In this document: positions 1 to 64,000 of the stretch, in pieces
Numbering within the stretch: the stretch's first letter is position 1
Layout: each line of letters starts with the position of its first letter
Source: Volvariella volvacea V23
Taxonomy: Eukaryota > Basidiomycota > Agaricomycetes > Agaricales > Pluteaceae
DNA length: 64,000 nucleotides
NCBI GenBank assembly: GCA_000349905.1
Contig: KB722770.1
Location: forward strand, 69,355-133,354
Reading direction: 5' to 3'
The notes under the pieces: model-generated
The model's input: only the letters and a program-made list of their open reading frames with translations
Databases searched by the model: none
What the model was told of the DNA's origin: nothing
Translations under genes and position numbers: made by a program

Positions 1-1349
1 GGGGTAATCCGAAATCAGTAGTGGCACTGATGCGACAATGTAACACAATTGACTTGAGAAGGTGCAGTCCGGCTTATGAATATCGGCAAGCAAAATACGC
101 CCGTAGAGGTTTCGAGGTCTATGTCCCTTCTTTGAAAAGGGAGAATATTAACCCCGCGGTCAGGATTTCCTTTAGACAGATATATTTTGCATTGTTAATT
201 CTTAACGAGTTTGCAGATTTACGATCACACTGCGGGTTGTAAAGGGCTATGGAGATTGCTCGAACTTGAAAGGTCCTTGGCCAAGTCTCGGGAGAGGCAA
301 GAAGCTCGTAGTCAAGCCCAACAACACTGTTCCTACGGCGTTTTAGATGGAAGCCGATTAAATCATACTCAAAAATCTAGTGTTCCGGAATACTATGCAC
401 AGAGGAAGTCTAAATCCAAGATGAAGCTCGAGGTGGCAGCAGATGGTGAGGTCCAGATCCAAGAGAACAACTACGACGCGAAATTTTTTCGAATACCTTA
501 TAGACCTGGCTGGAATGCAACAAGGGTTAGGAAACTGGTGCTCTCAATGGTATGTATGTCATAGCGCTGTTGGACTTGGTTACAGTTCTGAGCCTTGAGT
601 TGATTAGGATCGCGGATTGAATCCACCAACGAGTGTGTCCATTATGCTACCAGTATCAGTACTTTACTCACGAAACCTTCGACCCCCCCAGATGATGTGA
701 CTTTACATCGCCATCTCGCGTTCTGTGGAACCATGAGTGAAGTACTGGAAGATTGCTGTGGGGTACGACATGTTTTGATTTGATTAAGCGTCTCACTCAA
801 TGAGGTTGCACTCCTTATTTTGAAATCGCAGCGCTGCCCGATCCCTTGCAACGAGGAGCAGCGGGAGGCACAAGCGCGAGATGATAGGGCTTGTATACGT
901 GGGCGCATTAAGTGGGTCCTTTTGTGCCCCTAAATTTACCACCGTGACGCTGATAGTTGACACTTCCTCCACCTCAGTTTCTTCGAAGAGGATTTCAATA
1001 AAGAATATACTGGGCCAAAAAATTGGGACGAATGGGCTGCAGGAGTATACATTTAGTCGCATAAGGAAAGGCTACTTCCTAGTTGGGGCGGATAAGTTCG
1101 ATGCGCACGAGACTGGATCACATGCCATGAGGCTGACGATGTGTAGAATACATATTTGCGAGGATACAAATGAAGGCATGCAATTCCTTGCCCATTATCC
1201 ATCACAATCTCCAGAGTCCGAGTTTGGTATTTGATACTAGGCAGCCACAGTCGAGCAGCAGTCTACTTTAACAGAACATTTCCCCATAGTCCACAGAACC
1301 CCCTTTGGTCATCAATCTTGGGATTCCCCTTCACGCCAGCATCCTCGCC
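1..1349. other. intergenic, no supported gene
   Basis: Open frames here are short, overlap on both strands and resemble no protein I know. Base composition is ordinary for this genome. It may hold the upstream region of the small membrane-protein gene starting at 1350 and the end of a gene outside the window. I see no RNA gene, repeat or mobile element in it. Confidence 0.5.
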
Positions 1350-2199
1350 ATGTTCGCTCAAACACCCTACACAAGGATGGTGCAAGAGCAAGTGCCAGCT
1401 ATGCCAGAGCTGGAAGCCGCGAGCACTGAAACCATAGCATTCTCGACCTCGGATTGTGCTTTGTGCCCATGTCAGTCCGACTGTCGATGCAGGTGCCACC
1501 AGGAGAACGACAAGATAACCAGTGAGGGTGCGTACAATCCCTCCCGGTGATTCGATTTCCGGACTGAAACTTTCCACAGACGGGAAAGCCGTTGCGCATC
1601 AACTCGTCGTTGTATTTGCGGTGGTAGGTCCATGGCAATCATGCTCGAGGTCTCTCAATTCAGTTCACCCGCTAATCGATAAATTATTTCTGCAGTCGTC
1701 GATCTTCATATTCATATCCATCATCTTCTGTTCCGTTTTTCTGGTATCCTCTGTGGACCATAATCCGGCCGACGTACATGACTACACCGGATTATTACTT
1801 GCGTCAGCCAACTTCTCGCCCCGCGTATTCATTTTTATCGCTGCCCTCTGCTTGAGCAGCCAGCTCGGAGGCCATGAAACCGAAGATCAACTCAAACGGC
1901 CCTGGCACTGGAAGACATTAAGGAAGTGGACCGCGATTCTCAAAGTGTTGGAATTGATGACGCTGGTGTCCTGGGGATGGGGTTTAGTCTGGATCACACA
2001 ATACCAATATTACAGCCCACAAATGACCAACGCAGGTATCGCTTGCTTCGCCGTAATCTTGCCGCTGCACTTGGCTTGGACTGAGATGGTGCTGGCTGGG
2101 CTGGGGAACGCAGGCTCAAGGGCATTTGAACCGGTGGAGGCGCTAGGTGGTTGGGTCTTTGACACACTCGAGTGGTGGTTCTGCTACTGCTGTCGTTAA
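1350..2199 (+). CDS. small multi-pass membrane protein with Cys-rich N-terminus
   Basis: My model is exons 1350-1527, 1580-1623 and 1696-2199, about 241 aa. Introns are 52 nt (gtgcgt...cacag) and 72 nt (gtaggt...tgcag); the second is a multiple of three and could be retained without breaking the frame. A donor 6 nt earlier (gtgagg at 1522) is also possible for the first intron. The N-terminal ~58 residues include a dense cysteine cluster (C-P-C-x3-C-x-C-x-C-H pattern). The rest has about four hydrophobic segments, one rich in Phe/Ile right after the second splice and another containing WGWGLVW. This suggests a small integral membrane protein with a cytosolic or lumenal Cys cluster. I do not recognise the family and assign no function. 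The downstream neighbour converges on it from the minus strand. Confidence 0.5.
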
Positions 2200-2451
2200 A
2201 CATCGTGGCCATATTCTCGAATCTACACTAGGTTCCAGCCCCCTTCCGTGTAGATATCTCTTCATTTTCCTAGTTAAGACGATTGGTCTCATTCCAATTT
2301 AGAGTTGCCTGTGTTGGTAGCAATGACACTTGTATTAGCGTAAAAAGTGTTTAAAAGTCAATTAATATACATGCACAAAGTGCCCGACTCAGCGCAACTC
2401 CCCCTCCTCCATGCACCATATTCAGGTGATACTCGAGTCCATCGGCCAGAC

Positions 2452-4746
2452 TTAAATATCATTATCGTCCTCCATAATAATCCTCATCTTCCAACCCACC
2501 ACGTCGTCGTCAGGCTCATCCTCTGCCCAAGTGATATCATCATCCTCCTGCTGCTGCGATCCTACCCCATTGACCACACCAGCACTCTCACCAGAATTCG
2601 ATTCGGTCGTGGCTGCAGCGGCGGCGGTGGTGGTCACAGCTGTATTTGTCGAGTTGCCGTTAGCATGGTGACCGTTGCTCTTGCCATTAGGAGCAGCCTG
2701 GTTCTTGTTGGCAGCAGACAAGTTGAGATCGAGGTCATCGATGGTGTCAATATCGACCTCTTGTTCTTCCTCTTTCTCTTTGCGCCTGATCATGTCCTCT
2801 TCATCCTCCTACATGTACCACAAAGGAGGTTTACGCGCATATATGCATCAATCTCCCGGATGGGAAATGACTTTGGGGGCGAGAACTCACGATGTCAAAC
2901 TCGTCCTCTCGTTCTTCATATTCCACATTCTCATCGACTTCTTCGAATCCACCTGCGAAGGCTCCCCATCGTTCGGGAGTGGGGCTATGCCATATGAGGA
3001 TGCTGCCCTCTTTTGTCGTGGACGCTATTATGGATTTTGTCGGGTGCCACTGTGATTTGCAGTTAGTCATAGATTGAAAAGGATAACCATAGCAGGTATC
3101 GATAGACAGAACATCGAAGTATACTTACATGAACATGCGCAAGCGGTTCCCTCCCGCCATCCAAAGCACTCGCAAACTGTCCATCATTCGATATATCCCA
3201 TATATAAATCTTATGCGTCGCCGGATCCGCCGCGCCTCCAGCGAGCCATTCCGCATCAGGCGAATACGACATCGTATGCCAGGCCGTTTTGTTGATGGGG
3301 TCGCTAAAGCGCTGGGTTGGTTCCAAGTCGTGTTCGACGATTCCGCCTTTTTCTAGAATGGCCAGGGCGGATGGGGTTGTGTAGTTGGGGACGTTGAATT
3401 GGCGGAGGACCCTGTCGGAGGAGTTTGTGGCGATGCGGCTGTTGGGAGTTGAGGGCGTATTTGCGCATCCATGAATTGGATGGTTGATTATGGTGGGACC
3501 AGGAATTCGGCAACGGGACCGGGAAGCATGAAGGAGGAGTAATAAAGAAGAAACCAACATCAGACACAATCAATAATCAGCTAGTTGGAGGATTGAGATG
3601 CATTTCTTCACCGTCCAGATTTTGCAAAGTCCATTCCTTTTATCGTACCCGCGCCCGCTATTTTATGACGTGCAATCATCTATTTGTAGTGCATGATATA
3701 TGAGCATAGCTGTTTGAACAAAAGTAGAGGGCGCAAATGTACCGTTTTTGTTCTCGTGTTGAACACAAGCAGCGACCCGGCAGTAGTTCCAACGAAAATG
3801 TACTTTCCAGACGGGTGGAATGCGGCTGCCGTCATCGCTGATCTATGAGACCATGTAAGCCAGCATTCCACGAAGCACTGAGAACAGAGAACAACAATCT
3901 TGCGTGGGGCTGAGGGTTTCATTGGACGATAACGTAGCCGCGCATGACGCGAGGAAAAAAGGCGCGTACGGAGGGTTTTCGGGAATAAGCAGGGCTGCTT
4001 ACCGTGACCTAGGCGCCTGCTCGTCTTCACCTTCCTCGATGGCCTCGCACAACTCCACCCTCGACCTATGGCTCTTCCTCAGATCGACGAGATAGGCTTC
4101 TCCTGTGCTCAGCAGTGCCAACACGATCCGGCTGTCAAGGATCGAACACATAAGTCGAAGAGACACAATAGGGAAGCAGAGCGAACGCTTAAACTGCCCA
4201 ACTAACCTATTCCGTGGATGAAATGTCGATCTCAAGACGGGTGCGTCGAATCGGATAGTAGAAAACCTCTGAGGCGGGTCGTATTCGGAGGCCAGATCCC
4301 AGACTATGACGTTCCAGTCTTTTGAAGAAGTCAAAACATATCGACTATTCCTTGACCAACTGTCGTACCAAAACTACGATGAGAACAAGGAAAAAGATGA
4401 TAAAAAGTCTCAAGGGACTGACTCTAGACTCGTAACAGCCTTTACGTGGCCGTCCAACACGCGTATTTGAGCTCTTGTTTCCAAGTCCCATATCCCGGCT
4501 GAACCATCGAATCTTCCAGTACCGATATACCGTCCTGACGGGTCAAATCGAGAGAAAAGAGCGTATGCGTAGAGTGAGGTTTGAACCGCGGTCGGGTGGC
4601 TGATCTGGAAGGGGTCTAGTAGGGCATCATTCCATAGTCAGAGCCAGTGAAATAGAGGAAGACAGCAGCGCGTAGGAGAGTCAGTGAGCGACGGATTGAC
4701 GACCACGAGGAAGGTGAGTTTACAAACTTATGAGAGATTCATTCAT
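2452..4746 (-). CDS. swd1: COMPASS (Set1C) subunit Swd1/RbBP5, WD40 protein
   Basis: Nine exons: 4746-4728, 4615-4423, 4359-4207, 4131-4003, 3842-3743, 3679-3612, 3438-3129, 3049-2891 and 2808-2452; 495 aa. The first exon is only 19 nt; the ATG was chosen because splicing gives MNESLINPFQISHP, the usual Swd1/RbBP5 opening, and intron 1 has a CTGAC branch site. The body is a seven-bladed WD40 propeller (visible blades include SSKDWNVIVWDL, FHPSGKYIFVGT and EGSILIWHS). After it comes the family hallmark around residues 363-377, DENVEYEEREDEFDI, which in RbBP5 orthologues is part of the segment that contacts the SET-domain/Ash2L module. The tail is acidic with Asn/Ala/Thr runs. Known role of the family: structural core of the histone H3K4 methyltransferase complex in the nucleus. 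Identity is secure; the 160-nt intron 4 is the least certain junction. Confidence 0.93.
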
Positions 4747-5513
4747 GGGTTAATGGTCAATGAGTAGGACTGAGCCCAATGGAGTTCCCAGCTGGATAGT
4801 GCAGACGCGTGGGAGGAAGCGCCAGATCACGCGCTAGAATGCCTCCAAGACCCCACCTGAACACTCAAGACAGAAACTTGAATCCCTGATACCTGGCTGT
4901 TATTTGAGCTCAGTATCCTATTCAAACTGATCTGTTAAACAATTTTCAAGTTCTGGACTCCACAAAAATAGTGTGTTCCAAGAGTTTAGTCAAAAACTCC
5001 AATGAGTCACCTGACTTTTCTTACGTAAATTTAGCCGAACCAAGCGTGGTTAGGGTTAGAAATAGGCTAGTGTTGTACATGAGCTACTGGCCTTTGTTTC
5101 TTTCCACTCCCACTTCTTTTCTCTCAGAACCATTTCTGCTCTTTGCCTTGTAAATCTGCTGCAACAGGCTTTTTAGTAAGCTAAATGTAGTCTGTCAGCT
5201 GAGTATTCTGACCTTTGGCTATAGGACCTGAATTTCAGGGTGACATCATCACAAGATCCAGGCAGCCTGCCAGCTTCTACTGCACTTGTACCTAATTCTT
5301 TAGGTAAGATCTGCTCCTGACCTAAATTGCCATTATAGTAATAACTTTTTTTGTTCCAATTATTTATCTCACTTATTCAAGATACCCAAGAACAAAGAAA
5401 GTCTGTTTGTTGCCTCAACAGCATCAACATTGTCAGATTAGGTCAGATTTCCTTTCATTCTCATCTTGATTGCTTCTCATAAGAGTTTTTCACATTTTTG
5501 GCCTTATCAGAGC
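4747..5513. other. intergenic, grading into CpG-free DNA
   Basis: This lies between the divergent swd1 start (4746) and the first exon of the 1611-aa gene (5514), so it probably carries both promoters. The left 100 bp has normal CpG content. From about 4840 CpG becomes rare, and from 5047 onward there is none until 5934. I see no TATA element in a convincing position and no coding frame that extends a neighbour. Confidence 0.5.
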
Positions 5514-5933
5514 ATGCCTACATCACCTAGCAGCTTGGTCACTTTAGACTCACCAACCACTCCCACCAGCAATTCCACACATAGGCACAGTTCCTCAGGT
5601 GGCCTAGTGTCATTGGTGGCCACATCTAATGCTTTGTCAGAAGAGTCTCAGATGTCTACCCAGGTGAGTAATAATTTCCCATATTTGTTTTTTTTTCCAC
5701 ATCACTGTGACCATGTGTTTGGTACAAGGAATAACAAAGTGCTAAATCATTGATCTGTAGGCTTCCAGCTCTGTACCACAAAGACCACAAAAATCAAGGT
5801 CAAATCTGAATGGAAACACTGGTCAAAGGTCAAGTAGGACCAGTGGTGTAGCCAGTACACAGAGCTCTGCCACCTCAAAGCTTCCTGATCCCATGGCAAT
5901 GACATCATCCATTGATCAAGATCTGGGTGTCCT
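5047..5933. other. CpG-free island over promoter and first exon
   Basis: There is no CG dinucleotide on this 887-bp stretch (last at 5045-5046, next at 5934-5935), whereas the coding body just downstream has one every 10-20 bases. The stretch is rich in TG and CA, the products expected from deamination of methylated CpG. It covers the presumed promoter, exon 1, intron 1 and the first ~170 bp of exon 2 of the 1611-aa gene. The reading frame through it is open, with good splice sites. I cannot tell whether it is an old inserted sequence adopted as an exon or a locally methylated host promoter. Confidence 0.75.
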
Positions 5934-8900
5934 CGTCAATCCATCCAGTGCACCACCATCGAAGTTGGGGCCATCAGCACCAGCACCACCCGGGACGAGC
6001 TTATCGACATCAACGACGAGCACTTCGTCGTTCTCGTCCCTCCTTGCCAACTTTAATTCCAAGTTTGTTGTATCCTCGACAACTATTACGAGCAACCCCA
6101 TTCCCGAGCAGTCATCATCGAGTGCGGGGGCGAGGGCGACACCACTGGCAGCTGCGATTGGACGTACGGAATGGGATTCGGAGGTTGGCTCGGTGGAGAC
6201 GGTGTGCTCGACGCCTACCAAGGTGTCGGTGTCTCTTCCGTCCAACTCTTCGAGCTTGACCTCGCCTACTCTCACGCGGGATAATGTTTCGACGAATTCG
6301 GAGGATGCAGATTCGGATTTGGGATCGAGGAAACAGGTGGGGTTTTTGACCTACATGAAGGAGTGGGAGGAGTTGGAGGTTGGTGCTAAGAAAGTCAAGG
6401 AGCCGGGAGTGAAAGACACGGATGGACGGGTGCGAGTGAGGCCAGGGGAGATGAGAATAAAAATGGGGAAGGCAGGGGGGAGGGTGAAGTCGAAGATGCG
6501 AGTGGAGGTGGTCGTGCCCCCGTCGGCTGCTGCTAAGGCTGCGGCGGTTATAAAGCCTGTGAAGGAGAGTGGGAAGGGAAGAAAGGAGAAGGGGGCATCT
6601 GATAGTGTGGGCATGGAAGAGATTACCAAGACGATGTCGACGAGGGTGGGGGTACCGCCCTTGGTGACAACTGCAGCTCCAGGTGTACAATCAACGTTGG
6701 CATCTACGCCTGTGCATGCCCCTACAGCTGCATCGTCATCCTTCAAATTGCAAGAGACGCCTAAAGCGACGACTTCGGGTACCAACGCGGTCACGAGTAG
6801 CGCGATAACGACACCCATAGCGAAACCTCCAGCAGAACCGTTCATCGACCTGAGCCTTACCAAACCGAAGACCAAGAGACGACGTATCAGCGGGGGCAGC
6901 GCTGCCTTCTCCCTGTCCAAGAGCACACCGGATGCAAAGTTTTCAGTGCTCACGCCAACATCAAAGCCTCCGCCAGCAACGCCAACACCAGCGCCGATAC
7001 CGTTGTCAGGACTATCGGCGGCACGAGCGCCGGCACCACATTTGAATATGCAGCCCTATCCACAGATAACGCCGACGACAACTAGGGCATCGACACTATC
7101 ACGGATGCCCACTCTACCACCTACCACGTCTCCACAGACGCCTGCAATCACGTCTACACCCAACCTGGTTACTCTATCCATGCCGCTGCCGTCGCAGATG
7201 GTGTCGACGAGGCCGATAGTGAAGCGGAAGAAGATAAAGATAAGAGCAGTGGCAAAGGTCGAAGCAGGGGCACAGACGGAGGACGAGACGGCAACGCAGA
7301 CAGATCCTGAACCTACATCTGTACCCACACCCGCACACGCACACGCACACGCACACGCATCTGCATCCACACCCGTTGCACCACCCGACGTTCACAATAC
7401 GGGACCCTTGCAATTGAATGCACATGGTGGGACAAAACCATCACGTGACGAAGAGATAAAGGAAGCCGTTGACGATTGCACTGACAAGGGCAGCGACAGA
7501 AAGGCAGAGCGCGACAGTCGTGATTCGAAATTCCCGGATGCGTCCTTTGGTGGTGGTGCGCCTCGTTCACTTTGCAAGAGGAAGGCGGTTGCCATGGAAG
7601 AAGAGGAGGAGGAAGAGGGGAATGAGGACAAGGAAGCCAGAAGTAGAAGTGATTGGACGGCGCCTATTCTCAGTCCAAGTAGTAATCGCGAGGAGAATGC
7701 CAACGCGATGGACATGGATGTGAACGTGGATCCGAACGTGGAGATGGAGGCGGAGGAGACAAAGGACAAGGAGAAAGAGAAAGAGAGGGAAAAGCCCAGA
7801 GAAGAAAACAAGAAAGAAGCGGGGAAGAAAGAGTCCCTCCTACTATCAAGGGGATTCACCATCCCCAAAACGTACGCCGAAGCCGAGAAGACCCTGTTCA
7901 CGCTCTCCCGGGCACAAGGCCTCGTAGCCCATGCCAGTGGGGTCAGTGGCGGAAACGAAGACGACCGTGACAAGAAAACAGACAGGAAAGAGAGACACGC
8001 TCAAGAAGAGGACGACAAAAGCAAGCGCAAGCATGGCGACGAGCCACGACGCAATCCAAATCCAGGTGTAGTCTTGCACGGATGGACACCGAAGCTCAAG
8101 CCCCGACTCAAAGCTCCGGGATCGGGCGTCGGCGGCTCGAGTCCAGGCTCTGAAAGAGGAGCCGGAGGAGTGAAGAAGAGGGTACATTGGGACGAGTCGA
8201 TACCGCGGTCGATATCGGAGGAGGCAGAGACTGGCCGTGGCAGATCGACGTCGACCAAAGTCGGTGGTGAGGTGAAAGACGTGGACACGAATGAGAACGA
8301 ACAAACGCGCGTACGCGGGGAGTTGGGTAAAGCGGATAAAGAGGGAGATCAGGACGCGTCAAAGGACGCGGTTTCTCGTTCTGACTCTCGTTCTTGTTCG
8401 CGTCCCGAGGAGTCTGTACTGACTGAGGATAGTGCACAGACACGGATGAAGAAGCCTCAGGAAGGATATCAAAGTTCCAGTACCAGGCGCTCGGTAATGG
8501 CACGATCGCATACACCAGCTTTCAGGTCGGTCTCATCACCGGAGTCAAAGGATACAGAGATGGAGTATTCCCAGACGGCAACGGAAACGGAGAAGCCAGC
8601 AGAAGAGCAAACAGAGACCACAGAACCAGGAAAGGCAGAAGCACAGGCAGCGCAGGTACAAGCGAATACAGATACCCAGCCGAAGCAAAGGGGGCGAAAG
8701 CCACGACCAAGGCCAAGGCCACAAGCGATCGAGGAGAGAGAGAGGTCAAAGGAGAACGTCCCGTTGTCGGTTCCTCCTTCCGGTTATGTTGTACACGCGG
8801 ATAAGGTTTCTGTATCGTTGAAAGCGAAGGAGAGGGGGAGCGGGAAGGGGCAAGGAGCTGATGAAGACAATAGGAACGAGAAGGTCGAGGTCGAGGTGCA

Positions 8901-10492
8901 AGGGAAAGGAGCGTCGCTACGGCCGCCTTCGCTAGGTGATTTACATCCGGATAAGGAAAGAGATGGTGATGGTGATGTGAGGACGAGGCAGGTGGAGGGG
9001 ACATCACCTTTGGAGTTGGTAAAGCCCTCTTGGGAGGTGCTACAACCAGACGCGCGGGACATGAGTGATAGCGAAGATGAGGATGAGAACGAGGTAGATG
9101 AACTACAAGATGAAGAAGCCCTAACAATCTCACTTGACCAAATGCAATCACCAGCTGCTCAAGAGCAGGGCAAGGGTGTTGGTGTTCCTGAAATGGCTGC
9201 TTCTCCAACATATCGAGGCTCGGAGCAATTACCCCCTTCGAGTCCATTATCTGTTCTAGAGGACAAACAGGACCAGGAGGATGGAGAGCAGCATGAGGAT
9301 GCACTTTCGCGCTCTTCACCAATTTCGTTACCGCCCTTGTTGTCATCACCGCCGCCTCTACCGCCTGCACTTTTACCACCCACTCCTCCAACGGCAACTA
9401 GTAACGCTCAAAAGCGCCCTTATGACCCTCATCGCAAGTCAGGGTTTTTGGGCGTTTATATTACTGCGCGCAAGCCTTTCTCGAAGAAGCCCAATACCAC
9501 ACCATTTCAGGGATCAAAGGGAACACTGGCTCGAAAAAGGAGTATGATAAGTGAAGAGGAAAAGGAAGTGGAGGGCCTGTTGTTGACACCATCAACCTCG
9601 CCCTCGAATGACAAGTCGACAAAGACAACACCTAGAACACCCCTGTCACAGTCCAACAGCAGCGCAAGCCTCGCGATTGCCTTGATGTCCACATATACTA
9701 AGCCCACGCCATCGCCGACGAGGAGGAAGATCCAGCCTTCGCAGAGAGGGGTATCACGAAAAAGACAGCGGAGCCCTTCAAGCCCAGCGGTAGATGGCCG
9801 GCCTTTAAAGAAGTTGGATTTAAGGGACTATTTTGCCAGGATGAGGGAAAAGGCAAAGGGGGAAGCAGAATTACGGCACCAGGAAGCAAGTATGACGTCG
9901 GGGCTGTCGAAGCCTAAATTGAGTCGAGGGAACGAGGAGCCTGAGCGTGTCGAAGACGGACGGGATCAAGCTTTATCATCACCACAGTCACGATCAAGGG
10001 ATCAAAACTCGAAGGACGGGGGGAGTGGTGGCGTCATAACGGAGATTGGAATCAGTGAGGCGGATATGCTATTAGCTCCGACGGGGGCGCATGCGATTGG
10101 GATGATGGAGGAGCACACGATGCTGCGCATGTCCCTCGGGAGGAGGCTGGGACTGCCCGTGAGGGTGATTGGGGAGGCGGCGGCAGGACAACAAGAAAGG
10201 CAAGAGCTACTCAAGCAGAGTTTGGGCATGGCATGGAGAAGGAGGCCACTTGTTTGTCGTCCGTTTGTGCGAAAAACGGAGCGGTATCTCGAGGCGTTGG
10301 AGAGCGCATTTGGGCCTGGTGATGTCACGCGAGGCGATGGGCCCACGAAACCTGTGTCCTTGGTACGAACCCATTTTCTGCTGCACGTTTGACCTAATTG
10401 CGCCTCAGCAACCCAACGCCAACAAGCGCAAACGGCCGAGCTATGTGTACAACGGCCAGAGCTCGGAGTCGGAGTGGGAGGAGGCTAATTGA
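5514..10492 (+). CDS. large intrinsically disordered protein (1611 aa), function unknown
   Basis: Exons 5514-5663, 5761-10362 and 10409-10492. The first intron is gtgagt...ctgtag and the last is a 46-nt gtacga...ctcag that replaces a short read-through ending with a C-terminus KRKRPSYVYNG...SESEWEEAN. The protein is almost wholly low complexity: Ser/Thr/Pro-rich in the first third, then alternating Lys/Arg/Glu blocks, an HAHAHAHA run from a CACGCA repeat near 7330-7356, and a long Glu-rich stretch. More ordered islands are FLTYMKEWEELEVGAKK (about residue 245), LKKLDLRDYFARMREKAKG, and the last ~150 residues (IGMMEEHTMLRMSLGRRLGLPVRVIG). Basic clusters such as KPKTKRRR suggest nuclear location. 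No known domain is recognisable. The first ~110 residues come from a CpG-free island; if exon 1 is not used, the ATG at 5893 is the next in-frame start and gives 1517 aa. Confidence 0.7.
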
Positions 10493-10661
10493 CTGGATGC
10501 AGGATTGTGGCACCGGAACGTGGGTGGTGATCGGGACGGAATGTGGAAATCACGTTGTGATATTTGTACATGTTTATTTTTTGTTTAATGAGGCTGGCAG
10601 TACTCTGAAATTCTGATTGCAAAATCTTTATTTCCATCTTTCTCTCTCTTTTCTCGCCGAA

Positions 10662-13023
10662 ATGCTCGCGCTCGTCCATCCCTTCAATCCGCCCGCCGAT
10701 GTCACCCACAGATCCTCCCCGGCATCGTCTCAGACGACGTCCACCGCCGCCAGTGCCACCGCCACCGCCTCATCTCGCCAGCGACCATCGCAGCAGCAGC
10801 CCCAGCTGGCCTTCCGGAGACCGTCCTCGTCGTCCAGGCCTTCAAGCAGTCAGTCAGGAGCCGCAAGCAGATCTGCATCTGCCCCATCCCACCATGGACA
10901 GAGACATCCCTCGCTTCCTCTCTTATCTCAGCCCCAGCCGACCCACCCGTTACATCATTCTCAATCACTCGTATATCCCCACCACGTCAACCAAGAATCC
11001 CAACAACTGCCCTCACAATCACCTCCTAAACAAGCTGCAACTGCCTCCGCCTCAGATGCCACACAGTCCGCCGCAGGACCAGGTCCGAATCATCACCCAG
11101 CAAGCTCGTCTCAGGAGCCTCGTTCGACTACACCCACGCAGTCAACACAGCCGACGACTGCAGGAACAGAGAACCACCACCAGTCGTTCGATATTCACTC
11201 CTACCCGTCTGCAGACCTGCTCAAGCTGTTGGCAGCCCTCCTGACTGACATCGCATCCGCGAATGATAAACTCGATGCGAATGCCAACTCCACCCACCCC
11301 TCCGCTTCCTCGTCATCCTCCACCTCCACCCCCACAGATTCATCTACATATCTCCATAGCCTGACTTTGCCGACATCATCCACGTCCGCACACCATGATA
11401 CTCCCATTTGGCGATCCCTCACGAGCGCATCACGAGCAGCAGTCTCCACTCCCTCGTCCACCCTCACCTTCCATGCTCGGCATGTACCCACAATAACACT
11501 CGAAGCTTACTTTCTCCGCATATTGAAGTACTGTCCAACCACAAACGAGGTTTTCTTGTCTCTCTTGGTCTATTTTGAACGCATGTCCAAATTAAGCACG
11601 GAGGCCACGGGACGCACGTTTGTCATTGATTCCTATAATATCCATAGGCTCGTTATCGCTGGTGTCACCGTTGCCAGCAAGTTTTTCAGTGATGTATTCT
11701 ACACAAATTCACGTTATGCTAAGGTGAGCTTTGTTCTGTCCCTTTTTTTCATTGTGAGGAGTGGGACCCTGTGGGATCCGGACAAGGACATGCTGTAATG
11801 CTGTTTGGCTTGAGTAAATGGGGATGCGCCCCGGGTCTACCCACGTTCCTTGTTACCTGTCCAATCCAATTCAGTTGCCATCACCCCATCCTCCATTACC
11901 TCCTGATCACCAGTGTTTTGGCCGTATCTAATCTGATTCCTCTTCACATGATCCATCCCTTCAGGTTGGCGGACTGCCTCTAGCAGAACTCAATCAACTC
12001 GAACTCCAATTCTTACTCCTTAATGACTTTCGTCTCGTTATTTCAAGTTCCGAAATGCAAAGATACGCGGACCAGCTGGTGTTGTACTCTCAATCAAAGA
12101 ACCCGCCAATAGTACCGTCATTGCCTCCTCCACTACCTCCATCCCCCCAACCCCCGTCACCGTCACCGTCCTCCCAGCCTTCTTTGGCAGTGCAATTGCC
12201 TGCGGACCCGAAAACCGCTGCATCCTTTGTGTCGCCCACGACGCCTACCAACCCCAACGCCAGCGCGCACCAAGCCTCATCCTCGTCCTTATCGTCCTCG
12301 TCTGCATTGTACCACCAGCGTAGCGAGAGCTACGACGCGCATAGACCCGCCGCCTCCCGCCCTACGGCAGCGAGTGTGGCTGCACCTATGCACGCGATGG
12401 GTGCGATTGATGCGTACGGGGGGAGACTGGCCGGGGAGAGCGAAGTGGCCAAGTACCACCAGCACCAGCACCAGCACCAGCACCACGGGCAGTACGACCG
12501 GGGCCCGGCGTACCCGTACGAGAGGTCCTGTGGTGCGGGCGATGCAGGACCGTCATCTGGGTCTAGGACTGGACATCATTATCCTGCGTACGCGCACTAT
12601 GGGGAGAATGGTGCTGATACGGACGCGGAGACGGAGGCAGATACGACGACGACGGATGGTGGGGAGACGACGGACGATGAGCCGACGATCAGGGCGTCGG
12701 GGCGACATGGACAGCGGGGCGGGAGCGGGGAGAGCGATACGACGAGTTTGTGCGATAGTGTGTATAGTATCGAGACGGCGTCATCGTCGTTTGAGAGTTC
12801 GGGCGAGATGGAGGTGGAGGTGGAAGAGGATAGGGCGGGAGGCATGGAGGATGATGGTTTAGGGAGAGAGAGGGGTGGGGATAGGACGCCAGAGAGGGAT
12901 CGATTGAGGCCGAGGAGGGATGGTGGTGAGGGAAGTGGGGAGAGGACGCCAGAGAGAAGACCGCCGCGTCGTGGATCGGGGCGGGATGACGCTGATAGAG
13001 ATGCAAAAATGTTGAGTCCGTGA
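10662..13023 (+). CDS. PHO80/PCL-type cyclin (CDK partner)
   Basis: Exons 10662-11723 and 11965-13023, 706 aa. The intron is 241 nt (gtgagc...cttcag) and joins SRYAK to VGGLPLAELNQLELQFLLLND. This sequence, with LTFHARHVPTITLEAYFLRI and VIAGVTVASKFFSDVFYTN before it, is the Pho80/Pcl cyclin box (about residues 265-390). Pho80-family cyclins bind a Pho85/Cdk5-like kinase and act in phosphate and nutrient signalling; which member this is cannot be told from sequence alone. The N-terminal 260 residues and the C-terminal 300 are disordered, with an HQHQHQ run at 12456-12485 and a Gly/Arg/Glu-rich tail containing repeated ERTPER motifs that could be phosphosites. The ATG at 10662 was preferred to one at 10617, which adds only a short hydrophobic leader. 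Confidence 0.87.
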
Positions 13024-14535
13024 TGATGATGATAGAAGCGCCTTTAGATCATCTCGAGTTGCTCAGACTTTGGATGGGATGTTGGAATCATTTTGTAAGA
13101 TTGGGAGATGGGGAGTGTGTGTTGTGTGTGTTTGCAAGTTATGGACATTGGAAGACGCTGTTTTAATTTATTCAAAGGGAGGGGACGAGGGAGGTTGAGG
13201 TTAATGCTCGGTCGTTTGAGGCTACTTGCCAGTGTACATATCCCCCAGAGCCGTTCGATTACTTACTTATCCTCATCACACACGTCCCCTACGCGTCCAT
13301 CCGCTGCCTTTGGGGTCTACTATTCTCATTTGTTAAACTTAATGTGTAACCTCGAATTCATGTTATGTCGTGTCGTGTCGTGCCGTGCCATGCCGTGTTT
13401 TTTTATTGCTTGCATGTTTGGGATACCTCTTCTGTTTCTGTTTCTCTTTTTTCTGTTTCTCTTTTTTGTCTCTTTCTTTGTTAATGGTTTGAGACAGTTC
13501 AACTGATTAATACCAACGCAATAACAATTGTTCTGACCTCACCCCACCCCATGGCATGTGTTTGTGATTGTGCCCTGGCTCTTGTTGCACCCGTGGCCTA
13601 AATCGCGCTAATCTCACCTCGAGTCATCCCGAGTCTTTCGTTCATGTTGTCAAACGTTGGCCACCTGCCAGCGCTGCATCTTATCAGATTCGCACAGCTG
13701 CCAAGCACATGCACATGTACAGTGTTATAAGCCGTTGCGTTTGCCACCCCCTGCTGACTCGGGGCTCGAGCGTCAAACGTGGCGTGAGATTTGGGACACC
13801 AATTGCACAGCCACGGGCCATGGTCCTGGCGTTTGTGCATTGAATCCGATGTCTCTCATTAATTCAAGTCCACCACCGTGCAATCACGTAAACGCCCAAC
13901 GTTCGATGTCGACGTCGCAGCCACGTCTGCCGTCCACATCTACACACGTTCTCGTTCTCGTCCTCTTTGATATGGCGTAGTAATGGTGTAAATGGCTCGG
14001 AGACGAGGTCTGCTATTAGTCGCGTGATGAAGGAGTGATAAAGGGAGGAGGTTTCCGATAAAGGTAACTTGGGTAGGCCTAGGTGTTTGGACTGGGGTTG
14101 GGGAGGTCAGGAGGTGTCTGTCTTGTGTACTCAGTGGGGTCCTTGATCAGCTTGGCAAGAGCCAGGTGGTATTGTGCAGGAAGCTTCGACAACGCTAGGT
14201 GATGGTGGCCACTCAATTCAGAAAACCACCCGCAATCCATTTGATGCGATCAGATATCTAAGAGACTGCACCTCGAGCAAGATTGCTGCCACTGCTCAAG
14301 ACAACCGGAATGTTCAAGTCCCCGCCACAGTTCCGAGTCTACCAGGCACCCACCGTCAACTTTGTGTGTTCGGCGTCAATTTGCCCCCGTCCTTCTCTAG
14401 ACTTGCTGTTGAGCTTGCTGGACGTTTGGCGCACGGAATGATGACTTACCAGGCGTTGTACCTGATTTTATGCTATAAAAGCTAGTTTGGCACCGTCTTC
14501 TGCAGCAGCACTTACTAACGACACTTCACCCAACC
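13024..14535. other. intergenic with simple repeats
   Basis: The first part is presumably 3' untranslated sequence of the cyclin gene. It contains a five-base tandem repeat of the TGTCG/TGCCG type at 13366-13398 and a TTTCTCT pyrimidine tract at 13428-13480. The rest holds only scattered short frames that match nothing. A TATAAAA-like string (tgctataaaag at 14471-14481) sits about 55 bp upstream of the next gene's ATG and is a plausible core promoter for it. Confidence 0.5.
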
Positions 14536-15287
14536 ATGTCTACCTCCACCGAACCTTCCGTCGTCCTCGCTGACGAAAAGGCCCAAAGGGAGCTAATTGG
14601 GGAGTGGAACAAAGGAAACTACGAAGCCCAGGGATTCGTGTCGAGGTCTCTGGCTGAGGAACACTTGACCGAAGAGGCTCGGAAAGGCCTCGCACAATAC
14701 TGCGAGAAACACGTTCCCGAGGCTCCAAGTGCCGATATGCCAGAGGCTGTCAAGCAGAGTACAGTGGCCAACTTTTCAGACTCGGATCCCGTCGCATCAG
14801 ATAAACTCCGGCTTGTGCGTATTTTCGCTTTCAGGAACGATAGGGCCGTCTCATTCTCCCAATCGATAGCCAGGGGCCCGACAACAATCTCGTCGCTGCT
14901 GCCGCTAATTCATGGGGCGAGAAGCCTCAGACGTTCAAAGCCAGAACCTACGTCTGGGCGACTTGGCTAGGTGGCAAAGTCGCCTTCTGCTAGACCGACC
15001 AGTACGACCGCGACCGTGAGCTCGTGGCCGCTTTTGGGAGACTTGGATGGCTGGGTCTCGGGTGGTCCTGGGGAGAGATGCAGTATTGGCCGCTAGGGAC
15101 GTACATGCCCCATACTTCCTGGCCTTGCGACTTGGGAGGAGGCGCCCTTGGAGGGGAGTTTATCAGCCTGACTGTATTCAGGCAGGGAGGGTACGGGAAG
15201 AGGATTGAGTATTCGGGGAAGGGGCTCTGGGGCATTAATGGGATTTATACGGGGAGTGGGGAATGCAAGGATGGCCAGCCGCTCTGA
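14536..15287 (+). pseudogene. small hypothetical gene interrupted by one in-frame TAG
   Basis: Exon 1 is 14536-14814 (starts MSTSTEPSVVLADEKAQ) and a 59-nt intron (gtgcgt...gccag) leads to exon 2 at 14874-15287. Both exons are in one frame except for a single TAG at 14991-14993, between ...LGGKVAFC and TDQYDRDRELVAAFG. Without the stop the product would be about 230 aa. The first half is acidic and helical looking. The second half is rich in Gly and aromatics (WSWGEMQYWPLGTY, GKGLWGINGIYTGSGE), like a small beta-barrel. A change from CAG is the simplest origin of the stop, but a sequencing error, a polymorphic stop or an unrecognised 42-nt intron ending at 14993 (ctgctag is a fair acceptor) are alternatives. 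I do not recognise the family. Confidence 0.5.
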
Positions 15288-15607
15288 CGTTGCATGGTAA
15301 ATCGATTTACTGAGTAGGGTGGATTATTACTATTCTCCTTGGTTGGTTGCAGAACGCAGCAGACAGATATCTACAAAATGATGTTGAACATATAATATAT
15401 AGATGCAAGAAACAAACCCTGCGTTGATCTAATGTTCATTGCGTTTAATGAGCAGTATACTCAAGGACGTGTTCATTTGGAGTAGCGAGCAAAAAACGGT
15501 ATACGGGGGATGAAAGAGATATCACGATGACGAAACTAGCTATTAAAAACACCTCGAACAAAAATATCAACCAACATCTCAACATCATATCTACATCACA
15601 AGAAAAA
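15288..15607. other. short convergent intergenic spacer
   Basis: This is the space between the small plus-strand gene and the stop of the 1203-aa minus-strand gene. It is AT-richer than the flanks and probably contains the two 3' ends. I see no further gene. Confidence 0.4.
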
Positions 15608-18600
15608 TTATGACTTCCTCGAGCCTGAAGAACGATCACCCCCCAACACCCTCTTCCCCTGCTTCACCTTCGCTTTCGCCTTCACCCTGTTCCAATTTTC
15701 GCCTTCCTTCTCATCCTCGTCCACATCCACATGCACATTTGTCGTCTTTATTGATTTTGTCCTCGTAATCACAACCTCTGGTATCAACCTCCCAGAAACG
15801 GACCTCCGTGCCTTCGCCAACCGCCTCGACGTCGACGCAGTGCTGATGCGACTAACCGGTCCCGATGGCGTCGACCCCCTCGTTTCGGTATGAGGCGGAG
15901 GAGATACAGACGAGGGCACATGGTCCACCTCGTCCCGCCTCGATCTAGCATATCGGTTTGTCGGGGGCCTGCTCGGTTTGGGCTGCGCCAGTGCTGGTGC
16001 TGGTGCTGGTACTGGCGCTGGCACAGATGCAGGTGCAGGTACAGGTGCAGGTGCAGGTACAGGTGCAGGTGGGGTTGGTGATGCTACCGACACAGGTGTA
16101 GGCTGAACTACTACTGGTGCCTGCGGCCGTGACTGCTGGTACTGTCTCTGCAAGCTACTCAAAAACGAGAGCTCCGTGCGCGTAGAGTCATTCGCGAACG
16201 GCGGGGTCCACGGCTGCTGGAAGAGCCCCAGGCGTGGTTGGACTGGCGGCTGCGGTGCAGGTGCAGGTGCCGGAACAGACACGGGCTGAGACGGAGGTGG
16301 AGGTGGTGCGTGCACAGGTGGCGCCGAAGGGGATGTAGAAACGGAAGCGGGTGTGGGCCGGTAATATGACAGGGAGGAGGGGGGTTGGTCGTGGTTATAG
16401 TATGGCTGGCCTTGGGGTTGCGATGTACTAGCAGTCGGTTGCATGCGCATATATGTAGCATACTGCTGGTGCTGTGTGTACTGCATATTGTGTGTAGGCT
16501 GCACGTGTTGTGCGCTTGGGCGACTTGACGAGGCCTGGGGTTGCTGAGGTGGGGATTGCTGGGCGGGTTGGGGTTGTGCTGCGGCCTGGGGTTGTTGGGG
16601 TCGAGGCCGAGGCTGGGGAAGAGGTATACTTTTTCTGGGTCTTCCCACTTTCCCTTTTACCGTGGGCAACATGCCTCCACTAGTTGCTCGAGTGTTGTTG
16701 GCCAGAGGAGACGGAGGGGTATCCTGTACAACGGGCATGTTGAACGGAACCTCCGGACTAAGATTCATGGTATTCTCCACCACACGTTGTGGCGATGCTG
16801 GTACTGCAGCCGGAGAATCTGAAGGTTTTGGAGACCCTGCAACTGGTTTTCTCCTCCGTGTCACCCTCTCCGCCTCCTCCGCCTCTTCGGTCAACGCGTC
16901 CAATTCATCCTGACCCACTTCCTCTTCCTCCTCGGAATCCAAAACAGATTCAGCCCTAGGACTTCCACCATCATCCTCAAGCACATTGGGAACAAAATCG
17001 TCATCGACTTCATCCTCGTCTCCATCCACGTTTTCGCTCTCTTGACCTCGCCCATCAACAAAGATCAGACCACGAGCACTAACAGTCACTTGGGTGCCAG
17101 GCTTGAGTCCAACGATCGGCGCAATTTCGTTATGCCGCCCATTCGAATTAGCCAACCTCGGTTTCGCACCATCACCGCGCTGAATAGCACCCGACCCAAA
17201 TATATCATTCAGCGTAGTAAGGTACCACTCCGAGCGCTGCACGGTCGGGGCAGAACCACGTGTCTGCTGAGAAGCGCCCACGGATTCCGCACCCGAAGAG
17301 CCTTCGGTCGTCGCGGGTGCTGAAATCGACAAGGAGGCGAGTGCCTTGGTCTTTGCCTCGCGGTGCATCTGTTCGATAAAGTGAAGGTTTGAGGACAAAA
17401 TGAAGAGCTCGCGGGAGGGGGCAGGACGCACGGGGGCACGGAAAGCGGACGGTTGGCGCTCTGCCGCTTCGGTCTGATCAGGTCTTGGTTGGTTTGGTGG
17501 TGGTTCGGCAGCACTAGCACTGGTCGCCGCTGCTGGTGCCGATGCTGCTGATACCGTTTCTGAAGCCGTCGCTCCGAGCTGGGGTTTGGGAGCTGCAGAG
17601 GACTTGATGATCTTCATCGGTGCGACGTTTCTGTCGAGGTAGGCTTCCATCTGGGGTTCTGTTAGTCGCCAGGCTCGTGCTGGGCGAGCAGGCAGCGTGC
17701 GCCGCGTGTCGAGAGGTTTTGCTAGTGGTGCTAGCGGTGCGGGTTGAGATCCTACTATGGTGTCTTCAAAGGTTTCGTCTGCGGTAAGATCGATAACATC
17801 GATATCCGTGATTTGCTCGTTACGTGATGTAGGCTGTGATGGCTCGGAATTCATGCTAATTGAGGACGGCGGCATTGAAGATGGTGAAGGCGAAGCTACG
17901 CGGGTGGTTGCAACTGGTGAGGTTGGTAGTGGTGGAGGGATAGAAAGGGTGGGCGTGTGGTCCTCATCTATAACCATATAGTCAGGAACATGACTAGCGT
18001 CGGCACCGCGAACGTTCGAAGGGGGCTTCTTTGCACTGCGGATGACAGGAGACACTGAAGGTTCCCGGGTGACGGCATCCTCTTCACTAACTTCATACTC
18101 TCGCCATGGGTTATGGAATAGCTCGTCTTCAATGATAGATCGTGGCACCGAGAGTATTTCGTCATCGTCGAGCAACGTTTGGGCGTTTTGGTGTTGAGTG
18201 CTTGACTCGGCCTTCTTATGCGATTTCGTGCTTCTCTTCTTAATCACCACACCCACAAACGAATACTTAAGCTTCTCCCAATCCTGCTGCGACAAAAGCC
18301 TTGCTTCCTCAGCAACTTGAGTATCCACAACCTCCAGAGAAACAGACACGCCGGCACTCTCTGCTTGCATTGCTCCATCCCTGTTCGCGGGTGCGACAGA
18401 CTGCTTCCTCCTCTTTCGTGTTCCAAACACCGATTTTCGTCTTCTTCGCTTCCGCGGCGCCGTAACCACACTTTGTTGAGCACTAATCCCGATATCGTCA
18501 CCTACCCCAACAGTATCTACCACCTGGGCATTCAACAACCCGTCATTTTCCCGCCCGTCAGACCGCACCGGGGGCTTTTGTCTCTGCCTCTTTTCTGCAA

Positions 18601-19219
18601 CGACTCGCTCCTCGTCAGAGTCATCCTGCTGAGTCCACCCTTTTTCTAAAGCTGAAACCAGTGCCGAGGCGAAACTCTGCGAAGCCGTCCGTCCTCTTGA
18701 CCGTCCTCTAGACCTAGACCTCTCCTTGTTCTCTTGCCCTCGAGGATTCCGCTCTTGCACTGTCGACCTTGCCCTCGCATTGGTCCGAGCCTGTGACCTC
18801 GATCGACCGCGAGCCGTTCGCCGTGGTGGTGAGTTGGATCGTGATGGCGAGCGTGAACGAGCTCTTGGTCGGCGGCGCGGGGGTGTCGGCGAGCGTAAAC
18901 GAGATGGAGGAGGCAAAGGCGAACTCGACCTGGACCTGGACCTGAACCTTTCTACTGAACCCGCCCTGGAGCCCGCAACTGACACGGAGCCGGCCCTAGA
19001 TACGGAATTCGCCCTCGAGAGTGACCTCCTGTGTCTATTCCGAGACGCTCGCGTATAAGTCCTCGTAACGCTGGGTGTCCGTCGCATCGGGGTCATGAGA
19101 CGCGAATGGGTAGCGACAGCATCGTTTTCTGAGTTGTCATAATCTTCTGTGTCATTCAGCGGCACGAAAATTGTGGTTGTCTCTTCCTGCATTGCTCGGG
19201 AGTGCTTGTAGGATTTCAT
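15608..19219 (-). CDS. large disordered nuclear-type protein with AT-hook-like motif (1203 aa)
   Basis: A single open frame of 3612 nt with no intron needed. The N-terminal 200 residues are an Arg/Ser-rich region (many RSRS and SPxR units) like those of nuclear RNA- or chromatin-associated proteins. Around residue 860 lies KGKVGRPRKSIPLPQPRPRP, whose GRPRK core resembles an AT-hook for minor-groove DNA binding. Residues ~870-1110 are Gln/Pro-rich with PAPAPVPAPA repeats encoded by a CAGGTG-type array at 15989-16076. More ordered islands are LTEPQMEAYLDRNVAPMK and a segment ending GLKPGTQVTVSARGLIFVDGRG, the latter possibly a small beta fold. Acidic runs (EEEEEV) follow. Start at 19219 was chosen as the first ATG of the frame. 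Function is unknown; nuclear location is inferred from composition. Confidence 0.72.
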   Translation of the reverse strand: MKSYKHSRAMQEETTTIFVPLNDTEDYDNSENDAVATHSRLMTPMRRTPSVTRTYTRASRNRHRRSLSRANSVSRAGSVSVAGSRAGSVERFRSRSRSSSPLPPPSRLRSPTPPRRRPRARSRSPSRSNSPPRRTARGRSRSQARTNARARSTVQERNPRGQENKERSRSRGRSRGRTASQSFASALVSALEKGWTQQDDSDEERVVAEKRQRQKPPVRSDGRENDGLLNAQVVDTVGVGDDIGISAQQSVVTAPRKRRRRKSVFGTRKRRKQSVAPANRDGAMQAESAGVSVSLEVVDTQVAEEARLLSQQDWEKLKYSFVGVVIKKRSTKSHKKAESSTQHQNAQTLLDDDEILSVPRSIIEDELFHNPWREYEVSEEDAVTREPSVSPVIRSAKKPPSNVRGADASHVPDYMVIDEDHTPTLSIPPPLPTSPVATTRVASPSPSSMPPSSISMNSEPSQPTSRNEQITDIDVIDLTADETFEDTIVGSQPAPLAPLAKPLDTRRTLPARPARAWRLTEPQMEAYLDRNVAPMKIIKSSAAPKPQLGATASETVSAASAPAAATSASAAEPPPNQPRPDQTEAAERQPSAFRAPVRPAPSRELFILSSNLHFIEQMHREAKTKALASLSISAPATTEGSSGAESVGASQQTRGSAPTVQRSEWYLTTLNDIFGSGAIQRGDGAKPRLANSNGRHNEIAPIVGLKPGTQVTVSARGLIFVDGRGQESENVDGDEDEVDDDFVPNVLEDDGGSPRAESVLDSEEEEEVGQDELDALTEEAEEAERVTRRRKPVAGSPKPSDSPAAVPASPQRVVENTMNLSPEVPFNMPVVQDTPPSPLANNTRATSGGMLPTVKGKVGRPRKSIPLPQPRPRPQQPQAAAQPQPAQQSPPQQPQASSSRPSAQHVQPTHNMQYTQHQQYATYMRMQPTASTSQPQGQPYYNHDQPPSSLSYYRPTPASVSTSPSAPPVHAPPPPPSQPVSVPAPAPAPQPPVQPRLGLFQQPWTPPFANDSTRTELSFLSSLQRQYQQSRPQAPVVVQPTPVSVASPTPPAPVPAPAPVPAPASVPAPVPAPAPALAQPKPSRPPTNRYARSRRDEVDHVPSSVSPPPHTETRGSTPSGPVSRISTASTSRRLAKARRSVSGRLIPEVVITRTKSIKTTNVHVDVDEDEKEGENWNRVKAKAKVKQGKRVLGGDRSSGSRKS

Positions 19220-19865
19220 TGCTGCCCCGATTGAGGTTCAAGGTATCAAGGGATGGCTGAAATATGATGGGTTTAGCTTGTGCTCACGGGTGCTGAAAGT
19301 GGAGCTAGCCATACTGGTGTAAAGTCGGCGCGCACGAGTTTGCAGCCACCGACGCGACGGGGTGGTAGGGGGTTGAGTGAGATGGGTGTCCTTTGTTTGG
19401 CACTTGTTTGGCTTTTCCCACAAGCCATCATAGTCTCTGAGGCAAGCACCAATCACAGTGGAAACCCCACAGCACTGGAGGCCAAGTTTTTCAAACAGGT
19501 ATGAGCACAGATTTTGTGCATGTGGTCTGCACATTGACATTTCAGCCATTCTGTACCCTGCAAACGGACAACTATACTCATTGGTTCAAGTTAATCATGC
19601 CCACGACCTAAGTTTGTGCGTTGACATGTCTTCGCTACTTCAAGTAATCTTCCCGGCTCAAGCAGTGCCTGGATGCCACTTACAGTAGCTCTCAGGATAT
19701 GCTTGTCACCTGGTCAGGAAGCTAGTTCGTAGTAGGAGAAGAGGGGAAGCGAAGACTACAATTACCTCCGACCCCAATTTGTCCGCTGACACGGAGGCGT
19801 ATAAATGACAGATGGAGCACAGCAGAGACAAAACTTTGGTCTCCATTCTGTCTACATCCCGCGAT
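19220..19865. other. divergent intergenic region
   Basis: This lies between the divergent 1203-aa gene and the flavin monooxygenase. It should contain both promoters. The only clear element is the TATA box listed separately at 19800. No coding frame is supported. Confidence 0.5.
19800..19806 (+). promoter_or_regulatory. TATA box of the flavin monooxygenase gene
   Basis: TATAAAT lies 66 bp upstream of the ATG at 19866 but only 12 bp upstream of the ATG at 19812. With transcription usually starting about 30 bp downstream of a TATA box, the 19812 ATG would be left out of the mRNA. This decided the start used for the monooxygenase. Confidence 0.5.
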
Positions 19866-21783
19866 ATGCCTAATGACTTTCTTCCCTCGAATGCCCCCAG
19901 CTCCACCACCATCGATGAAATGACCGACGATGTTAGGTGGACCATGCCTATCCAAGCAGAGCGCAGGCTCAAAATCATCTGTATCGGTGCTGGTGCTTCT
20001 GGCTTGCACTTTGCCTATAAACTCCAAAGGTCCTTTACTGATATCGACCTGACCATCTACGAGAAGAACAAAGGGGTCGCCGGGACTTGGCATGAAAACA
20101 AGTACCCTGGGTGAGTCCCAGTTTGTGATAGACTCTACATGCCTCCTATTGACCCCATGAACTTTGCAGTTGCGCATGCGATGTTGTTTCTCATGCCTAT
20201 ACTTACAGTTTCGAGCCCAACCCCAATTGGTCATCAATCTACGCCTCAAGCGACGAGATTGAAGATTACTTCAATAATTTCGCCACCAAATACAATCTTC
20301 GTCCGTACATTAAGACCCGACACCATGTCGTGGGCGCTACTTGGGTGGAAGAAAAAGGTCTTTGGAGGGTAGACGTTCGTAACCTTGACACAGGCGAAGA
20401 CTTTACGGGCGAGTGCCACGTACTAGTAAACGCAGGTGGCGTGTTGAATGCCTGGAAATGGCCTCAAATCCCTGGACTAGCGGACTTCAATGGGCCGAAG
20501 ATGCATACCGCCAAATGGGATAAGAACGTAAACCTCAGTGGCAAACGTGTAGCCGTCATTGGCAATGGGTAAGCTCTCCCCGTCCCCACTCGGCACCTAT
20601 GGTTCATTTTTGTCTATACTCCCATAGATCCTCGGCCATTCAGGTCATTCCTGCAATACAGCCGATGGTCAGCAAGCTCACTAGTTTTATTCGCTCTCCG
20701 ACTTGGATATCTCCACCCTTTGGTGTGGACGCTCGTGCCTATACGGAGGAAGAGAAGCAGGCATTTGTAGCTGACCCTGTTGCCCTCACGGAGTTCCGTA
20801 AGGGCTTGGAAAAGGGCTACCACAACTTCTTCACCCTCTTCCTCAGGGACTCTGATGTCCAGGCGTTGACCAAGGATGCTGTGACCAATCAGATGAAGGA
20901 AGGGCTTGGTCATAACGAGACGCTTGTCGAGCAACTCATTCCCAAGTGGTCAGTGGGGTGCCGTAGGATAACACCCGGTCCTGGATACCTGGAGGCGTTG
21001 TGCAAGGAGAATGTCGAAGTGGTGCAAGGGGAGATTGAGAGGATTACGGAGACGGGGTGCATCACCGGGAAAGATGGATATCAGCACGAGTTCGACGTGC
21101 TGATCTGCGCAACTGGATTTGATACCTCATTTGTGCCGAGGTTCCCAGTCATTGGACGAAAGGGGAAGAATCTGCAGGAAGAGTGGTCACAAGAGCCAAA
21201 AGCCTACATGGGTCTCGCCGCGTCGGACTTCCCGAATTATTTCATGTATATTGGGCCAAACAGCCCTATTGGCAATGGGCCTGTGCTCCTCGGAATTGGT
21301 AAGTACACCACACAACATCACAAAAGCCCACTCTCACCCCAAAATGTGCCAGAGACGACAACGGAATATATCCTCAAGTTCGTCAATCGTTTACAAACAG
21401 AGAACATTCACAGTTTCGCCCCTAAAGCCGAAGCCGTGGAAGACTTCATCGAGTACAAAGACCGATTCATGCCCAAGACAGTGTGGGTCGACGGCTGTCG
21501 CTCGTGGTACAAAAGCAATACGACCGATGGGAAAGTTATCGCCGTCTGGCCAGGAAGCTCTTTGCACTATATGGAGACCCTGTCCGATGTTCGGTATGAC
21601 CATTGGGACATTCACTATACTGGGAACAGGTTCGCGTTTATGGGCAATGGGTTCTCACAGACCGAAACGGATCCCAAGGCGGACACTACGTTCTATATTC
21701 GTGCTGTTGATGATTCCCCTTATGTTAGTACTAGGAAAGCGAGGCAGGTAATGACCAAATCGGGCACGATCAAGGCTGAGTAA
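19866..21783 (+). CDS. flavin-dependent monooxygenase, Baeyer-Villiger type
   Basis: Exons 19866-20110, 20170-20568, 20628-21298 and 21353-21783; introns of 59, 59 and 54 nt; 581 aa. It has the FAD-binding Rossmann motif GAGASG (residues ~41-46), the NADPH-binding motif GNGSSA (~213-218), and between them the Baeyer-Villiger fingerprint F-x-G-x3-H-x3-W-D (FNGPKMHTAKWD, ~188-199). The stretch YPGCACDVVSHAYTYSFEPN is also typical of this class. Family members insert oxygen next to a ketone to give an ester or lactone, or hydroxylate related substrates, using NADPH and O2. The substrate cannot be read from the sequence. It stands alone, with no clear biosynthetic cluster around it. An in-frame ATG at 19812 would add 18 residues but lies too close to the TATA box. 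Start choice is moderate confidence; family is high. Confidence 0.92.
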
Positions 21784-22163
21784 CCATTATAGAGTCTCGC
21801 AAGTCCTAATGCCTGTCTTCCCTTGTGCACATGTACATCTTGATAAAGTTCATGTTACCTCTGCAAAATGAAACTGGTTACCAGATCCAACAGATTGCAG
21901 GAAAGGAATGACGTTTTTATATCATTTTTCATGAATCTGTCACTGCATGAAACTTCTTTTATGATTTCAAAGTGCAAAAATGATATGTAAAGTGCATTGG
22001 ATGTAATCTATCTTACAACCCAATATCTCAGACTACTTAAATCTTTAATGCATACCATATATTTTGGAATATGTATACTATATACTCTAATTTTGTTGTT
22101 AACCAACTACAAAACTATTGCTTTTGAAAAGTCATCTTGAACTCTACTTCTAGTTGAATACGT
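21784..22163. other. AT-rich convergent spacer
   Basis: The 3' ends of the monooxygenase and of the NLR-like gene converge here. The sequence is AT-rich with only a few CpG sites. I see no gene or structured element in it. Confidence 0.4.
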
Positions 22164-25100
22164 TCATACCCCAGATGGGGGCTCACATGTCTCCTGAAGT
22201 AGGGCAAAACGCCTGGTGGTCTCTTCTCCCCAGTTTGCTTTCCCATTTCTATCTAACTCTGTAAGATTATGACATGAGACTTTGTACCAGCAATAAAAGA
22301 GGAGAATTAAAACTGACCTTGTCCAGCATAGTGTATTAGAAATTCATGAGAGCCAGCTGGAATGTCAAGAACTGTCCAGCTCCATTTTCCACTAATGCAT
22401 GTGCCAAGTGCTTGCCCACAGTCCTGAGATTTATCTAATGGAGCATTAGTGGTAAAGTATTGTAATGCACCATCAACAAATATCTGCAGCACAAGGTCTT
22501 GTGCATCTAAATCAACAAATAAAATTCTATGATCTGTTGGCCAGGATATGTTATATGGAATTGATAATGGGTAGCCATCTGCATTTAAAGAAAACTCCAA
22601 GATTTTGGGTGGCTGCACATAACTAGGCCCAAGGCAAGGCACTGAGATTCCACTATTTGGTTGAGATTTCTGAGATGAGGGCCTGACTTGTTCTGCCTTG
22701 AATTCTTCAAGTATTTTTGTTTTTATAGCTAGAGCAGGATTTGGAGAAGCAAGTAGAGGCTCCTTTGGGTTATAATGCTTTTCCATGTGGAGGGCTAGAA
22801 CATTGATTATATTTAACAAAATCTGTTTGAGAATACTATAATTTCTTACCAATAAAAATTGACATATACAAAAATAGTATATTTTGCCAAAGTAACCCAT
22901 TGAAAAATGCCATTGTGTGCTTTTTTAACCACTTTCTATAATTGGTTTCAGCATGTAAATCAGCATGTGTCAAGTATACATACAGTTCTATAGGCCATTG
23001 ATCTTTTGAAGGCTTGCTTTCTGATAAACTTAAACCTGCAAAGCAGTTATCTGCTTTCCAGTGTTCAAAAAGGTTACTTGTATCACAAGAAAAAAACTTT
23101 TGATTGTGCTATAAAAATGTTAGTGAGTCTTAAGTGAAGCAAAAATATACCCACTGTTAACCAGAAAGAAACATTATTGTTGTTAAACCCATGGTAGTGA
23201 TATTCTTTTGGAAGTTTTTGTAACAATTGAAAGACTTCCTTTTTAATTTGTGAGCCTTCTTCAGCTAACTCTATCTGGGGTTCATTTTGCAAATCCTGTC
23301 TAAAGAATTGTTTCTATTAAATTATGAGGTGATGATGGTAAGTTCACTTACTGAAATAAATTCCATGCCATACTCCAAGCTTTGAGATGTTTCAAGTCAG
23401 AAGAAGATCTAAAAATTATATCTTAAATCCATAAGCAATAAGTAATAAGTTAAACTTACAACATTTGTACCAATGTTTGGTTTGTTAAGACAACCAAGAT
23501 TATACCAACAAAACCATCCAAATTAAGCTTGCTAAGCTGGTGTTTTTTGACATTGTAAAGCCTGGTATAGGCCTTTCCTAGAGCCATTAAGCCCTTCCAT
23601 GACAAGAAACAGTTGCTCTCTAGACAAACAAGGCAATAACTTTGAGTTTGCCATATATACTGAAAATATAGCTGAAACCAAGAAGCATATTGTAAAGAGC
23701 TAAATGCAGATCTGTCAAACTTGACAAGTAATTCTGGGTAGTTCTACTTTAGATTTAGCCAAGGCTATCAAGTGGTGCAAAACAAGCAACATACCCAATG
23801 TTGACATTGATCAACAAATCTCAGATATGCTCCCTCTTCCTCAGCATACAAACTTCTAAAATCTCTCACCATGTGCATTACCACTGCATCAAAATCAAGC
23901 TTCACCATTAAGGCCACAACACATTCTGATAGGTCTCCCCTATCTAAAAGTGTGCTACATCTCCACCAATACTGACATATAGCTTGAAGAACAGAGGAAG
24001 TCATGTTACTTTTATCCTCCAACCTCATTAAGCACTTTTCTACTATTCTGAGTGCATATGCCTTCTTATTAATGTAATAACTCTTGCTGCGGTAAGGATC
24101 CAGCAGGAAGTCGGAAAAAGACTGATGGTGCACCGCTAACTCTGCATCATAATGACTGGGTATCGCGAGAACCGAATGGAGTCTTCGGAGCAGTATACGA
24201 CTTGGATTTTCAGGGTTTGTGACTATGGCCAAATCGAAATCTCGAAGAGTTGCTTTTTTATTCCATGTGGTGGTGGCACTCTCTATCACCAGAAATAGGA
24301 GCTCCCCTATTTCACTGTTATCGGGTTTATGTGACGATTTCATGACGTGGATGTAGAGTTTGTCAAGGAAGATAAAAGCTCTGGCATCTTGCCTGAGACA
24401 ATCTTGCAGCAATAAATGCGGATCGCCATTAGACTGAGAAAGAAATCTGAAAAGAGTGAGCGGGTAGATATACTGTCCACCTGCCCTAAGCGCAATGAGG
24501 TTGACATCGGCGTGCGCAGGCCATACTCCGTCAACAGCACGGGATTGGAGGATATCTATGTGCCTGTGGTACAAGGCTAAGAACCTGGCCCTGATAAACT
24601 TCCGCATCTCTCCATCGATATCAATAGCGCCAAGGTTAATTGAGGGTCGACACCAGTGCATAAGTGGTGGTGTATGAAAGGTATTAGTGATGTGGGGTTC
24701 CGGGCGGCTTGCTATAAGGAATGCCGGACGAAAGTGCTGTTCGCATGACTTCCTGACAAGGTCCAAGACTCTGAGCTGATCGCCTTCGTCTTCGCATTCG
24801 TCCAATCCGTCTATGATGATGACCGCCGCGGGAAATGTGGGAGCTGAAATAACAGGTTCGATGATGAGCTTCCTCCATTGCACGTCGAGGTGTGCTTGCA
24901 AGACCAGCGGGTCACTTTCAATGACTCGAATGATCTCCTCCCCAACGCTAGGAAAAGTCACCGCTAGTCGATAAGCCAGAGTTGCGACGAAGGCTTTGAG
25001 GTTGTTGCGGGCTGAATCGCCACGGAAGAAGAAGAACGAGCCAGCTACCTCGCCACAGGAGATTTCGTTGTCTATCCTGTCTGCGGTGGTTTTCGCGATA

Positions 25101-25491
25101 GCCGATTTTCCAGTTCCAACAGGACCCCTCAACCATAGGACACCCTTTTCTCGTCGCGGATCAAGTATCCAAGATAGAATGTCGTCAAAAATTGCTTGAC
25201 GTGTCCCCTCGTCGCACCCTAATGGTTCAGCACGGACTTCGCCCGTGTGCATAGCATTTGGGACAACAAACTCTTTCAGCTGCTTGAGACCTTGAAAGAG
25301 ACACATGAATAAAAAGCATCCAAAAGAAATCGACCGCTACCCCTACCTTCTCTAGAATGATCGAGGACTCTGATGTTGTACATGTTATTGCTATTAACGT
25401 TTGTCTCCATCCTTCCCGTATTGGTAATCTGTGAGTTCGTGATGGCCTCTGCAAACGTGGGATTGGTGTCTAGCTTGTGACCGATAGACAT
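22164..25491 (-). CDS. NACHT NTPase (NLR-like) with long unrecognised C-terminal half
   Basis: My model has eight exons: 25491-25347, 25290-23795, 23743-23460, 23408-23352, 23299-23155, 23108-22850, 22794-22318 and 22258-22164; 985 aa. Introns are 46-59 nt with good donors. After a short variable N-terminus comes the mushroom-type NACHT module: GTRQAIFDDILSWILDP, Walker A GPVGTGKSA (residues ~104-112), an FFFFR sensor-like segment, Walker B IIIDGLDECED (~206-216), then SRPEPHI and a helical region with HHQSFSDFLLDP. Such proteins are STAND-class ATPase switches thought to act in non-self recognition and cell death in fungi. The C-terminal ~438 residues (exons 3-8) match no family I know; they include a hydrophobic segment GFVGIILVVLTNQTL and a beta-rich end with WTVLDIPAGSHEFLIHYAG. 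A paralogue at 44.8-45.6 kb conserves exon 3, supporting the extension. If exon 2 is read through instead, the protein stops at 23768 (555 aa). Confidence 0.78.
22212..24089. other. CpG-free block over the NLR-like 3' half
   Basis: There is no CG dinucleotide in 1878 bp (neighbours at 22210-22211 and 24090-24091), yet the upstream part of the same exon (24090-25290) has normal CpG density. The block is also AT-richer. The edge falls inside exon 2 near residue 449. Everything from there to the last exon is CpG-free but retains open frames and splice sites. Confidence 0.8.
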
Positions 25492-28400
25492 CTCGCAGTA
25501 GACTTGTAAGGAGGGTGAGGCGTATTGAGGTAATATAGGCTACAGTTGTTTAACTGGCCTTGCTGTGGGCGTGGATGAGAGCGGGGAGTGGATTGAGGAT
25601 ATAGTTCAAAGGCAAGGGGGGCTCGTGGCCAGTGCATGGCCGTCATGATTCTCAATAGGTCAAGCGCCGAGCTGCGGCGCCAATTGCAGAGCCGACATGC
25701 ATTCGACATGCATTTGCTCATATTCGATGCCCCTGAGCTCCAGTCTCGTGCATGAATTTGGCAAAGTCACAAACTGAATCTGCGGAGCTGTGGAGGTTGA
25801 CGCCCTGACCACAAAAATCGGGTTTTCTAAGGAGTGCTGACCTGTTGTCGTGCATATGCAGGCCTAAAATCGCAGAAGGTAATCATCAACACCGGTTCAC
25901 TGTAGCTTACCACGACCCTCGACCACGAGGATGATGACATAAATGACCCAGTACAGCTCCAGCCGTGAATATCATGACGCTGCGTACAACCCCTCGATCC
26001 CGATCATCAAAAGATACGGGAAGATGAATAATAGCGATTCAATGGACCATCTTGTATTGTACAAGGTAGTTGCGGTACGAAAGCCAAGATACATTTGTGG
26101 GCCACAATAGCTTGAAAATCCTTTCCCACGAACATACGCTTTACCTTTACCTTTTGCATGCAAGTTCTATCTTGCAGATCCCAAGTCAGCAAACACACGC
26201 TACGAGGGTCAGGAACGACTAAGTAGCAATGTTGAGCAAGGTTTTGCTTCTACCACGTTCGCGAATTGTGGCACTCGGGCTCGCAGATGCGGAAACAACG
26301 AAACGGGATTGCCTTGCTGAGCGCATTCAAGTTTCGCACATCACAATATCGCGATATCAATTCTAATTCGCGACTGCGAGGTACAAATTCATTGTTGATC
26401 CTGATAAGTATGCTGACTGTTACTAGCTTCCACAGGTCGAGTTTAGTCTGAGGTCCTTCCGTACATCTGGTAGTACGAGAAATCCTCTTTGCCCTTGAAG
26501 AAGGCATACATCGTGTAGAGTCGTTTGCTGTACTGTCTATTTCCGTGTGTAAATTTATAGTGGACTCCTTACACAAAGCCGAAGACAAAGTCGCAGGAGT
26601 TCATCCCCATAGCATTCTCCACGAAAGAAGATCACAATCTATGCAAGATCCTCAAAGGTACTCCGGGTCCAGCTACAGCCTCCCCTTTCACAAGTAAATC
26701 TCTACCGAAGTCATTGATCCTCGCAAATATCCTCCCGTATACGCCTTTAATTGCGCACACCGCTCAATTCAAACCCTCCCTTCGGCCCTTTTTTCTCTTT
26801 CAACCGCGGTAGTAGGCATTCAAACGCAAATTCCTCGTGATTCTCTTCTTTGTGTGGACATACGAACACCTCAACTCCCAACAAGACCAACCATCTGCCA
26901 AAGGTCTACATCCGCTCCAAGTGTCACCATCGCCGCCGGTGTCAACCCGTCTATTTCGCATCAAGAAGTAACTACCGACCCCAGACGGGCTCTAGAGAAT
27001 TCCTCCCATGATGCACGTCAACTCGGAATTACCGTTGCGCTGGCGGTAGTGTAATTAATAGCTGTATCCGACTCCTTGCAGGCTCCGGACCGCAGCATCC
27101 CACATGGCTTCTTCCCTCCAGTTTTACGTTTTTTGTGTGCACATCCGTTACGGGCTCGAGAGGACTTTGCTTATAATTAGAGGGTGCACGCGCAAGGTGG
27201 GTGTAGATGCTCCGGCCCGGGGCGGGAATTTAGGCAAATGTCGCGAATTGGCCCACTGAACAATACAACATTCGACGGAATCAACGGCATCGTGCGTTGA
27301 GTGTAGAGGCGAACGAGCTTCAGCAGAACTGCTGACAAAGAAAAAGATACGACGTGAATGTATATCCAGATTACATGCGAGCACGAAATCCGCTCGCAAC
27401 CAAAATACCACAGCTGGACCGATTGCCGAATCCAAATTCCTTTTCTCTACCCTTTAGACCGAGACCACGACCGGCTCTCACCTCCCTCAAGCTCCTCGAC
27501 ACGGCTTCAATCAAACTCACCAGGCCCGCAACGACACCTTCACACCGCGGCCAGCACGACAGAGTGGCGGCACCCCCACACCGGCGTATGCGTGCTGTAC
27601 CCCTGAGCCAGCCCCGGCGGCGGTACTGCCCGATCCAGCCAGGACATGGCCCCGGCCCAGGGCACTCGTGCGCGGACGTCGAGTGCGAAGTATCTGTCTA
27701 CTGCTAGTTAACTGCGCGGTGCCCCCGCTGGGCCCTGCGTCTTGCCGCTAGCTCGAGGCACACGAACGGTCGCAGATGCGGGAGCGGTGGGCGGGTCTGG
27801 CCGTCTCTCCGTTTTGTCTCTCCAACAGTCTCCAGCTTGAAGCTGCCAGCGAGATGCAGCGCCAGCGTCCAAACCGGCCGGGTGCCGGCACCAGCACCAG
27901 CACCAGCACCAGCACACGCACACACAAAGTCGTTGCAGCAGCCTTGCCGTCGTCGACGCTAGGCGGCCGATTTTTCGCTCTCGGGGGATCGCTCAAGCCG
28001 TAGTTGTGTTTTTGGCAGGGGCCGGCCATTTGCCAGTGAAGACACCGCCGTGGCCGGCCAGAAAACACTCTCGTGTGCTCCTCTGCCCACGTATCTTGAA
28101 GTAAATCACAATCACAAGAGTTGCCTGCCAGCCCGAGCCATCGCGTCCGGGTTTGAGCGAATCGTGGCACTGTACTTACATGCGCTCGGACGCACGTGCG
28201 GTACAGCGAACTGACCAAATGGGTTTGACTATACTTGATTTAGGAGATCTGCTCTGCTCCAGTATCGCTCAACAATCCCTTATATCGTATACCACTGCAG
28301 TCGGTAGTGTCTCAAACAAGCTAATCGCTATCCCGTTGCTGTAGTTCTGGCTGTAGCGGCAGGCAACTGGTGGAAAAGGGACTCTTGACGTGAACGCACC

Positions 28401-29060
28401 TTGCTGTTGACCTTAAAGCGCCAACTCAAAATTTGACCCGATAAAGATAGAGACACCTTTGCAGGGAAAAAACACCAATATAATATTACTGCCTTGCCCC
28501 AGCCTTGGGAGTACACAAGTATATACACGCACCGACGCCCACACACTGTACTGCTATATGCACAAAATTGTAACTCACAGAGGGTGAGAGGAGAGGGGAA
28601 TGGGTACAGTATGGCGCCACGATGCACGATGTACGACTATCAACTGCGACTGCAACGGCGAGATGCACACAACACAAGACACGGGACAACGACAACGACT
28701 ACAATAATAACCAACCAACCGATAAGAAACGATCAACGACGTGGATACAAAAGAAAGAGAGAGAGAGAGGAGGGATCTCTATGTACTGTACGGCGATGAT
28801 GCAAGTCCATGGGCAATGTGTGCATTTTACTGCCAATGACGCGACACACGTCCTCTAATCGTGTCCTTTTTTGGATCTTCTTCGCCAGCCAACTCGCATA
28901 CCCCTGTACAATATATCCATGCCGGAGCCAATCTCGCTCCCCGCACAGGTAGACACGCATATATACGGCCCCGCACTGCAATATCAATATCACCATATCA
29001 AACCCGGCCCTGGGCCCATCAGGTCACATGCACACCCCCACACACACATGCACACTCCCT
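25492..29060. other. 3.6-kb gene-poor region
   Basis: Upstream of the NLR-like gene. Only short, overlapping open frames occur, none with a recognisable domain or a convincing exon chain. It contains a CACCAG repeat (listed), a GA-rich microsatellite near 28757-28772 and CA-rich tracts near 29035-29055. A small fungal gene without known relatives could be missed here. Confidence 0.45.
27889..27917. repeat. CACCAG microsatellite
   Basis: About five tandem copies of CACCAG within otherwise unique intergenic DNA. It is not inside a supported coding exon. Confidence 0.7.
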
Positions 29061-29968
29061 TCACCGGGCAGCGGTGGTGTAAAACAAGGGCTGATGCTGG
29101 GACTGATGATTGTGATGGCGATGGGCGTAAAAGGGAGACGACTGGGAGACTTGGCCGGTCTGTGAGAATATGGACTGGGGGGACGCGGTCCAGGTGGACT
29201 GCTGCATCGTCTGGACGTAGAAGGGGTCCGTGGATGCGAACAGGGACTGGGACGGGGAAGGGGATGTGGATGCTATACTGGGATCTTGCAACGTAAATGG
29301 ACTCGAATTTGATGACGATGACGTGGTGGGGTATGGATGGAACTGGTGTGGAGGTGGCGTGGTGGTCGCGGCAGCGGCAGTGGTTGGGGACGATGCGGCG
29401 GAGAAGGCTCTAAAAGCTTGATGGAGGTGTGCCTGGGGCTGGTGCTGCTGGGCAAAGTAGGAAGGGGGATGGTGATTGGGGTGGAGGTGGTGATTGGGCG
29501 GGATTGAGGCGAGTGGGGAGAGGTTTGGGGTCATGGGGGAAGATGGAATCAGGAGATCCTCGACCATCCGCTCGTCCTCCTCCATTTCGTCCCGCTCGCT
29601 GCTGTGGTGCATCCCGGCGCTGCTGCTTCGCATCGCGTCTTCGCTCGCGGCGCCGCGGAGGGAGGAGAGGATCGAGTCGCGCTGTGCGTCGGTGCAGCTG
29701 AAGCTGGACGAGGGCGTTCTGCGGGTGGGGGTGTTGCAGGGCTGGGTGCGCCTCGTCGAGTACGAGGTGGAGGAGGGTGCGGACTGGCAGAAAAGAAGCT
29801 GGGCGAGCTGGGCCTGTTGCGATATGGAATATCAAGATGATATATGGGGGAAAGGTGCTAATCAGGACTTACGTGAAGCGCAGCCAGGTCCATGGCCTCC
29901 TGTCCGATATGGCTGGCGGAGAGGGACGAGACGAGGTCGTCGACGGAGAGGCCCATGTTGGCGGTCAT
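29061..29968 (-). CDS. hypothetical protein, Ser/Pro/His-rich (282 aa)
   Basis: Exon 1 is 29968-29873 (MTANMGLSVDDLVSSLSASH...), then a 59-nt intron (gtaagt...caacag), then exon 2 at 29813-29061. The N-terminal ~45 residues look like a short amphipathic helical module (SASHIGQEAMDLAALHAQLAQLL) that could be a conserved interaction segment. The remainder is disordered, rich in Ser, Pro, His and Gln, and contains an acidic patch (ERDEMEEDERMVEDLL). The splice gives one uninterrupted frame of 849 nt. I do not recognise the family. It stands alone between two gene-poor stretches. Confidence 0.6.
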
Positions 29969-32389
29969 CGCAGCGTCGGTGGGGCGGGCGTGGGAGGAGG
30001 GGGTGAGAGGAAAGGGAGAGAGGGAGAAGAGAAAGCTTAAAGGGAAATCACGGCCACTGGACCAGTCCCAGGGGCATGTTTGAGGGAGTCCACCAGATCA
30101 CAGATCTCATTAGCAAACACGTGCACCCGTGAATCAGCCGGTCCGACCCTCCCCGGTGTCTTCCGACCCACGAGGCCCTCGAGCCTGTTTCCCACTTGCC
30201 CAAACAAACCAGATCCCTGCCGCCAGCCCTTGCTCACCAGGACAGCGAGATAAGATAAAAACGCCCTCGTCATTCGGCAAAACACACTGTGTCATGAGAA
30301 ACGATCGGTCGGCTTGGGCTCCCAAATCTGCGATCCACGCACACCCATATCGGTCGGGTGCGAGATCCCACCGCTCATCAATTCTCCCAGCAACAGCAAT
30401 CTGCGGAGGCTCTTTCGACTACGATACCGCGCTCTAGTTCTAGGTCGTGGTTATCTGCTTCTCCACTGTTCTCCGTGATAACGCACGGGGAGTTGGGGAC
30501 TCTAGACTCTGCCGCACTGCACCGCTTGTGCATTGCACCACGGCCACTTGACGGCACTCGAGCACTTCCAAACGCTTATCGGCAACGGGTATACCGTAAA
30601 CGAGCTTGCCGTAGCCAACCATCGCGGTCCGGAGAAATGCTGAGCGTGGTACGGTAGATACTCTACCAATACAGTGTGATATGCACAGGACAATACAGTG
30701 AAGTGCGCTGTCCATTCCTGATCAAACTCTATGGACGCTGCACCGAGTTTAACTGTGAACGCAATCAGAGTGGTGCCCAATCGCAAGGTGTTGCTTGTCC
30801 ACCCAAGTTACCGTATACACGCCGGTGCTGCCTCGTGTAAAGCGTGTGGGTATCAGTGCTAGTACGTGAATGGTATGAAGGGATATCACGATACACGGCG
30901 TGCGCCACATTCAAGCCGCATACTGTGGCTGATATTGTGGGGAACCGCAACCAACGTGCCGGCTTCAACTACAGCTGGGGCACTAGATCCGGGGAGCGCC
31001 AACTTGATAATTGCGCAGAAGTAAAGACATCAACGCAGGTCTCCCCGTGTCTGATTTGTTGCGATCGGCCTCGTGGGATTCATGTGTGCAAAACGAGCCC
31101 TGGGGATGTAATTAAACTGTGTGGGATGAGATGCAATGTCGTGTACTGGTGGGCCACGTTACAGATACGAGGCGGTGCGGGTCCGGTTTCGTGTGCCCCC
31201 GCTACTAGAACCGATGGTGCAAGTATGAATGCCTGGACGTTCGAGTGCCGTGACCACAACTGTTCGTGTATTTTGAACACGACCACACCGGTACTCTTTC
31301 CTACACGCTGTACCTTACTTGGTGCCTTATCGGTCCCGGTGTGTTATATATAAATATCAATAACGTGCACAGTTACGGTAAACAGTAAATGATAAACAGC
31401 ACAACAGAACACCCCACCAACGCTGCCGTCCTCCCGCTCCGAATGCGATCAGAACACACGGCTCGAGAGATCCGAGCGTGCTAGCTTATCAGGTGCCGGG
31501 CAGCGGTTCAGGGTGGCGAGGAGGCGAGTTTTATCACAGACAAGCCTGGCTGGGAATGCATCTGCAGATGGACGCAGACCAGGTCCTCCGCTGACTGGCG
31601 AGAGCACGCGCGTGCTTGGTCGATTCAGGTTGGGAGTGGATATCCGCGTCCGTGTTTGGGAGGTGGAGGTGGAGGCGGGGATGTGCCGGTGGTGCGGTCT
31701 TGACTCGGAAATCTGGAACGATGCTGGGTCTAGTCGTCACAGAAGAAGAAAGAAGGGAGCCATGGTTTATTGGAGAAGCATGCACATTGACGATGGACGC
31801 GCGAAATGCGAGACTGACACCGTCGTTTGTTGTTTTGTTCTTCATTCCCCCCCTCCCCCTGCGGCGCTCCACAAGAGATCTCTGCTCGCGACTCGGAGAT
31901 CTTGGAGGGCGGGGAAAGGAATAGGAAGGGAGGTGTCGGATAGATGCCTCTTTTGTTCCGGTGCGGGGCGGAGGGCGGAGGGCGGAGGCGGATGGGGTCT
32001 GGATGACAATAGAATATGTATAGATAGGGGCCATTACCCCGCAGGTGTAATTATAGTAGCAGGAAACCGGATACGTTGAGCTTCCACCCAATGGAGTGAG
32101 ATTATATTATGAAAGGCCAGCGCGATTTGTACAATTTTGGTTCAAAACTACCAATATCGTGCCAGCAGAGGGGAAGCTGCAACAGACGTGGGTGCCACCG
32201 ACGCACCACGACGTCAAATCCAAGTATACGATTCTAGGACGCTTCTGGGATTCGTACAAGCAGTGATTTTGTAAGTCGATGGGTGTGGTCATACAGTGCT
32301 ATGCATATGCTGTACCTGAAGGAAGAGACTCGGAAGCGGCGAACAACTCGTCGGCACTGAGCATTTCCCATTGGCTACCAAGAATACAG
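29969..32389. other. 2.4-kb gene-poor region
   Basis: Presumed promoter of the 282-aa gene followed by sequence with scattered short frames on both strands. The longest frames lie on opposite strands over the same DNA (31513-32091) and neither resembles a protein. No RNA gene or transposon was seen. Confidence 0.45.
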
Positions 32390-33503
32390 TCACCTGTCCC
32401 ACTCGCACGCTAACGGTACTGGGATATCAAAAGGACCGACACGCCTTTCGTAAGTAGGCGTTGTGTCTGCTTCATTGAGCTCGAAACAGGGTATTATGTA
32501 TAATCTCTCGAGAGTATCTGCGTGCATGACCAGGGCGTAATATATAGATGCAGCTGGGAAGCTAGAGGTATGGAACAAGAGATAGAGGCAACACTTCTGC
32601 AAGCCCTTGAAAGATGCCAAATACTCGAATAAGGAAGGGGAGGCGTATGTCGTAGTGAGTTCCCGAAGAGCAACCTTGTTTTGTGTTAGGGCGACCCAAA
32701 GCGGATTAGCATTGCTAGGCTTGTTCCTCTGCCAGCGCAAGTCCAGACTTTGGAGGCTGTTTAAGACTTGGAAGAGGGAGAGGTCGAGCGATAGTTGTCG
32801 TTGTAGGTGGGAAATAGCCGTAGATGGCGAGTTTTCGGAGAGCCATGAAGGCGAGTGTTGGAGGAAAGATATCGCAAAGGCTGAAGGACATCGATCCGTG
32901 TATTTGAGAGTTTGGAGGGACGGATTATCATCCGGATTTGGGTCAAGAATTCTGGGGGTAACTGCAGGTAGCTGTCTTCTTGAAGCAGGAATGATCGAGC
33001 TGGAGAGACTCTAAACAACGAAGCTTCGTCAAGTAGAGTCGTCAACTCGTGAAAGCCAAATATTTTGAGTTCTAGGTGTGTCAAACCCCCACAAGCAGCA
33101 TCGATAGCTGCCTGCAGTACATCACAAAATAAAGGCATCGATTGCGGTGATCGATCAAGGCAGGACGCTCCTAACAACCCAGTAAAACACGGGGGGTGGT
33201 CCAACAGTGCGGGTGGGCAGAACTACGCCGCCCTAATTTGATGTTCAATTGAAGGGAAGGAACACCTCTTATGAATGCCTTTGGGATGGTTTGAAGTAGG
33301 TGTTCATGCATTGGTATACTGTCTTCGAATCGGATGGAAGTTTTGAGTTGTTCTTTCTCAATGTAGATGGAGACGTGTCGAACAACAAAGAGGGTAAAAA
33401 TCGCATTGCCACGGCGAGAAGCGAGGCGAAGCGGCAAACAGTCGAGTCCATTGTCAGTAAGACCTGCAATCTTGTAGAGTAGTTCAGTAGGGAGTTCGCC
33501 CAT
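32390..33503 (-). pseudogene. F-box-like type 1 pseudogene (locus A)
   Basis: Starts at 33503 with MGELPTELLYKIAGL, almost identical to the intact paralogue at 53366. It carries the F-box-like opening (LPLRLASRR, VVRHV) and continues in pieces: a frameshift near 33200, further frame changes, and a deletion near the 3' end that joins ...MHADTLERLYI directly to PCFELNEADTTPTYE, removing about 70-80 residues present in the intact copy. Conserved blocks that remain include NPLWVALTQNKVALRELTTTY and SLFEYLASFKGLQKC. It is divergently arranged with the intact type 2 gene at 33621. It cannot make a full-length protein. Confidence 0.82.
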
Positions 33504-33620
33504 GAATGACGCCAATGAATCACTGCTACCGATAACGGCTGTTGCTGGACACTGCACAACACTGCGCAACAAGATGGTTTGGCAAGGTGTTCCCACGCTA
33601 TTAACACCACACCCTCATTC
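33504..33620. promoter_or_regulatory. 117-bp bidirectional promoter of the F-box-like pair (locus A)
   Basis: This is the whole space between the two divergent start codons (33503 minus, 33621 plus). The same sequence, in inverted orientation, lies upstream of the intact type 1 gene at 53268-53365, including GGTAGCAG, CCAGCAACAGCC and CCAAACCATCTTGT blocks. Its conservation in both copies while the attached coding regions decay suggests it is functional or recently duplicated. Confidence 0.55.
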
Positions 33621-34973
33621 ATGGACGAGTTCCCCTCAGAAATACTCTACAACATAGCAAATTCTCTCAATGACGATCCACAGTACTTGGCATTGCGCTT
33701 GGTCTCTCGACGCTACAATGCCATCTTCACTCCCTTTATCGTCCGACATGTCGGTCTCCGCATAGAGCCATTCCACATCACCCTTGCGTATTTCCAACCC
33801 ACGAGACGTTCACAGCCCATACCAGAAGTATTTGTCAAGAACATTACTTCTCTTCAACTGAACATGACAATTGCCGGACATCGATTCCTGGGTACAATCT
33901 TCTGGGTCGAGCTTTCACGCTTCACTGGGCTGAAGACGTTGCAAATATCTTGCGGTAGTATGACTATGACCACTGAAGTGAAAAGTCTACCGCCCTTGCA
34001 AGTGATCAATCGTGTTCTGGATGCTATTTTCAAAGCTACAAATGGAGGTCTAGCGCACTTGACGCTCACCAACTCCTGCCTACTGAAGACCTTTCCGAGT
34101 GCGTTAATCAAGTTTCGTTGTTTGGAATCCTTCTGCTTCCGTCATATATGCTCTAAGAGGTTTTCATGGGAAGTGTGCGATGCTGACCATGAATCCTTGA
34201 TCCAACTTCGTACCTTAATCGAAAACAACCCATCTCTCCAAACTCTCGAATACACCTACGATTGTCGAGAATTTCCTGTATCTCCTGAACACGTCTTTCC
34301 TTCAACACGGGAATCCATGGTTCTACGAAAACTCTCCGTCTATGGAGACCTCCTACCCACACCTAACACGCTCGCACAACCCTTCCTCCTACCGACGTTA
34401 AAGCACCTTAGACATCTTGAATTTATCAACGATGGGTTGAATCCACCTGCCATTATCGATCAGTTTTGGATGGCCTTGGCAAAGGACAGAGTCGCCCTCA
34501 AGAAGCTTGCCACATCGTATACTTCTCCTGCTTTTCTCAACTACATGGCCTCTTTTAAAGGCCTGCAAGAATGTACCATTAACCGTTTAGACCCCGATCC
34601 CACCTTCACAACCTCATCGGTTCATCACGCTTTCACCAACCACGGATCTACCCTCGAGGTGTTGCATATCAAATCTAGGGTGACTTACATCTCTAGTGGA
34701 TGTAGTGTGTTTTCTCTTTCCCTTTCAAATAACTCCGCCAATGGTCGCAATCCAACTTGGATTCAGCCCTCTACCTTCCCAAAACTTCGCAAACTGACAG
34801 TCATCACGTTTGACTCTGGCGATTGTTACAACTCGTTTCATGACTTCTTTTCAACCTTCCCAAACTTGTCCGATGCGACCGTTGTACGTTACGATTCGGC
34901 TGACTCGCAACATGAGTGGTTGCGGTCTGGTCAGAGACAATTAATTGACCCTATGGCGTACCACTTTCCGTAG
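33621..34973 (+). CDS. F-box-like / leucine-rich protein, type 2 (intact)
   Basis: A single exon of 450 codons. The N-terminus MDEFPSEILYNIANSLNDD...LALRLVSRRYNAIFTPFIVRHV fits the F-box pattern (LPxEll-xI-x-L, LxLRLVSrr-n). F-box proteins recruit targets to SCF ubiquitin ligases through Skp1. Beyond it, irregular leucine-rich strands follow (LTGLKTLQIS-like FTGLKTLQISCG, FRCLESFCFRHI, NPSLQTLEYTYDC, LRHLEFINDG, FPKLRKLTVITF), as in the hyper-expanded F-box/LRR families of Agaricomycetes. The ATG at 33621 was used; upstream in-frame codons lack ATG and belong to the shared promoter. The head-to-head partner is a pseudogene. A degraded second copy lies at 52290-53268. Confidence 0.75.
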   Translation: MDEFPSEILYNIANSLNDDPQYLALRLVSRRYNAIFTPFIVRHVGLRIEPFHITLAYFQPTRRSQPIPEVFVKNITSLQLNMTIAGHRFLGTIFWVELSRFTGLKTLQISCGSMTMTTEVKSLPPLQVINRVLDAIFKATNGGLAHLTLTNSCLLKTFPSALIKFRCLESFCFRHICSKRFSWEVCDADHESLIQLRTLIENNPSLQTLEYTYDCREFPVSPEHVFPSTRESMVLRKLSVYGDLLPTPNTLAQPFLLPTLKHLRHLEFINDGLNPPAIIDQFWMALAKDRVALKKLATSYTSPAFLNYMASFKGLQECTINRLDPDPTFTTSSVHHAFTNHGSTLEVLHIKSRVTYISSGCSVFSLSLSNNSANGRNPTWIQPSTFPKLRKLTVITFDSGDCYNSFHDFFSTFPNLSDATVVRYDSADSQHEWLRSGQRQLIDPMAYHFP

Positions 34974-35109
34974 TCATTGTGGACAGGCCAGTGAGCGGGA
35001 GGCGGAGACAATCCTTGTTGTAAAATTTCCAGCTAGGTCAGGTCTTGGTCTAACTGCATTTTTATGTATTGTGTCCTAGACACTAAGCGGTGGGGACAAC
35101 AGTAGGCTC

Positions 35110-35610
35110 CGATATGATCGTTACTTAGTATCGGAATAGTTTGTTGGGTCTACGAAAACGATTACATCGAGGCAGTTTATCACAGTTCAAGGTAGTCACG
35201 AGGATTGCCCTGGCGCATTGGTGTTTGAGCTCAAAACGTCTTTGGCAAAGCAACTCCAACAAGGCATTCGGCAGTGAAAACCTCTGCAAGCCTCCTTTGT
35301 CAAGTCGTAGGTCCAGTGTACTACCAATAATCTTGGGTGATTTTGGTTAATATGTCTTCAAGGTCTCCCGACTAGCGACGATTGCCACACGCTATTTCTT
35401 GGCTTCCCAACCTAGTGAAGTGCGAGAATTTATCCCAGAATGTGGCACCTACTGAACGGATTTGTCCGAGTTGATGTTTCACGAAGGAATGACATGCTTC
35501 TGATGAGTACCTCAGAAGTAAGATCGAGTGACTTTGTGCGCGTTGTAATGCTATTTTTGAATTCATGAAAAATGTAGGGACTGACACCTCCCAAACGATC
35601 ATCCAGATGA
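35110..35610 (-). pseudogene. F-box-like type 3 fragment
   Basis: On the minus strand a decayed piece matches the middle of the relic at 36310-37635: ATFWDKFSHFTRLGSQEIACG corresponds to the FWDKFSHFTGLK-type segment, and SLPNALLELLCQRRF corresponds to MLPNSLLELRCLEYF. It is in several frames and lacks both ends, so it is a dead fragment. Confidence 0.55.
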
Positions 35611-36309
35611 TAAGGTGTCGCGAGCCGAATGGGTTAACATATATTCAACAATTCGTAGAATGGCATTCAAACGGCAATTCAATTTGTAGGAAGCAATGGA
35701 ATGAGATTATACTACATGCGCAGCAGGCACAAACAAAAGAAGTTAAGAACAACTCATCTGCTGTCCCTTCTTGCTCAATCGCTCTGATGTTTACGCTCAG
35801 GCTTGTAATCCCAATGTGCCAACATGCAAACCTGGTTCTACTAATGGGAGGGCCCGGGTGGCGGGATTTGGTTGATACTCGGCTTCGTGCAAGGTGTTTG
35901 GGTGTGCTTGATGGCTTTTGTTGCAGGTTCCGAGATAGCTCAACAGCGTCACCACTGCGCACATATTTTGCGGCCACGAGCTTGAAGCAAACCGGCAGAG
36001 TTGGTTTAGGGCTGGTCCTATGTCCAGTCGTCTTCAAATCAACCTGATTATTCTTGAGGGCCACCAGCAGGCCCTTTTGAGGCGTCTCCGAACTCGTGAC
36101 GTCCGTCCTGAAATGTAATTGATTAACGATGAATATATCCATCAATTTGGACGTTGATCAAACAGCAAGAAGTGACATGTACACTACAATCGTGGTAAGC
36201 AACGAAACGCAATTATACAACGTATACGGCAGGCATAGACGGAAGAAGAAGGCAAGAGCAACTCGTCTATCCAATTAAACATCACCGCTCTGGCTTGCGT
36301 TCTGGCTTT
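35611..36309. other. spacer between F-box-like relics
   Basis: Only short frames on both strands. The minus-strand frame at 35645-36145 does not resemble the neighbouring family or any protein I know. It may be more decayed F-box-like sequence, but I cannot show it. Confidence 0.35.
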
Positions 36310-37635
36310 TCATGAATTAAAAGGGTAGTCCCAGTGCGAAGTAATTGTGCCCATTCTTAGATCAAGACTCAGCGAACCAAAGGAGACGAGTTCCAACCTC
36401 AATATCTTTGGAAAACCGGAAAAGAACTCAATGAAGGTGTCCAATTCGACTGAGTCGAATTTAGCGATATTCAACTGACAAAGCTGTGTGAACATATAGA
36501 GTTGGATCCGTGCCCATTCCTGGCTGTTGCTGGAGAACTCTTGGAGGGAGAATATGAATGGATCGTACTCAAGGGTGAAGCGGTCGCTGGGTGATATAGC
36601 TAATTGCTCGAGGGTATGTTCAGGCTCAGCGAGAGCGCGACGGATCGATGTGGCTGAGAAATCGAGATTAAGCCTGGTTGAGAGACGGAGAATAGTTAGG
36701 CGACTCCACCAGGCCCTTAAAAGACGCAAGATAATTGAGTAATGATGGGGAGATGTATGTCGTTAATAAGGGTCTTGATAGCGACTTTATTACTTGTGAG
36801 AGCCGACCAAAGGTGATCGGCATTGTCAGGTGTGTCTTCATCGCAAAATAGACTTAAATGCTGGAGGTGGTTTACTATGAGTAGACGGAAAGAAACTGAG
36901 GCAGTGGTTGCAGATACGATAAGAGAGTAGATGCAGAGTCCTCGAAGGGCCATGGACATGAGTGTTGGGGGGGGGAATAGCGTCAGGGGAGATTGCACAC
37001 TTTTCACAGTCGTATATAAAGGTGTGAAGGGATGGATCGCCCTCGATGATCGATCGAAGTCGAGCTAGGTATTCCGATCTACCCTTCGTGGTGCAAATGT
37101 TTGTAAATGCGAAATATTCCAAGCAACGCAGCTCCAATAAGGAATTTGGTAGCATAAACCCCCGCAACAGTCCTAGGTAAAGTTGTTGGTCTGGTACAAC
37201 ACCACCAATAGTCGTGATTATTCTGCTTGATATCCCATCAAACTGAGGTGTCGAATCTTTCGAATATGCCCAATGGCCGCACAATATATCTAGCCCCTTC
37301 AACCCAGTGAAGTGCGAAAACTTGTCCCAGAACGTGGCATATGGTGGAAGGGTCTGTTCCGATATGATTCATACTTGAAGGTACGGAATGCCCCTGATGA
37401 GTACCTCAGAGGTGAGGCCGAATTCCCTTGCCTGAAATACACGGCCATTCTTGAAGTGCATGCGAAGCACAACCGAACTGTGCTGGCAGATGTCCATTCG
37501 GACGATGTGTCGCAGAGCAAAGGGAGTAAAAATCAAGTTATAACGCGTAGGGGCCAGGCGCAAGGGTAGAACGTCGAGTTCTTCACCAATGGAATCCGCA
37601 ATCCCGTACAGTATTTCAGTAGGCAAATCGTTCAT
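36310..37635 (-). pseudogene. F-box-like type 3 pseudogene
   Basis: Begins at 37635 with MNDLPTEILYGIADSIGEE and LPLRLAPTRYNLIFTPFALRHI, an F-box-like opening, then shifts frame near 37370 and again several times. Later blocks are HFTGLKGLDILCG-like, MLPNSLLELRCLEYFAF, RLRSIIEGDPSLHTFIYDC and, at the 3' end, LEQLAISPSDRFTLEYD. The order and spacing of blocks match the intact type 1 and type 2 genes, so this is a third family member broken by several small indels. Confidence 0.75.
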
Positions 37636-37905
37636 GGAGGATGAAAGGTTTTAGAATTGAGGACGTTCAGGATTGTCGGAGTTTGATTGGCTCGTGGTCC
37701 AAGTTTATATCAGATAAGATCAGAATTCGCATCTTCAGGCTTTATTACAAAATTCAACAATCCTAACCACGTTAAAACATATGCGCACGAAATTTATATA
37801 CACGAATACAGGATACTATTTCTAACGGAAAACAGAAACGGAAGAAGGGAAGCTAACAGCCATGTTAACAGTCCACAGTCATGCACGTCATTAACAAGTC
37901 CTAGA

Positions 37906-39292
37906 TCAGAACAAGTCCTCCAGTGTCATTTGTTTGACGATATCCTGCAGAGGAGTGATTTTAGTGTCAGCTCGGGAGATAGAGGCAACGATACAACATC
38001 GCGTGATGGGTGCATTAAAGAAGCAAAGGAGGAAACGAAAGGAAGCAAGTGCAGCAATACTATACTCACAGTGTTCGTAACCATCTGGGCGAACTCTTCA
38101 AAGTTGAGCTTCCCATCACCATCTTGATCTGCCTCCATTATTGTTTTGTCAACGATTTGTTGTAGTTGTTGGTCCTATATATGCGGGGTCATTAGAGAGG
38201 ATAATCAGTCAGACAACCATCCAGCTATCAGACGCGGGAACAGAAACGCCGGAGCGCCCAGATGAACCCCATGAAGGGTTGCGTGGGGGAGGAGCGTATG
38301 ACATCGAAAGATCAGGGTGGGCATAGGGGGTACGGCGTATGTTGAAAGAAGTTCGTGAAAGAAGCATACCTTCAGGTTATTGCCAACCATCATCTTGAGA
38401 ACCAGGAAGAGCTCGCCATTCGAAATGAAGCCATCTCGATCAACGTCATAGACCTTGAAGGCGACTGCCAGTCAAAACGTCAAACGCCCGTCACACACGC
38501 AAAGGGTTGGTCGTTAGCGTGAATGATGATGGCGAACAAACATAAATGACCCGTACACTTCAGTTTTTCCTCTCTCCCACCGCGACTGCTGAACGCGCTC
38601 AATCCACCCACGAATTCTTGGAAATCGACAGTACCACCACCACTATAGCACAGGCGAATGAAAGAACCACGGATCGTCCATGACGAACAGCGGGTAAGGA
38701 AGTGCCCGGGCAATGAAAGAGGAAGGAGGAAGGGCGCACTCTTCGTCAAAGATGGCTATCATCCGAGAAGCCAATGGATTCGTCGCAATCTGCGGTATTT
38801 GCAGGAACTCTTCTCGATCTATCGATCCTGAACCATCACTGGTGGAGGCAAAGGTAGTAAAAGAGATGATATCATCAGAATACAAGTCGACTTGGCGGAT
38901 GAACGAGGTGAGCGAGGATCAATGGGAGGTGGGGGTACCGTGACGCGTGGTGCCAAGGCTCTTCGGAAAGAACACTAACCTATCGAGTTTCATAAACCGT
39001 TTCTTGAGCCGTTCCAACTCTGGTTGAGTAACTTTGCTTCCATTGTCAGTTCAATCGTGTTCTTCAGGGTTTTATCGTTGCAACATCCGTTTATCCATAG
39101 CGGAAGGACGGGGGTGCGGCAGGATGGTTTGGGACTTACAGTTGGAACGTTTCTCCATATCCTCCATAAATTGCGATGCTATTTCGATCCGAGATCATCG
39201 CGACAAGACCAATCGTGGATCCAATCGAGCGTTATAGTCGTGAATAGCATGTGGATAAAGAGAGTGTGCTGCAACATACGTGATTGACCCAT
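37906..39292 (-). CDS. cnb1: calcineurin regulatory subunit B
   Basis: Eight exons: 39292-39280, 39178-39140, 39031-38980, 38838-38740, 38642-38557, 38464-38370, 38174-38070 and 37944-37906; 175 aa, the family's usual size. The start MGQSPSQF gives the N-terminal Gly expected to be myristoylated. Four EF-hands are visible: [12 protein letters not shown] (~33-46), [12 protein letters not shown] (~67-78), [12 protein letters not shown] and [12 protein letters not shown]. The last residues [12 protein letters not shown] are the conserved C-terminus. It binds Ca2+ and activates the calcineurin A phosphatase, which signals through Crz1 in stress response and growth. The gene is complete and intron-dense, like orthologues in other basidiomycetes, and sits among pseudogenes as a conserved anchor. 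Exon 1 is only 13 nt but is fixed by the frame. Confidence 0.95.
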
Positions 39293-40019
39293 TATGATGT
39301 TACTCGATTACGGGCGTTATTCGTTTGTTCAACGCGAGCTTGCGGAGAGGGAGGGAGATTGGGTCGGACGGGGTGGTTATGAAAGGAGAAAGACAAAACA
39401 GTGAGATGGGCGTTAACGAGAATCTACGAGGATCGAGGAACAGTGCCTCGGTGCGCCATGCTTCCGTCGTGGGAACCTCTTTCCAAGTCAGGAAATGGGC
39501 GCTTGGTCCGCAATTAACTTTCAATCATCGCTCGTACTCCAATGCTCTAACCTCAAAAGGTCTTGATTCGTATCGTGCTATCGTGATAGTACATTCTAGT
39601 GACATCCACGTACTACAAATAAGCTCAAGGAATAATGTGTCCAATACGATTTCCTTCCAAGTCTGTGTTGAAAGTAGGCTGGGGTGCTGGGGCACAGTCC
39701 TCAGTTCCGAAAGCTTGCGTAGTCATAGCGCTGAGTTGACGTGAAGGGTGAGTAGAATATATACACTAGCGTGCCAAGGACCGGCCTCTGTGTATGTTCG
39801 ACCGTAAATGCATGATGTCTCCTCAGTTCCCATCATGGTTGGGCGTTAGACGTGGGGAGGTTTTTATATCCACGCTGTGCACACGAGTCCGCTCTTGCCC
39901 TTGAACCACGTCCTTGACCCGTCTCCATTCCTGCCCGCCATACATTTACATTGTAGTAAGAGCATTTCGTTTAAAATCCGTGGTATATTCATTGATCCGC
40001 GAAGATGGAAGGGCATAAC
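39293..40019. other. intergenic, divergent from calcineurin B
   Basis: Presumed promoter of cnb1 and, on the right, the start region of the broken NLR-like copy. Only short frames; nothing else identified. Confidence 0.45.
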
Positions 40020-41784
40020 TCGTCGCTGGGCGCACAGGCGCCCAGCAGTGGCTGCATTCCAGGACTCCTGCGTCAATAACAGGAACGGGGTGATTGTGAC
40101 GAATATTTCCAATACGGCTTACAACTATGGGTCCCATTTACTTTCTAAACGAGGTACAAGCCGTGTCACCCTTCTTCGGGATAAGGACACGCGTCAGGCA
40201 ATCCTCAACGATACCGTATCTTGGATACTCGACCCGCACAGGGAGAGGGGTGTTTTGTGGCTGAAGGGCACTGTAGGGACCGGTAAATCCGCCATCGCGA
40301 AGACCACAGCAGACAGGTTGGAGAGAGAGGATTTGGACGGCAGAGTAGCGGGTTCATTCTTCTTCTTCCGGAACGATCCCAAGCGCAACAACCTCAAAGG
40401 ACTCGTCTCGTCCTTGGTGTATCGATTGGTAATCTCGATACCAGCCGTAGGGGAGAATGTCTTTCAGGTTCTCGAAAACGATCCGCATGTCCTGCAGACA
40501 TGGCTGGAGGTTCAATGGAGGAGGCTCATCCTCGAACCCATTCAAGAGGTTGGAGTTCACTCTATTCCGCCGGCCGTCTTCATAGACGGATTAGACGAGT
40601 GCGGAGATGAAGAGGACCAGAAGGAGGTTTTACGCCTCGTTGCGTCGTGCGGACCCAACTTCCCCCTAGCCTTTCTCATTTCAAGCCGCCCAGAGCCTCA
40701 CATCACCAATACCTTCTCCACTCCACCGCTCGCAGACCCCTGCCGACGCCCAATTGACCTCAACTCTGTCAGGGTGTACTAAGAGACGCGGGAGTTTGTC
40801 AGGGACGGGTTCCATAGAATCTGGTCGGACTACAGGTATATGAACCAGATTCACGGCGCGGAATATCCAGCGCCTTCGGACGACGGCATCAACCTCATCG
40901 CCTTCAGGGCTGGTGGGCAATACCTCTACCCTGTCACCCTCATTCGGTTCCTCACCCGACCTGGTGTCGGTCCACTCAAGTCGTTGCAGGACTTACGGCA
41001 GTCTCCACAGGCCTTTCACTCCCATCATGAAGTTGTCGCACGAACCCAGCAATAGGATTAAAGAGCTGCTATTCCTCGTGATTTGGGGCAGCACATGGAA
41101 CAAGCAAGTAGCGTTCCAGGATCTGGATATAATCATGGATCCCGGCAGTCCAGGAGTTCAGCAGTGCCATTCGGTGCTCCAAAGGCTTCACTCCGTTCTC
41201 GCAATTCCGAAACATAAAGACAAGGGGATAACACACTGTGGGCAATGTTTGAGACCGGTGTCGGAGAATACCGAGAACAAACCTTGAAGTAACTTCTAGT
41301 TAGCACCTCGGTATCTCTGTTAGATAAACTGTGAATATGCTCAAATTTCATGTCAAAGTAAATTCACTTTACCAGCAGTCGGATGTATAATAGGTTCATG
41401 ACAAGGTATCAGATTCAATAGTATGTGAGTGTTGAAAAAAAGTATATTCATAGCAAGTTGAGAGATTTTACTAGGCTGTATTGTAAAAGGATGTGAGAGG
41501 AATGTAATGTTGGTATATATAGATGACAAATTAGAGAGACATGTACAAAATAAACTGTGATGATACAATAAAGACCATCCACAAAGTGACAAGGAATGGA
41601 GCAAAGGGTAGGTGGATGGCTAATGACTTAGGTCATAGTTGACAACACTGATTGCAAAGTAGATGGTGGCAAGATAACCTGGAGATTTGATGATGGCAGA
41701 CCAAGTCTTTCGTTTCTTGATGCTTGCTTCTCCAGCAGGTATGCCTCCCCCCTCAAACTGAAAATTTCACAGTTGTTGTTACTA

Positions 41785-41809
41785 CAGTGGCTTGCAAAAG
41801 TATTGCATG
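41785..41809 (+). repeat. left terminal inverted repeat of the Tc1 element
   Basis: Twenty-five bases identical to the reverse complement of 44508-44532; preceded by the TA duplication. Confidence 0.92.
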
Positions 41810-42439
41810 TGACCCCTGCTGTCTGTTGGACAGACTGTTAATATGGACTGGACTTATGGTTATCCAGACCAAGTATATGGACTGGTACTTGGAATGCACA
41901 CATGTTACAGAGAAATACATGGCTAGATATACATGGTAGATAGTCATAGGATATAGGTAGATAGATCCTAAGTATCACTGAAGTGACCCACATCAATTCT
42001 GATGTGGATACCATCATTTCCAAAATGGTGGACGGCACTTGTCACTCCTCTGTACAAATAGTTCCAGCATGTACCTATCAGCCCCCCAATCCTCTGATAT
42101 AGATGAAGTATCATTACTCTCTACTTCTAGGTGAGGTGACCTCCATAGCCTCTAGTGCCTGTAAGGCTGCTGTTCAACACTGTCACTTAGATCAAACCAT
42201 GGAACCGAAACTCATGGTAGTGGTGGTGAAAAGCATGTCTATAGTGTGGTAATAATACATGTTGTTGGTTTTCTTGAGTGACCAACCACCTTTCAAGTGT
42301 AATAGAGAATAGGGAGCCAGTGAAATGTGGAGGGGGGGGTGCAATACTTATGCACAAGTGGTAGTGAATGAAAAAACTCATTTCCCCATCTTTCCAAGCA
42401 TACTTGTGGGACAAAAACTGCCTCTCATTGATTTTTTGG

Positions 42440-44141
42440 CATAGTTTATACTTCCCTAACCAAAGTTGCACATGTTGTTGAGCTCCACAAGGCTCAGAGG
42501 TCACACAATGCCATTATCAAGGATGTAGACCTCCATTGCACCACTGTGGGCTGCCTTTTGAAGAAGTTCAAGAAATCAGGTGACTACCACCACATAAACC
42601 ATAAAACAGGTTGTCCTCAAAAGTTGGAGGCATATGAGATCTGGATGGCAGCCTGTGCACTTGCAGCAACCCAGGCAGCCAATGTTATTGAGGTCCAAAA
42701 GAAGTTTCTTCCACAAGTCCACTGTCAGGAATTGTATCTTTATTCCCTATTTATTCACCAATTATTTAATACTTAATTTCTTTTTCTTTTTCTTTTTCTA
42801 AGTGCCAGGGACCATGTGACTTGCTTACTTAATCCAGATTAGATTAGATTACATCTTGACCACATGATGCATTACCTTTTGAGCCACCTTTGGAGGTCTT
42901 GGGCATTGAGGTATTCTTGGCAGTGTCATTAGTCTTAAAGCCATTATCCCGGCTCATGGCTTATCTCTACCCAATGGGGTCTTAGTGATACCAGACACTG
43001 GTGATGTCATCATGGGGTCATGGATAGATATCTGTAGAATAGTCTGGAATAGTGTAAATATGTACATACAGACTCTGGTGAATATATAAGTGGGCTTGGT
43101 TGGCTCTGGGGGTTTTCCTCAGTTTCAACCTTGTCTACTCTGCCAAGCTAGCTTTGTCTCAGAGACTCTGGTGCAACCTGAATTAACAGGCTACTAAGAG
43201 ATGAGTACACATTGTTAGGATTTTTGTATCCCTCTCATCTCCTCTGCCAGCTAGTAGTGAGAGTTTTCGCAACCATGCCATCAGTGATACCTGGGCACCA
43301 CTATGTGGGTGATCCCTTGTAGTAGGCCCATCTGATAACATGTAAAGATGTGCACCGAGTAGTTGTTATTTCCCCTTCTTTTTTCTCTTTTAATTATTGT
43401 CTCCTGTATATTGTCTTTGGGGCCAAGTGCCCTTGTTGCTGACATCCACCCCACTACAATTGGATGCAGGTTATGAGAGCATGGCCTAGTCTGTTGAGTT
43501 CGCAGGTCTAAACCCTTTCTTTCAAAGATACACAAGCAGCAGCACAGGAAATGGGCACTTGAGCATTTATTATGGACTCAGGAGGATTGGGAGGTGGTGG
43601 TATTTTCAGATGAGTTGAAATTCCAGCTATTCAAGTCCAATGGCTGCCAATATTGTTGGATCATGCCAGGACAGGCCCTGGATAAAAGATATACAAATAA
43701 AACAGTCAAGCATAGAGGTGCATCACTTCAAAGGGTATGGGGCACCTTTATTGCATTAATGGGATCATGTATGGCCCTGATTATGTTGAGATCCTGGATA
43801 AGGAATATCTTGGGACATTGAAGGATCTGAAAATTAAAAAGAATAATATCCTATTTCAGCAGGACAATAACCTGAAACACCAGAGTAAGGTTGCTGAAGC
43901 TTGGTTTGAGGCAAAAAAGGTCCATTGCTTGTCCTGGCCAGCCTTGAGTCCAGATATGAGTACCATTGAGCCTGTATGGGGTACACTTGATTGCATGGTA
44001 TGTGTGCATGACCCCCTCTCACACAATAAAGAGGAGCTATGGGTCACACTTCAAGAGGAATGGGCTCAGTTCCCCAAGGAGCAATTGAAGAAGCTTTACA
44101 AGAGCATACTCTGTCATATTGCTGCTCTTCTCAAGGCTTGA
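42440..44141 (+). pseudogene. Tc1-type transposase remnant
   Basis: Part 1 (42440-42727) encodes a helix-turn-helix DNA-binding region (ELHKAQRSHNAIIKD, GCLLKKFKKSGD, then a TGCPQKL turn). Foreign sequence separates it from part 2 (43467-44141). There RSKPFLSKIHKQQHRKWALE leads into VVFSDE (first Asp), ILFQQDN (second Asp) and STIEPVWG (Glu), with 34 residues between the second Asp and the Glu, which defines DD34E. Two in-frame TGA codons (REHGLVC region, around 43474 and 43495) sit where Arg is expected and can be explained as CGA changed to TGA by CpG decay. A frameshift with a small deletion lies near 43735. It cannot make an active enzyme. Confidence 0.85.
42728..43465. other. insertion of unknown type within the transposase
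   Basis: About 740 bp split the transposase between a VHCQ codon block and RLREHGLVC. It has a TTTTTC tract at its left, a TATATAAG-like string near 43082-43090 and CpG-poor composition. It could be a solo LTR because it has a promoter-like centre and no coding frame, but I find no clear TG...CA ends or target duplication. Exact edges are uncertain by about 10 bp. Confidence 0.45.
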
Positions 44142-44351
44142 GGTGGACATACAAAATACTAGCTGGTACGTGGCTGGATATAAACTATTTCATTCACATC
44201 ATCCTCATCTCCAGCATGCACAGCTGTATACATAAGTATTGCACCCCCCCCCCTCCCCCCCAAAATTAATCCCATTGATATTTCTTTTCATTTTATATTC
44301 TAACCCCTTTATTACATGCATATCATTGTTCTACAGATGTTTTACTCCCAA

Positions 44352-44451
44352 NNNNNNNNNNNNNNNNNNNNNNNNNNNNNNNNNNNNNNNNNNNNNNNNN
44401 NNNNNNNNNNNNNNNNNNNNNNNNNNNNNNNNNNNNNNNNNNNNNNNNNNN
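44352..44451. other. assembly gap (100 N)
   Basis: Exactly 100 unknown bases inside the right part of the Tc1 element, the usual placeholder for a gap of unknown size. The real size and content of the element's right arm are therefore not known. Confidence 0.98.
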
Positions 44452-44507
44452 GCCTGTTCTCAGTTTTGGCTTCACACCTTGGCAAGGTTATGATCACTAC
44501 ATGTGAC

Positions 44508-44532
44508 CATGCAATACTTTTGCAAGCCACTG
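44508..44532 (-). repeat. right terminal inverted repeat of the Tc1 element
   Basis: Reverse complement of 41785-41809, followed by TA. The adjoining inner bases diverge. Confidence 0.92.
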
Positions 44533-45335
44533 TATAAAGGTATCCTAATAATACAAAAAATATATCTTATGTCTTGATCATTGTAAATTGTGTGCATTTA
44601 CTGTGAATATACTCAAAACATATCTTTTGATTGTAAACATGCAATACTCTGACAAGACTAAGGATACATACAACAAACATGCTGGAATCAGTATACTGAA
44701 ACATACCCTGAGAATCTTCAGGGTTTGTTGTGGTGGTTTCCATCTGTTGGTCTTTTTATTACTATTTTTGGTATATTCAGCTTACTGGCCATGCCAGTCT
44801 CAAACATTGCCTATGGTGACAATTCATCATCAGTCATTCTCTGACTTCCTGCTTGATTGCTATAAAAGCAAGAGCTATTATGTCAATAAAATGGGTTGTG
44901 CATTGAGGATATTGGAGAGAAGCTTATCAGTGCTAAGGGATGATAGATGCTCATGCCCTGATGCCTATATTCTTGCATTCTATTGGTGGTGGTGCTCTAC
45001 ATTTCTGAAGTGGAAGGATCTTTCAGAGAATGTTGTGATGTGGATGAAGGAGCTTGACTCCAATCAATTATTGGAATGTATTTTAAGGACTTCTGGGGCT
45101 TCAACATTCGAAGAGCAGGCCTATAGCAGTTTTGTTGACCAATGTCAAAAATGAGTATGTGGGTTTATATATCACTTGTTGTAGTCTTGCTAAATCTAAG
45201 TTAGAATTGCCCAGACTTGATAATCAAATTTGACAAGTTATTCTTCAGCCATGCAAGATGTCCTTATTGGTTTAAGCTTCATTTTGAATGCCTGTGGCAA
45301 TCTTGCAGTAGCTGTCCCAGTCTTTCTACCAGCAG

Positions 45336-45401
45336 TATATTTAACGATATAGCATATTTAATGATATAGTATATTTAATGATATAGTATATTTAATGATA
45401 T
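45336..45401. repeat. 17-bp AT-rich tandem repeat
   Basis: About four copies of a unit like ATATTTAATGATATAGT. The first copy has AACG where the others have AATG. It interrupts the exon 3 homology of the broken NLR-like copy. Confidence 0.8.
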
Positions 45402-45570
45402 GCATGGTGGATCTTGTTCACTGTCATGGAAGGGATTGTTGGCCTTGGGAAAAGCTTATATTGGGTATCATAAAATCAAAGATGGCTAGTTTGGCAAGCT
45501 TAAAGCAGATGACATTGTTGTTATAACCTTAGTTGTTTTAACTAGTCTGGCACTGTTGCAAGGCTTGTAA

Positions 45571-46199
45571 GTTTTGTTTACCATTATATCCAATACAATC
45601 ACTGACATTGTTTAGACCAGACCAAGGTCTTGTATATCTGAAATACTAGAGTAGTGCATGGGCTTTACCTTAGTAATTTTACTTGATATTTTTATCTTTG
45701 CTTTACTAATTTAGAACTTAGAAATAAATCACACCAGCCATGGGTAGAATGGGCAAAGGGCAGCCTCCAAAAGCAGCACCAGATTATACAGCTGTTGAGA
45801 CAGCTTCCAGTAAAATATTATCATTCCAAACTCAACCAAGTCAATGTCCTCTCTTGGCTCAATGTAGGCCTTTACCTGTCTTATATCTAGCATAAAGCTA
45901 ACTCTGTTTCTAGAACATTATAGAGGAAAATAAAAAATCAGCTGACTATAATAATGCAATTTGGGTATTTGGGGGAGAGATAACTTAAAAAATTCAAAAC
46001 AATCAGTATCAGAGAAATTCAAAGCACAACTTCCTGATCAATGGTTGTGGATTACTATGGCAGTGTTCCTAGGATTGTTGATATATTTCTTTTATTTTTA
46101 AGATTTTATAGCATACAGTTGTAGAATACTTGTATATTGCAAAATTCCAACAGCACGAGTCGAATTTATACTAATCAATAGCCGAAAGCAAGAACATTT
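45571..46199. other. CpG-poor spacer downstream of the broken NLR-like gene
   Basis: AT-rich and nearly CpG-free up to about 46150, where normal CpG density resumes. A short frame at 45739 (MGRMGKGQPPKAAPDY...) looks protein-like but ends after about 42 codons and cannot be assigned. Confidence 0.4.
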
Positions 46200-47440
46200 G
46201 TGGTCAACTGCAGTTGGTCCTCTTTCTCAGGGACAAACTCAACCTCTTGACATTGTACATGGATTCTAGACATTGCAGCCTAATTTTTGTCCATTTTATC
46301 ATCCAAGACATTGCCATGGATATTGAGGAAGTGGGAGACCCCATAAGATGCATACAACTCCAGAATGGCTCAACATCGCACCCAGGATTGCTCCTTACTC
46401 CTAAAATATTTACCAAGAGTGTTTCTTTCCCCCATGTAGATATCACAGTGTGACCTAACTCAATGTGGTCAACATTCTAGGACACGGTTTCGCACTTAAC
46501 GGGGCTTAAGACGCTCAAGATATCTTTCCTCAATCACTACCTTTAGTTCAAGGATGAAATACTCTTAATTGAACCTATCGGAGAGCACTGTCACGGCTAC
46601 TGATGGTGGAATATCAGGCCTACTGCTCAACGTAGATGGCTTTCAACCGGAGAGTTGAACGCTTTGCCAAATTCCCTTGTTGGAGGTGAGTCGCTTGGGA
46701 TCCTTCAAAATGACACAGAGTTGTATCACAAAAACTGGGCTAGCATCCACTACTTCTTCAGGTTTGTTCGCTCGATTTCGGTCTATCGTTGAGAGAAAGC
46801 CTTCACTCCACACCCTCAAATATAATTGCCAAATGTTCGCGCCGTCACTTTATGGTATCTTTCCTCCGAAACTCTTCAAAAGCTCAGCACCAGTGGTCCG
46901 TCGTATCTGTACCTATCACGCCATAATGCTGACCAGCTTTGCATAGTATTGACGAGCAATTAAGTTGCTCTTCAGAGCCTTGCCAAAGTGTACACCTCCC
47001 CTTCTTCACCAAAGTATCCGGTGTCGTTGGAGGGTCTGAAAAATGCCGCCTGGGTGACGGTCATCTTTCATCAAGCCTTCGTTTCAATTTCTCAGCCACA
47101 TTGATTCAATACGCCCTCGCACTGCCCTCGCCAAGCACGGACCAACCCTCGAAGATCTAAAAACATCACTCGCGGCGATCACTATTTCCCTGATTAGATA
47201 CGAGGGATTTACCTTTTCTCTTCCAAATCTCTCGACGAGAATAATCACGAATTACCATGAACCCGACCCTCCACCTTCCCGCAACTTCGTCAATTGGTCA
47301 TCACTCCATTTGACCCGACGAACATGGGTGATTACCGTGGGTATCCGCTAGTTGAATAATTTTCGGATTTCCCTACGTTATTCCTGGGTGCAGGTCCACT
47401 TAAATACTTCACCGAATCCCATCCGGAGTCGGGTTATCGA
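46200..47440 (+). pseudogene. F-box-like relic (type 3-like)
   Basis: Plus-strand pieces in several frames match the family in order: LIFVHFIIQDIAMDIEEV (F-box end), KIFTKSVSFPHVDI, then around 46480 FxDTVSHLTGLKTLKIS with an in-frame stop, LPNSLLEVSRLGSF, RFRSIVERKPSLHTLKYNC and finally TFPQLRQLVITPF-like sequence near 47270-47310. It is heavily decayed. Its left edge coincides with the end of the CpG-poor DNA. Confidence 0.6.
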
Positions 47441-48200
47441 TGTTGCGACCTGGAGGTATTCAAGTGCGATGTACTATATCCGAATAGTGTAATCTGCAAG
47501 TCCCGATGCGAGGTCAGGCTCCTAAAGACCAAAAGGGGCAGACCATCAATGCATCAACTTGCCACACGTAAACCAGCTCGTAAACCTGATTGCGCTCGTC
47601 AATCAATTCCTATTTTTTTGAGTCAATTATGGATCCCATTTTTCCAGTTACTTACCACGTAGAAGTACCTGCAGCCCTGCAAAGTTTACAGCGGCCGCGT
47701 TTTCTTCTCAACTAACACTTGTCCCATTTTCCACTGCTGCCTTCAGTGTCACACGGTCAAGACCGTCATGCCAGCTGACGATGTAGCATATCATCAAATG
47801 CTCATAAGTGCAGGAGCGAAAGGTCTTAGTCAGCGCCCCACCAATTGGAACGCGGTCATGGGTAAGCCGATTTGCGTCAGCTGCTCCCATCGCAGTGGGA
47901 TGCTCACCGCACAAAGGCTTATCCATCAGCCACGCCGTAAATTTGATCCCAAATTGGTAAAGCAACCCTGTGATGGTAATTCAGACCAGCAATGATCTAC
48001 ATTTATCACCACAGCTCGCTAATTGACCCTAGCCACAAACATGCTTACGCCCAATTGGGCTGTCATCCACAGTTGAAAACTCCCAAGACGACTAAGCTGC
48101 AGCTAGCTGCAAGAATAAAAAGCGTCAAGGACACTCGGAATGCCGCAGCCCAATCCCACCCACCTTCCCTCACACTTTCCTTACCCTCCCAAACACAACT
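47441..48200. other. intergenic upstream of the oxidoreductase
   Basis: No coding frame with support. It probably includes the promoter and 5' leader of the gene at 48201; a purine/pyrimidine mix with CACCACAG and CCCACCC tracts precedes the ATG. Confidence 0.4.
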
Positions 48201-49597
48201 ATGTCGCCGAAACAGAACATTGTCATCGTCGGTGGTGGCGGAGCTGGTGCACCCATCGCTAAGTTGCTCTCAGGAAAGCTAGACTCCAACCAGTACAACC
48301 TCATCGTTATCAACCCTCGTCCGTATTACATTCACCGGCCTGGGACTATCCGTATGGCCGTCTCTGGCGAAGAACCATTAGAAGATCGCGCCCTCATCCC
48401 CTACGACAGAAACTTTGTCAACAATAACGGGCAAGTCATCGTCGGAACTGTCGTTTCGATTGTAGGGTCCCAGACGTCTAAGGGTGGTCATGTCGTTCTC
48501 GACGATGGCAAGACGATCGACTACTCGGTGCTTGTTTTGACCCCTGGAAGCTCTTGGGAGGGTCCCATAGACCTTCCTAATACCAAGTCCGAAACCAAGG
48601 AATGGATCCATAACTGGAGGTCCCAGTTCTCTCGAGCTGATGACATTGTCCTCGTCGGCGGTGGTTCCATTGGTATTGGTATGTTGTCTGTTTTCGTGCA
48701 TTCTTTGACATCTCCTAAACCTCCTTTTTGTAGAGTATGCTGGTGAAATCAAAGAGCTATGGCCTGTAAGTTGCCTTTGTTGACCCACCACTAGCGACCA
48801 TCAGGGACTCACCTCATTCCCCATTGATAGAACAAACGAGTAACCATCGTCCATTCCCAGAGCGGCCTCCTCAACTCTGCATATCCAGACAAGTGGCGCC
48901 AAGACGTTGAACGACGAGTCAGAAAACGTGGCGTCAAACTCGTTCTCAAGGAATACATTGACGACTTCAACCCCCGCGATGGTCAAATCACAACTCGAAG
49001 TGGCAAGACTATCCCTGCAGACCTCGTCGTACGTATTGCCTTCCTCTAAGCGGGGTATCTTCCTTACTTAACAACAATTGACCACTGTCTAGATCCAATG
49101 CCGAGGTGGTAGGCCCAACACTGAGTTCATCTCTACACTCGGTGGTGATGTCCTCACACCTCAAGGTTTCGTCAAAGTCAGGCCAACACTTCAACTCGCC
49201 AACCACCCCCGGATCTTCGCCGCTGGGGATGTGATAGACTGGAAGGAACAAAAACAACTCGCAAAATGTCCTACACACGCCGCCGTTGTTGCAGATAACG
49301 TTGTCAGCCTCTTGAAGGACCTTCAACCCAGCAAGGTGTATAAGGGTTCACCCGAGATGATTATTGTTACACTCGGAAAGGTGTGTATTCTCCTGAGCCT
49401 GTTTTGTGGCGAACACCTTTCTCCCCTCGTCTGCGATATTCACCCGATGCTAATCCATAACTTCTGTCTAGTCTCGCGGTTCCGCATTCCTTGGAATGCT
49501 TTGGGGCATTATGTTCGGAAACTGGTTCTCGACGATGCTCAAGTCAAAAGACTTGATGATCAGCATGTCTCGCGGCAATATGGGATACAAAGACTAA
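48201..49597 (+). CDS. AIF/AMID-like FAD-dependent pyridine nucleotide oxidoreductase
   Basis: Exons 48201-48678, 48734-48765, 48831-49028, 49093-49380 and 49472-49597; 373 aa, the usual size for AIFM2/AMID and yeast Aif1-like proteins. The N-terminal FAD motif is IVIVGGGGAGAP (residues ~6-17). The second Rossmann motif for NAD(P)H is DIVLVGGGSIGIEYAGEIKELWP, made across two introns. The C-terminal FAD contact is IFAAGDVIDWKEQKQ. The C-terminus SAFLGMLWGIMFGNWFSTMLKSKDL is hydrophobic, as in family members that sit on membranes. The family oxidises NAD(P)H, passing electrons to quinones, and has been linked to cell death or redox defence. No targeting peptide is evident. Exon 2 is only 32 nt but is required to complete the second motif. 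Confidence 0.92.
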
Positions 49598-50300
49598 AAC
49601 CGTTCAATTTCTGGGGTTTACACTCGTCTGTTGAGGGATTTGCGTCTCATATGTTAATGACGAACTTCCGGTTTCATTGACGACATCCTTATGTGCTGTA
49701 GCCACAAAGTTGTTCTTATCCTATTTGATATCGTGTAATTTTTCTCTCTCACTACTGGCACTTTTATTTATTCACGCTCCTTTGTCTTCCATGTTTCTGA
49801 CGACTTACCAATTACCATCATAGACGAGGTTCGTGCATATGTAAGGAACGATTAATATACCCTCTTTCTTATGCATTAATATGAGTGCAATATTTCGTTG
49901 AGGTATCAGTATGAGTACCTCAGTGGATAGGTATATGGCACCGAGGCCAAGGAAAATGCAAGGCGCTATCCTATCCTTAGTAACAGTCAATTGATCTACT
50001 CGTTTTATTGTCTGAATGAGACTATTGGAACGACGATGGCATACAAAACGCGCCCTAAGTTCGAGGGCTGTGGAGGTCGGGGATACATGTCCGTTCCTCA
50101 TTCGCGAGCGAAGCAATTCTTAGCCAATGTAAGCAATGACTGAGGTGGTAAATATATGGGCGTACCATCGTCAGGTTCGGCCAACATGCGCGTTTGCTTG
50201 CACCTAGATTTTGGTGGCACCTTCGCGTGAAAGATGAACAGATGCGTAATAAGTTACGACATCGAATGCCTGACAACAGCAAAACTCAACAACCTCCCGA
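49598..50300. other. intergenic
   Basis: 3' region of the oxidoreductase and the upstream region of the next gene. Short frames only. Just before 50301 an out-of-frame string reads LNNLPNELHRLIHV, which resembles an F-box start but stops after a few codons. Confidence 0.4.
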
Positions 50301-52051
50301 ATGAACTCCACCGGCTCATCCATGTCAACATCAGCTAGACAAATTGGCAAATCAACATCCAACCAGCTCCAAAGAAAGCACAAACGGTCTCGTGCTGGTA
50401 CGGTCGTGCCGACCAGCTCACAGTCCTACGAGTCAGCAAAGGCCCCAGAATTTGATACAGACATAAACTGGGTGCCATTTGAGATGTATCTTCCGCTCGC
50501 ATATCCCTACAGTGTAATTGATAAGCGATTCTGGGTGGAGAAAGATGCTGGCGGATGTGTTGTGAGATGGAAGACGATTTTAAAACGAGGGCTAGTGCTT
50601 GAGCAAACTGCGGGGATCACGAAAAATCGTCGATATTTAACGCCAACGGACGACTATTGCAAGGCCGATCCTGATGGAGAAGAGGGAATCTTTGGAAAAT
50701 ACGACATGCAGTATTTTGGGGTCCTGCAAGCACTCAGTGCTCAATTTAGGCTGGGATAGTTGGACGCTTATGGATCTGATGAAGCCGTGACCCGCGAGGT
50801 GAGGGTGAGACAGGATATATTGATTCAGAACACCTTGAAATGAGGGCAGGCGCAACTAGAGTTTGGCATGCATGGATGGTATGTCTTGCCATTATGTGTT
50901 GGCCAAAACCATGCAGCTCAAAGCACCCCAGATGATGCATGCGGCGTTTCAAAAGTACGAAGAGAACCATAACTCGAAAACGGTGCCTATGTACCAGTGC
51001 AAGACTCTCAACGCATTCATGATCTACTTGCTTCACGACGTCAACGTCGAGTACCCGGATAGCAGGTATCCGCGTGACGGCAGGCATCCTTTCTTCGGGG
51101 TAGGCTATCGGATTGAGCAGTGGGACTTGAAGTATGACATCCAAAAATATGGTGAGTGGTACCAAAGTCACAGATTTCCCCATTAACCGATGCTCAGACT
51201 GGCCGATGCTTCAAATTTATATACAATTTGTCAATCCCCAAGTTTTGTACAAGGGAATTTCACTCGCCAACGACGACTTCGAGCCGTTGGAACCACCAAC
51301 GGATCACCCCTACAGCTGCAAACAGTGGCCACGTAAACCGACTCCAGTCAAAAGGGTGGGACAGCAAAACACTAGCAACCGACACAAAAATCGTGGTGGA
51401 GCAAGCAAGCCAGGGGCAGCAAGGGCAGCAGGGGCGAGTACCACAGCAACTACAAAGCAGAAGGGGGAGAAGGAGATGGTGCAGGAGACGAAGAAGGTGA
51501 GGTTACAGGATCAGGGACAGCAGCAGAACGAGGAACAGAAGCAGCGTGAGGGGAGAGGGAAGAAGAAAAAGGGGAAGGGGAAGGCCGAGACAGAGGAAAT
51601 GGACGAAGCCACTGACGAGGAATCGAATACAATGGCCCAAGATCTCATTACTGCGTAGACTGCTATCGTTGAGCCTACGGAACCTTGCACTGAACAGGCA
51701 CATAGCAGCAAAGCACAGCCTGAGAAACACATCCAGGTCACCTCTCATGTCCCAGGAAAGGACCACCTGGCAAAACATGCCCAGCGTCAAACACCAACAG
51801 ATGATATAGCCGAGGCGGACCTCGACGAAAATGAGGATAATTACACGTCCAGCGAATCTGAAGATGAAATGATGATTGAAAAAAGTGATAATACGATACA
51901 GAGGGTGGAAGGACCAAGCTTCAACACGAATAGTGAGCAGGAAGCACCGCCGAGGCACAGAAAGGCTGGGTTTAAGGTTGCGGTTGAGAGACCAATTAAC
52001 TCAGGCAGTGCAGATGGGACGGGAAGCACAACAGCCACCACAAGAAAATGA
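50301..52051 (+). pseudogene. hypothetical Lys/Glu-rich protein gene with in-frame TAG
   Basis: A coherent exon chain can be read: a first exon from 50301 (MNSTGSSMSTSARQ...) to about 50718, a middle part whose junctions are unsure, an exon ending at 51151 (CKTLNAFMIYLLHDVNVEYPD, then HPFFGVGYRIEQWDLKYDIQKY), a 91-nt intron (gtgagt...ccaag), and a last exon from 51243. The last exon is basic and charged (EGRGKKKKGKGKAETEE) and reaches TAG at 51656-51658. In the same frame it remains open for 130 more codons (with TSSESEDEMMIE) to TGA at 52049-52051. The ordered part is rich in aromatic residues. I do not recognise the family. It may be a living gene truncated by the TAG, a polymorphic stop, or a young pseudogene. 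Confidence 0.45.
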
Positions 52052-52289
52052 CTGCGTGAGACTGATGCAAGCATCGAAGATAAAAAATACGAGAAAGAGG
52101 AAGACCACCAGTCGGACCGCCTATCCTCGTGCTAATGGGAACCTAGCCCAAGTCCTCCTCGACTGCCTCTCACCATATCCCCTGGTCGACATCTACCCAA
52201 TACTTCCACAAATAAATCGAAGGCATTTGTCACTCAACCATCAGCCCTTGCAAAACTCACTACCTCACCGGTTCCACTAAGGGACACTT

Positions 52290-53268
52290 CTGTCACCAGA
52301 GTTGGTGGAAGCATGAAGGTAGGGTCAGGGTCTAGACGGTAAAAGGTATTTCAAAGGCCATGCAGTCGAGCAAAGCAGGAGAAGTATACGACGTGCAAGT
52401 TTCTTGAGGGTGACCCAATCTCGACTAGGCCATCCCAATCGACTCGTCGTTTTAGAATTCGAGATGTCGGAGGTGATTCAGAGTCAGTGGGAGAAAAGGT
52501 TGTGTAAGCGTATTGGATGTGGATAGGAGGTAATTATAGACGGAGAGTTTCTATAGAGCCACGGACTTGCATGCTGGACGAAAGATGCATGCTGGACGAA
52601 AGACGTGCTGAAAGAATACCGGAATTTATGATAACCGTAGCTGTATTCAAGGATTGCCTTGGATTAGTGTACAAAGTTGAATCAAGGATTCGTGGTTAGT
52701 ATCGTACTCATCCCATGAAAACCTGAAAACTTCTCAAAGCAGGAGAAAATAGGACTCTAAGCAACGAAATTTGGTAATTCTGGTTGACGTGATCGGAAAT
52801 GTCTTCAGCAGGCAGGCGTTGGTGAATGCTAGTTTGAAGTGTGCCAAACATCCCTGAGTAGCTTTGAAAACACCCTCCAGGACAGTATTAATCACTTGCA
52901 AGGGCGATAGACCCCTCACTTCCGCGGTCACATCATTATAGGATGGATATATGCAACTTCTTCGGCCCAGTGAAGCATGAAAGCTCGTCCTAGAAGATTG
53001 TGTCGAGAAATCGATGTCGTCCAATTGTCATGACCAGAAGAAGGGAAGTAATGTCCTTGACAAATACCTCTGGTATGGGCTGTGAGCGTCTCGTGGGCTG
53101 AAAATAGGCAAGGGTGATGCGGAATGGGACTATGCGGAGACCAGCGTGTCGAATGACAAAGGGGGTGAAGATGGCATTGTAATACCGAGAGACCAAGTGC
53201 AATGCCAAAGTACTGTGAATTGTCACTATCACTGGTAGAATTTGCTAGTTCAAGTTGAGTGAACTCGG
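52290..53268 (-). pseudogene. F-box-like type 2 pseudogene (locus B)
   Basis: Degraded copy of the intact gene at 33621-34973. Matching blocks include YYNAIFTPFVIRHAGLRI, ITLAYFQPTRRSQPIPEVFVK (nearly identical to the intact copy), LSPLQVINTVL and ITKFRCLES. An ~18-bp deletion at 53267/53268 removes the start codon, and there are further frameshifts and missing stretches. It is head to head with the intact type 1 gene at 53366. Confidence 0.82.
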
Positions 53269-53365
53269 ATAGTGTTGATGGCGTGAGAACACCTTCCCAA
53301 ACCATCTTGTCGCGCAGTGTCCAGCAACAGCCATCATCGGTAGCAGCGATTCATTGGCGCCATTC
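53268..53365. promoter_or_regulatory. bidirectional promoter of the F-box-like pair (locus B copy)
   Basis: Inverted copy of 33504-33620, differing by scattered substitutions and an ~18-bp deletion at the type 2 side. It now drives only the intact type 1 gene. Confidence 0.5.
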
Positions 53366-54715
53366 ATGGGCGAACTTCCTACTGAACTACTCTACAAGAT
53401 TGCAGGTCTCATTGACAATGGACTCGACTGCCTTCCCCTGCGCCTTGTTTCTCGCCGCTACGATGCAGTTTTCACTTCCTTTGTCATTCGATACGTCACC
53501 ATTCGCGTTGTTGGAGGACATGTCCAGACTTCCACCCGATCTTCAGATAATACGCCAATGCGTGAGCACCCATCTCAGCCCATCCCGAGGGCATTCATAA
53601 GACATGTCCCTTCCCTTCTGTTGGACATCACATTCCCCCAGCATAGTTCTGCGGACCCCACACTCTTGGACGAGCTTTCGCGTTTTACTGAATTGAAAAA
53701 TTTGAGAGTCTCCTGCATCAGCCCATCAGGCCAATCGCCGCCTTTGCTTCACAATTCACTGCAAACGGTCATCGATGCTGCTTATGGCGGTTTGACATCC
53801 TTGCAAATCGAGCTTCATGGCTTTTGTGCTCTGCCAAATGCCCTGATCAAGCTTCGTTGCCTGGAGTTTCTCAAATTCAATCATTCGTGCCTCAAGTGGG
53901 CTGATACGTCGTGCAGGAGCGCTCTAGAACCCCTGATCCAACTTCGGATGGTGATTAGAAATAATCCGTCCCTCCAAACTCTCCAATACACGGATCGATG
54001 TCGTTCACCTCCATTCAACCTTTGCGATATCTTTCCTCCAAATCTTTCCTCCATGGCTCTTCGGAAACTCATCATCTACGGCCATTTTCCACCCACGACT
54101 GTGGTTGTCATGCAGCCACCCCTTCACGTTCTTCCGAGTCTTAACCACCTCCAACATTTGGACTTACGCTGGACGGAGAATATACCCAGCAATGCTGATC
54201 CGCTTTGGGTTATCCTAATACAAAACAAGGTTGCTCTTAAGGAGCTCACTACGACATACACCTCTCCTTCTTTATTCGAGTATTTGGCATCTTTCAAGGG
54301 TTTGCAGAAGTGTTTCTTCCATCTCTTACCCCATACTTCTTCTGGTATCCCAGCTGCATCTATTCATCGTGCTCTGGCCACACATGCAGATACCCTCACG
54401 GAATTGCATGTATTACCCCTGACACATAATCTCCCTCCTGAATCCCATGGATTCACTTACTCTCTTTCAACATCCCTCAGCAATAGTCCCAACTTGGCGT
54501 GGATTCAACCTTCTACCTTCCCCCTACTTCAGTCACTAAGCGTTATTACATTTCACCACGTAGTCCCGGATAACAGATGGGACCTATTTTACGACTGTTT
54601 CTCAAGATTTCCAATGTTATCTTGCGCAATTGTTGGCTGTTTCGAACTCAATGAAGCAGACACAACTCCTACTTATGAAATGCGTGTTGATCTTTTGGAA
54701 TTCCAGTATCGTTAG
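53366..54715 (+). CDS. F-box-like / leucine-rich protein, type 1 (intact)
   Basis: A single exon, 449 aa. The N-terminus MGELPTELLYKIAGLIDNG...LPLRLVSRRYDAVFTSFVIRYV fits an F-box. Leucine-rich strands follow (FTELKNLRVSC, LIKLRCLEFLKF, NPSLQTLQYTD, LNHLQHLDLRW, FPLLQSLSVITF). It ends with FELNEADTTPTYEMRVDLLEFQYR. The ATG at 53366 aligns with that of the pseudogene at 33503 and is used although an upstream in-frame TTG exists. Expected role by family: substrate receptor of an SCF ubiquitin ligase, but Skp1 binding cannot be confirmed from sequence alone. The locus A copy is broken, so this is the only intact type 1 gene in the window. Confidence 0.76.
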   Translation: MGELPTELLYKIAGLIDNGLDCLPLRLVSRRYDAVFTSFVIRYVTIRVVGGHVQTSTRSSDNTPMREHPSQPIPRAFIRHVPSLLLDITFPQHSSADPTLLDELSRFTELKNLRVSCISPSGQSPPLLHNSLQTVIDAAYGGLTSLQIELHGFCALPNALIKLRCLEFLKFNHSCLKWADTSCRSALEPLIQLRMVIRNNPSLQTLQYTDRCRSPPFNLCDIFPPNLSSMALRKLIIYGHFPPTTVVVMQPPLHVLPSLNHLQHLDLRWTENIPSNADPLWVILIQNKVALKELTTTYTSPSLFEYLASFKGLQKCFFHLLPHTSSGIPAASIHRALATHADTLTELHVLPLTHNLPPESHGFTYSLSTSLSNSPNLAWIQPSTFPLLQSLSVITFHHVVPDNRWDLFYDCFSRFPMLSCAIVGCFELNEADTTPTYEMRVDLLEFQYR

Positions 54716-54907
54716 TGTACTAGAGAGTGGGACGAGCAACTGTATTTTGGATGCTTCATATTTGCTGTTGTAACACCTCGAAATCAGCTCTAGTACGTTT
54801 CAAGATGTGATTTCAAGATGCGACACTCTTGGTTCACAGCATGTGGAAAGACTCATAGTAGCAGTGTCAAGTCTGCTGCCACTCTCGCAGTCTAAACTTG
54901 CTCGCTA

Positions 54908-55258
54908 CTAGAGCACGCCATAAAGCACGCCAACTTTGCTCTTCATCCTCCCGCTAGTAGTAGCGCGTATCAGCATAGCCAGCAGCAGCAGAGCCATCAC
55001 AGACAACGCGATGGTAAAACAGCCAATACAGGCCAAGACCTCTTGTGGATACTCCTGCTCATGATGCCCTAACCAATACATACTCCACAATATCAGGGCT
55101 ATGGCCTCCAACGCGATATATATCCACGACTTGATTTGCACGCGCTTCCTCGTAAAATTGAGCCTGTGTAAGGGAGATTGATATCCTTGGTCGGTGTGGA
55201 GTGACGACATCATTGTCGAAAATGAATGATAAAGTGGATGATGATAGTTGAGATGCAT
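54908..55258 (-). CDS. small two-pass membrane protein, hypothetical
   Basis: A frame open from an ATG at 55258 (MHLNYHHPLYHSFS...) to 54908, 116 aa. It contains two clear transmembrane segments, IYIALEAIALILWSMYWLG and CFTIALSVMALLLLAMLIR, the second followed by a basic tail (GRMKSKVG). The frame is open further upstream (to 55498) but that part does not look protein-like. I do not recognise it. It converges with the type 1 F-box-like gene. Confidence 0.4.
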   Translation of the reverse strand: MHLNYHHPLYHSFSTMMSSLHTDQGYQSPLHRLNFTRKRVQIKSWIYIALEAIALILWSMYWLGHHEQEYPQEVLACIGCFTIALSVMALLLLAMLIRATTSGRMKSKVGVLYGVL

Positions 55259-56398
55259 AGACACGATGTTATGCCTGTTTTGTCGAATTTGGAAAACACC
55301 ACTCGTGAAAAAACTGTGCTTATGGACCATGTAATGTGAAATAGAATGGTTGACTGTTATGGGTTGTGTCGTGAGTGGAGAAAGAGGGAGGAGGGTGAGT
55401 AGGTGAACTCCGACTCGAGCGTAAAAGCAACTACTAATGCTTACCACAAAGGATATGACTTTGAAATGTTCAGAATATTCACGCCGTTCTAAGAACATAG
55501 AGGATCGTCAACTCGGATTTTAGACGCGATCGCGAGCGGTAGGAGGTAGAACGAACCTCCCTCTGTTAGAACACGCCTCTCGTGATATTCAAGACATGGA
55601 CAGTGTGGGCCTGTTGGCTTCTCGCAACAGCAATCCTGAGGCCTGAGGCCTGTTGCTACCAGTTGTGCACGCTGACTTGGCCTACGAGTCCGACAGCGTC
55701 ATGGACGTGTTGGACGGGGTTGTGGCACCAGAGTGAGTGGTAGCATTTGGAGTAGATATCACGAGTGACAGCATCCGATTTGTTGGCGGATGCGTCGACG
55801 GCACTGGGACTGTATGTACTGATGATGATTCAAGGACAGGGACTGGCAGTGGGCGTGTCAGGTCCTGTCTGAAACTAAAGACCGTCGTTGTCCCAATTCG
55901 CCTGCTCAACTCCCGCTTATTGCCGGTGTACAGTACATGGCCATCCATTTTTATGCCATGGACGCGCGCTGGCACCGACTCGGACGTGCAAAGTGCAATG
56001 CAGAACGATCTATCCAGAATCCCATTTCAACCAACATAAAAATCAAAACCAAACCAAACCAGAAACCAAACGCGATGCAATACTATATGCATAAAAAAAG
56101 ATATAAAAATCCTTTTTTGGATAAGTATCGTATAAATAATCCATGGAATGTACGACGCACGACAACGACGAAGACAACGACAACGACAACGACAACGGTG
56201 ACGGTGGTAAGAGATGGTAGGGGCGTATGGTGAGAGGATAGCGTGGTCAAGGCACGTGGGTATCAAGTCAACGGTTAACAGATACGGCAACGTGAAGTAA
56301 AGCCACGGTAAGTAGGGGGTTACATGCACACAATGAGATAGGAGGATAATATGGGATATGTCTATGTCTATGAAAACGTCAAACAGCCATGGGCAGGG
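55259..56398. other. intergenic with ACAACG microsatellite
   Basis: No gene I can support. A short minus-strand frame at 55682-55975 has no recognisable features. An ACAACG-type microsatellite is at 56160-56197. The right end is presumably 3' untranslated sequence of the next minus-strand gene. Confidence 0.4.
56160..56197. repeat. ACAACG microsatellite
   Basis: Imperfect tandem ACAACG units, five to six copies, ending in GGTGACGG. Confidence 0.7.
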
Positions 56399-57511
56399 CT
56401 ACAGCTGCGTCTTCTGCAGCCTGTTCAAGAGCTGGCTGCGACGCGATCGAGGCGCGGAGTGTCGAGGACGCGGTCGTTGGTGTGGGTATGATCGCGTTTG
56501 CGTACCTGACGACGAGGATGAGGACGAGGGTGGAGGTGAGGGAGATGAATCTTCCTCGGGTAGAGTTTGGTCTTGACTTTGAGTATCCAGCACCACAGTA
56601 TCCCCATCCTCCGTCGTCGTCGTGCTACTCGACTCTTCAACGACAACAAACTCCTCCGACCCGCTGCTGCTGCCACCGCTACTGGACGAACCAACGAGCT
56701 CCCTGAAATTAAACAAATTCGACCATATCGTCCCTCCCCCTCCTCCACTCTCGACCTTGTCCACCCCAACCTCCGGAACGCTCAAAGCGCCCATCGCAAC
56801 AGCCACACCGTGTCCATCCCCTCTCACCAACCCTCCCACGCCATACTTACTCCCAGACGCGGCCACATGCACATTAGCGTTAACGTTAACGTGAGCACTC
56901 GGCAGCGCAAACTCGAGCCGCGGCTTGTTCGCCGCGCCGAGCCTGTACGAGACGACGTGGCAGACGAGGACGAGGAAGACGAAGAAGAAGGCGAGGGTCG
57001 ATTTGGCCTGGTGCTGGATCGCGCTCAGGAGAGGGCTGAAGGGGTTCTTGACCTCGCCTGCGCCTGCTCCTGCTCCGAGGGGACCTTGTTGGTGGCGGTG
57101 GAACTGCTGGTCTTGCCCGAGGATGACTCCTTGACCTAGACCTTGGACCTCGTCGTCGTCGGTGTCGATGGTGTTTCGTCTGCGACGGGTACTCCCGCCG
57201 TTGCTGTCGCGGCCGCCCCGGAAGCGGAAGAACGAGGTGCTAAAGCTCGTCGCGTGGAATGGCGACTTTGGGTTCGGGCGCGAGCTCGCCGACGACAGCG
57301 TCGAGGAGAGCTTTCGGAAGAAAGCGTTCAGGCTCGAGGGGACATTAAGATGGACGTTGACGTTGGGCGTGACGGCGCTTGATAGGGAGGAGACGCGTTC
57401 CTTCAGGGTGGGCGTCGGGGGTGGGGGGAGGAATGCGATTTGGAAGTTGTGCGTGGGGGGTGGGGAGGAGGGTGTGACGATAATGGCCGGCAACGGGGAT
57501 TTTTCGGCCAT
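56399..57511 (-). CDS. single-pass membrane protein with disordered arms (370 aa)
   Basis: One intronless frame starting MAEKSPLPAIIVTPSS. One strong hydrophobic segment (LAFFFVFLVLVCHVVSYRLG) lies near residues 170-190. The N-terminal arm is Ser/Pro/Arg-rich with RFRGGRDSNGG and RRRRNT clusters. The C-terminal arm has Gly/Ser runs, EEFVVVEESSS and an Arg-rich end. Basic residues before the segment suggest a cytosolic N-terminus. No family recognised. A large overlapping frame on the plus strand is a codon-bias shadow. Confidence 0.6.
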   Translation of the reverse strand: MAEKSPLPAIIVTPSSPPPTHNFQIAFLPPPPTPTLKERVSSLSSAVTPNVNVHLNVPSSLNAFFRKLSSTLSSASSRPNPKSPFHATSFSTSFFRFRGGRDSNGGSTRRRRNTIDTDDDEVQGLGQGVILGQDQQFHRHQQGPLGAGAGAGEVKNPFSPLLSAIQHQAKSTLAFFFVFLVLVCHVVSYRLGAANKPRLEFALPSAHVNVNANVHVAASGSKYGVGGLVRGDGHGVAVAMGALSVPEVGVDKVESGGGGGTIWSNLFNFRELVGSSSSGGSSSGSEEFVVVEESSSTTTTEDGDTVVLDTQSQDQTLPEEDSSPSPPPSSSSSSSGTQTRSYPHQRPRPRHSAPRSRRSQLLNRLQKTQL

Positions 57512-58693
57512 TTTGGTGAGGGAGAGGTCTGGAGGGCGAGGTGCATGGGTGTCAGTGGTAACTACAATATGTGATGTGGGGAGGTACTGACCGAGAGGGG
57601 CGGGTATGAGGGTGTAGTCTAGACGTTGAGGAAGTCGGTGAAGACGTGGGCGCGGACGTTGTACTAAATGGGTTTAGAGATGCAGATGGGAGATTTTAAG
57701 GGACCAGAACCCATGTGGATGTATGTCCAGGCCCAAAGAGGCAGCAGAAGAGAGTTGGAGAGAAAGGAACGAACAGATCGATTATCAGCGCTGCGGCGTA
57801 GGATGGGTTGAGGTGGAACGTACCTGGTTGAACCATTGTGAATCCCTTTTTGTTCCCTTGGTATGAACGAGAATATGTATGCGACCGGAAGCGCAGAAAG
57901 GGTAGGACGGCAACTTGGGCTTGAACAAAAGGCAAGTGTATGTACGGAGTACGTGCGAGCGTGTTCGAGTTGTAAATGAACGCGAACGTAAAGTGAATCC
58001 GTCAAAGCTAGTGAAATGAAGACAGTAGCTATCACACGACGGACGAAAGCAAAGGTGCAGCGAGAGGAAAAGCAAGCGCTGCAGGCAAGAGTCACTGTTC
58101 AAGGGAGTGGTATGTGCAAAAGAATGTGGGTGTAAGAGAATGCGACCGGGTGGCAACAGCTGCTAGGCTTCCAAGAAGTGATGCAGCGTTAGCGAATGAC
58201 GTTTAGTGAGATTGTGTGCTACTTCGTCAGAGAGCAGCAGCGACTGTGACCACTGTGGTTAGGATGCAAGAGCAAGTCTAGGGTGTTTGAGGCGGTTAAA
58301 AGAAAAGCGAAACGGCGAAACAAAGAGGCGATTGGAGGGAGTTTGATGTGGGAAGGGATGAGAAGGAGGGCACGAATGTACGGGCCATTGGTAACTTATT
58401 AGCTAAGCAAATCTTGGGAAATTTGACAACCACCATGTGGGTCCGTGGGCAACGGTGTGCACATTTATCTCGCTGCAGTGCGCGCTGCCGCACCGCCAGT
58501 CGTCGCGCGTCCAGCGAGCTGCAGAGCAGAGCGTCGAGCGCGACAAGGGACCGCAGAAGCTGCCAGGATTCGCAAGGAAGCGCCCGCCGCCGGATATTTG
58601 TCCGCGAGACACGTGGCTCCGGCGAATTCGCGGCTTTGCTGCCGGCGGCTCGCAATCAGCGCTTCCGCGTTGATATCGTCAAAAATCTAACGG
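57512..58693. other. divergent intergenic region
   Basis: Between two divergent genes, so it should contain both promoters. Many short frames on both strands, none convincing. A frame at 58348-58854 overlaps the WDR89 start and is a shadow. Confidence 0.4.
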
Positions 58694-60460
58694 ATGGCTA
58701 CCCAGCTGTACAAGTCCCCGCACTTTCAGGCGTTCTCTGCGCCCAAAAGGTCGTATACCACCAATGGATCGTATATCCTCGCGATAAAATCTCTGCCGAA
58801 CCACTATGCTGCTGCCTGCTCTGCGCCTTTGAACGCGATCCAAGTGTACGATAGACACACCCTGCAGCCCGTCCAACAGCTCCCTGGACACGAAAACGCG
58901 ACTACATCGCTGACTGTGAAAACTAATGTTGCCGCGCTGGGGACGAACGTGGCATCGCTCGTGTCGTCAGGCAAAGACGGGAGCGTCAAGGTCTGGGACA
59001 CCAGAACGAACTCTCACAGCATCAAAAGTGAGTCCGTCGTCTGTGTCGCCGCATGTCTCCTGGGGTATTCTTAAACTGATCGAACGAGGCGATTGGGATT
59101 AGTGACCGATCTGGGAAAATCGAGGCCGCTGCTGTGTTGTGATGTGTCTGCGGATGGGCTGACTGTTGCTGCTGGCACGGAGTTGCAAGGCGAGGATGCA
59201 CTTATATTGTACTGGTGAGCTCCTCCTTTCTCGTTTGAGGCTACGAGGTGAACGTACTGGCGGACAGGGACCCGCGTCAGCCTGCAGCGCCTATACGAAC
59301 GCACAGCTCAACCCACTCGGACGACATCACCGTCGTCTCCTTCAAGCCGACCACCACCACCACTGCACCACCGGGTGCAAAAGTCATGCTCTCTGCGTCG
59401 TCGGATGGGCTGCTGTCCACGTCGAATGCGGAGGAGAGCGACGAGGACGAGGCGGTGATAAGCGTGGGGAATTTTGGGTGCAGTGTCGCTCAAGCTGGGT
59501 GGATACCCCCACCCGCGTCTGCGTCTGCGTCCACGACGATACCGAGAGTTTGGGCGTCGAGCGATATGGAGACGTTCAGCACTTGGTCGGAAGAGGTGAG
59601 CGCCGGACTCTATCATCACCCCTCCCCATATCTGCATCATCCCTAGCACTGCCTCCACTTTCCTTCTATAACCTTCATGACCTGATCACTGGCATTATAT
59701 TTCTATGGCACTAGTTATCGAAATACCAAGATGTCGACATCCGAAGTCCCGCTTTCCACGGCGGACAAGGGAACTTGAGGACTTGGGTCACGGACTACCT
59801 GATCGGCTGTCAGCCCGCGTCTGGCGGTCACGGTCAAAACCCGGATTCTGTCAGTGGGCTTCACGTTTTTGTTGGATCGAACGAGTGAGTGAGGCTTTGC
59901 GCCGCTCTCTTTTTGCACTTTGTGGTGATCATGATTTTGATGGTGATCGTGATGGTGGTGGATAGGGGAGACGCGTCGTTGCTCACAAACGCGAACCTTA
60001 CAACCCAAAATGCGCCATGGTACATCCATTCGTCGTGGACCAGGAACCACGTTGGAGTGGTTAGGTCTATCTTATGGGACGAAGATGTTCGTTCGTTTGG
60101 CACATGTCTTATCTTTTATTGTGATTGAGGGACTTATGCGCTTGATTTGGTTTCTAGGCGGGTGTGGTTGTGACGGGAGGAGAGGACTTTAAGCTCGCTT
60201 TTTGGGATGCTCCGGTTCCGAGGAACGTAGGCTCGTTTTCACTCGCTGATGTGGGTGTGGGGCAAGGTAATGAATATGGTGGAGAGGAGGATGGGGATGG
60301 TATGGATGTTGATGATGTAAATACGGGAAGGAAGAGGAATGGGGAGGAGATGGAGTGGGACGGTGATGAAATGCAGGTAAGTTGGTTGTTATAGTCTACC
60401 GTTTTAGTGGGATTTCTGATTTTTCTTTTGGTCGTGCAGGGTAAAAGGAGGAAGAAGTAG
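58694..60460 (+). CDS. WDR89: WD40 repeat protein, WDR89 orthologue
   Basis: Seven exons: 58694-59027, 59103-59214, 59268-59595, 59715-59884, 59966-60086, 60158-60376 and 60440-60460; 434 aa. WD blades seen are VSSGKDGSVKVWDTR, DALILYWDPRQP, VMLSASSDGLLS, HVGVVRSILWDED and VVTGGEDFKLAFWDA, the pattern and size of WDR89. The C-terminus is acidic and ends in a basic GKRRKK, which could be a nuclear signal. WD40 propellers act as protein-binding platforms; the exact role of WDR89 is little known. Every junction was fixed by keeping the blades in frame; the donor at 60087 (gttcgt) is weak but required. Confidence 0.88.
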
Positions 60461-60841
60461 TAATAGAGAAGATATAGAGGTGACAGTTGTATGACTCGAA
60501 TAGAAGCCATCCTTCTGAGAAGCCAGCCCGGACGCGATAATGTTCGTGAAAGAAGGGTGAGAAGCGCAATGGTTGCGGCCACAATGGTGCCACGCCTTCT
60601 TGGTAACTGAAAGTTCGATACAACTGTTGTCAAAACTAGCGACGAATAACGTGCAGAAGCCGATTAGGAGGAGAAGCGCGGCGAGCTGCGTACTAGAGAA
60701 CAAGGGAGTGTATGAACATAGCGCTACCTACGTGTAGCGGTGAAATGCACGCGTTCGGGCGGTTAAATACAGGTGATACGGGCTAGAGGGGCGCGCGATC
60801 GCGAGTGGCTGAGCGTCAATTCGAAGACGCATACCTGGTGC

Positions 60842-61087
60842 CTATGTCTGACGGTGGATGGGTATATTTTTGAAATATGATATATGCGCCGAATTCGAAG
60901 GCGAAGGTGGGAATTTGGCGCCCCATGAGTAGGGCAGGTGTTCAAATCCTTGCCACCGTGGGCGTGATGACTTGTTGACGAGGGGGACGGGAGCAGGAGG
61001 GGAGGATGAAGGGGAGGGGAGTTCGCGATCGAGTGGAAATGCGGAAGCTTTGGGGTGCTTGGAGAAGGCGGCCTGTAGACTAACCAT
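60842..61087 (-). CDS. possible first exon of a small gene
   Basis: From an ATG at 61087 the frame reads MVSLQAAFSKHPKASAFPLD..., then a Pro/Ser-rich part and RWQGFEHLPYSWGAKFPPSP, and stops at 60842. It could splice to a hydrophobic stretch further down (LAALLLLIGFCTLFVASF near 60630-60690), giving a small membrane protein, but I could not find a junction set that works. Listed only because the N-terminus looks like coding sequence. Confidence 0.22.
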   Translation of the reverse strand: MVSLQAAFSKHPKASAFPLDRELPSPSSSPPAPVPLVNKSSRPRWQGFEHLPYSWGAKFPPSPSNSAHISYFKNIPIHRQT

Positions 61088-61103
61088 GGCTATTTGATAC
61101 AAG

Positions 61104-64000
61104 TCATATGCTGTACGAGCTCACTTGGCGTACGTGTGTGCATTCAGACTCAAAAGTGGCGTCTTGCGACTGCCAGGGATCTGGACTGCTCTTTCTCATC
61201 CTGGACTTGGACTCTTTCTCCCCATCTTGCCTCTTTTCCCCAGGTGAATTTGCTCTTTCATCGTATGTGAGACGGAATGTGGGCTCGAGTCACCTAAGGA
61301 AGCGTTCGAAAATCGGGCTCAGACTTGGGACTCGACTCAAGTGCGTAGACTTGAGTTTGTCATGGGTAGGTTAAGGAGTAGACCCCGATGGCCATGGGTT
61401 GATTCAAAGGATAATTTGGAAGTGGGTTAAGGCTGAGAGACTGGGAGACTAAGGCGCGGGGTGTGCAGTTCAAATATACGTGTAACCCCACCAAGCTAGG
61501 CGCGCGCCTAGAGGGTTGCTGTCGGTAGATATGAAGCCCCGCGTTGGGACAAATTTCACCGTGGTATTGGACGAATAGATATCCTTTCTATCTGAGGAAA
61601 CTCCACGCTGGTCGGGTTTTTAAATGTTAATGGGTACTATTCTTGGGTACGCTGTGGTGCGGGGGCTCAAATGCAAGAATTTTACGTGGCTTCGAATAAT
61701 CTGACAACGCTCTTGGTCATGGTATGTAGGCCAGATGACCTTCTGCCCACCATCACCCATTCAGCCCTTTGGTTCTACCGTAGCCTCACACCATACCCGC
61801 CCACTCCCTCATTCTACCCAACAAACTCAGAATCCCCCAGCCAATCGCCAGACCGTCAACAAACCGTCGTCCGACAGGTCGCGATACCGATCCTAGTCAT
61901 CCAACCAATAACGTCGCCGCCACCACGCGCCGTTCTAGCGACCATAACAAATGCGTGACCGCCCAGCCTTCAGTAACCAGGGTGTGAGAAAACGATAATA
62001 ACCAATTCACATTCCCCTTCCCCCGTTCCTGTCATTCTTGACCAAAGATCCCTTACGCCTGTCCGGGATCTGCCATATGTACCTGTCATGGTGTCTCAAA
62101 GCCGTAAAAATGTATTGTTTGGGAAATAAGGTTCTGAACTATTACGCAGCGGAAATGTATTGGATAAGAAAAAAAAAGTTGGAGAAGGGATGGGGGGGAT
62201 CTAGGAACAGGTCAGGGCTCGTTGGGTTTCTCATAGCTGTTGTCCTGAAGGACTCGGGGAAGTGACCCTGTGGCGTTTTGATTTGGATGAGAATGTGTCG
62301 AATTGGACGGTCAATGGATGTCCGATTGGTTGAGTTGGACAGGTGGTGATGGTGGATGGATCATGGCGATATGAGGCGGTGATCGACGTGTTTTTTTTTC
62401 TTTTGTCATTCTTTTATGTTTTCCTGATTTCACAAACCAGAAGCCACCTTGGGCATGAGGGGCATCATGATTTGTGATTCGTGAACGTCAAGCGGTGGAC
62501 GTGGAGTGGTGAGCGATTAGATGGTTGTGGGTAGTAATCAGGATATTTTGGGGAGGTGAAAGCAAAAAATGAGTAAAATGAAGTAGTGATCTTGATGTGT
62601 AAAGCGGGAACCGAATGGTGGTATATATATATGGTCATTATGCGAGGGATATGATTGGGCACCAATCATACTGGGCGCTTGGGAGAGAGGTCCAGACCCA
62701 CCGCAAGCCAATCCTACGTGTTTATGCCGCCTGCCAGACCTATACTTGGGACTTTCAGCGCGTATCGTCGGTTGGTTTGTTGAAGACCGAGATGGCAAAT
62801 GTGTCAAGCAAATGACGATATGTTCATTGAATGCGACCATCTGGGGTCAAGTCGGCCCGTGACAAAAAAAAAACAAGAGAGTTCGAGGATGTCGATCCTT
62901 GCCCGGTATGGGCAACACAAACCATAGGAGGCATAAACCTTGCGTTTATTCAGGTCTACTGCATTCGATTCCAGAAATTGGCTAGGTAGAAGTTCGACGT
63001 CGGTCGGAACTCTGTCAAGGAAGTGTCAATCCTCATAGGTAGAAGATAAGGCTCTCTGAGCCTTGATAGACAGATTGAGGGGTGATGGGCGGCGGTATTT
63101 CGAGTAAGGTAACTTCTATTGGAAGTGCTCGGTACGGGAGTTGTATCTTGCTGCCTCATTCTGGGCGAGGCAAGATCTTGTGAGGGTAAGTCCATTCACA
63201 CGAGCCAACACCAATAAGGAATGAGGCAAGAGACTTACCGCGATGCGTTCCCAACAAATGCTAGGTCAGCAATGCTAAGGGAAAATCCTAAAGCAGGGAA
63301 GTGTTGAGAGCTTTCGTGTGGCAAAAGCCTGCATCTTTCGTGTCGTAGTGGCACGCCTAGCACATTAAGACATTGCGGGCACTTGATGGGTTTTGAGACT
63401 TTGAGGCGTCAGTGATAAAACGCGCAGATTGACCGCGAATAGACTAGAACCGCGTTTTGGATTACAAAGTTCAGCCGTGTAACTTCCCCTCATAGAGAAC
63501 CGAGTACTCACAGGTCTAGATACATTGCCGAACAAACGAATATCCTCGAATCTTGGGAGAAGATACCTAGCAAAAATGGAAGCCTCAAGGGTGGGCTGGT
63601 GGCGGGTGAACGAGTTATTTGGAACACGTACGGGTCGATACATCTCGCCAGGATGGTGGTCACATGGGATATGTCTATATGATGCCACTCTTGAGAGTAT
63701 TACCCAGCCAACGCCCCGATAGAGTTAGTCCTGGGAGGTGTACGGGAAGCCGCTATGCCTATACCTAGCTAGGCGACCTGAGTTCAATGTCCCGTTACAG
63801 TTTGAACCAATGAGGGTGAAGGTATGGTTGACTGACAGCAAAATCAGAAGGAACGTCACGGCCATCTGTAATAGAGACCGCGCCTGTGTTGTTCTCGTAG
63901 TTGTCGCAAGCCAGCCAAAGGAGGGGAGGGGTTATTGGGTGCTATAGCCGAACAATGATGCTGAACCTTGCCGCTTCAAACGGAAAAAGGCTTTTACAAG
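61104..64000. other. 2.9-kb region without supported gene
   Basis: Short frames on both strands with no recognisable motif. A tract of T near 62391-62401 and an A tract near 62864-62873 are the only simple features. No tRNA-like or rRNA-like sequence was recognised. It may contain promoters or a non-coding transcript. Confidence 0.4.

Follow-up and report, generated by a model that had tools for sequence, protein, structure and literature searches.

We lean towards reading the minus-strand gene at 22164–25491 of the window (the whole 64,000-nucleotide stretch of Volvariella volvacea DNA analysed here) as one fusion gene, in which a NACHT ATPase with its family tail runs on into the C-terminal part of a gene family that includes Ppo-type genes. 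The predicted fusion is made up of two homologies detected by sequence comparison, one in a NACHT-family tail and one in a C-terminal beta domain, and both parts would be transcribed as one unit. If real, it would tie a NACHT switch to a membrane, perhaps to oxylipin enzymes. The beta domain, which has no name, occurs in several genes of V. volvacea, and the publicly available model for the window gene lacks it.

Gene structure and reading frame

Exon joining gave eight minus-strand exons whose 985 codons, closed by a stop, share one frame. The eight-exon model of the initial annotation was exact to the base, its paired junction numbers being the last and first bases of exons, and its claim that six further exons follow the NACHT core in one open frame held over all 985 codons and the stop, with homology at both ends. 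The exons and the intron uniting the NACHT and beta parts were located as follows.

25491-25347, minus strand: exon 1, N-terminal 48 residues without known domain, identical in the public protein P0001
25290-23795, minus strand: exon 2, NPHP3_N/NACHT ATPase and the helical part that follows it
23743-23460, minus strand: exon 3, NACHT-family tail
23408-23352, minus strand: exon 4, NACHT-family tail
23299-23155, minus strand: exon 5, NACHT-family tail
23108-22850, minus strand: exon 6, end of the tail (to 23043), then junction and hydrophobic segment (22850..23042)
22795..22849, minus strand: exon 6/7 intron, phase 1, GTAAGA...TTCTAG, 55 nt, uniting the NACHT and beta parts
22794-22318, minus strand: exon 7, beta domain from residue 849 (22318..22636), with Cys 849, 921 and 928
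22258-22164, minus strand: exon 8, end of the beta domain with Cys 979, the RRF motif and the stop, matching the last exons of other copies

All seven introns were of the GT-AG type and 46–59 nt long. A stop-free run over residues 548–985 had a chance probability of about 7e-14 at the local base composition; the splice sites were chosen freely in this calculation, so homology weighs more as support for the frame, and it backs the frame at both ends, residues 548–731 matching the paralogue P0002 and residues 840–985 six genomic copies. The weakest point of the model was the exon 6/7 intron, where seven other GT-AG pairs also joined in frame when lengths of 40–129 nt were tried. P0001, a public V. 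volvacea protein, is encoded by this gene too (99.8% over exon 2); its model uses another acceptor after exon 2 and ends at 584 aa, and the C-terminal half is absent from it because of this choice. The initial annotation had noted that the extension is usually missed when exon 2 is read through to 23768.

NACHT core and family tail

The NACHT/STAND ATPase that the initial annotation placed in exons 1 and 2 was recovered with Pfam, in which NPHP3_N matched about residues 77–246 (E 2.8e-26) and the NACHT model reached 26.2 bits, just below its cut-off of 26.7; the residues before 77 had no Pfam match. GPVGTGKS and IIIDGLDE, which we take to be the Walker A and Walker B motifs of the nucleotide-binding domain, are both present in the window protein. 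The host genome (35.4 Mb, 54 contigs) contained at least 150 NPHP3_N matches and 88 NACHT matches. The structure model used was that of the paralogue P0002, not of the window protein (AlphaFold, mean pLDDT 73.6); its top structural matches were MalT, CED-4 and Apaf-1, at E 4e-6 to 6e-6 and with query TM-scores of only 0.21–0.29. The core is of the STAND type.

The core is followed by the tail:

23043..23743, minus strand: NACHT tail, exons 3–5 and the start of exon 6, ending at HWxxxxC

Residues 548–731 matched P0002 (E 4e-24), P0004 (2e-19), P0005 (2e-14) and P0003 (8e-11, reaching only to about residue 659), which are four of the 105 proteins found in the protein search. The P0002 gene was found in locus L027 (98.6% over P0002's main exon). 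As in the window gene, one of its introns falls at the residue where exons 2 and 3 meet and a second one lies ahead of the final HWxxxxC exon; the window gene has one more intron. The tail in the P0002 model was mostly helical, with a lower confidence than the core.

A scan of eight sources detected HWxxxxC in the window gene and in the NACHT genes of L027 (plus strand), L028, L029, L030 and L031, and gave no match in L032, L033 or copy B, a second NACHT copy in the window; an extra match on the minus strand of L027, away from any tail, was set aside. All five genomic paralogues with the motif stop 5–38 residues past it, while the window gene continues for 68 open codons; among annotated proteins of V. 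volvacea, P0004 ends 42 residues past it and P0005 31. By homology, residues 548–731 are the tail that is usual in this host family of NACHT proteins.

Beta domain and its genomic copies

Residues 840–985 matched six other genomic places, on C49, C33 (two), C13, C12 and C18 (best E 5e-23). Two more queries led to these six and to the window's own copy, seven in all, with no further place up to E 0.1. One of the copies on C33 (L025, C33:345500-353700) has a broken frame and was left out of the alignment. The beta-rich end described in the initial annotation proved to be a separate domain at residues 849–979, about 130 residues in length, with four cysteines and DCG, IPxG and WG..RRF-like motifs, all of which the window gene has.

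Alignment of the window sequence with five copies gave 24 invariant columns, among them Cys 849, 921, 928 and 979. Of the 26 columns that do not vary among the other five copies, the window sequence retains 24; when each of the other rows was omitted in its place, the counts were 24/24, 24/24, 24/24, 24/25 and 24/27. The retention of 24 of 26 columns argues that the beta domain is not long dead. dN was 0.56–0.92 in the five window pairs, well below dS, which was 1.44–2.42 in three pairs and beyond the formula in two, that is, near or past saturation.

The beta copies of L023, L024 and L026 lie behind upstream frames that resemble one another. Reading of the wider loci L034–L036 brought out PLYG and RNHN in all three; of these loci, L023 alone showed a P450-like haem motif. 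We take these to be Ppo-type (peroxidase/P450) motifs. The concatenated L023 frames matched An_peroxidase in Pfam (4e-10). No Pfam family was matched by the frames of the L023 P450 region or by a short piece of L024. When the whole genome was searched for An_peroxidase, four places were listed, and no beta locus was among them. The three loci are accordingly termed putatively Ppo-like, on the An_peroxidase match and the motifs. Ppo-type motifs were not found in L021, L022 or L025; L021 shares one short fragment with L023 (E 1e-4; 2e-3 in a second comparison) and another with L022, which has other short fragments in common with C13.

Within an E limit of 1, Pfam gave nothing for residues 548–985, WD40, TPR and ankyrin repeats included, in agreement with the initial annotation. 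The C-terminal half alone and residues 760–985 returned nothing from protein databases by a method that requires shared 5-residue words and so speaks only weakly for absence, and no NACHT-beta fusion elsewhere appeared in the same searches. Only chance-level matches were obtained for the beta profile against solved structures (four, E 1.1–1.2), in NCBIfam (0.087) and among plasmids (E 5–10). Pfam searches with six beta sequences gave Big_3_5 in two (best 0.17; 0.064 on the joined L023 tail) and ABHD16_N in one (0.094), and exon 7 alone was modelled by AlphaFold at pLDDT 36, a model that was set aside. As far as these comparisons go, the beta domain is a separate predicted domain without convincing match to known families, and the initial annotation's suggestion of a possible new module holds for it. 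Its cysteine pattern suggests a location outside the cytosol.

The initial annotation had treated the 438 C-terminal residues as one unknown family. That this whole half is a single new NLR sensor family is highly improbable and was rejected: it has no Pfam match, as such a family might, but query residues ~1–182 and 292–438 match different genomic places and no other place matches both. About 184 residues belong to the NACHT tail and about 130 to the beta domain, with ~117 unassigned residues between them.

Junction of the two parts and copy B

The two parts join within exon 6. Residues 732–848 (~117 residues) showed no significant homology. Their hydropathy peak of 1.61 at residues 781–799 corresponds to a marginal membrane helix, and higher values, up to 1.98, occur at 189, 505 and 624, all of them within the NACHT part or the tail that follows it. 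The hydrophobic segment did not match six Ppo-tail segments significantly, the score being reached by 165–978 of 2000 shuffles. As in the window gene, we read two introns of L021 as phase 1, namely its last one and the one behind a hydrophobic segment.

The second NACHT copy is arranged as follows.

40180-41233 and 44816-45863, plus strand: copy B, a NACHT copy split by a repetitive insert and containing stops

Frames in the insert are presumably those of a Tc1/mariner-like transposase, and a genome search with the insert region gave 64 match rows, those of the window itself among them. At 46048-46128 of the window, copy B matched the DNA of the junction segment and donor region of the window gene (copy A) with a score of 24, reached by none of 300 shuffles (maximum 20); other AT-rich window stretches scored at most 14.5 in the same comparison. 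Under stricter scoring the match reached 27, a score that the best of 100 shuffles also attained, and at the protein level 124, 3 and 9 of 1000 shuffles were as good for the three frames of copy B. This DNA match indicates that the segment was already in place behind the NACHT tail when copies A and B split. Copy B has a stop directly after its HWxxxxC equivalent (LEHYRGK, then stop) and the matching junction DNA also contains one; in the ancestor, the segment that both copies share may therefore have been flanking DNA without coding function. A search for a beta remnant behind copy B came back empty (best score 14.5, against at most 19 for shuffles). The stops in copy B and the hydropathy comparison lower our estimate for both the fusion and its reading as a membrane-spanning receptor.

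The same stop after the NACHT tail of copy B would be expected if 22164–25491 contained two genes, a NACHT gene ending in exon 6 and a separate beta gene starting in exon 6 or the next intron, an alternative that we take seriously while judging it unlikely. The exon 6 frame has a stop ending at 22836. In the upstream direction the beta frame stays open as far as 22924 and includes an in-frame Met, and none of the six other beta copies lies among the NACHT or NPHP3_N matches listed for the genome. Two genes would, however, have to overlap, with a promoter within coding DNA, whereas the donor GTAAGA unites both parts in frame. The open frame of L022 moreover has no Met upstream of the hydrophobic segment, and the same applies to L021 and L023 given the chosen acceptors; the tail thus seems to be spliced to upstream exons in those loci. 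A single gene remains our preferred reading.

CpG depletion

The 3' half of the gene coincides with a tract of unusual composition:

22211..24089, no strand: CpG-free tract, 1,879 bases, 3' end of exon 2 and exons 3–8

About 61 CpG were expected in the tract and one was found counting the edge, against 82 GpC. The bounding CpGs lie in the codons of R449 and R971, and from R449 to the stop the coding sequence has no CpG other than that of R971, an arginine shared by every aligned member of the beta set. Three of ten NACHT genes compared, which were picked for matching tails and not at random, combine a CpG-poor 3' half with a normal 5' half (5'/3' values of 0.92/0.00 in copy A, 0.86/0.06 in copy B and 0.88/0.12 in L032). 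Five 4 kb control stretches contained no CpG-free run of 150 bases, and the tract is single copy in the genome except for copy B. The most likely cause is that methylation led to the decay of CpG. The idea that the low GC marks foreign DNA was rejected; it tracks CpG loss, and the tract matches only itself and copy B in the genome.

Further CpG-free tracts with sharp edges were seen in the window at 5046-5933 and as runs within 41381-46155, and the longest among the loci examined was 6.3 kb (L037 1-6334). The CpG edge in copy A (24089) is about 50 bases from 24130-24147, the counterpart of the insertion site in copy B. A short unread run occurs at ~44350-44450 of the window (X in the frame 44236-44493), inside a CpG-poor stretch.

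The window gene may be silenced, with its CpG-free 3' half as a warning sign. A relic, either the end of a lost gene standing in frame by chance behind a NACHT gene or a fused gene recently dead, would account for the CpG loss, and both the copy B broken by insert and stops and the L025 copy with its broken frame are in line with it; we consider it improbable. The frame is intact across all exons, 24 of 26 invariant columns are kept and dN is well below dS, each of which is still compatible with a very recent death.

Proposed working and comparison with known systems

In the working that we propose for the fusion protein, the NACHT part would be cytosolic and, as in other STAND proteins, would work as a switch driven by the exchange of nucleotides and by oligomerisation. 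The hydrophobic tail segment may pin the protein to a membrane, probably that of Ppo-like proteins; such anchoring is likely in the analysis, though weakly supported. The disulphide-clamped beta domain would then face the outer or lumenal side, where it could sense a ligand or replace the Ppo tail as an integrated decoy. The complete picture, a membrane-spanning NACHT receptor whose exoplasmic, oxylipin-synthase-derived domain serves as a decoy or lipid-signal sensor and wires the STAND switch to the outside or the lumen, is rather doubtful.

Fungal NLR-like proteins are described as intracellular receptors with repeat-type C-termini (PMC4986451, PMC9815663). The window gene has the NACHT/STAND core in common with them and differs in having a C-terminal beta domain in place of any WD40, ankyrin or TPR match. 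A limited look at such literature yielded no fungal NLR-like protein with a membrane-anchored tail or a Ppo-type domain.

The Ppo or linoleate diol synthase-like genes of L023, L024 and L026 share the homologous C-terminal beta domain with the same four cysteines, whereas the 985-aa window protein has neither a peroxidase nor a P450 part in Pfam. NLRs with integrated domains or decoys are known from plants, and there are putative cases in Sordariales (PMC12258605). In these, as predicted for the window gene, a domain from another gene family is fused to a nucleotide-binding receptor; as a difference, the partner in the window gene would be the tail of an enzyme, perhaps placed outside the cytosol.
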